Positions 1-64,000 of a stretch of 64,000 nt of DNA are shown here, piece after piece. Positions within the stretch are counted from its first letter, which is position 1, and each line of letters starts with the position of its first letter. Under the pieces are notes generated by a model, which saw nothing but the letters and a program-made list of their open reading frames with translations, had not been told where the DNA came from and searched no databases. A program made the translations under genes and the position numbers. Source of the stretch: Metabacillus halosaccharovorans (GTDB taxonomy: Bacteria > Bacillota > Bacilli > Bacillales > Bacillaceae); the NCBI RefSeq assembly GCF_002019635.1, contig NZ_KV917371.1, positions 1,594,001-1,658,000 on the forward strand, in the 5' to 3' direction.

Positions 1-410
1 ACACAATCATAATGATGGGCACGCTCATTTTCATGTTTTTTAGCAAGTTGTTGCTGAGCAATTTGTACAGCCATGAGTTCCAGATGAAGAATGTCTTCTT
101 TTTGGATCATAGGTTTGCCGGTTATTTCAATAGAAGCAGTTGCTCTTTCTGTTTTTAATGCACGACCTGCTGCAGCAACACATACTTTATGAAGAGGTCC
201 GTGTATTTTTTCAAGTTCTTTTTTTACAGAAGAGATGACATTTGCGACAGACAAAACATCATGAATTTGTCCGTCTAACATAGATCGTTTTGTGTGTTCC
301 TTTACTACAGTATCAACAATAAGATAAGAATCGTTTTCTTCTTTTAAGATTAAGCCGACCACAGATCTAGTTCCTATATCAAGTGCAAATGCTAGGTCAT
401 TAGGGGTCAT
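1..410 (-). CDS. FtsA-like actin-fold ATPase (5' part only)
   Basis: Open from an ATG at 410 to the window edge, giving the first 136 residues. An AAGAAGGTG ribosome binding site precedes the ATG at good spacing. The N-terminus has LDIGTRSVVG, the phosphate-1 loop of the actin/FtsA/PilM ATPase family with Asp11, followed by an alternating strand/helix pattern typical of subdomain 1A. FtsA proteins tether FtsZ or a pilus platform to the membrane. Here the gene is far from a dcw cluster, so it is more likely a paralogue than the division gene itself. It is divergent from aroA. The C-terminal part, including any amphipathic membrane helix, is outside the window. Family assignment is fairly sure; function is not. 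Confidence 0.7.
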   Translation of the reverse strand, partial: MTPNDLAFALDIGTRSVVGLILKEENDSYLIVDTVVKEHTKRSMLDGQIHDVLSVANVISSVKKELEKIHGPLHKVCVAAAGRALKTERATASIEITGKPMIQKEDILHLELMAVQIAQQQLAKKHENERAHHYDC

Positions 411-545
411 GTTTGTACACCTTCTTTAAGCAGATGGTCATCATCATTTACAAATAAACGACAAATAAAATAATAATACAATTCCATTGTGTTTGTTCGC
501 TTTATCGCATAAAAGCTTAAAAGCGTTTAAATGTTAAAGTTTTTA

Positions 546-574
546 ATGACAATCACAATTATATGGTTTATAAT
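546..574 (+). promoter_or_regulatory. SigA-type promoter of aroA
   Basis: ATGACA (546-551), a 17-base spacer and a perfect TATAAT (569-574), about 120 bases upstream of the aroA ATG. Predicted by pattern only. Confidence 0.65.
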
Positions 575-696
575 TACAACTAATTAAAGAAAATGTACCA
601 CACTTTTAGTGAATGATAAAGAAATCTTACCCTAGTTTTCATACTAGTAAGAGAATCGAATTTCTAATCAATTTTAAATGCGAAAGGATGAGAGAG

Positions 697-1773
697 ATGA
701 GTAATGCAGAATTAGAAGCATTAAGAGCGAGAGCTGAGGAAATTAACTTACAAATCTTAAAGTTAATTAACGAGAGAGGTAGAGTTGTTCAAGAGATTGG
801 TAAGGCTAAAGAAGCACAAGGTGTCAATCGTTATGATCCTGTTCGCGAGCGAAAAATGCTAAATAGTATTAAAGAATATAACGATGGACCATTTTTAGAC
901 TCAACCTTACAACATATTTTCAAAGAAATCTTTAAGGCTGGTTTAGAGCTTCAAGAAGATGATCATAGTAAAGCATTGCTAGTTTCACGTAAGAAAAAGC
1001 CGGAAGATACAGTTATTGAAGTGAATGGTGTTAGGATTGGGGATGGAAGCCAATCATTTATAATAGGTCCTTGTGCTGTTGAGAGCTATGAGCAGGTAGC
1101 TGCAGTTGCAGAACAAGCCGTTAAACAAGGGATTAAAATCATGCGTGGGGGTGCCTTCAAACCGCGTACCAGTCCATATGACTTCCAAGGCTTAGGAGTA
1201 GAAGGCCTTAAGATACTAAGAAAAGTTGGAGACGAATACGGTTTAGCTATTATTAGTGAAATTGTAAATCCAGCAGATATTGAATTAGCATTAGATTATG
1301 TTGATATTATTCAAATTGGTGCACGTAACATGCAAAACTTCGAATTGCTAAAAGCAGCGGGTGCTGTTCGTAAACCTGTTCTTTTAAAACGTGGTCTTGC
1401 AGCTACAATTGATGAATTCGTAAACGCAGCAGAATATATCATTGCACAAGGAAATGATCAAATCATTCTATGTGAGCGTGGAATCCGTACGTACGAGCGT
1501 GCAACTAGAAATACGTTGGATATTTCAGCAGTTCCTATTTTAAAACAAGAAACACACTTACCGGTATTTGTTGATGTTACCCATTCAACAGGTCGAAGAG
1601 ATCTATTAGTTCCTACTGCAAAAGCAGCACTAGCAATCGGAGCTGACGGTGTAATGGCCGAAGTACACCCGGACCCGGCTGTCGCTCTATCTGACTCTGC
1701 ACAACAAATGGACTTCGACCAATTCGATCAATTCATGACTGAATTAAAGCCTTTAGTTAAAGTAAATGTATAA
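697..1773 (+). CDS. aroA: Chorismate mutase / DAHP synthase (bifunctional, AroA type)
   Basis: First enzyme of the shikimate pathway: condenses phosphoenolpyruvate and erythrose 4-phosphate to DAHP. The fused N-terminal AroQ chorismate mutase domain (about residues 1-85, with [20 protein letters not shown]) lets chorismate or prephenate inhibit the synthase. The synthase barrel carries [19 protein letters not shown] and the EVHPDP metal-site segment. The frame is open upstream to 613, but the ATG at 697 follows GAAAGGATG and gives 358 residues, the length and N-terminus (MSN-E) of the Bacillus subtilis protein. It has its own promoter and terminator and lies upstream of ccpA, as in B. subtilis. 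Confidence 0.96.
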
Positions 1774-1818
1774 GAATTTAGAAAAGATTTTTGATTGTAA
1801 TTAAAAAGGTACTTGAAC

Positions 1819-1907
1819 AAAGAGGTTGACTTAAGATAGGAATTTCAATTCTTCTTTTTAGAGGAACAATTCCTATTATATAAAGTCACCCTCTTTTTTT
1901 GTTTTTT
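1819..1907 (+). terminator. Nested-hairpin terminator after aroA
   Basis: The outer arms AAAGAGGTTGACTT (1819-1832) and AAGTCACCCTCTTT (1882-1895) enclose a second perfect arm pair, ATAGGAAT/ATTCCTAT (1835-1842/1869-1876). The 3' arm runs into TTTTTTTG. The long, doubly nested stem is larger than an ordinary intrinsic terminator. Confidence 0.75.
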
Positions 1908-2023
1908 ATTCATAAAAATGAAAAAGTTAGGCAAAATAATAATAAGTAAAACCTCAAAAACTGAATAAAAGTGTGAAAATCGAACAAATATGTGAAAACA
2001 GCCTGAAAATCGATGGAAATAGA

Positions 2024-2052
2024 TTGCGGACGTTTTCAGAGTATCGTATGAT
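2024..2052 (+). promoter_or_regulatory. SigA-type promoter of ccpA
   Basis: TTGCGG (2024-2029), 17 bases, TATGAT (2047-2052), 118 bases before the ccpA ATG. With the aroA terminator upstream, ccpA appears to be its own transcription unit. The remaining part of the aroA-ccpA gap shows no gene. Confidence 0.65.
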
Positions 2053-2169
2053 AAGAAACATAGAATTGGATTTACGACAAGACGTAACAACTTTCTACAT
2101 AACAAAATGAGACTGGTAAAACCAAGTCAGATAATAAATGTTCTTAATGTAACAGAAGGAGTGTTTTAA

Positions 2170-3171
2170 ATGTCAAGTGTAACAATATATGATGTAGCTC
2201 GTGAGGCAAATGTATCAATGGCAACTGTCTCTCGTGTAGTAAATGGTAATCCAAATGTTAAACCAACAACAAGAAAAAAAGTGTTAGATGCAATTGAAAG
2301 ATTAGGGTATCGTCCAAATGCAGTTGCAAGAGGTCTTGCAAGCAAAAAGACAACAACTGTTGGGGTAATCATTCCTGATATTTCAAGTATCTTTTATTCA
2401 GAGCTTGCGCGTGGAATTGAAGATATTGCCACAATGTACAAATACAATATTATCTTGAGTAATTCTGATCAAAATAAAGATAAAGAATTACATTTGTTAA
2501 ATACAATGCTTGGAAAACAAGTGGATGGAATAGTCTTTATGAGTGGAAATGTAACAGAAGAGCTTGTAGAACAGTTCAAACGCTCTCCAGTACCGATTGT
2601 TTTAGCAGCATCTGTAGATTTAACGAATACTACACCATCGGTTAACATTAACTATGAACAGGCTGCCTATGATGTAATTTCCATGCTTATTGAAAAAGGC
2701 CATAAGAGAATCGCTTATGTTGAGGGACCAGCAGAGGAGCCGGTTAACCGTCTGAAAAAATCAGTAGGATATAAACGTGCTCTTGAGGATGCAGGACTGC
2801 CGTTTGATGAAGAATTGGTTGTAGAAGGAGACTACACATACGATTCTGGTATAGAAGCTTTTGAAAAAATTGAGGAATTAACAGAGAAGCCAACAGCTAT
2901 CTTTGTTGGTACCGATGAGATGGCATTAGGTGTCATTCACGGGGCACAGGACAGAAACTATTCAATTCCTTCTGATTTCGAAATTGTTGGGTTTGATAAC
3001 ACAAGATTGGCAACAATGGTACGCCCGCAGCTAACAACAGTTGTTCAGCCAACATATGATATTGGTGCTGTAGCTATGCGTTTATTGACAAAATATATGA
3101 ATAAAGAAGAAGTTGAAAATCACATCGTTGAATTACCTCATCGATTGGAATATAGACAATCAACGAAGTAA
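2170..3171 (+). CDS. ccpA: Catabolite control protein A
   Basis: LacI/GalR-family global carbon regulator that binds cre sites when complexed with HPr-Ser46-P. The 333 residues show the N-terminal helix-turn-helix and hinge helix ([20 protein letters not shown], then [11 protein letters not shown]) followed by a periplasmic-binding-protein-like core ending in [12 protein letters not shown]. The start has AGAAGGAG at good spacing. Length matches the family. In B. subtilis the motP-motS stator genes follow ccpA; here a terminator follows and the next gene is acuC. Probable targets in this window are acuA/acsA and ackA, both of which have cre matches. Confidence 0.97.
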
Positions 3172-3189
3172 TCAATAGCTGAAATGATA

Positions 3190-3232
3190 AGAAGGGCTGT
3201 CCTAAACTTTAGGCAGACCCTTCTTTGCTATT
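3190..3232. terminator. Bidirectional terminator, ccpA / acuC
   Basis: AGAAGGG...CCT/AGG...CCCTTCT hairpin with T-rich sequence after the right arm and A-rich sequence before the left arm, between the converging ccpA and acuC genes. Confidence 0.75.
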
Positions 3233-3236
3233 TTGG

Positions 3237-4391
3237 TCAATTTCGTCGAATAGGATGTAGTGCCTTTTCGACAGTCAAAGCATTTTTCTCTTCAATCTCA
3301 GGTTTTCTTGGTATTGGTTTATACATATCTGTTGGATCGTACCAGCGATCGGACAGGGTAACAGGTGCCTTTTTCTGCCATTTATCAATCCATGTTTTTG
3401 GAAGGTTTTCCGGTACTTCTATTTGATTCATTTCAAGCCAAATTAAGCTCCATGCTCTTGGTACAACACGCCATATATCATATCCTCCTCCACCAACGGC
3501 AATCCACTTACCATTACAATATTGATGAGCAATTTTATGAGCAATCTTAGGAATCTCATGATAAATGGCCATTGTGGCGGATAAATGTGTTAAAGGGTCG
3601 TAAAAATGAGCATCTGCACCGTTTTGGGTTAAAATAACATCCGGTTTAAAAAAAGCAGCGACTTCTTCAATTGATGTTCGATAGGCATGAAGCCAGGAAT
3701 CATCTTCAGTAAATGCGTCTAATGGAATATTGAATGTATAGCCATATCCTTTGCCTGCGCCTCTTTCTGTAATATTTCCTGTTCCCGGGAATAAGTATCT
3801 CCCTGTTTCATGGATTGATAGTGTACATACATTCGGATCATCATAAAATGTCCATTGAACTCCATCACCATGATGTGCATCTGTGTCAATGTATAAGACT
3901 TTTGCCCCGTATTTTTCTTGTATATAGCGAATAGCAACAGAACTATCATTATAAATGCAAAAGCCTGAGGCCTTTCCTCTAAAACCGTGGTGTAACCCGC
4001 CCCCAAAATTAGCAGCATGTGTTGCTTTGCCTTCCATGACATAATCTACAGCTGTTAAGGTAGCGCCAACAAGCAAAGAACTTGCTTCATGCATTTGTGG
4101 AAATATAGGTGTATCCTCTGTCCCGATCCCATAATTATTTCCTTCTTCATTTGCTAGTTTTCCGTGTCCGGCTAATTCTACAGCTTGAATATATTTTTTA
4201 TCATGGATAAGAGCTAATTCTTCAATTGATGCAACCCTGGGTGTGATAATCCTTGAATCATCTAATGCATTCATGTTCTTTAATAGGTCATAAGTAAGCT
4301 CTACCCGCAACTGATTAAAAGGATGATCATGTGAAAATTTATATTGTTGAAAATCCGGTGAGTAAATGAAGACAGTGTCTTGGTTTGTCAT
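3237..4391 (-). CDS. acuC: AcuC protein deacetylase (histone deacetylase family)
   Basis: Zinc-dependent class I HDAC-fold deacetylase that removes acetyl from the catalytic lysine of acetyl-CoA synthetase and so reactivates it. The 384 residues contain the family signatures: His134-His135 in GGLHHG, zinc ligands Asp171 and His173 in DTDAHHGDG, Asp260 in NGADAH, and the GGGGYD loop with the transition-state tyrosine. Last gene of acuA-acuB-acuC; its ATG overlaps the acuB stop by four bases (ATGA), indicating translational coupling. Length is close to the 387 residues of the B. subtilis protein. Confidence 0.96.
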   Translation of the reverse strand: MTNQDTVFIYSPDFQQYKFSHDHPFNQLRVELTYDLLKNMNALDDSRIITPRVASIEELALIHDKKYIQAVELAGHGKLANEEGNNYGIGTEDTPIFPQMHEASSLLVGATLTAVDYVMEGKATHAANFGGGLHHGFRGKASGFCIYNDSSVAIRYIQEKYGAKVLYIDTDAHHGDGVQWTFYDDPNVCTLSIHETGRYLFPGTGNITERGAGKGYGYTFNIPLDAFTEDDSWLHAYRTSIEEVAAFFKPDVILTQNGADAHFYDPLTHLSATMAIYHEIPKIAHKIAHQYCNGKWIAVGGGGYDIWRVVPRAWSLIWLEMNQIEVPENLPKTWIDKWQKKAPVTLSDRWYDPTDMYKPIPRKPEIEEKNALTVEKALHPIRRN

Positions 4392-5032
4392 TTTGCATTC
4401 TCCGGCAATTCAGGCCATATAACCTGATATCCTGATGATTGTATATCCTTAATAATCAGAGTTACATTTATTGTTTGGACACGAAGAACAAGAATCTTAT
4501 ATCGGTCATCAGTGTCAGAATAAACGAGTGCACTCGCAATATTTACTCTTCGATTTAATAATATGGACGAAACTTCTGCTAGCATGCCGGGCTTATTTGG
4601 AACTCTTATTTCAAGGTGTGAAGCAGGCTGGTCTGCACCTGTAAGCTTTACAAAAGTATGTAATAAGTCTGTCTCAGTAATCAATCCAACAAGTTTCCGG
4701 TCTTGTAGAATAGGGAGGCACCCGATTTGATTATCAATGAGGACTGCTGCAATTTCCTCAACAAAATCGAGAGGATGTCCAGTAATGAGATCTGTAGACA
4801 TTACATCTTTAATAGGTTTTGTTAAAAAGTTTTCTTTTAACTCTAATTGAAAAATAGATGGACTGGCATCTTTAACATCACGTTCAGTAATAATTCCTAC
4901 TAGAATATGATGATCGTTTACGATAGGAATATGTCGTATTTTATTTTCTTTCATTGACTTTAATGCCAGACTAATCGTGTCTTCAGATCGAAGAGTTATC
5001 ATATTTTTTTTCATTATATGTTTAACAAGCAA
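4388..5032 (-). CDS. acuB: AcuB, CBS-ACT domain protein of the acu operon
   Basis: Two N-terminal CBS domains (about residues 1-125) and a C-terminal ACT-like domain (from about 135, LEIRVPNKPGMLAEVSSIL) make this a small ligand sensor. Its exact role in the acetylation/deacetylation circuit is not established. The frame extends upstream to 5065, but the TTG at 5032 is eight bases after a strong AAGGAGG and yields 214 residues, the size of the B. subtilis protein, so I take the TTG. It lies between acuA (51-base gap) and acuC (four-base overlap). Confidence 0.93.
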   Translation of the reverse strand: MLVKHIMKKNMITLRSEDTISLALKSMKENKIRHIPIVNDHHILVGIITERDVKDASPSIFQLELKENFLTKPIKDVMSTDLITGHPLDFVEEIAAVLIDNQIGCLPILQDRKLVGLITETDLLHTFVKLTGADQPASHLEIRVPNKPGMLAEVSSILLNRRVNIASALVYSDTDDRYKILVLRVQTINVTLIIKDIQSSGYQVIWPELPENAK

Positions 5033-5083
5033 TTTTTTGCCCTCCTTACCCTTTAGAGCGTGCAATATAGTTTTGATTATTCG

Positions 5084-5716
5084 TTAATACATGAAACGGT
5101 TTTTAAATCTTAACTGATCGAATTTCTGAACAGAGTCAGAAGGAATTCTTTTTCCGATTCTAGCCATTAAACAATTAGCGGGATGGGAACTTATTTCCGG
5201 CTCATCTGTTGCATACCATTCTAAACCACCTGCATTCATCATTTTCTCCATCACTTTTCGATATTCCCACACGTTTAAACCAGAACCCTTTAAGTCCCAA
5301 TGCCAGTAATATTCTGTTGTAATAATAATATAATTTTCCATTGCGTCATCCATCATGGAGACTTTTAGTAGATTTTTCCCAACTGAAAACCCTCGAAACT
5401 CAGGTGCAACCTCAATCGCCCCAAGCTCAATTAAGTCTTCCATATTTCCTTCAGACCATCTTTCCAGAGGATCGGGATATAGATATGTAACATAGCCGAT
5501 AACGACATCACGGTGTCTGGCAATAATGATTCTGCCTTCTGGCAATTCTCCAATTTCAACTAGAGCCTTTTTCTGTTGATCTGGTTGACGAAAAGCAACT
5601 AAACCATTGTGAAATTCGTAGCTTGAAAGTTTATCAGGTGAAACAGGTCCTTCGATTAAAATACTTCCGATGGATGTTTTTAATTCTTTTGCATTATATG
5701 TCTTAGGGTGTTTCAT
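5084..5716 (-). CDS. acuA: AcuA protein acetyltransferase (GNAT)
   Basis: GNAT-family acetyltransferase that inactivates acetyl-CoA synthetase by acetylating its active-site lysine. The 210-residue protein has the acetyl-CoA binding motif A segment with R-G-x-x-x-G (VAPEFRGFSVGKNLL, about residues 102-116). First gene of acuABC, divergent from its target acsA. GGGCGGTG is its ribosome binding site. Its promoter -35 region coincides with a cre at 5824-5837, so CcpA repression by promoter occlusion is likely. Confidence 0.95.
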   Translation of the reverse strand: MKHPKTYNAKELKTSIGSILIEGPVSPDKLSSYEFHNGLVAFRQPDQQKKALVEIGELPEGRIIIARHRDVVIGYVTYLYPDPLERWSEGNMEDLIELGAIEVAPEFRGFSVGKNLLKVSMMDDAMENYIIITTEYYWHWDLKGSGLNVWEYRKVMEKMMNAGGLEWYATDEPEISSHPANCLMARIGKRIPSDSVQKFDQLRFKNRFMY

Positions 5717-5800
5717 TAAGTCACCGCCCTTTAGTTTTAGTGAAAGATTATCAATAATTTGTGAAAGTAAATCTTTTGGGAGATATCATATCTTTTTTCT

Positions 5801-5829
5801 ATTATACTAGATTAATTGAAAAAATTAAG
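5801..5829 (-). promoter_or_regulatory. Promoter of acuABC
   Basis: On the minus strand a TATAAT (5806-5801) with a T-rich, poorly conserved -35 near 5824-5829, which lies inside the cre. Confidence 0.5.
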
Positions 5830-5837
5830 CGTTTACA
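5824..5837. promoter_or_regulatory. cre (CcpA operator) between acuA and acsA
   Basis: ATTAAGCGTTTACA matches 12 of 14 positions of TGWAANCGNTNWCA; only the first two differ. It overlaps the acuA -35 region and lies about 70 bases upstream of the predicted acsA start point. CcpA repression of acuABC and acsA is known in B. subtilis; the site here is inferred. Confidence 0.65.
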
Positions 5838-5865
5838 AGATAGTTAAGAATATAAATTTCAAAAA

Positions 5866-5894
5866 TTGAGAAAAATGAAGTATTGTAATATAAT
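5866..5894 (+). promoter_or_regulatory. SigA-type promoter of acsA
   Basis: TTGAGA (5866-5871), 17-base spacer, TATAAT (5889-5894), 34 bases before the start codon. Confidence 0.75.
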
Positions 5895-5927
5895 AGAAAT
5901 TGAATTCTACATAAGGGGGAATTAGGG

Positions 5928-7640
5928 ATGAAATTGGAAGCGTTACCAGTGGTGAAGGGTAATCATAATTTAGCAGATTACGATCATACTTATGAGACGT
6001 TCGATTGGTCAGAGGTAGAAAAGAATTTTACTTGGTCAGAAACCGGACGTATGAATGCAGCTTATGAGGCTATTGATAAGCATGCAGAAACTGCTCGTAA
6101 AAATAAGGTGGCGCTTTATTATCGCGACCCTGAACGAGAGGAAAAATATACGTTTAAAGAGTTAAAAGAGCTATCAAACAAAGCGGCAAATATCCTGAAA
6201 AACAAGGCAGATGTTGTAAAAGGTGACCGTCTTTTCGTCTTTATGCCAAGAACTCCTGAATTATATTCAGTCATCTTAGGAGCAATTAAACTTGGCGCAA
6301 TTGTGGGGCCTCTGTTTGAAGCATTTATGGAAGGCGCAGTAAAGGATCGATTAGAAGATAGTGATGCTAAAGTTATAGTAACGACTCCTGAGTTGCTAGA
6401 AAGAATTCCATTAAATGAACTTCCATCATTAAAACATGTTGTAGTTGTTGGTGATTCTGTTGAAGCACCGCATATTGATTTTTTAAATGAAATGAAAACG
6501 GCAAGTAAAGAGCTGGAAATTGAATGGGTTGATAAAACCGATGGATTACTTCTCCACTACACATCAGGCTCAACCGGTAAACCAAAAGGGGTTCTTCATG
6601 TTCATCAGGCCATGGTACAACATTATCAAACAGGACAATGGGTGCTTGATTTAAAAGAAGATGATGTTTATTGGTGTACAGCTGATCCAGGCTGGGTAAC
6701 AGGCACGGTATATGGTATTTTCGCACCTTGGTTGTCAGGTGCAACAAACGTTATCGTTGGAGGAAGGTTTAAGCCTGAAACATGGTATCAAACGATCGAA
6801 GACTTTGGTGTGACTGTTTGGTACAGTGCTCCAACAGCATTTAGAATGCTTATGGGTGCAGGAGATGAACTTGTTAAGCAATTTGATACGAGTTCATTAA
6901 GACATGTTTTAAGTGTCGGAGAGCCTCTTAATCCGGAAGTTGTTCGCTGGGGTGTAAAGGTATTTAATAATCGCATTCATGATACTTGGTGGATGACAGA
7001 AACAGGGGCACAACTTATTTGTAACTATCCTGCGATGGAAATAAAGCCAGGTTCAATGGGAAAACCTATCCCTGGAGTAAAAGCAGCCATTGTGGATGAT
7101 CAAGGTAATGAATTACCACCGTATCGAATGGGGAACTTAGCGATTAAAAAGGGTTGGCCGTCCATGATGCATACCATTTGGAATAATCAAGAAAAGTACG
7201 AATCCTATTTTATGCCTGGTGATTGGTATGTATCAGGTGATTCAGCTTATATGGATGAAGAGGGCTATTTCTGGTTCCAAGGTAGAATAGATGATGTAAT
7301 CATGACTTCAGGTGAACGTGTTGGACCATTTGAGGTTGAGAGTAAGCTTGTGGAGCATCCTGCTATTGCAGAAGCTGGTGTAATTGGAAAACCTGATCCT
7401 GTAAGAGGAGAAATTATTAAAGCATTTGTTGCCCTTCGAGAAGGCTATGAGCCGACAGATGAACTGAAGGAAGAAATTCGTACTTTCGTAAAGAAAGGTT
7501 TAGCGGCACATGCTGCACCACGTGAAATTGATTTCCGTGACAAATTGCCGAAAACACGAAGTGGAAAAATCATGAGACGTGTCCTAAAAGCATGGGAATT
7601 GGATTTACCAACCGGTGATTTATCAACGATGGAAGATTAA
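5928..7640 (+). CDS. acsA: Acetyl-CoA synthetase (AMP-forming)
   Basis: Converts acetate, ATP and CoA to acetyl-CoA for growth on acetate. Full-length ANL-superfamily enzyme of 570 residues with the P-loop-like YTSGSTGKPKG, the adenine-binding DTWWMTETG, the hinge GRIDDVI and the catalytic lysine in PKTRSGK (Lys547), the residue modified by AcuA and restored by AcuC. GGGGGA ribosome binding site. The divergent acuABC operon carries its modifying enzymes. Confidence 0.97.
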   Translation: MKLEALPVVKGNHNLADYDHTYETFDWSEVEKNFTWSETGRMNAAYEAIDKHAETARKNKVALYYRDPEREEKYTFKELKELSNKAANILKNKADVVKGDRLFVFMPRTPELYSVILGAIKLGAIVGPLFEAFMEGAVKDRLEDSDAKVIVTTPELLERIPLNELPSLKHVVVVGDSVEAPHIDFLNEMKTASKELEIEWVDKTDGLLLHYTSGSTGKPKGVLHVHQAMVQHYQTGQWVLDLKEDDVYWCTADPGWVTGTVYGIFAPWLSGATNVIVGGRFKPETWYQTIEDFGVTVWYSAPTAFRMLMGAGDELVKQFDTSSLRHVLSVGEPLNPEVVRWGVKVFNNRIHDTWWMTETGAQLICNYPAMEIKPGSMGKPIPGVKAAIVDDQGNELPPYRMGNLAIKKGWPSMMHTIWNNQEKYESYFMPGDWYVSGDSAYMDEEGYFWFQGRIDDVIMTSGERVGPFEVESKLVEHPAIAEAGVIGKPDPVRGEIIKAFVALREGYEPTDELKEEIRTFVKKGLAAHAAPREIDFRDKLPKTRSGKIMRRVLKAWELDLPTGDLSTMED

Positions 7641-7652
7641 TTTAAAACAAAT

Positions 7653-7682
7653 AAAAAAGAGCTGATTACAGCTCTTTTTTAA
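7653..7682 (+). terminator. Terminator after acsA
   Basis: AAAAAAGAGCTG-atta-CAGCTCTTTTTT, perfect arms with a U-run; it can also serve the converging PBP gene. Confidence 0.85.
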
Positions 7683-7697
7683 TACAACTATTCGTAG

Positions 7698-10607
7698 TTA
7701 TTCGGGTTTGTTGTTGTCAGTTGAGGAAGAGGCTGGTGCCTCTTCTTGTTTTTGTTTTTGATCAGCATTTTTATTTTCATTTTGTTTGTTAGTATCTTTG
7801 TTTTGATCAGCATTTGCTGCTTGCTTTGGATCCTCAGTTTTTGGCTTTTCTTCAACTTTTGGTTTTACCTCAGCATAATCACCGATTTTAACAATAGTAG
7901 AAGGTGAAGATTCATTGCCGGCAACATCAACTGCGACAATGTAATAAGCAGCAGGGCTACTTCCAACTGATACAGATAATTTGTCAGATGACGGCAAACT
8001 CGCTACCTTTTTAAAGCTGGTTGAGTGATTTGCTGCACCATATACACGGTATCCAACAACGTCATTATCTGAGTTGGCTTTCCAGCTTATCGTTGAACCG
8101 CCAGATGAGACTCCGCTTACTTGTCTCGGCTTGGAGCCATTATCAACAATTTCTTTTCCATCTGTAACAACTAAGTTACCCCATTTAGAAGTACTAGGCA
8201 ACAAGCGTTTAAGATCACTTGTACTGCTAATATTATATTTTTGAAGAACTTCTTTTTTTAGCATTACACCTTCTTGAACAAATTCAGAAGGAGCAGAAGC
8301 TGGCACTTTGTATGCTCTGTCTTTTACATACACATATTTTCCTTGTGTTAAGCTATCATCAACTTTGGTAGGAACATATTTTGCATTAAATATGTCTGTT
8401 GCGACAAGTCCTGCTTTACGGCAAAGATCTGAAGCCAATTCTCCTGTTAATGCACAATAAGATCTTTGAACAATACCACCTGGTGTTTCATGTCGGTTTT
8501 TTGGTGCAATCAAGTTTGGTTCAACATCATGTGAAGCATTCATCAGTTTTGCCCAAAGTAAGAGATTACGTTTGCTGTATGACATGCCTTTATAGTTTTG
8601 TTCCAATGGCTTTGGTGTATCATACCCAATCCATGTTCCGAATGTTACATTCGGATTTGTCGCAACGAACCATGCATCATGGTAATCTTGACCAGTACCT
8701 GTTTTTCCGGCCCAATCAGCACTAAATGAGAGGTAGCCATTTAGTGAAGCGGCTGTACCACTGCTTATAACATCCCGCATCATATCGATTGTTAAATAAG
8801 CAGTTTGAGCTGAGAATACATCGTTTTGTACCTTTTCATGTTGATAAATGACTTCTCCATCACTATTTTCAATTTTTTCTATAAGGTAAGCATCAACAAA
8901 CTTACCTTGGTTGGCAAATGTTGAGTAGGCATTTACATTTTCTTCAACTGTTACTCCGTCGGTCATACCACCTAAACTTAGTGATGCTATTCCATAATCA
9001 ATTTTGTTTAAGCTGGAAAAGCCCATTTTTTCTAAGTAGGAGACAGGTTTTTGATTCATAATGTTCATATATGTTTTAGCCGCGGGCACATTGTATGAAT
9101 ATTTCAAGGCAGTTCGTGCACTTGTTAATCCGTGGTAGGCACCGCCATAGTTTTTTGGCTTATATGAACCTGTCATTGGCGTATCCGCAATAACTGTTCC
9201 CGGTTGAGTTGCTCCCAATTCCATTGCAGGAGCATAAACCAATAATGGCTTCATTGTTGATCCATTAGCACGTAGTGCATCTGTAGCATGATTTAAATTT
9301 TCACGTTCAAAATCGCGTCCGCCAACAAAACTAATGATTTTTCCTGTCTTGTTTTCAATTAGAACACCGCCGACTTCGACAGGTTCTTGAATGGTTTTCG
9401 TTTCACCAGTGTCCGAATCTTTGATTTGTTCTGGTTTATCACTACCATAATATTCATATTGTTTAACAACTTCCTGCATCTTGTCATATATATCTTTATT
9501 TATTGTTGTATGAATTCGGTATCCATTATGTCTTATGTCTTGATCAGCGAGTGTACGGTACTGATTTTTCAAATCTATATCTTTTGTTAATTCATCTTCT
9601 GTATACCCGTCTTTTTGGGCAAGTTGTACAGCTATAATATCTTTCGCCCGATCTTCTACTTCATAAGTCAGGTATGGATATTGTTCAGTGGATGTCGGTT
9701 TTTTAGGTGTTAGATTAGCACGAATATCATATGAAAGCGCTTGTTTGTATTGCTCTTGTGAAATAAACCCGCCAGTGTACATCCGGTTTAAGACAGTTTT
9801 CATTCTGTTTATGCCTGAACTTAGATCTTCTTTTACCTTGCCGCCATCATTTGAAAATGGAGTATATCCAAACGGACTTTGAGGCAAGCCTGCGATAAAT
9901 GCAGCTTGTGGAATTGATAGGTCCTTAGCAGAAACTCCAAAAATGCCTTTTGCAGCTGCTTCTACACCTGCAATATTCTTACCATTAGAATTTCGTCCAA
10001 AATCTGCAACATTTAAGTATGCTTCAATAATTTCCTCTTTCTCAAAAAACTTTTCTAATCGTAACGCTAATAGAATTTCCTTTGCTTTTCGATCAAAAGA
10101 TACTTCATTTGTTAGTATTTGGTTTTTAATTAATTGCTGTGTTAGTGTACTTCCACCCGTTTGAACAGAGGCATTTGTGAATTCCTGAAAAATTGCGCGC
10201 ATGATTGCTTTAGGTACAACACCGTCATGTTCGTAAAAGAGTTCATCTTCAGTTGCAATAACTGCATCAACGAGATGTTGAGAAACGTTTTCCAACTGGA
10301 CTTCCTCGCGTTCAATGTCAGCATTTAATTTTCCTAAATAAATATTTTGATCAAAGAAGACCTGTGACGTCTCTTCATAGTTGTAAATATCATTTTTCAT
10401 TTCTTCGTAAGATCGAACAGGTTCATCCTTCACAAGTGAAGCGAAATAACCGGCCCCTACACCCCCTGCAAAACATATACCTATAAGTCCAATAATGAGA
10501 AATAGTAAAAGGAGATTTCCAATAACATTGTATGAGATCCGTAGACTTTTACCTATATCTTTGTTAAAGGGTGAGAAACGCCTGTGTTTTTCTTCCTTTT
10601 TTTTCAT
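7698..10607 (-). CDS. Class A penicillin-binding protein with FN3 domain
   Basis: Bifunctional peptidoglycan glycosyltransferase/transpeptidase, membrane-anchored by an N-terminal helix (about residues 28-55) after a basic cytoplasmic segment. The GT51 domain has ATEDELFYEHDG and GGSTLTQQLIKN; the transpeptidase has the serine box STMK, YSYN as the SxN box and KTGTG. After that come a PASTA-free linker, one fibronectin type III domain (ISWKANSDNDVVGYRVYG) and a Lys/Asn/Gln/Glu-rich low-complexity tail. The frame extends upstream to 10688, but the ATG at 10607 follows GGGGGA and gives 969 residues. It resembles PonA/PBP1-type enzymes. I cannot fix which B. subtilis paralogue it matches, so no symbol is given. 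Confidence 0.93.
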   Translation of the reverse strand: MKKKEEKHRRFSPFNKDIGKSLRISYNVIGNLLLLFLIIGLIGICFAGGVGAGYFASLVKDEPVRSYEEMKNDIYNYEETSQVFFDQNIYLGKLNADIEREEVQLENVSQHLVDAVIATEDELFYEHDGVVPKAIMRAIFQEFTNASVQTGGSTLTQQLIKNQILTNEVSFDRKAKEILLALRLEKFFEKEEIIEAYLNVADFGRNSNGKNIAGVEAAAKGIFGVSAKDLSIPQAAFIAGLPQSPFGYTPFSNDGGKVKEDLSSGINRMKTVLNRMYTGGFISQEQYKQALSYDIRANLTPKKPTSTEQYPYLTYEVEDRAKDIIAVQLAQKDGYTEDELTKDIDLKNQYRTLADQDIRHNGYRIHTTINKDIYDKMQEVVKQYEYYGSDKPEQIKDSDTGETKTIQEPVEVGGVLIENKTGKIISFVGGRDFERENLNHATDALRANGSTMKPLLVYAPAMELGATQPGTVIADTPMTGSYKPKNYGGAYHGLTSARTALKYSYNVPAAKTYMNIMNQKPVSYLEKMGFSSLNKIDYGIASLSLGGMTDGVTVEENVNAYSTFANQGKFVDAYLIEKIENSDGEVIYQHEKVQNDVFSAQTAYLTIDMMRDVISSGTAASLNGYLSFSADWAGKTGTGQDYHDAWFVATNPNVTFGTWIGYDTPKPLEQNYKGMSYSKRNLLLWAKLMNASHDVEPNLIAPKNRHETPGGIVQRSYCALTGELASDLCRKAGLVATDIFNAKYVPTKVDDSLTQGKYVYVKDRAYKVPASAPSEFVQEGVMLKKEVLQKYNISSTSDLKRLLPSTSKWGNLVVTDGKEIVDNGSKPRQVSGVSSGGSTISWKANSDNDVVGYRVYGAANHSTSFKKVASLPSSDKLSVSVGSSPAAYYIVAVDVAGNESSPSTIVKIGDYAEVKPKVEEKPKTEDPKQAANADQNKDTNKQNENKNADQKQKQEEAPASSSTDNNKPE

Positions 10608-10701
10608 TGTGCATTCCCCCAAATCTAACTTATTATAACATAGGAAATGATGAAATTTGTATGCTTTTGTCATAAAGGTTGGAAACACTTCATGCCAAGT
10701 G

Positions 10702-10731
10702 TTGACATTAGAATGATATTATGGTTAAAAT
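10702..10731 (+). promoter_or_regulatory. Promoter of the tyrS T-box transcript
   Basis: Consensus TTGACA (10702-10707), 18 bases, TAAAAT (10726-10731), giving a start just before the T-box leader. Confidence 0.6.
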
Positions 10732-10754
10732 TGCTTGTAATTAGTATATGAAAA

Positions 10755-10998
10755 AGCAAAGATTGGATTCAGTAATGGATGTCTCCCTGTTATTAGAGAG
10801 CTGATGGGTGGTGAAAATCAGCACATAGATATTCCATGAATTACATCCATGAGCTTCTTTTTTGAAAAGGTTAAATAACCTGAGTAGGAGAAGACGGTCT
10901 AACCGTTATGTAGTCGAGAGAGGATTACGCTTAAGTAATTCTAAGTTGGGTGGTACCGCGGATTATTTCGCCCCTTCAGTGATGAAGGGGCTTTTTCG
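10755..10998 (+). promoter_or_regulatory. T-box riboswitch (tyrosyl), tyrS leader
   Basis: Transcription-attenuating leader that senses uncharged tRNA-Tyr. The stem I helices GGAT/ATCC and TGGA/TCCA frame an internal loop with AGTA on the 5' side and the specifier triplet TAC (10842-10844, Tyr) followed by A on the 3' side. The T-box sequence TGGGTGGTACCGCG is at 10947-10960. The terminator CCCCTTCA-gtga-TGAAGGGG plus T-run lies at 10971-10996. The UAC specifier agrees with the downstream gene. Confidence 0.95.
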
Positions 10999-11020
10999 TG
11001 TTTTCTTTGCTGAAAAATAG

Positions 11021-12310
<1,290 letters not shown>

Positions 12311-12384
12311 CATTTATTAGTGGGGGAACTCAATAATGATTCTACAAAAGAATCTGTTATTGGGTTTTTTTATATAAATAAGAA

Positions 12385-12420
12385 CAAAAAAACCTATGCC
12401 AAAGGACATAGGTTTTTTTA
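12385..12420. terminator. Bidirectional terminator, tyrS / rpsD
   Basis: AAAAAACCTATG...CATAGGTTTTTT, with A-run and T-run on both sides, between converging genes. Confidence 0.85.
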
Positions 12421-12423
12421 CTA

Positions 12424-13213
<790 letters not shown>

Positions 13214-13219
13214 ACGAAC

Positions 13220-13248
13220 ATTATATGTTTTTGTATGTATAAAGTCAA
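13220..13248 (-). promoter_or_regulatory. Strong SigA promoter of rpsD
   Basis: Minus strand TTGACT (13248-13243), 17-base spacer, TATAAT (13225-13220). Confidence 0.8.
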
Positions 13249-13327
13249 GAAGCTTTACATAAAAAATATGTAATAAAGAGCAAACTCATAAATAAAAACA
13301 TTTCGTCTACTATAAATAGGAAAGTTT

Positions 13328-13338
13328 TATGATATAAT
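13328..13338 (+). promoter_or_regulatory. Extended -10 promoter of dgcP
   Basis: TGATATAAT (TG at 13330-13331 on the extended -10, TATAAT at 13333-13338) without a clear -35, about 40 bases before the dgcP start. Confidence 0.45.
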
Positions 13339-13378
13339 GAATTATCAAATTTTGTAACTTACTGGTGTGGGTGATTTC

Positions 13379-15136
13379 ATGAATAATCAAGTTCAAGCGA
13401 TAAAAGGTGCTTTTTTTGATTTAGTAAATAAATGTAATGATTATTGTTCTGTTATTGACTTAAATAATGAGCTTGTTACAGTTTTAAAAAGAGAGCTTGC
13501 TATTGGTCATGTTGCTTTTTATTCATTGTCGCCACAAACGAATTCCTTCCCGTTTCAAATGTTCCTACACAATTTTAAGCCAGGACAAGCTATTTGGATT
13601 CAAAAAGATGTATTGCTTCCAATATATTGCCATGAGGATATGTGTGGAGTCATAGAACTTAGGGAATTTGACAGCACTATATCTGTTGATTTAGATGAAG
13701 TTGCAAAAGCATGTTCAGAATTTTATACCTATTACATACACTCTTTTCAGTTAAGAGAAAAGGAACAAAAGTATGAAAAACTATATTATTTAACCGAGAA
13801 GTTTCATTCTCTTATGAATAAAGATGATGTTTTAGTTGCATTAATAGAAACATTACAAAAAATGTATCAGGAGTATACGTTCTATTTGTTTCTATCACAT
13901 GATAATGAAAACAAACACCATTTACCTATAAAAAATTTAAGTTTTGATGATCAGGATGATGAAATGGCAATGGAAGCTTTTGTTACCGGAAAAGCTCAGT
14001 CTATTATTCATGAACAGACCAAAGACATGTTTTTTTATTCACCATTAAAAGGAAAACAAGGTGTATACGGGGTTCTGCAGGTAGTCATCCATTTCGCATT
14101 AAATTTAGATGAACAAGATAGGCATTTCATTACACTGCTAACAAATGCTGCAGGAACTGCGATGGAAAATGCACAGCTTTATGATCAATCAAAGAGATTA
14201 ATTAAAGATTTGCAATTAATAAATGAAACATCACACAGGTTAAATAAAAATCTGAGATTAACTGATACGATGAGCTATATGTCTATGCGAATCTTGGAGT
14301 CATTCCAAGCGGATGAGGTCGGGTTCTTTACTAAAAATAGCAATGACATTCATATTTTTCCAGGAAGCACTAGCTATTTTGAGTCAGAGGAAGTAAAGGT
14401 ATATATTAATTATATTCAAGAGAAGCTTGAAAAAGATTTAGAAGGATTGTTTTTGGGAGATATAACATCACATCTTCCTGGTTTGCCATATTCTTCTGTT
14501 ATGGCCGTTCCAATGGTTCAAAGTGATGTGCTTAAAGGATGTGCTTTAGTTCTTCACAAAAACCCTTATCATTTTTCTTTTGATATGTACAAATTGCTTC
14601 AATCGCTGATACACCATTCTACACTGGCATTATCAAATTCTTTATTAAGAGAAGAGCTTGAGACATTAGTGAAAACTGATCAATTAACACAATTATATTC
14701 ACGTAATTATATGAATTCCTGCATTGAAAATTCGATGAATATAGATCGGCAAGGTACATTTGTATTAATTGATATCGATAATTTTAAGGCGATAAATGAC
14801 AATTATGGACACCAGATTGGTGATGAAGTTCTCGTTCAAGTTGCAAATATACTAAAAAACAATATTAGGGATCATGATATTGGAGCAAGATGGGGTGGAG
14901 AAGAATTGGCCATCTATTTACCACATGTAGAACTTGATGCGGGTACAGCTATTGCAGAAAGAATAGTGAAAAGAGTAAAGGAAAACACTTTACCGACTGT
15001 AACAATCTCATGTGGGGTGTCACATTGGAAGGCAGAGCATGAAAGGAATTATGATGAATTGTTCAGACGGGCAGATAAAGCTTTATATGCTGCAAAGAAT
15101 TTAGGGAAAAATCAAGTGATAGTTCAGGTGAGCTGA
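13379..15136 (+). CDS. dgcP: Diguanylate cyclase with GAF-type sensor region
   Basis: Makes cyclic di-GMP. The protein has an N-terminal region resembling tandem GAF domains (about residues 1-410) and a C-terminal GGDEF domain (about 420-585) with an intact active site WGGEEL. An RDHD (RxxD) inhibitory site lies five residues before it, so feedback inhibition is expected. Same position next to rpsD as B. subtilis dgcP (ytrP). I take the ATG at 13379; an in-frame GTG at 13367 is the alternative, with no better ribosome binding site. No membrane segments are seen, so it is probably soluble. Confidence 0.92.
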   Translation: MNNQVQAIKGAFFDLVNKCNDYCSVIDLNNELVTVLKRELAIGHVAFYSLSPQTNSFPFQMFLHNFKPGQAIWIQKDVLLPIYCHEDMCGVIELREFDSTISVDLDEVAKACSEFYTYYIHSFQLREKEQKYEKLYYLTEKFHSLMNKDDVLVALIETLQKMYQEYTFYLFLSHDNENKHHLPIKNLSFDDQDDEMAMEAFVTGKAQSIIHEQTKDMFFYSPLKGKQGVYGVLQVVIHFALNLDEQDRHFITLLTNAAGTAMENAQLYDQSKRLIKDLQLINETSHRLNKNLRLTDTMSYMSMRILESFQADEVGFFTKNSNDIHIFPGSTSYFESEEVKVYINYIQEKLEKDLEGLFLGDITSHLPGLPYSSVMAVPMVQSDVLKGCALVLHKNPYHFSFDMYKLLQSLIHHSTLALSNSLLREELETLVKTDQLTQLYSRNYMNSCIENSMNIDRQGTFVLIDIDNFKAINDNYGHQIGDEVLVQVANILKNNIRDHDIGARWGGEELAIYLPHVELDAGTAIAERIVKRVKENTLPTVTISCGVSHWKAEHERNYDELFRRADKALYAAKNLGKNQVIVQVS

Positions 15137-15155
15137 TGGTAAGCTCACCTTTTAT
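15126..15155. terminator. Terminator between dgcP and the fRMsr gene
   Basis: AGGTGAGCT...AGCTCACCT followed by TTTTATACT; it begins inside the dgcP stop region and serves converging genes. Confidence 0.65.
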
Positions 15156-15166
15156 ACTATTATCTT

Positions 15167-15646
15167 TTAAACATGTTCCATTAAAACATCAACAAACTCT
15201 TCTAAAAAAGTTTGGTCCTGTTCATTAAAACGATTTTTTGATGGGCTATCGATATCAAGGACACCGATCACTTTGCCATCTGAAACAAGAGGTACGACGA
15301 TTTCTGAGTTAGAAGCAGCATCACATGCAATATGTCCTGGAAATTGATGAACGTCTGCAATTCTTAATGTTTCTTTTTTTTCTGCAGCAGTACCACACAC
15401 ACCTCTTCCAAGCGGGATTCTTACACATGCAGGAAGTCCTTGGAATGGCCCTAAGACAAGCTGATCTTCTTTCAACAGATAAAAGCCTACCCAGTTGATA
15501 TTCTCTAAAAATTGATTTAGGAGAGCAGACGCATTAGATAGGTTTGCAATGATATCTTCTTCCCCTTCTACTAATGCTCTTAGTTGTTTAATAACTAAAA
15601 CTGATTGTTCAGCTTTATTGCCTTGGTATTTTTCGACATGAAACAT
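15167..15646 (-). CDS. ytsP: Free methionine-(R)-sulfoxide reductase (GAF domain)
   Basis: Repairs free Met-R-sulfoxide. A single GAF domain of 159 residues with the three conserved cysteines of the fRMsr family, in PACVRIP, GRGVCGTA and HIACDAAS, and the ending VIGVLDIDSP. The frame is open much further upstream, but the ATG at 15646 follows AAGGTGGG and starts at MFHVEKY, as related proteins do. Divergent from refZ. Confidence 0.92.
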   Translation of the reverse strand: MFHVEKYQGNKAEQSVLVIKQLRALVEGEEDIIANLSNASALLNQFLENINWVGFYLLKEDQLVLGPFQGLPACVRIPLGRGVCGTAAEKKETLRIADVHQFPGHIACDAASNSEIVVPLVSDGKVIGVLDIDSPSKNRFNEQDQTFLEEFVDVLMEHV

Positions 15647-15765
15647 CTTTATTACCCACCTTTTGATTATTTTTTTGCTATAGAAAAAACTTTGTCGAGA
15701 AAAACATGAAGGAGTAACTCCCCTATAAATTGAATTTGTAACATAAGGTATAGGGGGTGTGAAAT

Positions 15766-16416
15766 TTGACTCAAGAAAATACACGAGATACAAAACAAAA
15801 AATAGTAAATGCAGCAATCTACCTTTTTAACTCGAAAGGATTTACAGGAACTTCTGTTAGAGAGATTGCTTCCAGAGCAAATGTGAATGTTGCACATATC
15901 TCATATTATTTTAAAGGAAAGGGTGGTTTACTCGAATACTTAGTGTCATATTATTATGAAGGGTACTTAAAAGTAATTGAAGAAAACTACACCCAAATTA
16001 AGTTTGGTCATGCCTATTCAGTCTTAAGTAAATTGGCTCTTGATTTGCTCTACTACCAGCATGAAAATCGCCAGCTTTCAAGATTGGTCTATCGGGAAGT
16101 AACGGTAGACTCCGTTCTGATCCGTGAAGTAATGACGACTTATTTAACAAAAGAAAAGTATTATCTCAAATCATTATTGGAACAAGGGATCGAGGAAGGA
16201 CAGTTTCGAAAAGGTTTTGTCCCACATATGATTATCCAGCTAAGAAGTCTTTTGCATATGCCGTATTTACAGCCCCAATACATGAGTGAGGTCCTTCATA
16301 TTCAACCACATGAAGCGTATTTCGTCCATCAGTATTACAAAGAATTGAAAATTTGGCTTAATTCCTTGTTAGCAGAGCAAACGACAAAAGAAAATCGGTT
16401 AGTAGCGATTCCTTAA
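15766..16416 (+). CDS. refZ: RefZ, TetR-type DNA-binding regulator of FtsZ placement
   Basis: 216-residue TetR-fold protein that in B. subtilis is made at the onset of sporulation, binds motifs near the origin and tunes Z-ring assembly at the pole. The N-terminal helix-turn-helix reads GTSVREIASRANVNVAHISYYFKGKGGL, closely matching the B. subtilis protein and its neighbour ytsP. The start is TTG at 15766 after AGGGGGTG. The last 18 bases overlap the end of the convergent hisJ gene. Confidence 0.93.
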   Translation: MTQENTRDTKQKIVNAAIYLFNSKGFTGTSVREIASRANVNVAHISYYFKGKGGLLEYLVSYYYEGYLKVIEENYTQIKFGHAYSVLSKLALDLLYYQHENRQLSRLVYREVTVDSVLIREVMTTYLTKEKYYLKSLLEQGIEEGQFRKGFVPHMIIQLRSLLHMPYLQPQYMSEVLHIQPHEAYFVHQYYKELKIWLNSLLAEQTTKENRLVAIP

Positions 16417-17211
16417 AAGATCATAATGTGTATAGTTCTTTCCAACGTCCCTAGCACTATGGGCATCAGATCCATAGATGAGAGGGATTTTTTGTTTTTG
16501 AGCTAAATAAATGATATCCGAATTCGGATAGGTTTCTCCACAATATTCTTTTCTTAATCCGGCAACGTTATAATCCAGTTCAAGGTTTTTCTCCTTTACA
16601 GATGCCAGTATTTTCTCTATTATCTTTAGCATTGAAAACGTTACAGGGTAAAGCTTTTGGAATTTATTAACTAATGTAATATGACCAATTCGCTTTGGCT
16701 TATAGTCGCCTAATTGGCTATTAATAGATTTTAACACTTCATTATAATAAATATGATGAACATGATATAAGGATCCTGCCTCATTAATCATTAACCCGAA
16801 CGTTTTTTCATCAAAGTCCATGCAATAGTATCGGTCATTAATCTTCAAAAAATGGACGGATAAGATACTATCATCTAGAAATTTACCATATTCGTTTAGG
16901 AAATCGGTTATTTCTTGTTCATAGTCTTGAATATAGTCAACTTCCAAGCCGATATGAATGCGAATATCATTTTTATGCTTTTCTTTCATTTCTTGAACAC
17001 TTTGAATATAATCTTCCATCTTATAGTAGTCCAATGCACTGTCTTTCATTGGTGTTGGATCAATAAAACCCTTTGGAAGCGGAGCGTGTTCCGTAAATGT
17101 TAAATCTGTAAAACCCTCTTGAACAGCTTGTGCAATATACATTTCAAGTGTGTCCTTCGTTCCATGTGGACAAAAAGGTGTATGAACATGCCCATCCTTT
17201 TTCCTCATCAC
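16399..17211 (-). CDS. hisJ: Histidinol-phosphatase (PHP family)
   Basis: Dephosphorylates L-histidinol phosphate in histidine synthesis; PHP-fold metal-dependent phosphatase of 270 residues. Metal ligands are visible in DGHVHTPFCPHG, TEHAP, GLEVDY, LSVHFL and the C-terminal GSDAHSARDVG. GGAGGG precedes two adjacent possible starts, GTG 17211 and ATG 17208; the choice changes one residue. It lies at the same place next to refZ as B. subtilis hisJ (ytvP). Converges on refZ with an 18-base overlap. Confidence 0.93.
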   Translation of the reverse strand: MMRKKDGHVHTPFCPHGTKDTLEMYIAQAVQEGFTDLTFTEHAPLPKGFIDPTPMKDSALDYYKMEDYIQSVQEMKEKHKNDIRIHIGLEVDYIQDYEQEITDFLNEYGKFLDDSILSVHFLKINDRYYCMDFDEKTFGLMINEAGSLYHVHHIYYNEVLKSINSQLGDYKPKRIGHITLVNKFQKLYPVTFSMLKIIEKILASVKEKNLELDYNVAGLRKEYCGETYPNSDIIYLAQKQKIPLIYGSDAHSARDVGKNYTHYDLLRNRY

Positions 17212-17539
17212 TCACATCACCCTCCAAATTGTTAGGATTATGATTTGACCCTTTTTCCAGGTTCTAAATGGCCATTTAATTGAAGTGGACAAATAATGTA
17301 AAAAAATTTAAATTTCTGGTCAAAAAATGTCGTTTACATGGTATCATAAATACATTGAAATAACATTAAGAAAGTTTCAATTATAAGATGAAAATCAAAA
17401 TCATAATAACTTTGTTATTGTGTAAACTTTTTAAAATTGAAATCATAACACATAAAAATATAAATTCGATGTATTTTTACATCATGGAGAAAGATTTTTC
17501 TCCTTAACAAGGATTTGTGTAGTAACGAGGGGGCTAACT
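17212..17539 (+). promoter_or_regulatory. hisJ-ezrA intergenic region with ezrA leader hairpins
   Basis: 328 bases without a gene. No convincing -35/-10 pair was found. Near the 3' end two small perfect hairpins follow one another: GATGTA/TACATC (17468-17483) and GGAGAAA/TTTCTCC (17486-17503), both upstream of the ezrA ribosome binding site. They lack a U-run, so they are not terminators; they may be 5' UTR structure. Confidence 0.4.
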
Positions 17540-19252
17540 ATGGAGGTTTTAATTGGACTAGTCCTTCTGATATGTATTTTATCGGGTTCCGGATACATGT
17601 TTAGAAGAAAGATCTATAAAGAGGTTGATCGATTAGAGGCACGTAAGATTGAAGTCATGAATCGTTCCATTATTGATGAACTGTCAAAAGTTAAAGAATT
17701 AAAAATGACCGGACAAGCTGAAGAGTTGTTCGAACAGTGGAGAAGTGAATGGGATGAGATTATCACCAGCCAACTTCCCAAGATTGAAGAACTATTGTTT
17801 GATGCGGAAGAATTTGCGGATAAATACCGCTTTAAAAAGTCACAAAATGTCCTTCAGCATATTGATAATATGTTAATGACTGTGAACGAAAACATTGACA
17901 AAATCATTGAAGAAATTAATGAATTAGTAACTAGTGAGGAAAAGAATGCTGTTGAAGGTGAAGAGGTTAAAGAGCTGTATAAAAAAGTCAAAAAAACCTT
18001 ATTGGCCCATAGTCGACAGTTCGGTAAAGCTCACCGGAAATTAGATGAGAATCTAACTTCAATTACAGATTCTCTTAAAGAATTTGATCATGAGACCGAA
18101 CAAGGAAATTATCTTTTAGCAAGACAGGTTTTGATCAATTTGAAACAACAACTTGATGTCCTTCAATTTAAAATGGATGAGATTCCTAAATTATTAACAG
18201 AATGTACAGTTACGATTCCTAGTTTAGTTAATGAACTAAAAGACGGCTACAAAGAGATGAAGGAAGCAGGATATTGCTTAGAACATTTTCAGCTGGATAT
18301 GGAACTGGACAAAATTAATACAAACTTGGAACAGTTCAAAGGGAAAATAGAGGAAGCAGAACTTGATGATGTGCAGGAGGGGCTTCAGCTTATCCAGGAA
18401 TCAATAGACCAAATGTACGATCTACTTGAAAAAGAGGTTGAGGCAAATCAGTTCGTTAAACAAACAAAAGATCAAATTAACACGAAATTAATTAAGCTAT
18501 CTGAGCAGAAGCTCTCGACAATTGAAGAAACGAATCTTGTTAAGCAAAGCTATCAATTATCGGAAACTGAGCTTGATAAACAGAAGTTACTAGAAAAACG
18601 CATTACACAGGTAGAAAAGAAATTTGTCCAAATCCAACAAAATCTGTTAGAAGATCAAGTAGCTCATTCTATCGTTAAAGAAGAACTTGAAAAAATTCAA
18701 AAGCAGATCTCAGAACTATTCGATGAGCACAACCAATATCGCGAAATGCTTCAAACACTTAGAAGAGATGAGCTTGAAGCACGAGAGAAACTAGTTTCAT
18801 TGAAACGATTGCTTTTAGAAACAACCAGATCTGTTCAGCAAAGTAATATTCCCGGACTACCTGAAGAATTTTTAAAGCTAATTGAACTAGGAAAAAGAGA
18901 TGTTCAAAAAGCAACAATGAAACTAGAAGAAATACCTCTTAATATGTTGATGGTCAATGAGTTACTTAAGAGTGCCGTTGAATCTGTTGATTCCCTAAAG
19001 GCATTTGCGGATGAATTAATTGAGCAGGTCTACTTATTTGAACAGGTCATTCAATATGGCAATAGATACCGTAGCCGTCAACCACAATTAGCAAACAAAT
19101 TCATCGAAGCGGAGAAATTATTTAGAGAGCATCTATATAAAGAAGCATTAGATACTGCAGCAGCTGCAATTGAGCAAGTTGAACCTGGCTCAATCAATAA
19201 ATTACAGAATATAATAAACGAACAAGAAAAAAATGTTTTAGTGAAAAAATAA
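17540..19252 (+). CDS. ezrA: Septation ring regulator EzrA
   Basis: Negative regulator of FtsZ polymerization and divisome component of Firmicutes. Single N-terminal transmembrane segment (residues 3-21) with a short extracellular end, then a cytoplasmic, almost entirely alpha-helical coiled-coil body, 570 residues in all. Conserved stretches are KIYKEVDRLEARKIEVMNRSI and the C-terminal NRYRSRQP. Strong GAGGGGG site. Own terminator follows. B. subtilis EzrA is 562 residues and sits in the same place before nifZ-thiI. Confidence 0.96.
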   Translation: MEVLIGLVLLICILSGSGYMFRRKIYKEVDRLEARKIEVMNRSIIDELSKVKELKMTGQAEELFEQWRSEWDEIITSQLPKIEELLFDAEEFADKYRFKKSQNVLQHIDNMLMTVNENIDKIIEEINELVTSEEKNAVEGEEVKELYKKVKKTLLAHSRQFGKAHRKLDENLTSITDSLKEFDHETEQGNYLLARQVLINLKQQLDVLQFKMDEIPKLLTECTVTIPSLVNELKDGYKEMKEAGYCLEHFQLDMELDKINTNLEQFKGKIEEAELDDVQEGLQLIQESIDQMYDLLEKEVEANQFVKQTKDQINTKLIKLSEQKLSTIEETNLVKQSYQLSETELDKQKLLEKRITQVEKKFVQIQQNLLEDQVAHSIVKEELEKIQKQISELFDEHNQYREMLQTLRRDELEAREKLVSLKRLLLETTRSVQQSNIPGLPEEFLKLIELGKRDVQKATMKLEEIPLNMLMVNELLKSAVESVDSLKAFADELIEQVYLFEQVIQYGNRYRSRQPQLANKFIEAEKLFREHLYKEALDTAAAAIEQVEPGSINKLQNIINEQEKNVLVKK

Positions 19253-19265
19253 TTGTAGATATTTT

Positions 19266-19320
19266 AAACAGGAATGTAAAGAATGCAGGTGCCCCTCTTC
19301 TTGATCATTCCTGTTTTTTT
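19266..19320 (+). terminator. Terminator after ezrA
   Basis: AAACAGGAATG and CATTCCTGTTT arms with a 29-base loop, followed by a run of T. Confidence 0.75.
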
Positions 19321-19395
19321 ACGTAATTATTTTTCTTTCACACTCTATTATGATATGATTACAAATTGATAAAAGATAGCTATGGAGGAAATAAC

Positions 19396-20541
19396 ATGTT
19401 GTATCTAGACAACAGTGCAACAACAAAACCTTATAAAGATGTCCTTTCAACTTACATGAAAGTGACAGAAGATTATTTTGCAAATCCTTCTTCAATCCAT
19501 AAATTAGGAAGTAAAGCTGAAGCTTTATTGGTTCAATCAAGAAAACAAGTTGCAGGCTTATTAAATGTTTCGGATGAAGAGATCATCTTTACTTCAGGTG
19601 GAACTGAAGGAAATAATTTAGCAATAAAGGGTGCAGCATTCGCATATAAGCACAAGGGTAACCATTTAATCACATCTGTTATTGAACATCCATCTGTTTT
19701 AGAAGCGTTTAAACAATTAGAAGCCATTCATGGTTTTCAGGTAACATACTTAGAGGTAGACGAAAATGGACGAGTATCTGTTGATGAGTTGAAAGAAGCT
19801 ATACAGGAAAATACGATTCTTGTTTCTGTTATGCATGTACATAATGAAATAGGAATGATTCAACCAATTGAACAGATTGGAAAGATGATTAAGCAATACT
19901 CAAATGCTATTTTCCATGTTGACTATGTTCAGGGTGTAACAAAGGTGCCCCTGAATTTTTATGGAGCCGGCATTGATTTATGTACGATTTCAGGACATAA
20001 ATTTCATAGCCTAAATGGTACGGGTGCTTTATTTGTGCGAAAGGGTATTCAATTAGTTCCCCTATTTTCTGGAGGGGCTCAAGAGCTACAATTAAGATCA
20101 GGTACTGAAAGCTTAGCTGGAATTGTATCGATGACAAAAGCATTAAGAATGTCTATGGAGAAAGCAAACCGACAGATAGAATATCTATTTGCAACACATA
20201 AGAAATTAAGATCTGAATTAACAAAAATAGATGGTGTTAAAGTAAATACTCCTGAGGAATTTTATGCACCTCATATTATGAATTTTTCAGTACCGGCATT
20301 AAAATCAGAAGTTCTCATCCACTTTTTCGGAGAGAACAATATATTTGTATCAACAACATCAGCTTGTTCATCAAGAAATAAAAAGGTAAGTCAGGCATTG
20401 CTTTCGATGAATAAGAGCGAAGACATTGCTAAATCCGCGATTAGGATTAGTTTATCACTTGATCACAATGAAGCCATTATTGATCCATTTGTGACAACAC
20501 TTACAAAAGGAATAGAAAAACTAACGAAAGTTATGAGGTAG
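19396..20541 (+). CDS. nifZ: Cysteine desulfurase NifZ (ThiI partner)
   Basis: PLP enzyme that passes cysteine sulfur to ThiI for 4-thiouridine in tRNA. 381 residues from the ATG at 19396, which follows GGAGG; the frame is open to 19366. Lys202 in TISGHKFHS is the Schiff-base lysine and Cys324 in TSACSSRNKK the persulfide cysteine. It is followed four bases later by thiI, the same dedicated desulfurase-ThiI pair as in B. subtilis (ytbJ). Confidence 0.95.
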   Translation: MLYLDNSATTKPYKDVLSTYMKVTEDYFANPSSIHKLGSKAEALLVQSRKQVAGLLNVSDEEIIFTSGGTEGNNLAIKGAAFAYKHKGNHLITSVIEHPSVLEAFKQLEAIHGFQVTYLEVDENGRVSVDELKEAIQENTILVSVMHVHNEIGMIQPIEQIGKMIKQYSNAIFHVDYVQGVTKVPLNFYGAGIDLCTISGHKFHSLNGTGALFVRKGIQLVPLFSGGAQELQLRSGTESLAGIVSMTKALRMSMEKANRQIEYLFATHKKLRSELTKIDGVKVNTPEEFYAPHIMNFSVPALKSEVLIHFFGENNIFVSTTSACSSRNKKVSQALLSMNKSEDIAKSAIRISLSLDHNEAIIDPFVTTLTKGIEKLTKVMR

Positions 20542-20545
20542 AAAA

Positions 20546-21745
20546 ATGGAATTTGATCACATATTAATTCGGTTTGGGGAAATATCTACTAAGGGAAGAA
20601 ATAGAAAGAAGTTTGTTGATCGTTTGAAAAAAAATATAAAAGAAGTTCTCAATCAATTTCCTAGCTTAACCTATGAAGGTACAAGAGATCGATTATATAT
20701 TCATTTGAATAATGAGCAGCATGAAGAAATTGTGGAGAAGCTTAAACTTGTTTTTGGTATTCAATCGTTTAGTTTAGCTATTAAATGCAAAAGTGAAATA
20801 ACGGATATAAAAGAAATGGCGTTAAAAGCTGTGAAAAGTTTATATAAATCGAATGATACGTTTAAAGTAACGGCTAAAAGAGCCGATAAGCAATTTCCAT
20901 TGGACACTAATGAGCTTAATTATCAAATTGGAAGTCACATATTAATTCATACTGAAAATCTAACGGTAGATGTAAAAAAACCGGATATAAATGTCCGAGT
21001 GGAAGTTCGTGTTGAGGCTACCTATATTACTTGCTATGATTTCAAAGGTGCTGGTGGACTGCCGGTTGGCTCAGGTGGGAAGGCTATTCTGTTATTATCA
21101 GGTGGAATTGATAGTCCGGTTGCAGGCTTCTTATCATTAAAAAGAGGTGTAGAACTGGAAGTTGTTCATTTTTTCAGCCCGCCGTATACGAGTGAACGTG
21201 CGAAACAAAAGGTAATTGATTTAACAAAAGAATTAACAGCATATGGTGGAAAAATAAAACTTCATATCGTTCCTTTTACAAAGATTCAAGAAAAAATTCA
21301 GGAACAAGTTCCGGAAAATTATACAATGACATCTACTCGTAGAATGATGGTGAAAATAGCTGACCAACTCAGACAAAAGCAGCAAGCGTTAGCGCTTATA
21401 ACAGGTGAAAGTCTAGGGCAGGTAGCAAGTCAAACCCTTGAAAGCATGGTGGCGATTAATGATGTGACGAGTACACCAATTTTAAGGCCGCTTATTACAA
21501 TGGACAAAACAGAAATCATTGAAATTGCCAAAGAAATTCATACACATGATATTTCAATAAGACCATATGAGGACTGCTGTACGATTTTTACTCCAGCGAA
21601 TCCAAAAACAAAACCGAAAGTTGATAAAGTATCGAGATTTGAAAGTTTTGTGGACTTTGAAGAGCTTGTCACAGAAGCGGTTAATAATGTTAATACTTTA
21701 ACTATAACAGAAAATCAAAAAGATGAATTTGCAGATTTATTTTAA
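20546..21745 (+). CDS. thiI: tRNA 4-thiouridine synthase ThiI
   Basis: Adenylates U8 of tRNA and inserts sulfur; in many bacteria also supplies sulfur for thiamine thiazole. 399 residues: N-terminal ferredoxin-like and THUMP domains (to about 165), then the PP-loop ATPase with [13 protein letters not shown]. It has no C-terminal rhodanese domain, the usual Bacillus form, so sulfur must come directly from the neighbouring NifZ. Ribosome binding site GAGG sits at the end of nifZ. Confidence 0.96.
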
Positions 21746-21810
21746 ATCTGACTATCTAGATGAGCATGGAAAACAAACAATATTTTGTGAAGAATTACCA
21801 AAAAAAAAGA

Positions 21811-21841
21811 TGAATGAAGCCATGTGTATTTACACATTCTA
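21811..21841 (+). promoter_or_regulatory. SigG-type promoter of the SASP gene
   Basis: TGAATG (21811-21816), 18 bases, CATTCTA (21835-21841), close to the SigG/SigF consensus, 22 bases before the start codon. Confidence 0.65.
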
Positions 21842-21863
21842 TACTCACAAGGAGGTGATACAC

Positions 21864-22079
21864 ATGGCACAAAACAGCGGTTCAAACAGCTCAAATCAAT
21901 TAGTTGTACCTGGTGCTGCACAAGCAATCGACCAAATGAAGTATGAGATCGCTTCTGAATTTGGTGTAAACTTAGGACCAGAAACAACTTCACGTGCAAA
22001 CGGTTCTGTTGGTGGTGAAATCACAAAACGTTTAGTTTCTTTTGCTCAACAACAAATGAGCGGTTCTTTCCAAAAATAA
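21864..22079 (+). CDS. sspA: Alpha/beta-type small acid-soluble spore protein
   Basis: 71-residue DNA-binding protein that coats the spore chromosome. Contains the GPR protease site YEIASEFGV and the conserved [22 protein letters not shown] block. A near-perfect GGAGGTGAT site precedes the ATG at 21864; the frame is open further upstream but only this start makes sense. Position after thiI is that of sspA in B. subtilis, though assignment among alpha/beta paralogues from sequence alone is approximate. Confidence 0.95.
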
Positions 22080-22100
22080 TAGAATAAACATGGCTACTAA

Positions 22101-22130
22101 GGGTGGGGGTAACCCCACTCTTTTCTTGTT
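22101..22130 (+). terminator. Terminator after the SASP gene
   Basis: GTGGGG-gtaa-CCCCAC stem followed by TCTTTTCTTGTT. Confidence 0.7.
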
Positions 22131-22175
22131 CAAGTGTCCAACTCCACCGGAGATGAGTAAAGGGAGGTACATAAT

Positions 22176-22313
22176 ATGACAAGAGATGACCGTGAAAACA
22201 TCGCAGAAGACGGTGAACGAGAGCAGCAACAAAGATTAGAAAAAAGTAGAAAACAACAAAGAAAAAGAAGAAATGAGCCGAAAAACGCGAAACAGGCAAA
22301 TGAACAAAGTTAA
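22176..22313 (+). CDS. Small highly charged protein, unknown function (45 aa)
   Basis: ATG at 22176 follows AGGGAGGT at good spacing and is closed by its own terminator at 22320-22349. The 45-residue product starts MTRDDRENIAEDGEREQQQ and is dominated by Arg, Lys, Gln and Glu with no hydrophobic core, so it is probably disordered or a single charged helix. It lies between two terminators with no obvious promoter. I do not recognise the family; its place beside a spore-protein gene gives only a weak hint of a forespore role. Confidence 0.65.
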   Translation: MTRDDRENIAEDGEREQQQRLEKSRKQQRKRRNEPKNAKQANEQS

Positions 22314-22319
22314 TATTTA

Positions 22320-22349
22320 AAAACAGACCCTCATAAGGTCTGTTTTTTG
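22320..22349 (+). terminator. Terminator after the 45-residue gene
   Basis: AAACAGACC...GGTCTGTTTTTT. Confidence 0.85.
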
Positions 22350-22463
22350 CATATTGCAAATACTAGGGTTGTATATATTAGAGTGCTTTTATTTCATAAG
22401 ATTTTAAAAAGTTATATTTATTAGGTATAATATGTATGTATGATCCAAGAAGGAGGGGGAAGT

Positions 22464-24047
22464 ATGGTAAGAGAAGAGCTTCTTGCGCCACCCATTTATA
22501 ATTTAGTAGAAGAAATAGAAAAGTATTCTAAAGATGTTACAAAGGTAGCTCTAAAATGGGAAAATGAATCAGGTGAGACAAGTGAGATTACCTATAGTTC
22601 ACTAATAAAAAGAGTAAATCGGATTGGAAACGCTTTCATTAACAGAGGACTAAAGCAAGGTGATAAAGTTCTTGTGGTGATCCCTAGAGTTATTGATGCT
22701 TATGCCGTTTATTTAGGAGCCTTAAAGGCAGGGTTAGTCGTTATTCCTAGTTCTGAAATGTTACGTACAAAGGATTTACAATATCGCATAACACATGGTG
22801 ATGTAAAAGCTATAGTAAGCTATGGTTTATATACCAGTGAGTTTAAAGATATAAAAGAATATGATTCAATTAAAAAGTTTGTCATTCATGGATCTGAGCA
22901 TGATTGGATTTCTTTAGAACAACTATTAAACACGCAAAGTACTGAAATGGAAATGGTAAAAACAGAATCCTCGAGTATGGCATTTATCTCCTATACTTCA
23001 GGAACTACAGGAAATCCTAAAGGAGTTGTCCATACACATGGCTGGGCATTTGCACATTTAAGGACTGCCGCTAAAAACTGGCTAAGTATAAAAGAGGAAG
23101 ATGTTGTTTGGGCAACTGCAGGACCTGGTTGGCAGAAGTGGGTGTGGAGTCCCTTTCTATCCGTTCTTGGGAGCGGGGCAACAGGTTTAATTTATCATGG
23201 TAAATTTAATCCGGAGAAATATCTCCAACTCCTTGATAACTATAATGTTAATGTTTTATGTTGTACTCCAACTGAATATCGTTTGATGGCAAAGGTTGAA
23301 AACCTTGAGAATTATTCGCTTTCTTCTTTACATAGTGCCGTTTCTGCAGGGGAGCCGTTAAATCGTGAGGTAATTGAGACATTTGAGAAGTATTTCAATG
23401 TACAAGTTAGAGACGGTTATGGCCAAACAGAAAACACATTATTAGTTGGTGTAATGAAAGGAATGGAAATTAAACCAGGTTCTATGGGAAAACCAACGCC
23501 TGGAAATGATGTGAAAATTATTGATGATGAAAGCAATATTTGTAAGGTTGGAGAAGTTGGTGATATTGCTGTACATCGTGATACCCCCGCCTTATTTAAG
23601 GAGTACTATAAAGACTTTGAACGAACAACGATGCAATTTAGAGGGGACTATTATGTAACAGGAGATCGTGCAAAAATGGATGAAGACGGATACTTCTGGT
23701 TTGAAGGAAGAAGTGACGATATTATTATTAGTTCTGGATACACGATTGGACCATTTGAAGTGGAAGATGCGCTTGTAAAGCATCCATATGTAAAAGAATG
23801 TGCAGTAGTTGCTAGTCCTGATGAAGTGAGAGGAAATATAGTTAAAGCTTATGTTGTGTTAAGAAATCCATCCTTATCAGAACAAAAGGAAATGACTAAA
23901 ACCCTGCAGGATCATGTCAAGACTTTAACAGCCCCATATAAATATCCTCGTGAAATAGAATTTGTCGAGGATTTACCTAAAACAACTTCCGGTAAAATTC
24001 GCAGGGTTGTTTTAAGAGAACGGGAGCTGCAACTAAAACAAGGATAA
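22464..24047 (+). CDS. ytcI: Acyl-CoA synthetase (AMP-forming), YtcI-like
   Basis: ANL-superfamily ligase of 527 residues activating a carboxylic acid, probably a short or medium chain fatty acid. Motifs: YTSGTTGNPKG, the adenine loop RDGYGQTE, GRSDDIIISSGYTIGPFEVE and the catalytic lysine in PKTTSGKIRR. The frame extends to 22440, but the ATG at 22464 directly follows GGAGGGGG. Substrate cannot be told from sequence; it resembles medium-chain and branched acyl-CoA synthetases more than AcsA, and sits downstream of the SASP locus as B. subtilis ytcI does. Confidence 0.88.
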   Translation: MVREELLAPPIYNLVEEIEKYSKDVTKVALKWENESGETSEITYSSLIKRVNRIGNAFINRGLKQGDKVLVVIPRVIDAYAVYLGALKAGLVVIPSSEMLRTKDLQYRITHGDVKAIVSYGLYTSEFKDIKEYDSIKKFVIHGSEHDWISLEQLLNTQSTEMEMVKTESSSMAFISYTSGTTGNPKGVVHTHGWAFAHLRTAAKNWLSIKEEDVVWATAGPGWQKWVWSPFLSVLGSGATGLIYHGKFNPEKYLQLLDNYNVNVLCCTPTEYRLMAKVENLENYSLSSLHSAVSAGEPLNREVIETFEKYFNVQVRDGYGQTENTLLVGVMKGMEIKPGSMGKPTPGNDVKIIDDESNICKVGEVGDIAVHRDTPALFKEYYKDFERTTMQFRGDYYVTGDRAKMDEDGYFWFEGRSDDIIISSGYTIGPFEVEDALVKHPYVKECAVVASPDEVRGNIVKAYVVLRNPSLSEQKEMTKTLQDHVKTLTAPYKYPREIEFVEDLPKTTSGKIRRVVLRERELQLKQG

Positions 24048-24057
24048 CAAAAAAATT

Positions 24058-24086
24058 AAAACCGAGAGCTATTCTCGGTTTTTTTG
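24058..24086 (+). terminator. Terminator after ytcI
   Basis: AACCGAGA-gcta-TTCTCGGTTTTTTT. Confidence 0.85.
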
Positions 24087-24124
24087 ATATTATCAGAATT
24101 TATTAGTTTTGTAATTAGTTTCAG

Positions 24125-24245
24125 TGTCTAGCTCCAGCGCCTAGCCCCTCGAGGTCATAAGTCAATTTGGAATTGAAGGCAAAGAACGCCTTCTATTCCA
24201 AATCGCCTTATGCTTGTCGGGGCTGACCAAGGCGCTTGCGCTTTT
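24125..24245. repeat. Dispersed stem-loop repeat, copy 1
   Basis: Ends with AGCGCC-t-AGCCCC on the left and GGGGCT-gaccaa-GGCGCT on the right. Inside are CATAAG/CTTATG, ATTTGGAAT/ATTCCAAAT and AGGC/GCCT arms around the loop AAAGAAC. The second copy is at 30530-30646. It encodes no protein. Such GC-rich palindromic elements are common between genes in Bacillaceae; their origin and role are not settled. The right end runs almost into the leader of ytcJ. Confidence 0.8.
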
Positions 24246-24306
24246 CTTATATGGTTTGTTCTGTGCTACTATTATTGAAAAGATTTTGACTTTGGAGGGA
24301 TGGATA

Positions 24307-25896
24307 GTGGGTATTTTGTGGTATGGAGGAAGAATTTATACGCTGGAGAACGAAGGGAATACGGTACAAGCTGTTTTGACCAGTGAAGGTCAAATTGTAG
24401 CCACTGGAAATCCCAAATTTCTCAGGGCAGTATTCCATAAAGAAATCGCAAAAGAACATAATCTGCAAGGTAATACGATGATACCAGGATTAGTTGATAG
24501 TCATATGCATTTAATTGGACATGGGGAAAAGCTGTTAAGATTGGATTTTTCAAAAATAAAGAGTTCCGCTGAAATGCTTGATATGATAAAGCAAAGAGCA
24601 AGTGAAGTTCCTAAAGGCCGTTGGATCATTGGTGAAGGGTGGAATGAAAACCAATTAGAGGATAGTAAGATTCTTCATAGAACAGAACTGGATGAAGTAT
24701 CACCAAATCATCCTGTTCTGCTAAAACGAATATGCCGTCATGCGCTAATTGCCAATTCAAAAGCATTACAACTTGCGAATATTTCCAAGGAAACAATTGA
24801 TCCTGCCGGGGGAGTTATTGTTAGAGGCGATGACAATCATCCAACAGGTTATTTACTGGATAAAGCTCAGGATATGCTATTATCTATTTCTCCCTTTCCA
24901 ACGTTGGATGAAATTCAATATGCACTAGAAATCTCAATAAAAGATTGTTATAAAAAAGGTCTGGTTGGTGGCCATACTGAAGATCTTTCTTATTATGGTA
25001 GTTTGGAAAATACTTTAAAAGCATACGAAAATGTTGTGGAAAAAGGACTGAAGTTTCGAAGTCATTTATTAGTTCATCATCAAGTAGTTGATGAATTTCA
25101 CCTTAGAAAAAGAGAGAATGGTCCGTTTATAGAATTTGGAGCGATGAAAATTTTTGCGGATGGTGCATTAGGGGGCAGAACAGCCTTATTAAGCTTCCCT
25201 TATAAAGATGATCCGACAACTTCAGGGGTGGCTATTCATACAAAAGAAGAAATTGAGGAATTAATTAAAAAAGCAAGAAGATTTAAGATGGAAGTTGCAG
25301 TACATGCAATTGGTGATTTAGCTTTTGAATGGATTCTCGACTTAATTGAAAAGCATCCGCCTGGTGATAGACAACATGATCGTCTAATTCATGCTCAAAT
25401 TTTAAGAGAGGAATTAATCGAAAAGGCCAAATCACTACCTATTATACTTGATATTCAGCCTCGTTTTGTTGGGAGTGATTTTCCCTGGGTGATAGATCGG
25501 ATTGGTGAAGAGAATTTGAAATCCTGTTATGCATGGAAAACTCTCATAGACATAGGAATTCCTTGCGCAGGAGGTTCTGATGCCCCAATTGAGCCAGTGG
25601 ATCCGATACTCGGAATTTACGCTGCAATGAAAAGGACAAGCGATTACGAAAAATCGGGGAAATCCTATTTGCCAGAGCAAAAGCTTAGTGTATATGAAGC
25701 GGTAGAATTATATACAAAGGGCAGTGCCTATGCTGTTCATAAAGAAAGGAAACAAGGGATGATCAAACCGGGTTATGTTGCTGATTTCACCGTTTTTGAT
25801 CAGGATATTTTTGCGATAGATGCGGAAGAATTACTAAATACAAATGTTGTCATGACAGTTGTTGATGGTGACATAATGTATAAAAGGGGACAGTGA
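24307..25896 (+). CDS. ytcJ: Amidohydrolase, YtcJ/NfdA-like
   Basis: Metal-dependent amidohydrolase (amidohydrolase 3 family) of 529 residues; true substrate unknown. N-terminal and C-terminal strands form the composite beta-sandwich. The barrel shows VDSHMHLIGHG (HxH metal site), GGHTED, VHAIGDLA and GGSDAPIEPVDP. The frame is open back to 24214, but that extension is translated from the dispersed repeat; GTG at 24307 lies seven bases after GGAGGG and gives 529 residues, the length I recall for B. subtilis YtcJ. It is followed by a hairpin overlapping its stop codon. Confidence 0.88.
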   Translation: MGILWYGGRIYTLENEGNTVQAVLTSEGQIVATGNPKFLRAVFHKEIAKEHNLQGNTMIPGLVDSHMHLIGHGEKLLRLDFSKIKSSAEMLDMIKQRASEVPKGRWIIGEGWNENQLEDSKILHRTELDEVSPNHPVLLKRICRHALIANSKALQLANISKETIDPAGGVIVRGDDNHPTGYLLDKAQDMLLSISPFPTLDEIQYALEISIKDCYKKGLVGGHTEDLSYYGSLENTLKAYENVVEKGLKFRSHLLVHHQVVDEFHLRKRENGPFIEFGAMKIFADGALGGRTALLSFPYKDDPTTSGVAIHTKEEIEELIKKARRFKMEVAVHAIGDLAFEWILDLIEKHPPGDRQHDRLIHAQILREELIEKAKSLPIILDIQPRFVGSDFPWVIDRIGEENLKSCYAWKTLIDIGIPCAGGSDAPIEPVDPILGIYAAMKRTSDYEKSGKSYLPEQKLSVYEAVELYTKGSAYAVHKERKQGMIKPGYVADFTVFDQDIFAIDAEELLNTNVVMTVVDGDIMYKRGQ

Positions 25897-25912
25897 AAGC
25901 TGGCCCCTTCTT
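25884..25912 (+). terminator. Hairpin at the end of ytcJ
   Basis: AAGGGGACAG and CTGGCCCCTT with the TGA stop in the loop, then CTTC; between convergent ytcJ and nadK. The U-run is weak. Confidence 0.5.
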
Positions 25913-25922
25913 CAAAGTCTAT

Positions 25923-26723
25923 TTACAAAAACGTTCTTTTTACTTTTTCCCAGAATGAGTTATCCTTCAACTTAACTGTTTTAATCGGGAGCTCACTTAG
26001 ACTATATTCAAGCTGCTGTACATGACGAATACTAAGTGCTTCGTTATCAATACCGATCACCGGGTAATCGTTTCCATCCTGAACAACTTTAAGAGTTAAT
26101 TTTCGTTTATCACTCAAAATAAAAGAAGAACCTAAGGTACGGTATAAATTGTTATTTAAAGATGCCAGTTCACTTACCTGTAAGCATGGTAGCATAGGAT
26201 CAACAACTGCTCCATTTACTGATTTGTTATATGCTGTACTTCCGGTTGGTGTAGAGATTAGCATCCCGTCACCTCTAAATGTTTCGAAGTGAAGATCATC
26301 AATAAAGACATCAATAACAAACGTTTTAATAATACTTGAGCGGATGGAACATTCATTTAAACATTTGAATGAAGTATTATTGTCAATTTTTACATCTAAA
26401 ACAGGGTATCTTCTAACTTCAATTTGAGATTCATTCATTGCTTGAAGCATTTTCTCCCGGTCATCAAGATGGAAATCACAATATAGACTTAATGTATCAT
26501 CCACACCAATTCCTACATATAAACAATCTGCTCTGAAATTTGTTTTTCTTACAGCTTGAAGAAAGGCACCATCCCCGCCAATACTGACAATGATGTTCGC
26601 ATTTTTATGATCTTCTACGACTTTAAAATCTCTTTCCCTTGCGAAATTGATCAATGAGTGAATTTTATCAATCGTGCTTTCATCTTTTTTGTAATAAAAA
26701 TAAACATTTCGACGGTCTGACAT
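25923..26723 (-). CDS. nadK: NAD kinase (YtdI type)
   Basis: Phosphorylates NAD to NADP. 266 residues with the GGDG motif (residues 49-52) and the glycine-rich TPTGSTAYNKSVNGAVV active-site stretch. Many Bacillus species carry two NAD kinases; the neighbourhood (ytcI, ytcJ, sppA) corresponds to the ytdI (second) copy. AGGAGG precedes the ATG. Monocistronic, divergent from sppA. Confidence 0.94.
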   Translation of the reverse strand: MSDRRNVYFYYKKDESTIDKIHSLINFARERDFKVVEDHKNANIIVSIGGDGAFLQAVRKTNFRADCLYVGIGVDDTLSLYCDFHLDDREKMLQAMNESQIEVRRYPVLDVKIDNNTSFKCLNECSIRSSIIKTFVIDVFIDDLHFETFRGDGMLISTPTGSTAYNKSVNGAVVDPMLPCLQVSELASLNNNLYRTLGSSFILSDKRKLTLKVVQDGNDYPVIGIDNEALSIRHVQQLEYSLSELPIKTVKLKDNSFWEKVKRTFL

Positions 26724-26882
26724 AGTGAATCCTCCTTATATATGTATACCTCCACTTTTTTCCTGGAAGATGGTACAATACTTTATGTTGTTTAGTTTAC
26801 CACTTTTGCACGATTAAATGTTTGATTCTGCTAGAATAAAGCATATTGAAATTCTAGCAAAAATTAGGGAGGTAGAAAAAAG

Positions 26883-27887
26883 ATGAATGGTAAACGATGG
26901 GGAGCAATTGCTATAGCTGGGGTTTTATTTGTATTTTCCATCATTATAAGTTCGACAATGATGTTTCTAAATCAAAGTGAAATGTTCTCAGAGGCTTTTG
27001 CGAGCGGATCAGAATTCTCTGAAGAAGTAATTGAGGAAGGCTCTGAATTCAACAAAATCCTGGTACTGAATGTTAACGGAGTTATTCAAGATACAGGTGA
27101 AGATGTTACATCTTTCTTTAGCACCGCTGGCTATCAACATCAAACATTCCTGGATATGGTTGAAGCAGCAGGTGATGACGATGCAATTAAAGGGATTATA
27201 TTACGTGTGAATTCACCAGGCGGTGGAGTGGTTGAAAGTGCTGAAATACATAAAAAACTCTTAGAATTAAAAGAGTCCAGTAAAAAACCGATTTACGTTT
27301 CTATGGGGACGCAAGCAGCTTCAGGTGGTTATTATATTTCAACTGCAGGCGATAAAATCTTTGCAGCACCAGATACATTAACTGGCTCGCTTGGCGTTAT
27401 TATGCAATCTGTTAACTATGGTGAGCTAGCTGAAAAGTATGGTGTGAAATTTGAAACCATTAAAAGCGGCCCATACAAAGATATTTTCTCACCTACACGT
27501 GATATGACTGAAGAAGAGAGAAAAATCTTACAAGCGATGGTAAACAATGCATATGACGGTTTTGTAGATGTTATTACACAAGGGCGTCCATTATCCGAAG
27601 AAGAGGTTCGTAAGGTTGCAGATGGACGAATCTATGATGGAAGACAAGCAAAGGAAAATAAACTAGTCGATGAACTAGGTTATTTTGATGATACAGTAGC
27701 GACTATGAAAAAGGATTTGAAGTTGAAAGATGCGAAGGTCGTTCAATATGGGTCAGCCTTAGGATTTGAGAGCTTCCTTTCTATGAGTGCTAGCAAAATA
27801 TTTAAAGAAGACGCCGAGTTATCAATTCTTCTTCAGCTTTTATCAAATTCAAATTCGCCTAGATTGATGTATTTATATTCTGAGTAA
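26883..27887 (+). CDS. sppA: Signal peptide peptidase SppA
   Basis: Membrane-anchored serine protease with a Ser/Lys dyad that degrades cleaved signal peptides. N-terminal transmembrane segment (about residues 8-29), S49 domain after it. Ser147 in AASGGYYIS and Lys199 in SGPYKD fall at the same numbers as the catalytic residues of the B. subtilis enzyme. 334 residues, GGGAGG site. yteJ follows after 13 bases; in B. subtilis that pair is a SigW-controlled unit linked to resistance to membrane-active peptides. I could not find a clear SigW promoter here. Confidence 0.95.
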   Translation: MNGKRWGAIAIAGVLFVFSIIISSTMMFLNQSEMFSEAFASGSEFSEEVIEEGSEFNKILVLNVNGVIQDTGEDVTSFFSTAGYQHQTFLDMVEAAGDDDAIKGIILRVNSPGGGVVESAEIHKKLLELKESSKKPIYVSMGTQAASGGYYISTAGDKIFAAPDTLTGSLGVIMQSVNYGELAEKYGVKFETIKSGPYKDIFSPTRDMTEEERKILQAMVNNAYDGFVDVITQGRPLSEEEVRKVADGRIYDGRQAKENKLVDELGYFDDTVATMKKDLKLKDAKVVQYGSALGFESFLSMSASKIFKEDAELSILLQLLSNSNSPRLMYLYSE

Positions 27888-27900
27888 GGGGGACTAAAAC

Positions 27901-28452
27901 GTGGACAGTACATTTGAAGGTCCAGAGCAAAATGAATCTGTTGAACAGATGCCTGTAGATAAGAAATCAATCGTTCATTATCCAAACATGCTTGCTGGGT
28001 TTTGGATTCGTTTTTGGGCATATCTAGTAGATTTACTTGTAATAGGAAGCGTAAATCGCATTATCATATATCCCTTATTCAGTTTTATTGGCTTAGATAC
28101 AAGCGACTCATTTATCTTCTCTCCAGTTTCCATTGCAACAGCTATTACCTATTTTGCCTATTTTGTTTTTATGACAAAGTTCCTGAACCAGACTTTAGGT
28201 AAAATGATCTTTGGATTGAGGGTCGTATCGAATGATGATACGAGTCTAAACTGGAGTACGATTATATTTAGAGAATTAGTTGGAAGATATATATCTAAGA
28301 TGATATGGATCGGCTTCCTAATTGCAGCCTTTACGCCGAAAAAACAGACTTTACATGACATTTTTGCAGACACACTAGTCATTCATGAAAAGGTTTTTTC
28401 AAAATCAGTAAAAGAAGAAACAATTTATAACACTAGTCCTTCTGAAATATAG
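27901..28452 (+). CDS. yteJ: RDD-family membrane protein
   Basis: 183 residues with GFWIRFWAYLVDLLVIG as the RDD-type first membrane helix, further hydrophobic helices, and the conserved end TPKKQTLHDIFADTLV. GTG start at 27901 after AAGGGGG. Operon partner of sppA; in B. subtilis YteJ modulates SppA-linked lantibiotic resistance. No enzymatic motif is visible. Confidence 0.9.
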   Translation: MDSTFEGPEQNESVEQMPVDKKSIVHYPNMLAGFWIRFWAYLVDLLVIGSVNRIIIYPLFSFIGLDTSDSFIFSPVSIATAITYFAYFVFMTKFLNQTLGKMIFGLRVVSNDDTSLNWSTIIFRELVGRYISKMIWIGFLIAAFTPKKQTLHDIFADTLVIHEKVFSKSVKEETIYNTSPSEI

Positions 28453-28546
28453 ATAATACAATTATGTTGTTCTTAGAACCTGCTATATAAAATAGCAGGT
28501 TTAATTTGTTTATATAGAGGTGATAATGAGAAATTGAAAGGATGTG

Positions 28547-29230
28547 ATGAATTTGTTGTGGATCATAATAATTCTTATGATATTATTCTTTATTCTTTTT
28601 CTTATCTTCATCACAAAAATAACGATTATCCTTGATCTTCAACATATCGGAAATGATGATCATTTGAAAATCAAACTACGTGCTTGGCGATACATTCGGT
28701 ATACAATAAATATCCCTCTTGTAAAGATCGATGATGAAGCCAATCTAATCATAAAAAAAGAACAAAAAGCCGGGGCAGAAGAGTCCAATCGTAAAGTAAA
28801 GGAAACGGAAAATAAAATAACACCAGAAGAAGAAGTGAGAGCTTTACATGATGTAAAAGAAATACTTCAACATATTATAGGGTTACATAAAATAGTTCGT
28901 CGTTTTTTAAAGAAAATAAAAGTGAAGGAATTCGAGTGGCACTCACAGATAGGAATAGGAGATGCTGCACATACCGGTATGATTACTGGGGTTGCTTGGT
29001 CTATTAAAGGTGGTGTTGTAGGACTAATCAGTAGCTATATGAAATTGCAAACAGTCCCTGTCATGACGATATCACCTGCTTTTAATGTTTTTTGCTCAAG
29101 GACAAAACTCAAATGTATGATTCAGTTTAGAATCGGGCAAGCTATTTTCGCAGGTATTCAGTTCATAAAATATTGGCGGGGAGGTCGTCCTCACTTAAAA
29201 AGTAAACCATTTTCATTTTTTGCAAATTAA
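28547..29230 (+). CDS. ytfI: DUF2953 membrane-anchored protein
   Basis: About 227 residues. A strong N-terminal hydrophobic segment (residues 2-24) is followed by a lysine- and glutamate-rich stretch and a C-terminal part typical of the YtfI family (VKEFEWHSQIGIGDAAHTGMI). The ATG at 28547 lies five bases after AAAGG; the GTG one codon earlier is the alternative. Stands just before ytfJ, its usual neighbour, and is probably co-expressed in the forespore. Molecular function unknown. Confidence 0.85.
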   Translation: MNLLWIIIILMILFFILFLIFITKITIILDLQHIGNDDHLKIKLRAWRYIRYTINIPLVKIDDEANLIIKKEQKAGAEESNRKVKETENKITPEEEVRALHDVKEILQHIIGLHKIVRRFLKKIKVKEFEWHSQIGIGDAAHTGMITGVAWSIKGGVVGLISSYMKLQTVPVMTISPAFNVFCSRTKLKCMIQFRIGQAIFAGIQFIKYWRGGRPHLKSKPFSFFAN

Positions 29231-29300
29231 GAATAGACGACCATTCTCGGAAGGTATATGAACTTGACCGTTTAGTTATTTCTAAAGGAGGATACATAAA

Positions 29301-29765
29301 ATGAGTGATCATCCAATTCAAGGATTAATGAAAACCGCGATGGAAAACCTTAAGCAAATGATTGATGTTAATACAATCGTAGGCGATCCAGTCGAAACAC
29401 CAGATGGTAGTGTTATTCTAACTGTTTCAAAAGTAGGATTTGGGTTTGCTGCCGGTGGTAGTGAATTTAATTCAACAAGTACAGAAGGAAGTAATGGGCA
29501 AAATGGTCCTAAGCTTCCGTTTGGTGGAGGAAGTGGAGGAGGAGTTTCAATTACTCCAATTGCTTTTTTAATTGTTTCATCAAATGGCGTGAAAATGCTT
29601 CATCTAGATGAAAGTACTCATTTATATGAGAAAATACTAGAAGCTGCTCCTCAAGCAGTTGAAAAGATTCAAGGTGTCTTTAAGAAAAATAAAGATAATG
29701 AGTCATCTAAGAGTGATCCGTTGGAAAATACTGGTTCAACGAACAAGCAAGATTTAGATATTTAA
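29301..29765 (+). CDS. ytfJ: Sporulation protein YtfJ (GerW)
   Basis: 154-residue GerW-family protein, needed in B. subtilis for normal spore germination. Has the family core IVGDPVETPDGSVILTVSKVGFGFAAGG and a Gly-rich stretch before IAFLIVSSNGVKMLHLD; the C-terminal tail is charged. No signal peptide. AAAGGAGG site. Follows ytfI by 70 bases and ends at a strong terminator. Confidence 0.94.
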   Translation: MSDHPIQGLMKTAMENLKQMIDVNTIVGDPVETPDGSVILTVSKVGFGFAAGGSEFNSTSTEGSNGQNGPKLPFGGGSGGGVSITPIAFLIVSSNGVKMLHLDESTHLYEKILEAAPQAVEKIQGVFKKNKDNESSKSDPLENTGSTNKQDLDI

Positions 29766-29791
29766 CTGCCTACTAGTAGGCAGTTATTTTT
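29763..29791 (+). terminator. Terminator after ytfJ
   Basis: AACTGCCTA-ctag... TAGGCAGTT arms followed by ATTTTT. Confidence 0.8.
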
Positions 29792-29816
29792 CTGAAGAAG
29801 AATATGAAGAGATAAT

Positions 29817-29836
29817 CATATTTATTGATAAATATG
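29817..29836. promoter_or_regulatory. Perfect inverted repeat over the tpx -35
   Basis: CATATTTA-ttga-TAAATATG, two perfect 8-base arms. The tpx -35 hexamer (29825-29830) lies inside it, so a protein bound here would block or position RNA polymerase. Not a PerR box and not the Spx-type element. Confidence 0.5.
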
Positions 29837-29853
29837 GAAAGCTAGGATATATT
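29825..29853 (+). promoter_or_regulatory. Promoter of tpx
   Basis: TTGATA (29825-29830), 17 bases, TATATT (29848-29853), 35 bases before the ATG. Confidence 0.6.
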
Positions 29854-29888
29854 TACTCTGTACATAATTTTAAGGGAGGAATTTCGGT

Positions 29889-30389
29889 ATGGCTTCAATT
29901 ACGTTTAAAAACAACCCTGTAACTTTGATTGGAAATGAAGTAAATGTAGGTGATCAAGCACCAGACTTTACTGTATTATCAAATGATTTATCTCCTGTTA
30001 CATTAGCGAATTCAAAGGGGAAAGTACGCATTATCTCAGTCGTACCATCTATTGATACTGGTGTATGTGATGCACAAACTCGTCGTTTTAACGAAGATGC
30101 ATCCAATCTTTCAAATGTAGAAGTTTTAACAATCAGTATGGACTTACCATTTGCACAAAAGAGATGGTGTGCATCAAACGGGCTTGAAAATGTTCAAACA
30201 TTATCAGACCATCGTGACGCATCTTTTGGTGAAGCATACGGTGTCCTTATTAAAGAATTACGTTTACTTGCTCGTTCGGTCTTTGTAGTAGATTCAAACG
30301 ATAAAGTAACGTATGTTGAATACGTAAGTGAAGCAACGAATCATCCTAACTATGAAGCAGCAATCGAAGCAGCAAAAACAGCTCAATAA
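29889..30389 (+). CDS. tpx: Thiol peroxidase (atypical 2-Cys peroxiredoxin)
   Basis: Reduces hydrogen and alkyl peroxides using thioredoxin. 166 residues with the peroxidatic Cys60 in [15 protein letters not shown] and the resolving Cys94 in KRWCASNG, the standard Tpx pair. GGGAGG site. Single-gene unit with its own promoter, an overlapping dyad element, and terminator. Confidence 0.96.
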
Positions 30390-30398
30390 GTTGTAGAA

Positions 30399-30436
30399 AA
30401 AGGACTGTCCATTACATTTGGGGAGTCCTTTTTTTA
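30399..30436 (+). terminator. Terminator after tpx
   Basis: AAGGACT...AGTCCTTTTTTT with an inner CC/GG pair. Confidence 0.8.
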
Positions 30437-30451
30437 TAGGTTTAGAAAGTA

Positions 30452-30478
30452 GGCTGACCAAGGTGCTTGCGCTTTTAT
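30452..30478. repeat. Solo right end of the dispersed stem-loop repeat
   Basis: GGCTGACCAAGGTGCTTGCG followed by CTTTTA matches the right end of the two full copies but has no left half nearby; a decayed or partial copy about 50 bases before copy 2. Confidence 0.65.
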
Positions 30479-30529
30479 ACTCGTCTAGGAAATTATAAAA
30501 TTCTTGAACTGTGGATAAGTGCGCGACAT

Positions 30530-30646
30530 CCAGCTCCAGCGCCTAGCCCCTCTAGGGTCTAGCCACAAAGGAATTGAAGACAAAGAACGTCTTCTATTCC
30601 TTTGCGTCTTATGCTTGTCGGGGCTGATCAAGGCGCTTGCGCTTTT
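30530..30646. repeat. Dispersed stem-loop repeat, copy 2
   Basis: Same outer arms as copy 1 (AGCGCC-t-AGCCCC and GGGGCT...GGCGCT). The inner arms are CAAAGGAAT/ATTCCTTTG and AGAC/GTCT around the same loop AAAGAAC. Differences from copy 1 are on both sides of each stem and keep pairing. With the solo end it fills most of the 346-base gap between tpx and ytxK. Confidence 0.8.
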
Positions 30647-30735
30647 GTACATAAAGAATTGTTTTCATTTATTTTGACTAAAATATGAAGTATGTCTAGA
30701 ATGGTAAGAGGGAAAAGGCTAGGAGGAGTAAATGA

Positions 30736-31734
30736 ATGAAAACACTATCGAAAATCGAAAATTTGTTTACGGTTATAAATGAAACAGCAGATTTACTTGC
30801 GGCCGAATGTAAAATTAGTTACATAGAAGCATTGGCTGAAACAGGGGAAAATTTATTTCAAGGAACAATACTTCAAGAGAACCTTAGTGAAGTAACAGTA
30901 AAGAGCCTGGAGAGAAAATATGATTCGGTTTCTTTACATACATTTGATAAAGAAGAAATTCGTAAGGCATATCAATTGGCAATTTTAAAGGGCTTAAAAG
31001 AAGGAGCCCAGCCAAATCATCAAATGACCCCTGATACAATAGGATTGTTTTTAGGGTATTTAGTAAGTAACTTCATTGGACAAAGAAACGTTCTTTCCAT
31101 ACTAGATCCTGCGGTAGGAACAGGTAACCTACTAACAACGACCTTAAATTATTTAGCAATAGAGAATACAAATAGCTATGGTGTTGAAGTGGATGATTTA
31201 CTTATTAGATTAGCATATATCAATGCAAATCTCCAAGAGCATCCAACACACTTTTATAATCAGGACAGTTTAGAAAGATTATTAATTGATCCTGTAGATG
31301 TGGTAGTTTGTGATCTGCCTGTCGGTTATTATCCGAATGATCTAGAGGCGAGTAGATACGAATTAAAGGCGGATGAAGGACATTCGTATTCCCATCATTT
31401 ATTTATGGAACAAAGCATAGATCATATTAAAGAGGACGGGTATCTTTTCTTTATTGTTCCAAATTCTTTATTTGAAACAAAAGAAGCTCCAAAATTAAAT
31501 AAGTACTTAAAAGAAACAGCCATTATTCAAGGGTTTATTAAATTGCCTTTATCTTTATTTAAAGATGAGAGACATGGTAAAAGCATCTTAATTCTACAGA
31601 AAAAAGGTCCTGAAGCAAAAATGCCTAAACAAGCAATACTTGCAGAGCTACCAAAGTTTTCGAATGTAGATGCAATGAATTCAATCATGAAACAAATGGA
31701 TCAATGGTTTAAGGATAATAAGGATAAAAATTGA
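30736..31734 (+). CDS. ytxK: Class I SAM-dependent methyltransferase-like protein
   Basis: 332 residues. The fold resembles N6-adenine DNA methyltransferases: an SAM motif LDPAVGTGNLLTT (about residues 115-127) and a motif IV position reading VCDLPVGYYP. The usual NPPY/DPPY tetrad is replaced by D-L-P-V, so DNA methylation is doubtful. No restriction or specificity subunit is near. Located upstream of ackA, as ytxK is in B. subtilis, but separated from it by a terminator. True substrate unknown. Confidence 0.88.
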   Translation: MKTLSKIENLFTVINETADLLAAECKISYIEALAETGENLFQGTILQENLSEVTVKSLERKYDSVSLHTFDKEEIRKAYQLAILKGLKEGAQPNHQMTPDTIGLFLGYLVSNFIGQRNVLSILDPAVGTGNLLTTTLNYLAIENTNSYGVEVDDLLIRLAYINANLQEHPTHFYNQDSLERLLIDPVDVVVCDLPVGYYPNDLEASRYELKADEGHSYSHHLFMEQSIDHIKEDGYLFFIVPNSLFETKEAPKLNKYLKETAIIQGFIKLPLSLFKDERHGKSILILQKKGPEAKMPKQAILAELPKFSNVDAMNSIMKQMDQWFKDNKDKN

Positions 31735-31761
31735 GGCTCATGGTGAATGAGTCTCTTTTTT
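31733..31761 (+). terminator. Terminator after ytxK
   Basis: GAGGCTCAT-ggtga-ATGAGTCTCTTTTTT. Confidence 0.8.
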
Positions 31762-31853
31762 ACGTGAAAGAAACCGCATACTTTTTCTTCCTATACAAAC
31801 AGTACCACCACTTAATTTACCAGCCAAATTAATTGAATAATACAAATTTTATC

Positions 31854-31867
31854 TGTAACCGATTGCA
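31854..31867 (+). promoter_or_regulatory. cre upstream of ackA
   Basis: TGTAACCGATTGCA matches TGWAANCGNTNWCA at 13 of 14 positions. In B. subtilis a cre at about -63 activates ackA. Here the following promoter is weak by eye (GATAAT near 31921 has no good -35), which fits an activated promoter. The 365-base gap holds nothing else I can support. Confidence 0.75.
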
Positions 31868-32099
31868 ATTTTATCAAGTCCTTGAAATGTCGAAAAGGCA
31901 GTGTTTAAATGGAAAAGGCAGATAATAATCAGAGACATTTTGTAGAGAATAAGAATGTTTAGAAAAAAGACAAGAGGTACAATTTATCGGAATAATTCTA
32001 AAATGAATCCCTCTAAATGATTTTTGTAATTTACTGATCGTTTTACATATATTTTTGTTGTTTACGACAGTTGTTTAAAATGAAAAGGAGCGAAACTAG

Positions 32100-33287
32100 A
32101 TGGGTAAAATTATCGCAATCAATGCAGGTAGTTCGTCACTAAAATTCCAACTATTTGACATGCCAAGTGAAAAAGTTCTAACAAAAGGGTTAGTGGAAAG
32201 AATTGGAATCAATGACTCTGTTTTTAGCATTTCAGTTAATGATGAAAAACAAACAGAGGTAACAGACATTCCTGATCATGCTGTTGCTGTTAAAATTTTA
32301 TTATCCAAATTGACTGATTTGGGAATCATTAAATCCTTAGATGAAATTGATGGGATCGGACACCGTGTTGTACATGGTGGTGAAGTGTTTAATGACTCTG
32401 CTTTAATCACAGATGAAACACTTGAAAAGATTGAGGAGTTATCTGATTTAGCACCACTTCATAATCCTGCAAATATTGTTGGAATTAAGGCATTTAAAGA
32501 AGTATTACCAAATGTAAATGCAGTAGCTGTTTTTGATACAGCTTTCCATCAAACAATGCCGGAACAATCATTCCTATATAGCTTACCTTATGAATATTAC
32601 GAAAAATACGGTATCCGTAAATACGGTTTCCATGGTACTTCACATAAATATGTATCCGAACGTGCTGCTGAAATCTTAGGTAGACCAATTGAGCATCTTC
32701 GTCTAATCTCATGCCATCTTGGTAATGGGGCAAGTATTGCAGCTATTGAAGGTGGTAAATCAATTGATACTTCTATGGGCTTTACACCACTTGCAGGTGT
32801 TGCAATGGGAACACGTTCAGGGAATATCGATCCTGCGTTAATCCCATTCATCATGGAAAAAACAAATAAATCAGCTGATGAAGTACTGGATATCTTAAAT
32901 AAGAAAAGTGGTATTTTAGGTATTTCTGGTTTATCAAGCGATTTGCGTGATATTCACAAAGCGGCTGAAGAAGGTAATGAAAGAGCGAAAACAGCTTTAG
33001 AAGTATTCGCCAGCAGAATTCATAAATACATTGGATCTTATGCTGCAAGAATGTCAGGTGTGGATGCTATTATCTTTACTGCAGGAATTGGTGAGAACAG
33101 TCATGATATTCGTGCAAGAGTATTAAAAGGCCTAGAGTTCATGGGTATTTATTGGGATCCTGCTCTAAATATGGTTCATGGGGAAGAAGCGTATATTAGC
33201 TACCCTCATTCTCCTGTAAAAGTATTAGTTATTCCTACGAATGAAGAAGTTATGATTGCACGTGATGTTGTAAGATTAGCTCAATAA
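32100..33287 (+). CDS. ackA: Acetate kinase
   Basis: Makes acetate and ATP from acetyl phosphate, the overflow pathway used on excess glucose. 395 residues of the ASKHA fold: [14 protein letters not shown] at the N-terminus, the HRVVHGG and [10 protein letters not shown] segments, [10 protein letters not shown], and ADP-site GAGIGENS-type [20 protein letters not shown] site. Upstream cre indicates CcpA activation; ccpA and the opposing acsA/acu system are in the same window. Confidence 0.97.
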
Positions 33288-33296
33288 TCGTGATAA

Positions 33297-33325
33297 AAGG
33301 CAACCATTACGGTTGTCTTTTTTAA
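33297..33325 (+). terminator. Terminator after ackA
   Basis: AAGGCAACC-atta-cGGTTGTCTTTTTT. Confidence 0.8.
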
Positions 33326-33375
33326 AAATTAAAAAGGGCATATGTTTAATGAGGAAATAGTTCCAACACATGCCC
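33326..33375 (-). terminator. Terminator after the minus-strand 49-residue gene
   Basis: GGGCAT/ATGCCC outer arms with TGTT/AACA inside (33336-33375); in the minus direction the stem is followed by TTTTTAATTTTT. Confidence 0.6.
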
Positions 33376-33418
33376 ATTTATAAAAATAAAAAGATTGTTA
33401 ATTTTTTTCTTTTGACCA

Positions 33419-33568
33419 TTAATACTTTACACCTACAAATTTTAGTTTATTGTTTTCGTTTCCTCTTTCTACAATGACTTTTTTCACTTGAGCAATGGCA
33501 TCAATCATCCCGTTTGCATTAATCACAATTTCATCGGATCCGATGGTAAAGATAAATTGTTTCTTCAT
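33419..33568 (-). CDS. Small conserved-looking protein, unknown function (49 aa)
   Basis: The ATG at 33568 follows AAAGGAGTG at good spacing, and a terminator lies beyond the stop. The product, beginning MKKQFIFTIGSDEIVINANG, has an amphipathic beta-beta-alpha look with a basic helix (AIAQVKKVIVERG) and no membrane segment. I do not recognise the family. The 240 bases upstream contain the promoter region shared with the divergent EcsC-family gene. Confidence 0.65.
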   Translation of the reverse strand: MKKQFIFTIGSDEIVINANGMIDAIAQVKKVIVERGNENNKLKFVGVKY

Positions 33569-33808
33569 AACAAAACACTCCTTTCAAATGATAACTTGAG
33601 AACATGATAAGACAGAACAACAGCACTTTCTAGTTGATTGTCAGGTTTTGTTCCTAGTTTTTCTTGTCGAATATAGTGAGTCTGTAACAAAATCTTCATA
33701 ATTGGAATTAAACAATGTCATTTCTATGACAAAGCTGATTTATGTTATGATAAAACTAATTAATTCACTAAAAAATACCTTTTATGCTTTTGATAAGGAG
33801 ACATGTGG

Positions 33809-34645
33809 ATGAATGAATTAGAACGTGAAAAGGAAATCTTAGAGGAAATAAAAGCGTGGGAACATGAATTGCAAAATGATAACCGAACAGATTTTCAGCG
33901 TACTTTTAGCCGATGGTTGGACCGGAAAATGGATGAAATTCCAGATCGAATGAAGAAGGTATTTTATGAAAAAGTAGATGCAAGTCTGTTTAATTTACAT
34001 TCTGTTATACAAAATTCGTTTATCCAGCAGGATGCGAAGAAACAAATCATCTTATCTGCAAGAGCTTTAAATGAAAACATAATAGAAATTAGTGATTTGC
34101 ACTTTCTCTCTGTTGATCAACTTCATTATTTAGCGGATTTACAAACTTCCAAGCACCGGCTATATTCATTTTTACAAGGAGGTATGACAGGAACTGGAGG
34201 ATTCCTCCTGATTGGTGCTGATCTTCCCCTGCAGACAATATTGAATTTACGTTCTATTCAAATGATCTCAATGTGTTATGGATTTGAGATTAATAATCCT
34301 TATGAAATGATGACATCTTTAAAGGTATACCATGCTTCATTGATGCCGAAGCACCTACAGTATAGTCAATGGAAAGAATTAATAGGAGAAATTGATTCAG
34401 AAGATCATATGGGCTATTTTTATTCAGGCAATGAGGACTTAGCGGATGTGAAAAGTGTAGAATTTTTCTTAAAGCAAATCGCAAAGCTTTCAGTTTTATC
34501 ATTGTTTAAACGTAAATTAGTTGCCGGTATACCGGTAGTGAGTATGATGGTTGGCGCAACAAGTAATTATCATGCTACACGGAAAATTACTGAATTTGCC
34601 AATAAATTTTATCAATACAGACTAATTACTGAAACAAAACAATAA
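33809..34645 (+). CDS. EcsC-family protein
   Basis: 278 residues. Contains the EcsC-family glycine-rich hydrophobic segment GGMTGTGGFLLIGADLPLQTILNLRSIQMI (quoted in parts: GGMTGTGGFLLIGADLP) and a second one near the end (GIPVVSMMVGATSNY). EcsC is the third gene of the ecs transporter locus in B. subtilis, but no ABC genes are here. The ATG at 33809 lies eight bases after AAGGAG; the ATG at 33803 would be too close. moaB follows after 16 bases. Function of this stand-alone family member is unknown. Confidence 0.85.
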   Translation: MNELEREKEILEEIKAWEHELQNDNRTDFQRTFSRWLDRKMDEIPDRMKKVFYEKVDASLFNLHSVIQNSFIQQDAKKQIILSARALNENIIEISDLHFLSVDQLHYLADLQTSKHRLYSFLQGGMTGTGGFLLIGADLPLQTILNLRSIQMISMCYGFEINNPYEMMTSLKVYHASLMPKHLQYSQWKELIGEIDSEDHMGYFYSGNEDLADVKSVEFFLKQIAKLSVLSLFKRKLVAGIPVVSMMVGATSNYHATRKITEFANKFYQYRLITETKQ

Positions 34646-34661
34646 AGTATTGGAGGATAGT

Positions 34662-35174
34662 ATGAGTACGTTTGAACATAAACAGGAAGCTCCTGATCAA
34701 GTTAGATGTAAAGTAATAACAGTTAGTGATACAAGAGATAAAGATAGTGACAAAAGTGGTCAGCTCATAAAGCGTTTTTTAGAAGATCAAGGACATGTGG
34801 TGATTGATTATGAAATAGTCCATGATGAAAAAACTCTCATTCGAAGTGCTATTTTAAAGGGATGTGAAGCACAAGAAGTGGATGTTGTCCTAACAAATGG
34901 CGGAACAGGTATCGCCAAAAGGGATGTGACAATTGAGGCGGTTGAATCATTGATTGAAAAAGAAATTCCTGGCTTTGGTGAGATTTTTAGAATGCTGAGC
35001 TATCGAGATGATATAGGATCTGCCGCTATATTAAGTAGAGCAATTGCTGGAGTGTCCATGGATACAGCGGTATTTGCCATGCCGGGATCTTCAGGGGCTG
35101 TTAAACTAGCGATGGAAAAACTCATTTTACCTGAGTTAGGACATATCGTAAGAGAAATTCAAAAGGATCTGTAA
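34662..35174 (+). CDS. moaB: Molybdenum cofactor protein MoaB
   Basis: MogA/MoaB-family protein that adenylates molybdopterin before molybdenum insertion. 170 residues with TVSDTRDKDSDKSGQLI, the TNGGTGIAKRDVTIEAV signature and GSSGAVKLAM. The ATG at 34662 follows GGAGG; an upstream in-frame TTG at 34650 is rejected. No other moa/moe genes are in the window; this lone placement is also seen in B. subtilis. Confidence 0.94.
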   Translation: MSTFEHKQEAPDQVRCKVITVSDTRDKDSDKSGQLIKRFLEDQGHVVIDYEIVHDEKTLIRSAILKGCEAQEVDVVLTNGGTGIAKRDVTIEAVESLIEKEIPGFGEIFRMLSYRDDIGSAAILSRAIAGVSMDTAVFAMPGSSGAVKLAMEKLILPELGHIVREIQKDL

Positions 35175-35205
35175 AAGAAGGTTGTAAAACACAGCCTTCT
35201 TTTCT
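35174..35205 (+). terminator. Terminator after moaB
   Basis: AGAAGGTTGT-aaaac-ACAGCCTTCTTTT. Confidence 0.75.
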
Positions 35206-35224
35206 TATACATTTGAATTTGTTA

Positions 35225-35557
35225 TTAATTATGTATTTTAGCATTTGAGATATGCTGTGTCGTGCGAAACCAAATCCATAAATCATTGATAATAGAAGCG
35301 AGCTCGGAAATTTCATGATTTAATTCACAAGATCGATTAAAATCTTCTTCGATGTTCAATGCTTCCTGCTTATTATTTATTTCTGCCTCAAGCTCCCCGA
35401 TTCGATCTGGAATACTCCCTCGAATTGTTTCCCATTCGGTTAATATTTTATTTTGAATCTGAAGGTTATAGGCTGTCCATGATTTTGTTAATTGTGGAAC
35501 CTTTATTTTAAGTCTTTGATCATAGGTAAAGTAATCGCTCAATTTTTCTTCCTCCAT
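35225..35557 (-). CDS. Hypothetical helical protein (110 aa)
   Basis: Mostly helical, acidic 110-residue protein with a heptad-like region in the second half (IGELEAEINNKQEALNIEEDF) and a Trp-rich end (LWIWFRTTQHI). No signal peptide or membrane helix. AAGGAAAG precedes the ATG. It stands alone on the minus strand between moaB and argG. I do not recognise the family, but size, ribosome binding site and amino-acid composition argue that it is a real gene. Confidence 0.65.
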   Translation of the reverse strand: MEEEKLSDYFTYDQRLKIKVPQLTKSWTAYNLQIQNKILTEWETIRGSIPDRIGELEAEINNKQEALNIEEDFNRSCELNHEISELASIINDLWIWFRTTQHISNAKIHN

Positions 35558-35621
35558 TCTGATCTTTCCTTATTTTACAATACCTCCAATCATTCATCTA
35601 CCATCACAAAAATGAGAAAAA

Positions 35622-35655
35622 TGAATAAAATATAATAAAATTTAATTTTTATACA
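35622..35655. promoter_or_regulatory. Upstream ARG-box pair of argGH
   Basis: TTAATTTTTATACA (35642-35655) fits TGNATWWWWATNCA at 13 of 14 positions; a weaker TGAATAAAATATAA lies 20 bases upstream (35622-35635). Likely ArgR/AhrC operator. Confidence 0.5.
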
Positions 35656-35685
35656 AAAAATCTGCAAAAATATACAATTTTTCTA

Positions 35686-35715
35686 TTGACGAAATAGGGA
35701 AACAGTTGGTAAAGT
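35686..35715 (+). promoter_or_regulatory. Promoter of argGH
   Basis: TTGACG (35686-35691), 18 bases, TAAAGT (35710-35715), lying between two ARG-box pairs. Confidence 0.55.
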
Positions 35716-35732
35716 GGTACCTATACAAGAGA

Positions 35733-35766
35733 TGTATTTTTATAAACACACATTCATTTTTATACA
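35733..35766. promoter_or_regulatory. Downstream ARG-box pair of argGH
   Basis: TGTATTTTTATAAA (35733-35746) and TTCATTTTTATACA (35753-35766), each 13 of 14 to TGNATWWWWATNCA, centred 20 bases apart, just after the predicted start point. Tandem boxes about two helical turns apart fit an ArgR hexamer. Confidence 0.6.
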
Positions 35767-35785
35767 ACCGAGGAGGAACAAATAG

Positions 35786-36985
35786 ATGAAAAAGGTAGTT
35801 TTAGCATATTCCGGAGGATTAGATACCTCTGTTGCAATTAAATGGTTACAAGAACAAGGTTATGATGTTGTTGCGGCATGTCTTGATGTAGGTGAAGGAA
35901 AAGATACTGCATTTGTTCAACAAAAAGCTCTTCAAGTAGGTGCAGTTGAATCATATATGATTGATGCTAAAGAAGAATTTGCAAATGACTTTGCGTTAGT
36001 AGCACTACAAGCACATACATTATATGAAGGAAAATATCCATTAGTATCTGCACTATCACGTCCATTAATCGCAAAGAAGCTTGTGGAAATCGCAGAGAAA
36101 GAAAACGCAGTTGCAGTTGCTCATGGTTGTACTGGAAAAGGAAACGACCAAGTACGTTTTGAAGTTTCAATCAAAGCTTTAAATCCGGAACTTGAAGTAC
36201 TTGCTCCAGTTAGAGAATGGGGTTGGTCACGTGAAGAAGAAATTGAATATGCTTCTAAGCACGGTATTCCGATTCCGATCAATTTAGATAGCCCATATTC
36301 AATCGACCAAAACCTGTGGGGAAGAAGTAATGAGTGTGGTATTTTAGAAGATCCATGGGCTGCGCCACCAGAAGGTGCATACGATTTAACAACACCTTTA
36401 GAAAAAACACCTGACCAAGCAGAAATAATTGAAATTGACTTTGAACAAGGTGTTCCAGTAAAGATCAATGGTAAAGCATATCCTTTACATGAACTTATTT
36501 TAACTTTAAATGAAATTGCTGGTAGACATGGTGTGGGACGTATCGATCATGTTGAAAACAGACTTGTGGGAATTAAATCTCGTGAAGTGTACGAATGCCC
36601 TGGTGCAATGACGTTAATTAAAGCACATAAAGAACTTGAGGATTTAACACTTGTAAAAGAAGTCGCTCACTTCAAACCAGTTATAGAGCAAAAAATGGCT
36701 GAACTTATCTACAATGGTTTATGGTTTTCTCCATTAAAACCTGCCCTGCATGCATTCTTAAAAGAAACACAAAAGTATGTTACAGGTACTGTAAGAGTAA
36801 AATTATTTAAAGGTCATGCCATCGTAGAGGGAAGAAAATCAGAGTATTCTTTATATGATGAAAAGCTTGCAACATATACAAAAGACGATGCATTTGATCA
36901 CAATGCAGCAATCGGATTTATTGAATTATTTGGATTACCAACAAAAGTAAACAGCATGGTGAAAAACAAGAAGGTGGAAGTATGA
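35786..36985 (+). CDS. argG: Argininosuccinate synthase
   Basis: Condenses citrulline and aspartate with ATP to argininosuccinate. 399 residues with the PP-loop [15 protein letters not shown] at the start, [13 protein letters not shown] and WGRSNECG-type substrate segments. GAGGAGG site. Overlaps argH by four bases (ATGA), the standard argGH operon, probably repressed by ArgR through the boxes around its promoter. Confidence 0.97.
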
Positions 36986-38355
36986 AAAAACTCTGGGGTG
37001 GACGCTTCCAAAAAACCCCTGAACAATGGGTGGATGAGTTCGGCGCATCCATCCATTTTGATCAGGAATTAGTTGAGGAAGACATCACTGGCAGTCTTGC
37101 ACATGTTGATATGCTAGGCAAGTGTGGGATTATTAGCAAAGAAGAAGCAGATCAAATTACAAATGGCTTAACAACTCTTTTAGAAAAAGCCAAAAAGAAT
37201 GAGCTTACTTTTTCCGTTAACTATGAAGATATTCATCTGAATATTGAAAAAATGTTAATTGATGAAATCGGTCCTGTTGGAGGAAAACTACATACAGGTA
37301 GAAGCCGTAATGATCAGGTTGCAACTGATATGCATTTATATTTACGTAAGCATGTTGCAATGGTTGTTGAGCTTATTGAGGGTCTTCAAAAATCGCTGAT
37401 TGAAAAAGCAGAAGAAAATGTAGAAACGATTTTACCTGGCTATACACATCTTCAAAGAGCACAGCCGATTTCGTTTGCACATCATTTAATGGCTTATTTT
37501 TGGATGTTGGACCGTGATAAGCAAAGATTTACAGAATCCCTTAAACGAATTAATATCTCTCCATTAGGAAGTGCAGCGCTTGCTGGAACTACATTTCCGA
37601 TAGACCGTGAATATACTGCACAAAAGCTTAATTTTGCAGGTATTTATGAAAATAGTCTTGATGGTGTTAGTGACCGTGACTTTATCATTGAATTTCTAAG
37701 CAATAGCTCTCTTATGATGATGCATTTATCCCGTTTTTGTGAAGAAATCATTTTGTGGTGCTCTCAGGAATTCCAGTTTATTGAGCTTGATGATACGTAT
37801 GCTACCGGCAGCAGTATCATGCCACAAAAGAAAAATCCTGATATGGCAGAGTTAATTAGAGGGAAAACAGGAAGAGTCTACGGTAATTTAATGTCTCTAT
37901 TAACGATTCTAAAGGGACTTCCGCTTGCTTACAACAAAGATCTTCAAGAAGATAAAGAAGGTATGTTTGATACAGTTAAGACAATTGAGGGCAGCTTACA
38001 AATCTTTATCGGAATGATTGATACATTAAAAGTGAATAAAGAAAAAATGGAAAAAGCAACATCAGAAGATTTCTCAAATGCAACTGAATTAGCAGACTAT
38101 CTTTCAACAAAGGGAATGCCATTCAGAGAAGCGCATGAAGTCGTTGGTACTTTGGTTTATCAATGTATCCAGTCCGGAATTTATTTAAAGGATTTGCCGT
38201 TTGAAGAATATCAAAAAGCCTCAAATCTTTTTGAAGAGGATATTTATGAGATGATCAATCCTTATGAAGCTGTACGAAAAAGAATGAGTGCTGGTGGGAC
38301 GGGCTTTGGAGTTGTAAAGAAAGCACTTGAAAAAGCAAAAGCAACACTATCTTAA
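36982..38355 (+). CDS. argH: Argininosuccinate lyase
   Basis: Cleaves argininosuccinate to arginine and fumarate; last step of arginine synthesis. 457 residues of the fumarase/aspartase superfamily with [23 protein letters not shown] and the signature [12 protein letters not shown]. Translationally coupled to argG. Followed by a long hairpin terminator whose 3' arm contains the ribosome binding site of the next small gene. Confidence 0.97.
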
Positions 38356-38370
38356 TAAAATCATCGTATA

Positions 38371-38430
38371 AGCTCTTTATTTTCAGAGACACTAATGTTC
38401 GAATGCTGAAAATAAGGAGCTGTTTTATTT
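38371..38430 (+). terminator. Long hairpin terminator after argH
   Basis: 16-base arms (38371-38386 and 38406-38421, one G-U pair, otherwise exact), then TGTTTTATTTT. The 3' arm holds AAGGAG (38414-38419). Confidence 0.8.
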
Positions 38431-38591
38431 TGAAAGAGAAACGTGTAACAAGACAAACCTATTATTATGATCACTTGGGTGAACAAGAAACAATGCAACA
38501 ACTAACAGATTCTTATTCAAGTGGAGTAGTTGAACAACAGTATGATCCAAATTTTCTCCAAGAGCATTTTAGATTAAGAAGAGACTCATAA
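38430..38591 (+). CDS. Small protein of unknown function (53 aa), TTG start
   Basis: TTG at 38430 is ten bases after AAGGAG, giving a 53-residue product that begins MKEKRVTRQTYYYDHLGEQ and is rich in Tyr, Gln and charged residues, with no membrane segment. The frame has no stop before it back to 38403, but only the TTG has a ribosome binding site. A hairpin terminator follows. The ribosome binding site lies inside the argH terminator stem, so read-through transcripts should not be translated well. Family not recognised. Confidence 0.65.
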   Translation: MKEKRVTRQTYYYDHLGEQETMQQLTDSYSSGVVEQQYDPNFLQEHFRLRRDS

Positions 38592-38596
38592 TGAAA

Positions 38597-38632
38597 AACT
38601 GCTGGCTTACTTTTATAGTCAGCTTTTTTTTG
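38597..38632 (+). terminator. Terminator after the 53-residue gene
   Basis: GCTGGCT...AGTCAGC (one G-U) followed by TTTTTTTT. Confidence 0.65.
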
Positions 38633-38817
38633 CCCTCAATTTCCCCATACTTACTTTTCCAAAAAGAGCAATAAAAATAGAAACAATTTATATTTTCGTT
38701 TATTGTTATAATAACACCCAATACAAATATAAACATAATGAATGAAGGAATATTCATAAAACGGAACAAATAAAGATGTATAGAATAAGACAAGCTTTAT
38801 GGGGAGGAAATGATATC

Positions 38818-39585
38818 GTGAGACATGCCCTTATTACTGCAGGATCAAAAGGGTTAGGAAAGAAAGTGACAGAAGAATTTTTGAAAAAGGGTTATTCCGT
38901 CACTGTCAATTACCGAAATGATATAGAAGCAGTAAATGAGTTCAAAGCGAATTACTCTCATCTTCTTGATCGTATTTTATTTGTTCAAGGTGATGTTACA
39001 AAGAAAGAAGATTTATCAAATATGATCGATGTATCACTTGAACGTTTTGGAAGACTAGATTGTTTAATAAATAATGCAGGCCCTTATATATTCGAAAGAA
39101 AAAAGCTTGCTGATTATACTGATGATGAATGGTACCAAATGATCGAAGGAAACTTAAGCTCTGTTTTTCATTTATTTAAAAAGGTTGTTCCCATCATGAG
39201 AAAGCAAAAGTATGGAAGAATTGTTACATATGGTTTCCAAGGCGCTGAATCTTCTCCAGGTTGGCTACACCGCTCTGCTTATAGTGCAGCAAAGGTGGGA
39301 TTAGTTTCTTTAACAAAATCAATTAGTATCGAAGAAGCTGAACACGGGATTACTGCTAATATGATTTGTCCTGGTAATATTATTGGGGAAATGAAAGAAG
39401 CAACCATCGAACATTCGAGAAAAATAAGTGAGGGTCAATCAAAAACACCGATAGGACGGTCAGGAACTGGAGAAGATATTGCAAGAACTGTGGCTTTTAT
39501 TTGTGATGAAAATTCAGATTTGATCACCGGGTCAATTATTGAAGTGACTGGCGGTGCAAATGTCATCCATCGATTCCACTTGTAA
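38818..39585 (+). CDS. ytkK: Short-chain dehydrogenase/reductase
   Basis: 255-residue Rossmann-fold oxidoreductase. The cofactor motif ITAGSKGLGKKV is near the N-terminus, NNAGPY follows, and the catalytic YSAAK with its upstream residue region (FQGAESSPG) is present; it ends EVTGGANVI. The GTG at 38818 is preceded by GGGGAGG and gives the N-terminus MRHALITAG seen in the B. subtilis protein; the frame is open to 38776. Substrate unknown; resembles 3-oxoacyl-ACP reductases but is not in a fatty-acid operon. Confidence 0.9.
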   Translation: MRHALITAGSKGLGKKVTEEFLKKGYSVTVNYRNDIEAVNEFKANYSHLLDRILFVQGDVTKKEDLSNMIDVSLERFGRLDCLINNAGPYIFERKKLADYTDDEWYQMIEGNLSSVFHLFKKVVPIMRKQKYGRIVTYGFQGAESSPGWLHRSAYSAAKVGLVSLTKSISIEEAEHGITANMICPGNIIGEMKEATIEHSRKISEGQSKTPIGRSGTGEDIARTVAFICDENSDLITGSIIEVTGGANVIHRFHL

Positions 39586-39712
39586 AAGTGGTAAGAGGAG
39601 AGAGAAGGTTTAAACGATAGTGGATAGTGGGTAAAATTTTTATAAGGTTGATGTAGGACAATATACGTTCCTTTAAATATCAAATTACATTTCAAAGAAA
39701 GCGGTGAAAAGT

Positions 39713-40393
39713 TTGCAAGTTTCATACCACGGTCATTCTGTTGTACAAATGATGAGTAAGAAAAAAAACATAATTATTGATCCATTTATCAAAGGCAATC
39801 CTATAACTGATTTAACTGTTGACCAGGTAAAGGTTGATGTTATTATCCTTACACATGGCCATAACGACCATGTGGGCGATACAGTTGAAATAGCCAAGAA
39901 AAACAAAGCGTTGGTCATTGCTCCATATGAACTGGCTGTTTACATAGGCAAGAATGGTATAGACATTCATCCTATGAACCTCGGCGGTGCCTATCAATTT
40001 GATTTTGGTACCGTAAAGCTTACACAGGCATTTCATGGGTCGAGCTATCAGGAAGAAGATGGAACAGTTGTTTATACAGGAATGCCATCAGGAGTTTTAA
40101 TTACAGCTGAGGACAAAACACTTTATCATGCAGGTGATACTGCATTGTTTTCAGATATGAAAATGATAGGTGAGCGCCATGAAATAGATATTGCGTTTCT
40201 GCCTATTGGTGATAATCTAACAATGGGACCTGATGATGCAAAAGATGCTGCAAAATGGTTGAAGGCGAAAAAAGTCGTTCCAATTCATTACGATACGTTT
40301 CCTCACATTAAACAAGACCCTATAAAATTTTCTGAATTGCTCCCTGAAGGGGTCGGCCTGCCTTTAAAAGTCGGCGAATCATATCGAGTATAG
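39713..40393 (+). CDS. ytkL: Metal-dependent hydrolase (UPF0173)
   Basis: 226-residue metallo-beta-lactamase-fold protein. The metal-binding HxHxDH reads [11 protein letters not shown], with further ligands in HAFHGSSY-like and HAGDTALF segments and IHYDTFP near the end. I choose TTG at 39713, which gives the N-terminus [11 protein letters not shown] as in relatives; GTG at 39704 is possible but has a poorer ribosome binding site. Substrate unknown. Confidence 0.9.
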
Positions 40394-40433
40394 AAAGAAT
40401 TGACGTATCATGGTGATACGTCAATTCTTTTTT
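40394..40433 (+). terminator. Long perfect terminator after ytkL
   Basis: Perfect 17-base arms around TGG, beginning AAAGAATTGACG, followed by TTTTTT. Confidence 0.9.
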
Positions 40434-40556
40434 AATTTAAAGAAAAGTATGATGATGCATTATGTAAACTTTACATTTCTACTCTCCAAAGCTTCTTTTC
40501 TATATTGTACATGCATACAATATTAATAAAGTTATGGATGTGAAAGGATGGTTGAA

Positions 40557-40802
40557 ATGAAAAGTTTGATTTATGCATTTTTAGCATTAGTGATGCTTTA
40601 TTTTGGACTGCAAAATATTGCATTAACAGGTGATAAGATGCAGACTGTGTTTGTATTAAGTTGGTTATGTCTTGCGATCTTTGTCATAGGCGGTAATTTT
40701 GCGCAGTTCTTATATCGTCCAAAGCAGCAAGCTTCTGCAAGACAAGTAAAAGCATATAAAGAGTCACTGCAAAGAAAAAGACAACGCCAAACGTTGCGTT
40801 GA
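40557..40802 (+). CDS. Small membrane protein (81 aa)
   Basis: Two hydrophobic helices (about residues 3-21 and 30-52) followed by a strongly basic tail (KAYKESLQRKRQRQ), so the N- and C-termini are probably both cytoplasmic. The ATG at 40557 is nine bases after AAAGG; the ATG at 40548 abuts it. Lies between ytkL and ytoI, and its stop codon overlaps the ytoI promoter. No known domain recognised. Confidence 0.75.
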   Translation: MKSLIYAFLALVMLYFGLQNIALTGDKMQTVFVLSWLCLAIFVIGGNFAQFLYRPKQQASARQVKAYKESLQRKRQRQTLR

Positions 40803-40827
40803 TATAAGCTATTATCACCCTTATAAT
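40799..40827 (+). promoter_or_regulatory. Promoter of ytoI
   Basis: TTGATA (40799-40804), exactly 17 bases, TATAAT (40822-40827); overlaps the stop codon of the upstream small gene. Confidence 0.75.
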
Positions 40828-40858
40828 ATAAGTGGACATGTTTGTTTAGACAACAACT

Positions 40859-40868
40859 CTCTTAAGAG
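40859..40868. promoter_or_regulatory. Dyad in the ytoI leader
   Basis: CTCTTAAGAG, perfect palindrome, about 25-35 bases after the predicted ytoI start point and before its ribosome binding site. Could be an operator, for instance for YtoI itself. Confidence 0.35.
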
Positions 40869-40913
40869 TTATGTTTGCAGATAGATGCACAAATAGAAAA
40901 AGGGTGATGCAGC

Positions 40914-42230
40914 TTGGCTACAAAGCACGAGCAAATATTACAGCATATAACTTCACTGCCTGTAGGAGAAAAAATTTCTGTTAGGCAAATTGCGAAAGAT
41001 ATTAATGTTAGCGAGGGAACAGCATATCGAGCTATAAAAGAAGCTGAAAATAAAGGGTATGTAAGTACAATTGAACGTGTAGGGACAATTAGGATTGAAA
41101 CAAAGAAAAAGGAAAACTTTGAAAAATTAACATATGCAGAGGTTGTTAATATTGTTGAGGGACAAGTTTTAGGTGGACGAGCAGGGCTACATAAGACATT
41201 AAACAAATTTGTTATAGGTGCCATGAAACTTGATGCGATGATGAGGTATACAGGAGCTGGTAATCTGCTTATCGTAGGAAACAGAACAACTGCTCATCAA
41301 TATGCACTTGAAGCCGGTGCAGCTGTACTCATTACAGGTGGGTTTGATACCGAAGATAGTGTAAAAAAACTCGCTGATGAACTTGAATTACCGATTATTT
41401 CAACAAGTTATGACACGTTCACAGTAGGAGCTATGATCAACAGAGCGATTTATGATCAGCTAATCAAAAAAGAAATTGTCCAAGTTGAAGATATTTTAAC
41501 ACCGATAGATAAAACAATTTGTTTATATACATCTGATACGATTGCCACATGGTATCAACATAATTATGAAACAGGACATGGACGCTTTCCGGTTATTGAT
41601 CAAAACCTTAAAGTGCAGGGGATTGTGACGTCAAAAGATATCATGGGGAATGATCATTCAACCTTAATTGAAAAAGTCATGACAAAAAGTCCGATTACAG
41701 TTATAGGAAAAACGTCCGTTGCTTCTGCAGCGCAAATGATGGTGTGGGAAGGGATTGAGCTTCTCCCGGTTGTTGACCAACATAATCGACTTCAAGGAAT
41801 CATTAGCCGCCAAGATGTTTTAAAAGCTCTTCAGGTTATTCAAAGACAGCCGCAAATTGGGGAAAAACTTGATGATATTGTGACAAATCAGTTCGTTACA
41901 ATAGATGATGAGGCAAAACGAAGCAGTATTTTTCGTTGTGAAGTCAGTCCTCAAATGACGAACCACTTAGGTACCATTTCATATGGTGTCTTTACAACCC
42001 TTGTAACCGAATCGGTAAATCGGTTTTTAAGAGCACAGAAAAAGGGTGACATTGTCGTTGAGAATATTACGATCTATTTCATTAAACCTGTACAAATGGA
42101 ATCAATGCTTGAAATACATCCGAAAATTCTTGAAGTTGGGCGTAAATTTGGAAAGATTGATGTTGAAGCATTTAGTAATGGTGTAGTCGTTGGGAAGGCA
42201 ATGTTAATGGTCCAGCTAATTGAAAGATAG
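40914..42230 (+). CDS. ytoI: HTH-DRTGG-CBS-hotdog regulatory protein YtoI
   Basis: 438 residues in four parts: winged helix-turn-helix (about 1-60, SVRQIAKDINVSEGTAYRAIKEAENKGYV), DRTGG domain (about 65-180), two CBS domains (about 195-310) and a C-terminal hotdog/thioesterase-like domain (about 335-435). Looks like a ligand-sensing DNA-binding protein binding a nucleotide and possibly an acyl thioester. TTG start at 40914 after AGGGTGATG; B. subtilis YtoI is 439 residues with the same N-terminus. No characterised target. Confidence 0.92.
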   Translation: MATKHEQILQHITSLPVGEKISVRQIAKDINVSEGTAYRAIKEAENKGYVSTIERVGTIRIETKKKENFEKLTYAEVVNIVEGQVLGGRAGLHKTLNKFVIGAMKLDAMMRYTGAGNLLIVGNRTTAHQYALEAGAAVLITGGFDTEDSVKKLADELELPIISTSYDTFTVGAMINRAIYDQLIKKEIVQVEDILTPIDKTICLYTSDTIATWYQHNYETGHGRFPVIDQNLKVQGIVTSKDIMGNDHSTLIEKVMTKSPITVIGKTSVASAAQMMVWEGIELLPVVDQHNRLQGIISRQDVLKALQVIQRQPQIGEKLDDIVTNQFVTIDDEAKRSSIFRCEVSPQMTNHLGTISYGVFTTLVTESVNRFLRAQKKGDIVVENITIYFIKPVQMESMLEIHPKILEVGRKFGKIDVEAFSNGVVVGKAMLMVQLIER

Positions 42231-42290
42231 AAAAAGAGGTGTATTTGTCTTGGACTCTTAAAAAGTCATAAGACACACACCTCTTTTTTA
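42231..42290. terminator. Terminator between ytoI and ytpI
   Basis: AAAGAGGTGT...ACACCTCTTT arms with an inner TGTCTT/AAGACA pair and T-run; between converging genes. Confidence 0.75.
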
Positions 42291-42584
42291 CTTTTGTTTT
42301 ACTTCGCTTAACACGTGTGGTAAATAGTGTTTGTAAGCACGATAGCCTGTCCAGGCACTTGCAAAGCCGATTAGAAGGAAGATCGCTCCTACACACAAGG
42401 ATAATGTTGAGCGATAGAGAAAGAGCTGGTTCATTCCGAAAAATGCTACAAACAAGCCTAAAGCAATGCTTGATTTTGCCGATATCCAACGCTTTTCAAT
42501 TGGCTTATTTGATCGATAAGATTTGATCTTATAATAAACATAAAAAGCTAAAGCGAAAATGATGAGAACAACTAAAACTGGCAT
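42288..42584 (-). CDS. ytpI: YtpI-family membrane protein
   Basis: 98 residues with three hydrophobic helices (about 2-18, 39-55 and 58-80) and basic loops; YtpI-like family of unknown function. It lies convergent to ytoI and divergent from nrnA as in B. subtilis. GGAGGT site. Its stop lies in the shared terminator. Confidence 0.85.
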   Translation of the reverse strand: MPVLVVLIIFALAFYVYYKIKSYRSNKPIEKRWISAKSSIALGLFVAFFGMNQLFLYRSTLSLCVGAIFLLIGFASAWTGYRAYKHYLPHVLSEVKQK

Positions 42585-42748
42585 TTACAAAACCTCCATA
42601 AGGTTCTACTCTATCTAACTTTTACGAATCTATTTTACCATGTCCCAATTAAAAACAGGATAAAAAATGAACAAGGCAATTAATCATTCTTTTTAAATCC
42701 GGAAAATTGTGATTTAATAACTTTATAAAAGGTAAAAAGGAGAACGAA

Positions 42749-43690
42749 ATGAAACAACAAATTTTAGATGAAATTCGCACTCATGATTCCATTATTATTC
42801 ATCGTCATGTTCGTCCAGATCCAGATGCTTACGGTTCACAATGTGGGTTGTCGGAGATTTTAAAAGCGTCTTATCCGGACAAAAAGATTTATGTTGTTGG
42901 AGAAACTGAACCATCATTAGAGTTTCTTTATAAAATGGATCTTGTTCCTGATGAACTTTATCAAGATTCATTAGTGATTGTATGTGATACGGCAAATCAG
43001 GCTAGAGTAAGTGATCAGCGTTATCATACTGGAAAAAAACTTATCAAAATTGACCATCATCCAAACGATGATCAATATGGGGACATTATTTGGGTAGATA
43101 CATCAGCAAGTGCTACAAGTGAAATGATATACGAGTTATTCTTAGAAGGAAAAGAAGCTGGATTAGAGCTTTCTAAAAAGGCTGCAGAGCTTCTGTATAC
43201 AGGAATTGTTGGAGATACAGGGAGATTTCTTTTTCCAAGTACAACCGAAAAAACATTTCAATATGCAAGTGCATTAATTTCTGTGGGAATTAAACCAACA
43301 CCAATTTATGATGAGCTATACAAAACTAAGAGAAATGTGGCTAAATTAAGCGGTTTTGTCTTACAAAACTTTTCTTTAACCTCTTCAGGCGCGGCATCTA
43401 TGAAAATAACAAAAGAAATGTTAAAAGAGTATGAAGTGACACCATCAGAGGCTTCACAACTTGTAGGGATCTTAGGAAATATTGAAGGGGTAAAAGCATG
43501 GGTATTTTTTGTAGAGGAGGAGACACAAATTCGTGTTCGACTTCGTGCAAAAAGTCTTGTGATCAATGGATTAGCAAAACGATATAATGGCGGCGGACAT
43601 CCTCTTGCTTCCGGAGCATCTGTATATAGCTGGGAAGAGGCTAACCAGGTTGTCCAAGAATTAGAAAAGCTATGTCAGGACCATATATAA
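42749..43690 (+). CDS. nrnA: NrnA nanoRNase / pAp phosphatase
   Basis: DHH-DHHA1 phosphoesterase that degrades short RNA oligomers and hydrolyses 3',5'-pAp. 313 residues: metal-site segments HRHVRPDPDAYGS, VCDTANQAR and the DHH motif IDHHPNDD, then the DHHA1 substrate domain with YNGGGHPLASGAS. AAAAAGGAG site. Both its RNA and cyclic-dinucleotide breakdown products could link to the c-di-GMP enzyme DgcP in this window, but that is speculation. Confidence 0.95.
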   Translation: MKQQILDEIRTHDSIIIHRHVRPDPDAYGSQCGLSEILKASYPDKKIYVVGETEPSLEFLYKMDLVPDELYQDSLVIVCDTANQARVSDQRYHTGKKLIKIDHHPNDDQYGDIIWVDTSASATSEMIYELFLEGKEAGLELSKKAAELLYTGIVGDTGRFLFPSTTEKTFQYASALISVGIKPTPIYDELYKTKRNVAKLSGFVLQNFSLTSSGAASMKITKEMLKEYEVTPSEASQLVGILGNIEGVKAWVFFVEEETQIRVRLRAKSLVINGLAKRYNGGGHPLASGASVYSWEEANQVVQELEKLCQDHI

Positions 43691-43696
43691 TGAAAC

Positions 43697-43733
43697 TAAG
43701 GGCTGTAATTTCTTATGAACAGCCCTTTTCTCT
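43697..43733 (+). terminator. Terminator after nrnA
   Basis: AAGGGCTGT...ACAGCCCTTTTCTC. Confidence 0.75.
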
Positions 43734-43877
43734 GCATGAAAATCTGTATGAATAGCAAATAATCACTATGTGAGGAACTTAAATATGAGGGAAATTTCGT
43801 CTTTCCGTCTTTGATGAAAGTTGGGTTCATACTAAGCCTGAGGAAATCGACTTTAGAAGACAATAAAATAATAGCGC

Positions 43878-44066
43878 TTACTTTTCTCTGTTCGGAATAA
43901 ACCAAAAACCAAGCTCTGTTACATCTTCGTAAACATCAAGCTGTAATTTCTTTAATTCTTTTTTTATTAGTCCTGCAAGTTCAGCTGATTCAACATAAGC
44001 AGAAAAGCCATTTTTAATAATTTCTACTTTCTCTAAAGCTACTTTTTTAGAATTTAAAATATACAT
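43878..44066 (-). CDS. Small protein of unknown function (62 aa)
   Basis: Starts at an ATG preceded by GGAGGGATG; 62 residues beginning MYILNSKKVALEKVEI and ending ELGFWFIPNREK. Predicted alpha/beta with no membrane segment. Lies downstream of ytrI on the same strand, 250 bases away. A small gene is often found near ytrI in Bacillus, but I cannot confirm the family. Confidence 0.65.
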   Translation of the reverse strand: MYILNSKKVALEKVEIIKNGFSAYVESAELAGLIKKELKKLQLDVYEDVTELGFWFIPNREK

Positions 44067-44315
44067 ATCTCATCCCTCCATCTCATATTTTCCCTGACTA
44101 TAGCGCAGAAATATTGGAAAACAAGGGTATGGATGTTTTGTTAGGATATGAATGAACGAAAGGAACATGAATTGTAGGAACTAAGAGTCCAAGAAGCCAA
44201 TTTTAATGATAAACTGACTTCTTGATGATTTCCTTGTTTTTCCTACTTCTATTTTATCGAAAAAACAAAGAAAATGCGATCCAATTTTTTAAATTATTGG
44301 AAAAAAGACATATTT

Positions 44316-44819
44316 TTAATCAAGAAAGGAAATTTCTACTTCGATGTACAGGGTGGTGTGTAACACTAATTTTATCATCTCAAGGTGATATTTTTTTCCT
44401 TCAATATCAAAGGTGCGATTTTCAATTGTCCGCTCAATCAAAAGTTGATTTGAGGATACACTTTCAATATCTTTAGCAACTAAGTCAAATAAATCCTCTT
44501 TTATCTTATTTTCGATAATATTAATTCTGAATTCCTTAAAATTGAAACGATCACCATTTGTTAAATGGACATTAATTTCTTGAATCGTTAATTTTTTTTG
44601 TGCTTCTTTATTTAGCTTTGTATATTCTTCCTTATAAATTTTATTATCATTCTGTAATTCTTGAATTATTTGCTTTTGCTCATTTATAATTGTACTGTGC
44701 TTTTCCTGATTCACACCATAAATAAATAGAAACACGCCCCAACTGATAATTGCTCCTATTGCTGCACCAGCAAAAAATCTTTGCCATGTAGGCTGTTGAT
44801 AGTGTGGCGGTATTCTCAT
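44316..44819 (-). CDS. ytrI: Sporulation membrane protein YtrI
   Basis: 167 residues starting MRIPPHYQQPTWQRFFAGAA, with one N-terminal membrane helix (about 16-36) and a periplasmic/intermembrane coiled coil and beta region after it. The ATG at 44819 follows GGAG at eight bases; the frame is open further. Start overlaps the ytrH stop by four bases. In B. subtilis ytrHI is made in the mother cell under SigE and is needed for efficient sporulation. Confidence 0.92.
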   Translation of the reverse strand: MRIPPHYQQPTWQRFFAGAAIGAIISWGVFLFIYGVNQEKHSTIINEQKQIIQELQNDNKIYKEEYTKLNKEAQKKLTIQEINVHLTNGDRFNFKEFRINIIENKIKEDLFDLVAKDIESVSSNQLLIERTIENRTFDIEGKKYHLEMIKLVLHTTLYIEVEISFLD

Positions 44820-45151
44820 GATAAATGCTCCTGAGTTAACCAAGTAATAAGAAGCCAGCCTGTTTGTGCTCCTCCCATAGCAGAAACGATTAAGAGTACC
44901 TGTTTCACAATATCTCTTGTTTCACCTTGGAAAATCCCGCGTTCAAAACTGTAAAAAGCGTCAAAGGTTCCGCCTATTGCAGCAACAAGAGCCCATATTT
45001 TTAGTCGATTTGCAAATTCAAACATCTTTGTTAATGGTGGCTCTCCGGCTAAAAAGGCACCAATAGCGCCGATCAAGGTCCCTCCTAAAAGTACTCCTAA
45101 GGCAATAAAATAACTATGAATAAAAGCCGGCATAAAGGCTTCTTTGTCCAT
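44816..45151 (-). CDS. ytrH: Sporulation protein YtrH
   Basis: 111-residue integral membrane protein with three hydrophobic helices (FIHSYFIALGVLLGGTLIG first). The ATG at 45151 is nine bases after AGGAGG; the ATG two codons upstream sits too close. 4-base overlap with ytrI. Divergent from dnaE. A SigE-like -10 (CATACTT) lies about 45 bases upstream. Confidence 0.92.
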   Translation of the reverse strand: MDKEAFMPAFIHSYFIALGVLLGGTLIGAIGAFLAGEPPLTKMFEFANRLKIWALVAAIGGTFDAFYSFERGIFQGETRDIVKQVLLIVSAMGGAQTGWLLITWLTQEHLS

Positions 45152-45194
45152 GTCCATCAACCTCCTATTTCTATATATATGGACGACCATTTTT

Positions 45195-45222
45195 AAGTAT
45201 GTTTGCCATGACAAAATAAATG
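45195..45222 (-). promoter_or_regulatory. Candidate SigE promoter of ytrHI
   Basis: Minus-strand CATACTT (45201-45195), close to the SigE -10 CATACAHT; the -35 region (CATTTAT, 14 bases upstream) is poor. Known SigE control of ytrHI in B. subtilis supports it. Confidence 0.4.
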
Positions 45223-45247
45223 GTGCTAACTTTTTAAAAGCTCTTAT

Positions 45248-45276
45248 TTGTGCAGCATCCTATACAGGAATATAAT
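45248..45276 (+). promoter_or_regulatory. Promoter of dnaE
   Basis: TTGTGC (45248-45253), 17 bases, TATAAT (45271-45276), about 50 bases before the start codon. Confidence 0.65.
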
Positions 45277-45325
45277 ATTAACTAAGATACCGATCGAATG
45301 ATTTTGAAAAGAAAGGGGGATATCA

Positions 45326-48300
45326 ATGCCTTTTGTTCATCTCCAAGTTAAAAGTGCGTACAGTTTACTTACAAGTGCAGCAAGATTAGATAGACTTGTA
45401 GGCAAAGCGAAAGAACTTCAATTCAAAGCGATGGCATTAACTGACTTTCAAGTAATGTATGGCGCCATTGCCTTTTATAAATTATGTCAACAACATGGCA
45501 TAAAGCCAATTATGGGCTTATCCATTAACGTAATCGATAACGATAGTCAAATTCCTCTTGTTCTCTTGGCTGAGAATAATGATGGTTATCAAAATTTAAT
45601 CAAGATTAGCAGTGCTCTACAAACAAAGTCGCCAGAAGGACTTCCTAAGCGCTGGTTAAAAAGCTATAGCCGGGGATTAATTGCCATCCTGCCCGGACGA
45701 AATGTGGTGAACCTCGATGATGCTATCCATAAAGTAGAAGAATATCAGTCGATTTTTGGACAGCAGTCATTTTACTTAGGTTTTCAATTAATATCTAAGA
45801 ACGAGGATGATGGACCTGAGCATTTGGTCAAGTTAAGTAATCAAACAAACAGTCCTCTTGTTGCTATCAATGACGTTTGTTACATCGAAAAAGAAGACTA
45901 TTTAGCACATAAGTGTTTACAGGCAATAAAAAATGGAGACAAGCTTTCTGATGAAAAAATTGACCTTAAGGAGCCTAAGGAACACTATTTAAAATCAGCT
46001 AATGATATGGTCTCACTATTTGAGGACTATCCTGACGCTCTGGAAAATACATTAAAGATTGCTGAAAGATGTTGTGTGAATTTGGATTTAGGTGTTTCTC
46101 ATTTACCAACCTTTCCAACTCCTGAAAATCAAAGTGCAGATGTTTATTTGGAGGAGCTGTGCTATGAGGGTTTAGCATCTCGCTTTAACAATAAGGATTC
46201 TATATCTATATATGAGCAACGGTTAAAGTATGAGTTGAGTGTGATTAAAAGGATGAATTTTAGTGATTACTTCTTAATTGTATGGGATTTTATGAAGTAT
46301 GCTCACGAAAATAAGATCCTGACTGGCCCGGGGCGTGGGTCAGCTGCCGGATCGCTTGTATCATATGTCTTAAAAATTACAGATGTGGATCCTATTCAAC
46401 ACAGATTGCTCTTTGAGAGGTTTTTAAATCCTGAACGTATCTCAATGCCTGATATTGATATTGACTTCCCTGACACAAGACGTGATGAAGTTATTGCATA
46501 TGTTGCTAAAAAATATGGAAAGCTTCATGTTGCTCAAATTATCACTTTTGGCACACTGGCAGCTAAGGCTGCAATTCGGGATGTAGGCCGAGTGATGGGA
46601 GCTTCTCCGAAAGAGACAGACGTCCTCTCCAAGCTTATTCCCTCACGTCCTGGAATATCGTTGAATGACGCATATAAAGAATCGGAAACTCTCCAAAAAG
46701 CGATAACAGAAAGCGATTTATACAAGCAAATCTTCAAAACAGCTTTGAAAATTGAAGGACTTCCACGTCACACGTCAACACATGCGGCAGGCGTTGTCCT
46801 AAGTGATCAGCCGCTTACAAATATTGTTCCAATTCAGGAAGGACAGCAAGATGTATATTTAACTCAATTTTCAATGGATTATTTAGAGGATCTGGGCCTC
46901 TTAAAGATGGATTTTCTTGGTTTAAGAAACTTGTCTTTAATCGAAAATGTCATAACACTGATTCAACGTGGAGAAGGAAAAGGTGTAGACCTATCAGACT
47001 TGCCTTTTCAGGATGAAAAAACGTTCCGGCTCTTAACAAAAGGGGATACGACAGGTGTATTCCAGCTTGAATCCGATGGTATGAGAAGTGTTTTAAAACG
47101 CTTGGGACCAACAACTTTGGAGGATATTGTCGCGGTAAATGCTTTGTATAGACCGGGCCCAATGGAAAATATCCCGCTTTATATAGAGCGAAAACATCAT
47201 AAAAGTGACATTACATACCAGCATCCTGCACTAAAACCGATTTTGCAGAATACGTATGGTGTAATCGTTTATCAAGAACAAATTATGGAGATAGCATCCA
47301 CTATGGCAGGCTTTTCATTAGGAGAAGCAGATTTATTAAGGAGAGCAGTAGGAAAGAAAAAGAAAGAAATACTTGATAAAGAACGCGAGCATTTTGTTAA
47401 AGGGTGTCAATTAAATGGATATAACCTTCAAGTGGCCAATTCTATCTATGATCTGATTGTGAAATTTGCTAATTATGGATTTAATAGGAGCCACGCTGTT
47501 GCATATAGTATGATTGCTTACCAGCTTGCTTTTTTAAAAGCTCATTTTCCTTTATACTTTTGGACCGCATTATTAACAAGTGTGAATGGAAATGAAGATA
47601 AGGTTGCTCAATATGTTCGGGAAGCGAAGCAAATAGGAATTTCAATCTTACCTCCTTCCATTAATAAAAGTGCATTTCCGTTTCTTGTTGAAAGGAAGTC
47701 CATTCGTTTTAGTTTATCAGGAATTAAGAATGTTGGGGTTGCTGCTGTTAAGGAAATTTTTCATGCAAGAAAACAAAAACCGTTTGAAGACCTATTTGAT
47801 TTTTGTATTAGAGTCTCTATGAAAGTTATTACTAGACGAACAATGGAGCAACTTATATTTGCAGGTGCAATGGATGAATTTGGGGTGGATAGAGCCACAT
47901 TACTAGCAAGTTTAGATGTTGCGATTGAGCATGCTGAACTTATGACACCTTCAGATGATCAACATTTTGATTTGTTTTTAGGTGATGAGTTTAACCTAAA
48001 GCCCAAATACATTGAGGTAGAGCCATTTAAAGCAGAAGAAAAACTAAGATATGAAAAAGAATCTTTAGGATTTTATTTTTCTAGTCATCCTGTTGAGGTT
48101 TTTCGTAAAAAGTTAATTGATATAGGAGCAACTACTATTGATCAATTACCCTCAAAAATAGATCGTAAAGTTTCGATAGGCGGGATGATTGGGGCAGTAA
48201 GAACCATCCGTACAAAAAAAGGGGAGGTTATGGCTTTTTTAAGTCTAGGCGATGAAACGGGCGAAATTGATGCCGTCTTATTTCCGCAAACCTATACTAA

Positions 48301-48673
48301 ATTTAGTGAAAAAACAAAGGATGGATTAGTGTTTTTGTTTGGAGGTAAGGTAGAGAAAAGGCAGGATAAGATACAATTTATTATTCAACAAATTTTAGAT
48401 ACAAATGATTTGCCTGAGCTGCCACAACAGGAAAAGCTATTCATAAAAATAGAAAAACAGAGTGCTGAACAAAATAAGCTTATTCAGGTAAAAGAGATGC
48501 TCAAAAGTTTCCATGGCAAAACACCTGTTTTCCTTCATTATGAAAATGAGAAACGAACCATACAATTGCCTGAGGAGTTCTTTATTCATGCATCGGACAC
48601 CAGTCTAGATGAATTAATGAAACTGTTGGGTAAAGAAAATGTGGTGTTAATGAAAGGGAAAGGTGATAGATAA
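45326..48673 (+). CDS. dnaE: DNA polymerase III subunit alpha, DnaE type
   Basis: Error-prone replicative polymerase of Firmicutes that extends primers before hand-off to PolC. 1115 residues, the B. subtilis length. N-terminal PHP domain (FVHLQVKSAYSLLTSAARLDR on), the C-family polymerase core with GPGRGSAAGSLVSY and PDIDIDFPD (catalytic aspartates), then helix-hairpin-helix and OB domains near the end (VSIGGMIGAVRTIRTKKGEVMAF in parts). GGGGG site. Divergent from ytrHI. Confidence 0.97.
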   Translation: MPFVHLQVKSAYSLLTSAARLDRLVGKAKELQFKAMALTDFQVMYGAIAFYKLCQQHGIKPIMGLSINVIDNDSQIPLVLLAENNDGYQNLIKISSALQTKSPEGLPKRWLKSYSRGLIAILPGRNVVNLDDAIHKVEEYQSIFGQQSFYLGFQLISKNEDDGPEHLVKLSNQTNSPLVAINDVCYIEKEDYLAHKCLQAIKNGDKLSDEKIDLKEPKEHYLKSANDMVSLFEDYPDALENTLKIAERCCVNLDLGVSHLPTFPTPENQSADVYLEELCYEGLASRFNNKDSISIYEQRLKYELSVIKRMNFSDYFLIVWDFMKYAHENKILTGPGRGSAAGSLVSYVLKITDVDPIQHRLLFERFLNPERISMPDIDIDFPDTRRDEVIAYVAKKYGKLHVAQIITFGTLAAKAAIRDVGRVMGASPKETDVLSKLIPSRPGISLNDAYKESETLQKAITESDLYKQIFKTALKIEGLPRHTSTHAAGVVLSDQPLTNIVPIQEGQQDVYLTQFSMDYLEDLGLLKMDFLGLRNLSLIENVITLIQRGEGKGVDLSDLPFQDEKTFRLLTKGDTTGVFQLESDGMRSVLKRLGPTTLEDIVAVNALYRPGPMENIPLYIERKHHKSDITYQHPALKPILQNTYGVIVYQEQIMEIASTMAGFSLGEADLLRRAVGKKKKEILDKEREHFVKGCQLNGYNLQVANSIYDLIVKFANYGFNRSHAVAYSMIAYQLAFLKAHFPLYFWTALLTSVNGNEDKVAQYVREAKQIGISILPPSINKSAFPFLVERKSIRFSLSGIKNVGVAAVKEIFHARKQKPFEDLFDFCIRVSMKVITRRTMEQLIFAGAMDEFGVDRATLLASLDVAIEHAELMTPSDDQHFDLFLGDEFNLKPKYIEVEPFKAEEKLRYEKESLGFYFSSHPVEVFRKKLIDIGATTIDQLPSKIDRKVSIGGMIGAVRTIRTKKGEVMAFLSLGDETGEIDAVLFPQTYTKFSEKTKDGLVFLFGGKVEKRQDKIQFIIQQILDTNDLPELPQQEKLFIKIEKQSAEQNKLIQVKEMLKSFHGKTPVFLHYENEKRTIQLPEEFFIHASDTSLDELMKLLGKENVVLMKGKGDR

Positions 48674-48712
48674 AATATGCCTATGACATTGTATCTAATC
48701 ATGTAACGACAC

Positions 48713-48740
48713 TTTACAAAGTAGTGATTTATGTTATTAT
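48713..48740 (+). promoter_or_regulatory. Promoter of ytsJ
   Basis: TTTACA (48713-48718), 16 bases, TATTAT (48735-48740); the start point would be near 48747. Confidence 0.6.
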
Positions 48741-48757
48741 TTAATAATGATTAAAGG

Positions 48758-48770
48758 GTGGTCAGACCAC
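48758..48770. promoter_or_regulatory. FadR/GntR-type operator upstream of ytsJ
   Basis: GTGGTC-A-GACCAC, a perfect 13-base dyad whose core TGGTCAGACCA fits the T-N-G-T-(N)-A-C-N-A pattern of FadR-subfamily GntR operators. It lies about 12-24 bases after the predicted ytsJ start point, a repressor position. The regulator is probably the GntR protein at 50187-50828. Confidence 0.65.
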
Positions 48771-48954
48771 TTGAGAAATTAGAAAGAATGCTATTTGAAC
48801 ATAACAATTTTTATGTTAGTAACCATTATTTATGAATAAATGTGATCTGAAAAAATATAAGAAAAACTGCTATTCTAAAACGTTTTTATTTTTCTGAGAT
48901 TGATTCAACAAATGTTAGGATATCTTAATGACTTTCACAGGGGAGTGTTCAATT

Positions 48955-50184
48955 ATGTCATTGCGGGAAGAAGCCTTACATATTCATCGAGTTCATAGAG
49001 GAAAGTTGGAGTCAAAATCAAAGATACCAGTTAAGAATGCCCATGATTTAAGTCTGGCTTACTCACCTGGAGTAGCAGAACCGTGTAAAGATATCTATGA
49101 TGATAAGAACAAAGTATACGAGTACACAATGAAAGGGAACATGGTAGCTGTTGTATCTGATGGGACTGCAGTGTTAGGGTTGGGGAATATTGGACCTGAA
49201 GCCGCATTGCCAGTAATGGAAGGAAAGGCTGTATTATTTAAAAGCTTTGCAGGTGTCGATGCTTTTCCAATTTGTTTGAACACAACTGATATTGAGCAAA
49301 TTGTCAATACTGTTAAACTCCTTGAACCAACATTCGGCGGAGTAAATTTAGAAGATATAGCAGCGCCAAACTGTTTTGTCATTGAAGAAAGGCTAAAAAA
49401 AGAAACAAATATACCAATTTTCCATGATGATCAGCACGGTACCGCGATTGTAACCGTAGCAGGACTTGTCAATGCTTTGAAGTTAGTAGGGAAAAGCATG
49501 TCAAATATTCGTGTAGTAGCAAACGGTGCGGGAGCTGCGGGTATTGCCATCATTAAGCTTTTATACAGATACGGTGTCAGAGATATTATCATGTGTGATA
49601 CAAAAGGAGCTATCTACGAAAATCGACTGCATGGAATGAATAGTGTGAAGTCAGAAGTAGCTAAGTATACCAACCGGGATCAAAAAGAAGGATCACTTGC
49701 TGATGTTATAAAAGGAGCAGATGTATTCATTGGGGTTTCTGTCCAAGGAGCATTGACAAAAGAAATGGTTCAATCGATGAATGAAAATCCCATTATTTTT
49801 GCAATGGCAAATCCAGTCCCTGAAATTATGCCCCAGGAGGCAAAAGAAGCTGGGGCAAAGGTCATTGGTACAGGTCGCTCTGATTTTCCTAATCAGGTGA
49901 ATAATGTTCTTGCATTTCCAGGAATCTTTAGAGGTGCTCTCGATGTCAGAGCAACACATATCAATGAACAAATGAAAATTGCAGCGGTCGAGGCTATTGC
50001 ATCTCTTATATCAGAAAAGGATTTGAACTCTGATTATGTAATACCGGCACCTTTTGATCCAAGAGTGGCACCGGCTGTAGCATCGGCAGTTGCAAAAGCT
50101 GCAATGGAGACAGGTGTTGCAAGAATAAAGGTTGATCCTGAGGAAGTTGCTGAAAAAACAAGGCAGCTTGCCATTATTGAATAA
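48955..50184 (+). CDS. ytsJ: NAD(P)-dependent malic enzyme
   Basis: Decarboxylates malate to pyruvate; B. subtilis YtsJ is the main NADP-linked malic enzyme and balances NADPH. 409 residues from the ATG at 48955 after GGGAGTG (the frame is open to 48928). Motifs: LAYSPGVAEPC, DGTAVLGLGNIGP, FHDDQHGTA and the nucleotide-binding NGAGAAGIA. Followed immediately by a GntR gene. Here it is accompanied downstream by accDA, pfkA and pyk, the usual grouping. Confidence 0.95.
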   Translation: MSLREEALHIHRVHRGKLESKSKIPVKNAHDLSLAYSPGVAEPCKDIYDDKNKVYEYTMKGNMVAVVSDGTAVLGLGNIGPEAALPVMEGKAVLFKSFAGVDAFPICLNTTDIEQIVNTVKLLEPTFGGVNLEDIAAPNCFVIEERLKKETNIPIFHDDQHGTAIVTVAGLVNALKLVGKSMSNIRVVANGAGAAGIAIIKLLYRYGVRDIIMCDTKGAIYENRLHGMNSVKSEVAKYTNRDQKEGSLADVIKGADVFIGVSVQGALTKEMVQSMNENPIIFAMANPVPEIMPQEAKEAGAKVIGTGRSDFPNQVNNVLAFPGIFRGALDVRATHINEQMKIAAVEAIASLISEKDLNSDYVIPAPFDPRVAPAVASAVAKAAMETGVARIKVDPEEVAEKTRQLAIIE

Positions 50185-50186
50185 AA

Positions 50187-50828
50187 GTGAGTGATACGTC
50201 ATTGTCAACATCACAATCTAAGGTATATATTGAAATTCTTCGTTATATCCGGGCTTTTATTTCAGAAAAGCAGCTTTCTTATGGGGAAAAAATACCTTCC
50301 GAACGAGAGTTAGCTGAAAAATTAAAGGTTGGAAGATCCTCTGTTCGCGAAGCATTAAGAGCGCTTGAGTTACTTGGGATGATTGAAACGCGAAGAGGGG
50401 AAGGTACTTTTTTAAAAGATTTTAGGGAACATAATTTGATTGAAGTGCTCGGAACGTTTATATTAGAGGACTCAAAGGCAATAGATGATATTATTGAAAT
50501 GAATGATCTTCTTGAACGAAATGCCTTGCTATTAATTTTATCAATTGACGAGGAACAAACCCTGAAATTATTAGGGGGAAAACTTCATAATGGTATGATG
50601 AGCAGATATGAATTTATGAAGGAGCTAATGCTTCTAGCCGATAACCATCTTTTATATCGTATTTGGAATGTATTAAATGAGTATGTTTACTTTGTTCATA
50701 AAGGCAATGATGAAATTTATTATACAAAGAAAAATGGTGAAAAGCTAATAAGCGCTTTAATAGAAAAAGACCAGGTGGAAGTGTACAGAATATATGAATC
50801 GGTATCTCTTAAAGAAAATGTCGAATAA
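50187..50828 (+). CDS. GntR-family (FadR type) transcription regulator
   Basis: 213 residues: N-terminal winged helix-turn-helix (SERELAEKLKVGRSSVREALRALELLGMIETRRGEGTFL in consecutive parts) and an all-helical effector domain of the FadR/FCD kind, rather short. Starts two bases after the ytsJ stop; GTG 50187 or TTG 50202 are possible, the ribosome binding site AAGTGAG being weak, so translation may be coupled to ytsJ. A perfect GntR-type operator precedes ytsJ, suggesting it represses its own operon. Effector is probably a carboxylate, not proven. Confidence 0.85.
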   Translation: MSDTSLSTSQSKVYIEILRYIRAFISEKQLSYGEKIPSERELAEKLKVGRSSVREALRALELLGMIETRRGEGTFLKDFREHNLIEVLGTFILEDSKAIDDIIEMNDLLERNALLLILSIDEEQTLKLLGGKLHNGMMSRYEFMKELMLLADNHLLYRIWNVLNEYVYFVHKGNDEIYYTKKNGEKLISALIEKDQVEVYRIYESVSLKENVE

Positions 50829-50951
50829 TAACATACAAAATTCTACAACATCCTTGTCTTTCATTAGTTAAAGTTAGATTAATTGACAAACATCATATAG
50901 ACATAAGAAACGAAAAAAGAGTAGCAGCTTAAGTATAGGGGAGGTACCGTT

Positions 50952-51827
50952 TTGCTAAAAGATTTATTTACAAAGCCAAAACCAAAGAAAAAGAAATATG
51001 CCTCAATTCCTTCAGAGCAGGCCAAACAAGATGTTCCGGAAGGAATTGTAATAAAATGTCCAAGCTGTAAAAAAATTATGTACACAAAAGAATTAATGAA
51101 GAATGTAAAGGTGTGTATGAACTGTTCCTACCACCATCAAATGAACGCTAGAGAGCGTATTGCAAGCTTGTTAGATGAAAATAGCTTTATCGAATATGAT
51201 AAAGAAATGATTTCTGAGAATCCATTAAACTTTCCCGGTTATGAAGAAAAATTAGAGAAGGACCGCCAAAAAACGAAACAAAATGAAGCGGTTGTTACAG
51301 GAGAAGGAACGATCAACGGGTTCAGGACAAGTGTTGCCATAATGGATGCAAGCTTCAGAATGGGAAGCATGGGATCTGTTGTTGGAGAAAAAATAACCCG
51401 CGCAATAGAAACAGCTAATGAAAAGGGATTGCCTATCATTATTTTCACTGCTTCTGGTGGGGCAAGAATGCAAGAAGGTGTTTTAAGCTTAATGCAGATG
51501 GCGAAAACAAGTTCAGCACTTAAGCTCTTTAGTGATAATGGCGGGTTAATTATCTCGGTCATGACTCATCCAACCACAGGAGGAGTTTCAGCAAGTTTTG
51601 CCTCTCTTGGTGATTATAACTTTGCAGAGCCAGGGGCTCTTATAGGTTTTGCAGGTCGTAGAATTATTGAACAAACAATACGAGAAGAACTGCCGGAAGA
51701 CTTCCAAACTGCAGAGTTTCTCTTGAAGCATGGGCAATTAGATGCGGTTATTAATCGACAGGATTTAAAAGAGAAACTTGGTAATATCCTTGATATTCAT
51801 CAAGCGGGAGGTGAAATCACATGGTAG
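50952..51827 (+). CDS. accD: Acetyl-CoA carboxylase carboxyltransferase beta
   Basis: Beta subunit of the carboxyltransferase that makes malonyl-CoA for fatty-acid synthesis. 291 residues with the N-terminal zinc ribbon C36-x2-C39...C55-x2-C58, then the crotonase-like core with [14 protein letters not shown] start at 50952 after GGGGAGG. Overlaps accA by seven bases, ensuring equal synthesis of the two subunits. Confidence 0.96.
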
Positions 51828-52798
51828 GTGAATTAGAATTTGAAAAACCGGTCATGGAGCTCAGAGGAAAAATTAAAGAGCTTAAGGAATTTACAGCCCA
51901 GTCTGATGTGGATTTATCTTCAGAAATTCAAAAGTTAGAAGACCGGTTGGAAAAGCTGGAAAATGAAATCTATTCAAATATAAAACCGTGGGACAGAGTT
52001 CAAATTGCCAGACATCCAAACCGTCCAACCACACTGGATTATATTGAACATATTTTCACAAATTTTATCGAATGTCATGGTGACCGCTTTTATGGTGATG
52101 ATGATGCGATTGTAAGTGGAATCGCTAAATTCAGAGGTGTTCCTGTTACCGTAATCGGACATCAACGTGGAAAAGATACAAAGGAAAATATTAAAAGAAA
52201 TTTTGGTATGCCACATCCTGAAGGATATCGTAAAGCGTTGAGATTAATGAAACAAGCAGATAAATTTAACCGTCCCATCATTTGCTTTATTGATACAAAG
52301 GGTGCTTATCCAGGTAAGGCTGCTGAGGAAAGAGGGCAAAGTGAAGCAATTGCTAAAAACTTATTTGAAATGGCTGGCCTCTCCGTACCTATTATTTGTG
52401 TCGTTATTGGAGAAGGAGGAAGCGGTGGGGCTTTAGCGCTAGGTGTTGGAAACTACATTCATATGTTAGAGAACTCTACTTATTCTGTGATCTCTCCTGA
52501 AGGAGCTGCTGCCCTATTATGGAAGGATGCCGGATTGGCGAAAAAAGCAGCGGAAACAATGAAGATTACTGCACCGGATTTAAAAGAATTAGGTGTGGTA
52601 GACGAGATTATCCCTGAAGTAAAGGGTGGAGCACATAAAGACGTAGGTCTCCAAGCAAAGAATATTGAAGAGGTTTTGGCAAAATCATTAAAACAACTTT
52701 CAACGATGAGTGATGAAGAACTAATTAAGCATCGTTATGAAAAATATAAAAGAATAGGTCAAGTATCGTTTGCAGACGATCTTCTTGGGGTAAAATAG
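51821..52798 (+). CDS. accA: Acetyl-CoA carboxylase carboxyltransferase alpha
   Basis: Partner of AccD in an alpha2beta2 carboxyltransferase. 325 residues with an N-terminal helical segment, [21 protein letters not shown] and the oxyanion-hole [13 protein letters not shown]. Preceded by GGAGG within the end of accD. A hairpin follows before pfkA. Confidence 0.96.
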
Positions 52799-52800
52799 AT

Positions 52801-52835
52801 AAACGTGTGGCCTTAACAGGTCCACGTTTTCTTTT
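52801..52835 (+). terminator. Terminator after accA
   Basis: AAACGTG...CACGTTTT followed by CTTTTC. Confidence 0.6.
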
Positions 52836-52964
52836 CGGCCTCTATTATTGATGCAATCATGACAAAGTTGGACAATAATTTTGCAAAATTACATAATTCA
52901 ATAAACACAAATGATAATTTATTGTATAATGAAAAAGGCTCATAAATAGGATATTCGACAAAAG

Positions 52965-52993
52965 TTGACCTTTTGTTGTATCTACAATATTTT
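52965..52993 (+). promoter_or_regulatory. Candidate promoter of pfkA-pyk
   Basis: TTGACC (52965-52970), 17 bases, TATTTT (52988-52993). Another TATAAT at 52925-52930 has no clear -35. Confidence 0.4.
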
Positions 52994-53035
52994 CATGTTA
53001 TTTTTGAAGTAATTCAAAATTTCTATTTAAAATAG

Positions 53036-54010
<975 letters not shown>

Positions 54011-54145
54011 AAACCTGGTGGTATCGTTTCCATAAATACATGTTTTTTAAATAAAAGATTATAGCCATACTAACAATGGATAAAGGAGTAGGCTGTGAAA
54101 GAGTGTCTATCTTCTTTATCCGCTAAATGGTAGGAGGAAAACAAT

Positions 54146-55906
54146 ATGCGTAAAACAAAGATTGTATGTACAATTGGTCCAGCTAGTGAAGCAATTGAAA
54201 AGTTATCTGAATTGATGGAAGCTGGTATGAATGTAGCCCGTCTAAACTTTTCTCATGGTGATTTTGATGAGCACGGTGCCAGAATTAAGAATATTAGAGA
54301 AGCGTCTGCGAAATTAAATAAAAATGTAGCCATTCTATTGGATACAAAGGGCCCTGAGATCCGCACAAATACAATGGAAAACGGTGCTATTGAACTGATT
54401 GCGGGAAATGAAATCATCGTTTCAATGGAAGAAGTTGTAGGAACAACAGAAAAATTTTCTGTAACGTATGAAGGACTAATTGATGACGTACATACTGGTT
54501 CAACTATTTTACTTGATGATGGACTTATTGAACTTGAAGTTCTTAGTTTAGATCATGCAAAAGGTGAAATTAAAACCTTAATCAAAAACAGTGGTACATT
54601 AAAGAATAAAAAAGGTGTTAACGTACCGGGTGTTAGTGTTAAACTACCGGGAATTACTGAAAAAGATGCAAGAGACATCGTGTTTGGAATTGAACAAGAT
54701 GTGGATTTTATCGCTGCTTCATTTGTTCGTCGCGCTTCAGATGTTCTTGAAATTCGTGAATTACTTGAAGAACATAATGCAGGTCATATTCAAATCATTC
54801 CTAAGATTGAGAATCAAGAAGGTGTTGACAACATCGACGAGATTTTAGAAGTTTCTGATGGATTAATGGTTGCTCGCGGAGATTTGGGTGTTGAAATTCC
54901 TGCTGAGGAAGTGCCATTAGTTCAAAAAGAGTTAATCCGTAAATGTAATGCGTTAGGAAAACCTGTTATTACAGCTACTCAAATGCTAGATAGTATGCAA
55001 CGTAACCCAAGACCAACACGTGCAGAAGCAAGTGATGTGGCAAACGCTATTTTTGATGGCACTGATGCAATCATGCTTTCTGGTGAAACTGCTGCCGGTT
55101 CTTATCCGGTGGAAGCGGTTAAAACAATGCATAACATTGCATCTAGAGCAGAACAGGCTTTAGATTACAAACAGATTCTTTCTAAACGAAGTGCTGAAGT
55201 AGGAACAACGATTACAGATGCAATTGGACAATCTACAGCTTATACAGCCTTAAATTTAGGTGTATCTGCTATTGTTACTCCAACTGAAAGTGGTCACACA
55301 GCGAGAATGATCTCTAAATATCGTCCAAAGGCACCAATTATTGCCGTGACAGTTTCTGATTCAATTTCTCGTAAGTTAGCATTAGTATGGGGAGTTTATC
55401 CAAGAAGTGGCAATCACTCAACTTCAACAGATGAAATGTTAGACTCCTCAATCTTACAAGCAATTAACAGTGGTTTAGTTACACACGGAGATTTAATTGT
55501 TATTACGGCTGGTGTTCCGGTTGGAGAGTCTGGAACGACAAACCTTATGAAAGTACATGTTATTGGTAATGTACTTGCAAAGGGTCAAGGAATTGGAAGA
55601 AAAACTTCTTTTGGTAAGGTAGTTGTAGCAAGTACAGCAAAAGATGCTAAAGAAAAAATGACAGACGGTGCAATTCTAGTAGCACAAAGTACTGACCGCG
55701 ATATGATGGAAGCACTTGAAAAGGCGTCTGCCCTAATTACTGAAGAAGGCGGATTAACAAGTCATGCTGCAGTAGTAGGTTTAAGCCTTGGGATTCCTGT
55801 TATTGTAGGAGTGGAAGATGCAACAAACATTTTACAAGATGGTCAGGATATAACGGTTGATGCTGTAAGAGGTGTCATCTACCAAGGGCATGCTAGTGTT
55901 CTTTAA
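54146..55906 (+). CDS. pyk: Pyruvate kinase with C-terminal PEP-utilizer domain
   Basis: Last step of glycolysis, ADP to ATP. 586 residues: (beta/alpha)8 barrel with [19 protein letters not shown] and the catalytic-lysine region; B and C domains; and the extra about 110-residue C-terminal domain homologous to PEP-synthase phosphohistidine domains ([21 protein letters not shown]), typical of Bacillus/Geobacillus. GAGGA site. The enzymatic opposite of the PEP-synthase/PPDK regulators found near yqfL. Confidence 0.97.
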
Positions 55907-55931
55907 TAATAAGAGAAAATAGATAACATAT

Positions 55932-55966
55932 AAAAAAGAGAAGGGTTTATTCCTTCTCTTTTTTAC
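55932..55966 (+). terminator. Terminator after pyk
   Basis: AAAAGAGAAGG...CCTTCTCTTTTTT. Confidence 0.85.
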
Positions 55967-56026
55967 TATAAATGAATATGATTAAGTAAAGCTTTCTACA
56001 AAATTGATGTGTTATGAGGTGAAGGT

Positions 56027-56413
56027 GTGCGTTTACTAATGCTACTCATTATCGTTATTCCAGCTTTAGAGATTGGAGTCTTTATCCTTTCCGGCAGGAC
56101 GATCGGTACAATTCCAACAATTTTACTTATTATCTTGACAGGAGTCTTAGGTGCATGGCTGGCAAAGAAACAAGGACTGGAGACATTACGTAATGCTCAG
56201 CAGCAAATGCAGTTCGGTCAAATCCCCGGGGCTGCTCTCATAGATGGGATATGTATCCTTATAGGTGGATTATTACTATTAACCCCTGGATTTATTTCTG
56301 ATATAGTTGGTTTTTTATTATTAATTCCTACCACAAGGAACAAAATTAAACCTTTATTCCTATTTGTAATCAAAAAAATGATCGATAAAAATCATTTCAC
56401 AATTATAAGATGA
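56027..56413 (+). CDS. fxsA: FxsA-family membrane protein
   Basis: 128-residue membrane protein with FxsA-like hydrophobic helices (MLLIIVIPALEIGVFILSG; then TILLIILTGVLGAWLA) and a C-terminal hydrophobic pair. GTG start at 56027 after GAGGTGAAG. In E. coli FxsA lessens phage T7 exclusion by F; the Bacillus homologue (ytzA) has no known function. It follows pyk as in B. subtilis and is the last recognisable gene of that block before the junction. Confidence 0.88.
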   Translation: MRLLMLLIIVIPALEIGVFILSGRTIGTIPTILLIILTGVLGAWLAKKQGLETLRNAQQQMQFGQIPGAALIDGICILIGGLLLLTPGFISDIVGFLLLIPTTRNKIKPLFLFVIKKMIDKNHFTIIR

Positions 56414-56448
56414 CTTAATTGGTTTTATTAGACCAAATTAAACAAATA

Positions 56449-56502
56449 GGGACAGTTCCTTAAAAAAATTCAATTGGAACTGCCCGCCTCTTTTTATTTT
56501 TT
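56449..56502. terminator. Terminator between fxsA and ytvI
   Basis: GGGACAGTTCC...GGAACTGCCC arms, then T-rich CTCTTTTTATTTTTT; it runs into the ytvI stop. A second hairpin, TTAATTGGT/ACCAAATTAA, lies just before it (56415-56440). Confidence 0.65.
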
Positions 56503-57612
56503 ATGATGACCAGCAATAAACTGCCACAAATCTTCATACACTCCGGCACTCTTCAATGTTTTTAAAACAACCAGTACAATTGGTCCCACTATTAATCCTA
56601 AAAAACCTATCAATTTATAACCAACAAATAAAGCAACAAGTGTAGCTAGAGGATCTAAACCAATACTTGAAGAAAGAATTTTCGGTTCCATGATTTGTCT
56701 TTGGACTAAGACTATCATATAAAGTATTCCCAGCCCTATAGCAAGAGGTACTCCATCACTAAAAGAAAGATAAACAATCCACGGTACAAACACTAAACCT
56801 GTACCTAAATAAGGAAGAATATCAACTAGTCCAATTAAAAGCGCAATTGTGATGGCATAGTCAACTCGTAAGACTAATAATCCAATTAAGACAATGGCTG
56901 TAGTAATGGAAATCAAGGTTGCCTGAGCCCGAATAAAGCCAATAAGTGCTTTCTTTAATTCCACAAAAATAGTTCTCCCGCTTGACTTTGCTTTCTGTGG
57001 GATAAAAACAGCCACTGCAGATTTAAACTTATACCAATCTTTGCTAATAAAAAATGTGGCTAATAGCGAAAAGATAATGACTGTAGCGGTGTTAGGAAGC
57101 CAGCTAATGATAACAGGTATAATTTCTAAAAAGCTTTTAATGAAGTTTCCTACACTTGATGCAACTTGCTCGCCAATATTCTGGATATTTGCAATAATAG
57201 ATTGTTGTTGATTTGTTTCAAGTGTATTAAAGAAATATGTTAATTGATTATAGACAGGCATAATTTTAGTCACGAAAAACGTTTCAATGTAAAGAGCTAG
57301 TAAATCTAAGTGACCTGGAATAACTTTTGCTAAATAAGTCGTACCGGCAACAATTTCAGCAACTAAAAGAATAAGAACACCTGCTATCAAGCAAATTAAG
57401 AGCAAGATAGAAAGAATCACAGCAAAACCTCTAGGTATTCTGAAAAGTCGTTCTATTCCATTTACAATAGGGTTAATCAGCATGCTGATTAAAATTGCAA
57501 TAATAAAAGGATAAGTGAGTGTTGCCAGATAATAACTAATGGATATGCTCAAAAAAATGATGGCCAAAATAAACAAAGCCCTTAATACACTATTTACGTA
57601 TTGCAAATTCAC
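56494..57612 (-). CDS. ytvI: Sporulation integral membrane protein YtvI
   Basis: 372-residue AI-2E/PerM-family polytopic membrane protein with about eight hydrophobic segments, and the family motif [18 protein letters not shown]. YtvI is made in sporulating cells; its molecular role is unclear. GTG start at 57612 after GGGGGG, overlapping the stop of the truncated trmK. In B. subtilis ytvI neighbours fxsA and then ytwI-citZ; here it is followed upstream by trmK instead, so its original upstream partner and perhaps its promoter region have been replaced. Confidence 0.93.
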
Positions 57613-58076
57613 TCTTGCAATCCCCCCATACGATAAGCTCTATGTTCCGCTATTAATTCCCAGCCGTTTTCTACTAACCATTGGCGAATCGAAATTGCAT
57701 GTATATTAGGCTGTAAAATTAAACGAGTGACCTTTGATAGCTTCCCAGATCCTTCTTCTAAAATTTTACTAATGAGAGTTCCACCCATCCCAGCGATTGT
57801 TATACAATCAACTTCGTCTTCCTTTCGAAGAACAGATAATCCGTCTCCTTTTCGAACAGATATTACATCAGAAAGTCCACATTTTCTCACTTGGCTGTCA
57901 GCTGACTCGTATGGGCCATCTGTAATCTCGCCGGCAATTGCCCCACTGGCTTTTCCTTGTAAGACAGAATAGCAGGGTAAGTAAGCATGGTCTGAACCTA
58001 TATCTGCAAATACTGCTCCTTCAGGAATATAGTTAGCAACTGTTTCAAGTCTTTTGGATAATTTCAATTCATTCAT
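57609..58076 (-). pseudogene. trmK: TrmK tRNA m1A22 methyltransferase, C-terminus missing
   Basis: Only 155 residues against about 235 in B. subtilis. The N-terminal SAM-binding Rossmann domain is intact (LKLSKRL start, [40 protein letters not shown]). The alignment with TrmK stops after ENGWELIAE; eleven unrelated residues ([11 protein letters not shown]) and a stop follow, encoded by the ytvI leader and its ribosome binding site. The C-terminal helical tRNA-binding part is lost. The usual downstream gene yqfO is absent. Start taken at ATG 58076. The truncation may abolish function or leave a catalytic fragment; I infer loss of function. Confidence 0.85.
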
Positions 58077-58133
58077 CATTTCACCACAATTCATTTATTT
58101 ACACTTAAGAGTGAAGTAACCTATTCATCAAGT

Positions 58134-58168
58134 ATAAAAAAAGTCCTTCACAGATGCAAAGGACTTCT
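58134..58168 (-). terminator. Terminator after cccA
   Basis: Minus strand AAGTCCTT...AAGGACTTTTTTT. Confidence 0.8.
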
Positions 58169-58174
58169 TTATAA

Positions 58175-58537
58175 TTATTTAATTTGTGATACCCATTCTG
58201 CCATTTCGTCAAGCTTTTCGTCTGGCACAAGACCAGCTGGCATGATTCCTTTACCTTGCTGAATTGTTGTCTTAATTTCATCTACGCCAATTTTATCACC
58301 AACACCTACAAGAGCAGGACCTGCACCACCTTCATAGTTTTCACCATGACAGGAAATACAGTTTTGCTGGTAAATCTCTTCCGGGGTAGCGTTTGCAACA
58401 TCTTCAGTGCTTGGCTCTTCTTCTCCGCCGCTAGCTAGTTCTTCATGATCGCCGATACCTTTAAATGATAAAAGGAACATAAGGCCGATTCCTAGAACAG
58501 CGATTAATAAAAATGGAATAAGTGGATTGCGATTCAT
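58175..58537 (-). CDS. cccA: Cytochrome c550 (membrane-anchored)
   Basis: 120-residue c-type cytochrome of the electron transport chain, the B. subtilis size. N-terminal membrane anchor (about residues 5-25), an acidic linker, and a haem domain with C60-x-x-C63-H64 and distal ligand Met99 in GIMPAG. The ATG at 58537 follows GGGAGG. Between a membrane-protein gene and trmK; in B. subtilis it lies directly after sigA. Confidence 0.94.
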   Translation of the reverse strand: MNRNPLIPFLLIAVLGIGLMFLLSFKGIGDHEELASGGEEEPSTEDVANATPEEIYQQNCISCHGENYEGGAGPALVGVGDKIGVDEIKTTIQQGKGIMPAGLVPDEKLDEMAEWVSQIK

Positions 58538-58610
58538 CATGTAACCTCCCTTATGTAAATAGTAAACCTTTCCATTAATAGGCTCCATATCTAACCTACT
58601 AATGTATAGT

Positions 58611-58652
58611 AGAATTATCGTAATCATTCGAGCAGCTCCACTCGATAATTCT
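58611..58652. repeat. Inverted repeat upstream of cccA
   Basis: AGAATTATCG and CGATAATTCT, perfect 10-base arms, 22 bases apart, about 75-115 bases upstream of the cccA start. Otherwise the 321-base gap upstream of cccA shows no gene and no clear promoter. Possible operator or mRNA hairpin. Confidence 0.4.
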
Positions 58653-58858
58653 AATTTTTATTTATGTTTTACTCAGCTGCCCGTTACTGCTGGATAATCA
58701 ACATAAGTACAAATGTTTTTAAACAACCTCTATTTTACTGTAATTTTCCACTAAGGAAAAGACCTATCTTTTAACATCTCCATGTTTTTCACACTTTAGA
58801 CAAAAAACAGACAAGAGTTTCGGTTAATGCCAATAACCTGTTGACATTTTCCTATAGA

Positions 58859-59395
58859 CTATAAGAAGAGTGTCACCCCAAATATTAGACTTGCTATTAT
58901 TCCACTAATTAGTAAATAGTAAATCCGTAAGAAGCCCCCTATTGTGATCCAAAGCAAGCAGTTTGTTACAACCGTCGTTGCAATCCAAAAAGAATTTCCC
59001 TCTGTTACAAATTCAACAAATGAAAGAGACGTGATTAACAGCTGAATAAATGTTATAACTAAAGGCATTTGAAACTTACCTTTTCTAACCAGAAGGAAAG
59101 CGGTAACAAGAATTGAAGCTAAAAGTAAAAAACCTGATGTAACTGTTTGCAAAACAAAAGACAATTCAGTAAAATAGGTGACAAGAGCACTGATTAGAAG
59201 TAACACAAAAACTGCACTAGTCCAAATTATATTCGTACCTGTTTTACTATTAGCAGAGGATGCAGTTGTTTCTTCAAAATGATTTCCTTCAGTATAAAGT
59301 GCTAGTAAAAAATCACAGTATGTATCTGGAAGTAGTTTATTTTCTTTCCAGTAATAAATTTCTTTAATGATTATTTCCTTTTTTTCTTTATCCAT
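58859..59395 (-). CDS. Membrane protein of unknown function (178 aa)
   Basis: Starts at ATG 59395 (AAGGATG five bases before it); a longer frame to 59446 lacks a ribosome binding site. An N-terminal soluble region of about 60 residues (MDKEKKEIIIKEIYYWKENK on) resembling the start of DUF2157-type proteins is followed by four to five hydrophobic segments. Inserted between sigA and cccA, which are adjacent in B. subtilis. Function unknown. Confidence 0.75.
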   Translation of the reverse strand: MDKEKKEIIIKEIYYWKENKLLPDTYCDFLLALYTEGNHFEETTASSANSKTGTNIIWTSAVFVLLLISALVTYFTELSFVLQTVTSGFLLLASILVTAFLLVRKGKFQMPLVITFIQLLITSLSFVEFVTEGNSFWIATTVVTNCLLWITIGGFLRIYYLLISGIIASLIFGVTLFL

Positions 59396-59489
59396 AAATG
59401 CATCCTTAAATAATCTTTCTAAATTGTACAAAAGTAAAAAAAGCATAAATATACTATGCTATGATTCCCTTTTCTAAACTGTTTTTTAT

Positions 59490-59516
59490 GAAGAAAAGAC
59501 GGACATTCGTCCGCCC
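59490..59516 (-). terminator. Terminator after sigA
   Basis: Minus strand GGCGGAC-gaat-GTCCGTC followed by TTTTCTTC. Confidence 0.65.
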
Positions 59517-59522
59517 TATATC

Positions 59523-60641
59523 CTACTCTAAGAAATCTTTAAGACGTTTACTACGGCTAGGATGACGCAATTTACGGAGTGCTTTTGCTTCAATTTGTCG
59601 AATTCGTTCACGCGTAACTCCAAACACCTTACCTACTTCTTCAAGTGTTCTTGTTCGTCCATCATCAAGGCCAAACCGTAAACGTAATACGTTTTCTTCA
59701 CGATCAGTTAATGTATCAAGTACATCCTCAAGCTGTTCTTTTAGTAGCTCATACGCAGCATGTTCAGAAGGAGACGTTGCATCCTGATCTTCAATGAAAT
59801 CACCCAAATGAGAGTCATCTTCCTCACCAATAGGTGTTTCCAAAGAAACGGGCTCTTGTGCAATTTTAAGAATTTCTCTCACCTTATCAGGTGTGAGCTC
59901 CATGTCTTCTCCAATTTCCTCAGGAGTAGGTTCTCTTCCTAGGTCCTGTAGTAACTGGCGCTGAACTCTAATCAATTTATTAATGGTTTCAACCATATGA
60001 ACAGGAATACGTATTGTTCGAGCTTGGTCAGCAATAGCACGTGTAATTGCTTGACGAATCCACCACGTAGCATACGTACTAAATTTATAGCCCTTTTCAT
60101 AATCAAATTTCTCAACAGCTTTCATTAGTCCCATATTACCTTCCTGAATTAAATCAAGGAACAGCATTCCGCGACCAACATAGCGTTTAGCAATACTAAC
60201 CACCAGTCGAAGATTGGCTTCTGCAAGTCGGCGTTTAGCTTCTTCATCGCCTTCTTCTATACGTTGAGCTAATTTAATTTCTTCATTAGCTGATAAAAGA
60301 TCAACACGACCAATTTCTTTTAAGTACATTCTAACAGGGTCATTAATTTTAACTCCTGGAGGTACACTCAGATCATTCAAATCAAATTCTTCTTCTTTTG
60401 CAAGATCTTGAATATTAGGATCCGCTTCGGCTGCCTCACCAGCTTCACCAATTAATTCTACACCTTGTTCACCAAGAAATTCATAATACTCATCCATTTG
60501 GTCTGATTCAATTTCAAAGTTTGACATACGTTCAGCTATTTCTTCATATGTCAAGACTCCTCGTTTTTTCCCAATTTCTGTTAACTGCTCCTTCACCTGT
60601 TCAAAGGTTACTTCAGTTTCGTGGGTTTGTTTATCAGCCAT
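59523..60641 (-). CDS. sigA: RNA polymerase primary sigma factor SigA
   Basis: Principal vegetative sigma factor. 372 residues from ATG 60641, preceded by AAGGAGGGGATC (the frame is open to 60737). Shows region 1.1-like start, region 1.2 ([13 protein letters not shown]), region 2 ([33 protein letters not shown]), region 3 and region 4.2 ([18 protein letters not shown]-like end). Follows dnaG by about 135 bases in the conserved macromolecular-synthesis order yqxD-dnaG-sigA. Confidence 0.97.
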
Positions 60642-60777
60642 AGGATCCCCTCCTTCCAAACTTACCATTGTAAGATAAGCTATCGGATTACTGTCTAGCA
60701 AGTACGTTACATATTTTGATGTGCCCTTTTTACACAATCTTATGCTACAAAATAATCGTCTATTATTAGCTTACTTA

Positions 60778-62604
60778 TCATGATTTTAGAGCTTGTTTTA
60801 GTTGAATAATTTCCATTGCAATTTGGGCTGCTTCTTTGTATTGCTTATTTCTTTCAGCCTCAATTTTTTCTACTTCTTTTTCTTTTATCATTAACATTTT
60901 TTGATGATTCAACACCTGTTTTATATAATCTGAAAGTTCTTGTTCACTCACCTCAGAATTCAGGGTAATCATTGCAATGTTGGATACAATATGTTGTAAT
61001 TCAGGACTCGGCAACTTCGATAAAAATGAACTAACATTTTCTTCATTTCCTTCTTCATAAAAAGCGTATAAATAAGTAACAATTGCTTTATGTTCTTCGA
61101 TATTAAATTGAAGTCCAAGTCGTTCCAAAACTTTTTCTGCCATATCTTTGCTTCTTAACATGTGACCGATTAACATTCTCTCAGCGGTATGAAATGCGGG
61201 TAATAACCGCTTGGATTGGATCGGCTTTCTTTTTGGCTGTTCCTGGGTAGTGATTTTTTGCTGCTGCGGAGTTCTTTGCCTGTTCTTCTGTTGTTCTTTC
61301 TGCAAAATCTGCTGCTTTAAAACCTCCATCGATAGGTCAAATTCCGATGATAATTGTTTTAAATAGATCTCCTTTTCAACTGCATTGTCCAATTGTGCTA
61401 GTTCACTAATGACATTTTCAATATACTGAAGCCTTTCTCCTTCATTTTGAAGGTTTTTGCCTCTCCTGTAATAGGACATTTTAAATGTCATGACCGGAAC
61501 ACTGGCCCCTATTACATCAAGCTTGAATTTTTCAGATCCAAACTTATTAATGTAGTCATCAGGGTCTAATCCATCAGGAATCATCGCAACCTTTAGCTTA
61601 CAACCGGCCTCTTTAAGGATCTTTGCAGCTCTATTTGTAGCCTCAATTCCGGCTGAGTCAGAATCATAACAAATAATCACCTCTGAAACATTTCTTCGAA
61701 TGATCTTTGCCTGTTCCTCGGTAATAGAAGTTCCCATTGTAGCAATTGCTTGCTCAACGCCTGCCCTTGTTGAAGAAATAACATCAGCAAATCCTTCAAA
61801 CAATACAACCTGCTGATTTTTTCGAATATGTACTCTAGCACGATGAAAATTATAGAGTAATTTACTTTTATTAAATATTTTTGTTTCAGGACTATTAAGA
61901 TATTTAGGCTTCTCGTCTCCAAGTACACGTCCCGAAAATGCAATCGTATTCCCATGGTGGTCCATGATCGGAAACATAATTCGATTCCTGAACCGATCAA
62001 AAAATTCTTCGTTTGAGTTGTTTTTTTTAACTAATAATCCTGCTTCCTCCATTAAGGATAAGGTAAATCCCCGCTTTTCTAAAAACTTTTTCACAAAGTC
62101 CCAAGAATCTAAGGAGTATCCAATCTCAAACGTATCAATGATGTCTTTAGTAAATCCCCTGCTTAAAAGGTAGTCTAATGCGTGCTGACCTTCCTTTGTG
62201 TTTACAAGTAAATGATGGTAGAATTTTTTTAACAGCTCATGAGCTTCGATCATTTTCTCTGAGTCTTTTGAAATTGTGGGTCCTGGCCCCTGCTCAAGTG
62301 AAGGTATGCTTGGTAATTCAATATTAGCTTTGTCAGCGAGATGTTGCGCTGCTTCAATAAATGAATATCCTTCGTGCTGAATAAGAAATGAAAAAACATT
62401 TCCACCAGCACCACAGCCAAAGCAATGAAAAATCTGTTTGTCTGCTGAAACTGAGAACGAAGGGGATTTCTCGCCATGAAACGGACAAAGTCCAAAGTAG
62501 TTGCGTCCTTGTTTCTTCAATTGAACATATTCACTTATTACATCAACAATGTCAGAAGTTCTTTGTATTTTTTCGATTAATTCCTCGGGAATTCGATTTC
62601 CCAT
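60778..62604 (-). CDS. dnaG: DNA primase
   Basis: Synthesises RNA primers for replication. 608 residues: zinc domain Cys40, His43, Cys61, Cys64 (PFHGEKSPSFS), TOPRIM core (VVLFEGFADVISSTRAGVEQA with the catalytic Glu and IICYDSDSAG), and a C-terminal DnaB-binding helical domain. Start at 62604 on ATG just downstream of yqxD. Standard Bacillus architecture. Confidence 0.97.
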   Translation of the reverse strand: MGNRIPEELIEKIQRTSDIVDVISEYVQLKKQGRNYFGLCPFHGEKSPSFSVSADKQIFHCFGCGAGGNVFSFLIQHEGYSFIEAAQHLADKANIELPSIPSLEQGPGPTISKDSEKMIEAHELLKKFYHHLLVNTKEGQHALDYLLSRGFTKDIIDTFEIGYSLDSWDFVKKFLEKRGFTLSLMEEAGLLVKKNNSNEEFFDRFRNRIMFPIMDHHGNTIAFSGRVLGDEKPKYLNSPETKIFNKSKLLYNFHRARVHIRKNQQVVLFEGFADVISSTRAGVEQAIATMGTSITEEQAKIIRRNVSEVIICYDSDSAGIEATNRAAKILKEAGCKLKVAMIPDGLDPDDYINKFGSEKFKLDVIGASVPVMTFKMSYYRRGKNLQNEGERLQYIENVISELAQLDNAVEKEIYLKQLSSEFDLSMEVLKQQILQKEQQKNRQRTPQQQKITTQEQPKRKPIQSKRLLPAFHTAERMLIGHMLRSKDMAEKVLERLGLQFNIEEHKAIVTYLYAFYEEGNEENVSSFLSKLPSPELQHIVSNIAMITLNSEVSEQELSDYIKQVLNHQKMLMIKEKEVEKIEAERNKQYKEAAQIAMEIIQLKQALKS

Positions 62605-62636
62605 GCTAACAACCCCGTATTACAGATATTCGATAT

Positions 62637-63089
62637 TTATTTAAGATCTCCTGCATGTTTCGACAAAATCTTTTCAAATGTTGTGATAAAATTCAAGGTA
62701 TCTTCATCTGTAAATTTTTTCGGACCTTTTGTAAATTTACCACTACGTCTTTCTATAGCAGATAAATAACGAAACTGAAGAGCTGTATCAATATTTTCTT
62801 CTGTATATTGCTTTCCCCTGGGTGTAATAAAACAAACGCCTTTTCGTATTAAAAGACCAGCTAATCCAATGTCTTGTGATATTACCATATCACTTCTGCT
62901 GACATGGTTAACTATGTATAGATCTGCTTCTTCTTTACCTGTATCAACAAATACCCATTGTCTCCCATAGGTCTTATCAGAAGTGTGGTTATAGGAAGCT
63001 ACAAAAACAACATCCATTTCGTATTTGTTGGCAATTAGCATGATCTCTTTTTTTACAGGACAAGCATCAGCATCGACAAAAATCTTCAT
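62637..63089 (-). CDS. yqxD: YqxD/YaiI-family (UPF0178) protein
   Basis: 150-residue PIN-domain-like protein beginning MKIFVDADACPVKKEI, conserved in many bacteria and usually beside dnaG; function unknown. Preceded by GGCGAAAAAACG, a weak site. Upstream promoter for the dnaG block is not clear. Confidence 0.92.
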   Translation of the reverse strand: MKIFVDADACPVKKEIMLIANKYEMDVVFVASYNHTSDKTYGRQWVFVDTGKEEADLYIVNHVSRSDMVISQDIGLAGLLIRKGVCFITPRGKQYTEENIDTALQFRYLSAIERRSGKFTKGPKKFTDEDTLNFITTFEKILSKHAGDLK

Positions 63090-63412
63090 CGTTTTTTCGC
63101 CATAATTCTCTATTCTACATCACTCCGCAATTTCCTTCTACCTAATACACTTTTGTACTGAATACTATTCGTGAGAAAGACCTTAAATTCCTTTTTGTCG
63201 AAAATTATTTTATTTATTCTCTTGACAGTTTACAAATAATAGTTTATTCCCATATGTCAAGTTCTAAACCTAAAAAAAGTATTTTTATCACAATTTTTTA
63301 TTATAATACAAGTGTTTCTAAATTTCTATCATTTTTTCAACAAAATAATCGACTCACCTAATTGAGAAAAGGATGACCTACAAATCCCCTTTGTTATGCC
63401 ATCCTTTTAAAC
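63090..63412 (-). promoter_or_regulatory. yqfL-yqxD intergenic region with a yqfL terminator
   Basis: 323 bases without a gene. At 63367-63408 there is an AAAAGGATG/CATCCTTTT hairpin in minus orientation, the likely yqfL terminator. A minus-strand TATAAT near 63300-63305 has only a weak -35; a plus-strand TTGACA at 63223-63228 has no matching gene. Promoter of yqxD-dnaG-sigA is probably here. Confidence 0.45.
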
Positions 63413-64000
63413 TCATCCATTTTGATTATTCATAAAGTTAGCGATTATATTAGCTGTTTCCTCAACTGCTTTGTTTGAGACATCAACCACTTTACAACCA
63501 ATTCTTTCCACTACCTTATCAAAATAGTTAAGTTCTTCTTTAATTCGATCTATGTTTGCATAAAAAGCTTCATCATTTAAGCCAAGAGATTTGAGCCGCT
63601 CTCTCCTAATATTATTTAACTTCTCCGGCATAATACGCAGCCCGATGCATTTTTGCGGTGAAACTTTGTACAATTCTTCTGGTGGCTCAACTTCTGGTAC
63701 AATCGGTACATTTGCTACCTTGAATCGTTTATGTGCTAAATATTGAGATAAAGGTGTTTTAGAAGTTCTTGATACACCTATTAATACGATATCTGCTTTT
63801 AAAATCCCTCTTGGGTCTCTTCCATCATCGTATTTTACAGCAAATTCAATAGCTTCAACCTTTTTAAAATAATCATCATCCAACTTTCTAACTCGTCCAG
63901 GCTCATACTTGGCCGTTATTCCATATGAAGTTTCCATTTTATCAATTAATGGTCCGATTATATCGTAATAAACTACTCCTTTTTTATTTGCCTCTTCAAT
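63413..64000 (-). CDS. yqfL: PpsR/YqfL, pyruvate phosphate dikinase regulatory protein (5' end outside window)
   Basis: Bifunctional serine/threonine kinase and pyrophosphorylase that controls PPDK or PEP synthase activity. 195 residues are seen to the stop; the frame continues past the window edge (family about 270 residues). The nucleotide-binding [15 protein letters not shown] and the following [15 protein letters not shown] are family hallmarks. Acts on the PEP/pyruvate node, which the pyruvate kinase gene pyk of this window serves in the opposite direction. Confidence 0.93.

Follow-up and report, generated by a model that had tools for sequence, protein, structure and literature searches.

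An inversion of 223.5 kb splits the trmK gene and separates ytvI from its upstream spacer in Metabacillus halosaccharovorans

TrmK (YqfN) is the tRNA m1A22 methyltransferase of Bacillus subtilis and belongs to PF04816. In one study, partial deletion of its C-terminal domain is described as leaving SAH binding and no catalysis, and the enzyme is said to be indispensable for S. aureus and S. pneumoniae but not for B. subtilis (PMC9190014); nothing on that domain was found in PMC9801127. The two trmK parts described here match profile positions 1-123 and 125-205 of the same family, but they are separate ORFs lying 223.5 kb apart, whereas trmK is one gene in 79 of the 79 other genomes of the family searched. 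The second gene concerned, ytvI, belongs to the B. subtilis sigma-E regulon as listed in PMC4703394, where the null mutant is given a sporulation efficiency of 14 (taken as per cent of wild type).

Inversions have been described both as natural and as engineered events. In the Bacillus-Clostridium landscapes, inversion is a main structural change; according to that report, most inversions are symmetric about the ori-ter axis and those within a replichore switch strands (PMC5850607). The present one is of the latter kind, strand-switching and inside one replichore. Engineered B. subtilis inversions of about a quarter of the chromosome, in which most genes of part of one replichore were set against the fork, are reported to have impeded replication moderately and to have put the cells at a competitive disadvantage when grown in minimal medium; in rich medium, replication was strongly impeded at inverted rRNA operons (PMC2797598). 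The likeness to the present case lies in that head-on orientation, whereas here the inversion is natural, measures 223.5 kb and holds no rRNA operon. The inversion of Bacillus anthracis CDC 684, whose description names altered growth kinetics in its title (PMC3210476), is likewise natural, large and chromosomal, and in a Bacillus. The event reported here is of a known kind; it is unusually clean and lies inside one replichore. No description of a split TrmK or of this inversion was found by title or by the start of the abstract among the open-access papers covered.

The window, that is, the whole analysed stretch of 64,000 nucleotides (positions 1,594,001 to 1,658,000 of contig NZ_KV917371.1, here C1), contains an ORF of 161 aa (57609-58094, minus strand) which was matched to PF04816 with 183 bits over only positions 1-123 of 205, and to which no NCBIfam model was matched at E 0.001. 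Six solved PDB chains (6q56, 3gnl and four others) also match this ORF, with alignments ending at residue 153 or before. The TrmK homology stops at ...ENGWELIAE, residue 150, after which exactly eleven foreign residues are read from the ytvI leader, and the stop codon overlaps the GTG of ytvI as GTGA. The original prediction had placed the end of the match at the same motif, with 155 residues where 150 were counted here; the eleven foreign residues, the stop on the GTG, the neighbour ytvI (now with a family match) and a junction at about 57640-57650 were all found as it had described them (Table 1).

The own genome was then covered with PF04816, and matches were obtained at two places only, the piece in the window and a second piece at C1:1875185-1875448, on the opposite strand of the same contig; no complete trmK, the observation named beforehand as telling against a truncation, was found by this search. 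The second piece belongs to an ORF of 90 aa (L023:7186-7458), which ends 2 bp ahead of yqfO (TIGR00486, 313.4 bits) and is flanked on the other side by ytwI, citZ, icd and mdh, reading the opposite way (names given by eye; no NCBIfam model was matched by ytwI). The missing C-terminus, which had been proposed to lie beside citZ or yqfO, is therefore located between the ytwI-citZ side and yqfO. The first codon past the joint is an in-frame ATG, apparently by chance, and no ribosome-binding site is visible ahead of this ORF.

Both places are explained by the inversion of one segment of 223,540 bp, with one breakpoint inside trmK and the other in the ytwI-ytvI spacer. At the joint in the window (J1), one side aligns to trmK of two genomes of the genus, G010 and G014, and the other to their ytwI-ytvI spacer; the second joint (J2) is the reciprocal of the first. 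No base is shared across either joint in these alignments, and compared with G010 and G014 two small losses are seen, 6 bp (two trmK codons) and 1 bp from a short run of the spacer, the exact place of the latter being ambiguous within that run. In comparison with a further relative, G012, the order is kept over 1.579-1.931 Mb (alignment blocks of 84.5-87.4% identity) save one reversed block, which ends at both joints, as expected of a chromosomal inversion; 1.931-1.970 Mb gave no alignment of the required length. A rearrangement truncating trmK had been predicted, and the truncation stands, but the last 90 codons are displaced by the inversion and only two codons are absent. As read from the assembled contig, the inversion may be fixed or may be confined to the sequenced culture.

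Table 1. Features of the two joints and of the inverted segment (positions are those of the window unless a contig or locus is named)
Feature	Position	Strand	Evidence or remark
ytvI, intact coding sequence	56494..57612	-	TIGR02872, 346.9 bits
Eleven foreign codons and stop, from the ytvI leader	57609..57644	-	includes the G-rich ytvI ribosome-binding site
Inversion joint J1, trmK front / ytvI leader	57644..57645	none	piecewise alignment to G010/G014
trmK front part, codons 1-150 of 242	57645..58094	-	SAM-binding part of the Rossmann domain
Terminator-like hairpin and T run, after cccA and before trmK	58128..58172	-	-17 kcal/mol, z -5.0
cccA, cytochrome c550, next gene within the inverted segment	58175..58540	-	NF045773, 163.7 bits
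sigA (RpoD)	59523-60737	-	692.6 bits
dnaG	60778-62604	-	501.7 bits
Inverted segment	G000:C1:1651645-1875184, window share 57645..64000		order compared with G012; GC skew
Inversion joint J2, counterpart of J1	C1:1875184/1875185 = L023 7185/7186		spacer / trmK back part

The unbroken state was surveyed over 80 genomes of the family, the own one included. All 20 other genomes of the genus are among those with trmK in one piece, and the shortest whole match covers 189 of the 205 profile positions; one internal stop was flagged in trmK of G005 in the first search and not in the family-wide one. A single contig carries both trmK and ytvI in nine of the 20 genus genomes, and in all nine the genes are on opposite strands, separated by 224-295 kb; in the remaining 11, including G010 and G014, the two genes are on different contigs and the long-range order is unseen.

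We consider it highly likely that double-strand breaks occurred at trmK codons 151-152 and in the ytwI-ytvI spacer and that the intervening 223.5 kb were joined again in reverse orientation. The most likely route is end joining via Ku/LigD, in which the ends would have been trimmed by 6 bp and 1 bp, respectively. Loss of bases without microhomology is the usual trace of end joining. Both proteins are encoded in the genome, Ku with 329.4 bits to TIGR02772 (over the NCBIfam cut-off) and LigD with 858.2 bits to NF007211 (cut-off 774), the latter about 8 kb from the Ku gene. Since no bases are common to the joints, few are missing and Ku and LigD are present, the two joints and the gene content point to end joining as the likeliest route, although joints like these could also result from an accident of a topoisomerase or of the fork. 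Many of the bacterial inversions described lie between repeats, and homologous or site-specific recombination through an insertion sequence, a phage or an invertase would be an alternative. Here, however, it is very improbable. There is no repeat at the joints, so that inverted repeats at both ends are lacking; of the inverted matches within 6 kb of the two joints, the one with the lowest E-value has 18 bp (E 0.30) and the longest has 28 bp (82%, E 3.9), and none is at the joints. No mobile ORF is recognisable near either joint in the ORF lists, part of which were covered by the family search, and the intact ancestral places in G010 and G014 show no repeat or recombinase site beside the joints. 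Loss of bases at both joints is moreover not expected of a conservative recombinase.

A misjoined contig, with trmK whole on the real chromosome, is judged highly improbable. Such a misjoin is brought to mind by a second synteny break nearer dnaA on the same contig, where a stretch of N lies beside a tRNA cluster, and misjoins are common at such places. The trmK joints, however, are reciprocal, each is short of a few bases, they have no repeat in common, and the surrounding 464 kb examined are free of N; a misassembly usually needs a repeat, and two independent chimeras would not be complementary. An assembly error behind the adjacency of ytvI and trmK, raised with the original prediction, is thus argued against by two reciprocal joints in the assembled contig. 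The trmK joints are independent of the second break.

The second synteny break itself is located on C1 between dnaA (C1:1456977) and the window, next to the tRNA cluster, where gene order passes abruptly from the surroundings of dnaA to a stretch that G006 carries about 1.2 Mb away from this gene; the break may reflect a misjoin or a rearrangement that took place between rRNA operons. By this break the window is placed 137-201 kb from dnaA, and ytvI and trmK are 1.2-1.75 Mb from dnaA in six of the seven relatives searched (three read directly and three by assuming a circular contig, the seventh, G012, being undecidable). In G016, twenty further matches to the DnaA profile were obtained, many of them in sets of identical score; one is probably dnaI, and the others are perhaps ATPase genes of multi-copy mobile elements.

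The orientation and the age of the inversion were assessed by GC skew, which is +0.104 to the left of the block, -0.144 inside it and +0.106 to its right; the corresponding block in G012 has -0.140. Since the skew switches undiminished at both ends of the block, relaxation has not begun and the event is young. Of the 12 stretches of 20 kb sampled to the left of dnaA, 11 show a negative skew (the other +0.013), and to the right it is positive in the stretches sampled outside the block; from these signs and the one inside it, the block is oriented head-on to replication. After shorter overlapping ORFs had been dropped by the script, ORFs of at least 150 aa on the minus strand numbered 161 of 172 in the block, 29 of 107 in the left flank and 16 of 79 in the right flank. 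Besides sigA and dnaG, ten of the 48 block ORFs of at least 380 aa were named, namely glyS, dnaK, lepA, aspS, hisS, valS, pheT, thrS, polA and clpX. No rRNA was found over the block with Rfam, whose matches there, all on the minus strand, are to one tRNA, to one 6S RNA and, in eight cases, to leaders or riboswitches; the same single tRNA was given by ARAGORN. A growth cost from head-on transcription would be expected, and the absence of rRNA from the block may be the reason why the inversion is borne.

At J1, ytvI keeps its ribosome-binding site and has lost its native upstream spacer, and would have been moved into the transcription unit of the trmK stub. The old spacer stays with ytwI and is now directed towards the back part of trmK and yqfO, which would in turn be placed behind the old upstream region of ytvI. 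The strong hairpin after cccA suggests that transcription of the stub and ytvI relies either on read-through or on a promoter immediately ahead of trmK; a consensus terminator scan gave 0 terminators in 57500-58700, the hairpin being absent from its list. In sigma-70 scans, 5 sites were counted around J1, where shuffles had 3.2 (sd 1.9), and 5 around J2, where shuffles had 5.1 (sd 2.2), and since these counts are near those of the shuffles, no promoter is named for the stub-ytvI unit or for the back half.

The spacer of 14 of the 19 other genus genomes carries a two-part element, ATAAACAAG-N9-TAATAA, with small variants and constant inner spacing, which in the present genome lies at L023:7098-7121 and was kept beside ytwI. 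Each half was found upstream of ytvI in 14 of 19 genomes, against 0.6% and 1.0% of shuffles, respectively. The first half resembles the SpoIIID consensus, for which no version in letters was found in PMC517825, and a looser SpoIIID-like pattern was found in 15 of 19 genomes against 14.8% of shuffles. The distance from the element to the gene varies for both ytwI and ytvI, so that it may serve either of the divergent genes. In G009 (C71:10854-11959; L046, L047), ytvI is represented by two pieces that overlap, one of which contains two internal stops; this is either a broken gene or a sequencing error.

The consequence for TrmK was examined on the intact protein of M. niabensis in a structure model with a mean pLDDT of 94.6, numbered 5 residues lower than the full-length protein, for which the alignment comprised 20 loci, of 22 kept from 80 (58 were dropped by a start-codon rule). 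The cut lies inside the strand at model residues 140-150, ahead of the strand 153-162 and the C-terminal helices. In this model, the final one and a half strands of the catalytic sheet and the C-terminal domain would be missing from the stub, and the SAM site from the back part; no single chain holds both the Rossmann SAM domain and the C-terminal helical domain. A loss from the tRNA-binding half had been predicted, and that domain is indeed lost to the stub, together with part of the catalytic domain. TrmK is thus very probably inactive, and m1A22 would be lost with it. The contrast in need for the enzyme between B. subtilis and S. aureus or S. pneumoniae makes a viable strain without m1A22 plausible.

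Decay was looked for in the trmK halves and was not found. Over both parts, and in comparison with G010, G014 and G012, the present genome has 8 private silent changes and 0 non-silent ones; by the same count G010 has 10 and 1, and G014 has 9 and 4 (two of the four in one codon), respectively. These small numbers give no date; they agree with a trmK that stayed whole along most of its branch. The lack of private amino-acid changes in either half, together with the ATG that opens the back half, might also be taken for a split enzyme whose halves are both expressed and assemble into active TrmK, but the youth of the event explains the missing changes equally well, the intact genes of G010 and G014 having 0-2 private non-silent changes per part. 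With a cut within a strand, two codons gone and no ribosome-binding site seen before the back ORF, a working split enzyme is very unlikely. Fainter still is the chance that the halves, encoded at two distant places, reassemble in trans, each made from a promoter of its own and the back half from what was once upstream of ytvI, in which case m1A22 would be a stage-dependent mark.

The locus amounts to a natural experiment, in which a recent inversion placed several aminoacyl-tRNA ligase genes as well as sigA, dnaG, dnaK and polA head-on to the fork, an outcome avoided by the symmetric inversions that prevail in this group (PMC5850607). It also broke a tRNA-modifying enzyme that is whole in all other family genomes searched, and gave a sporulation gene a new upstream region. 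By comparison with M. niabensis, one could measure outside the laboratory what head-on transcription costs where no rRNA operon is involved, and likewise the use of m1A22.
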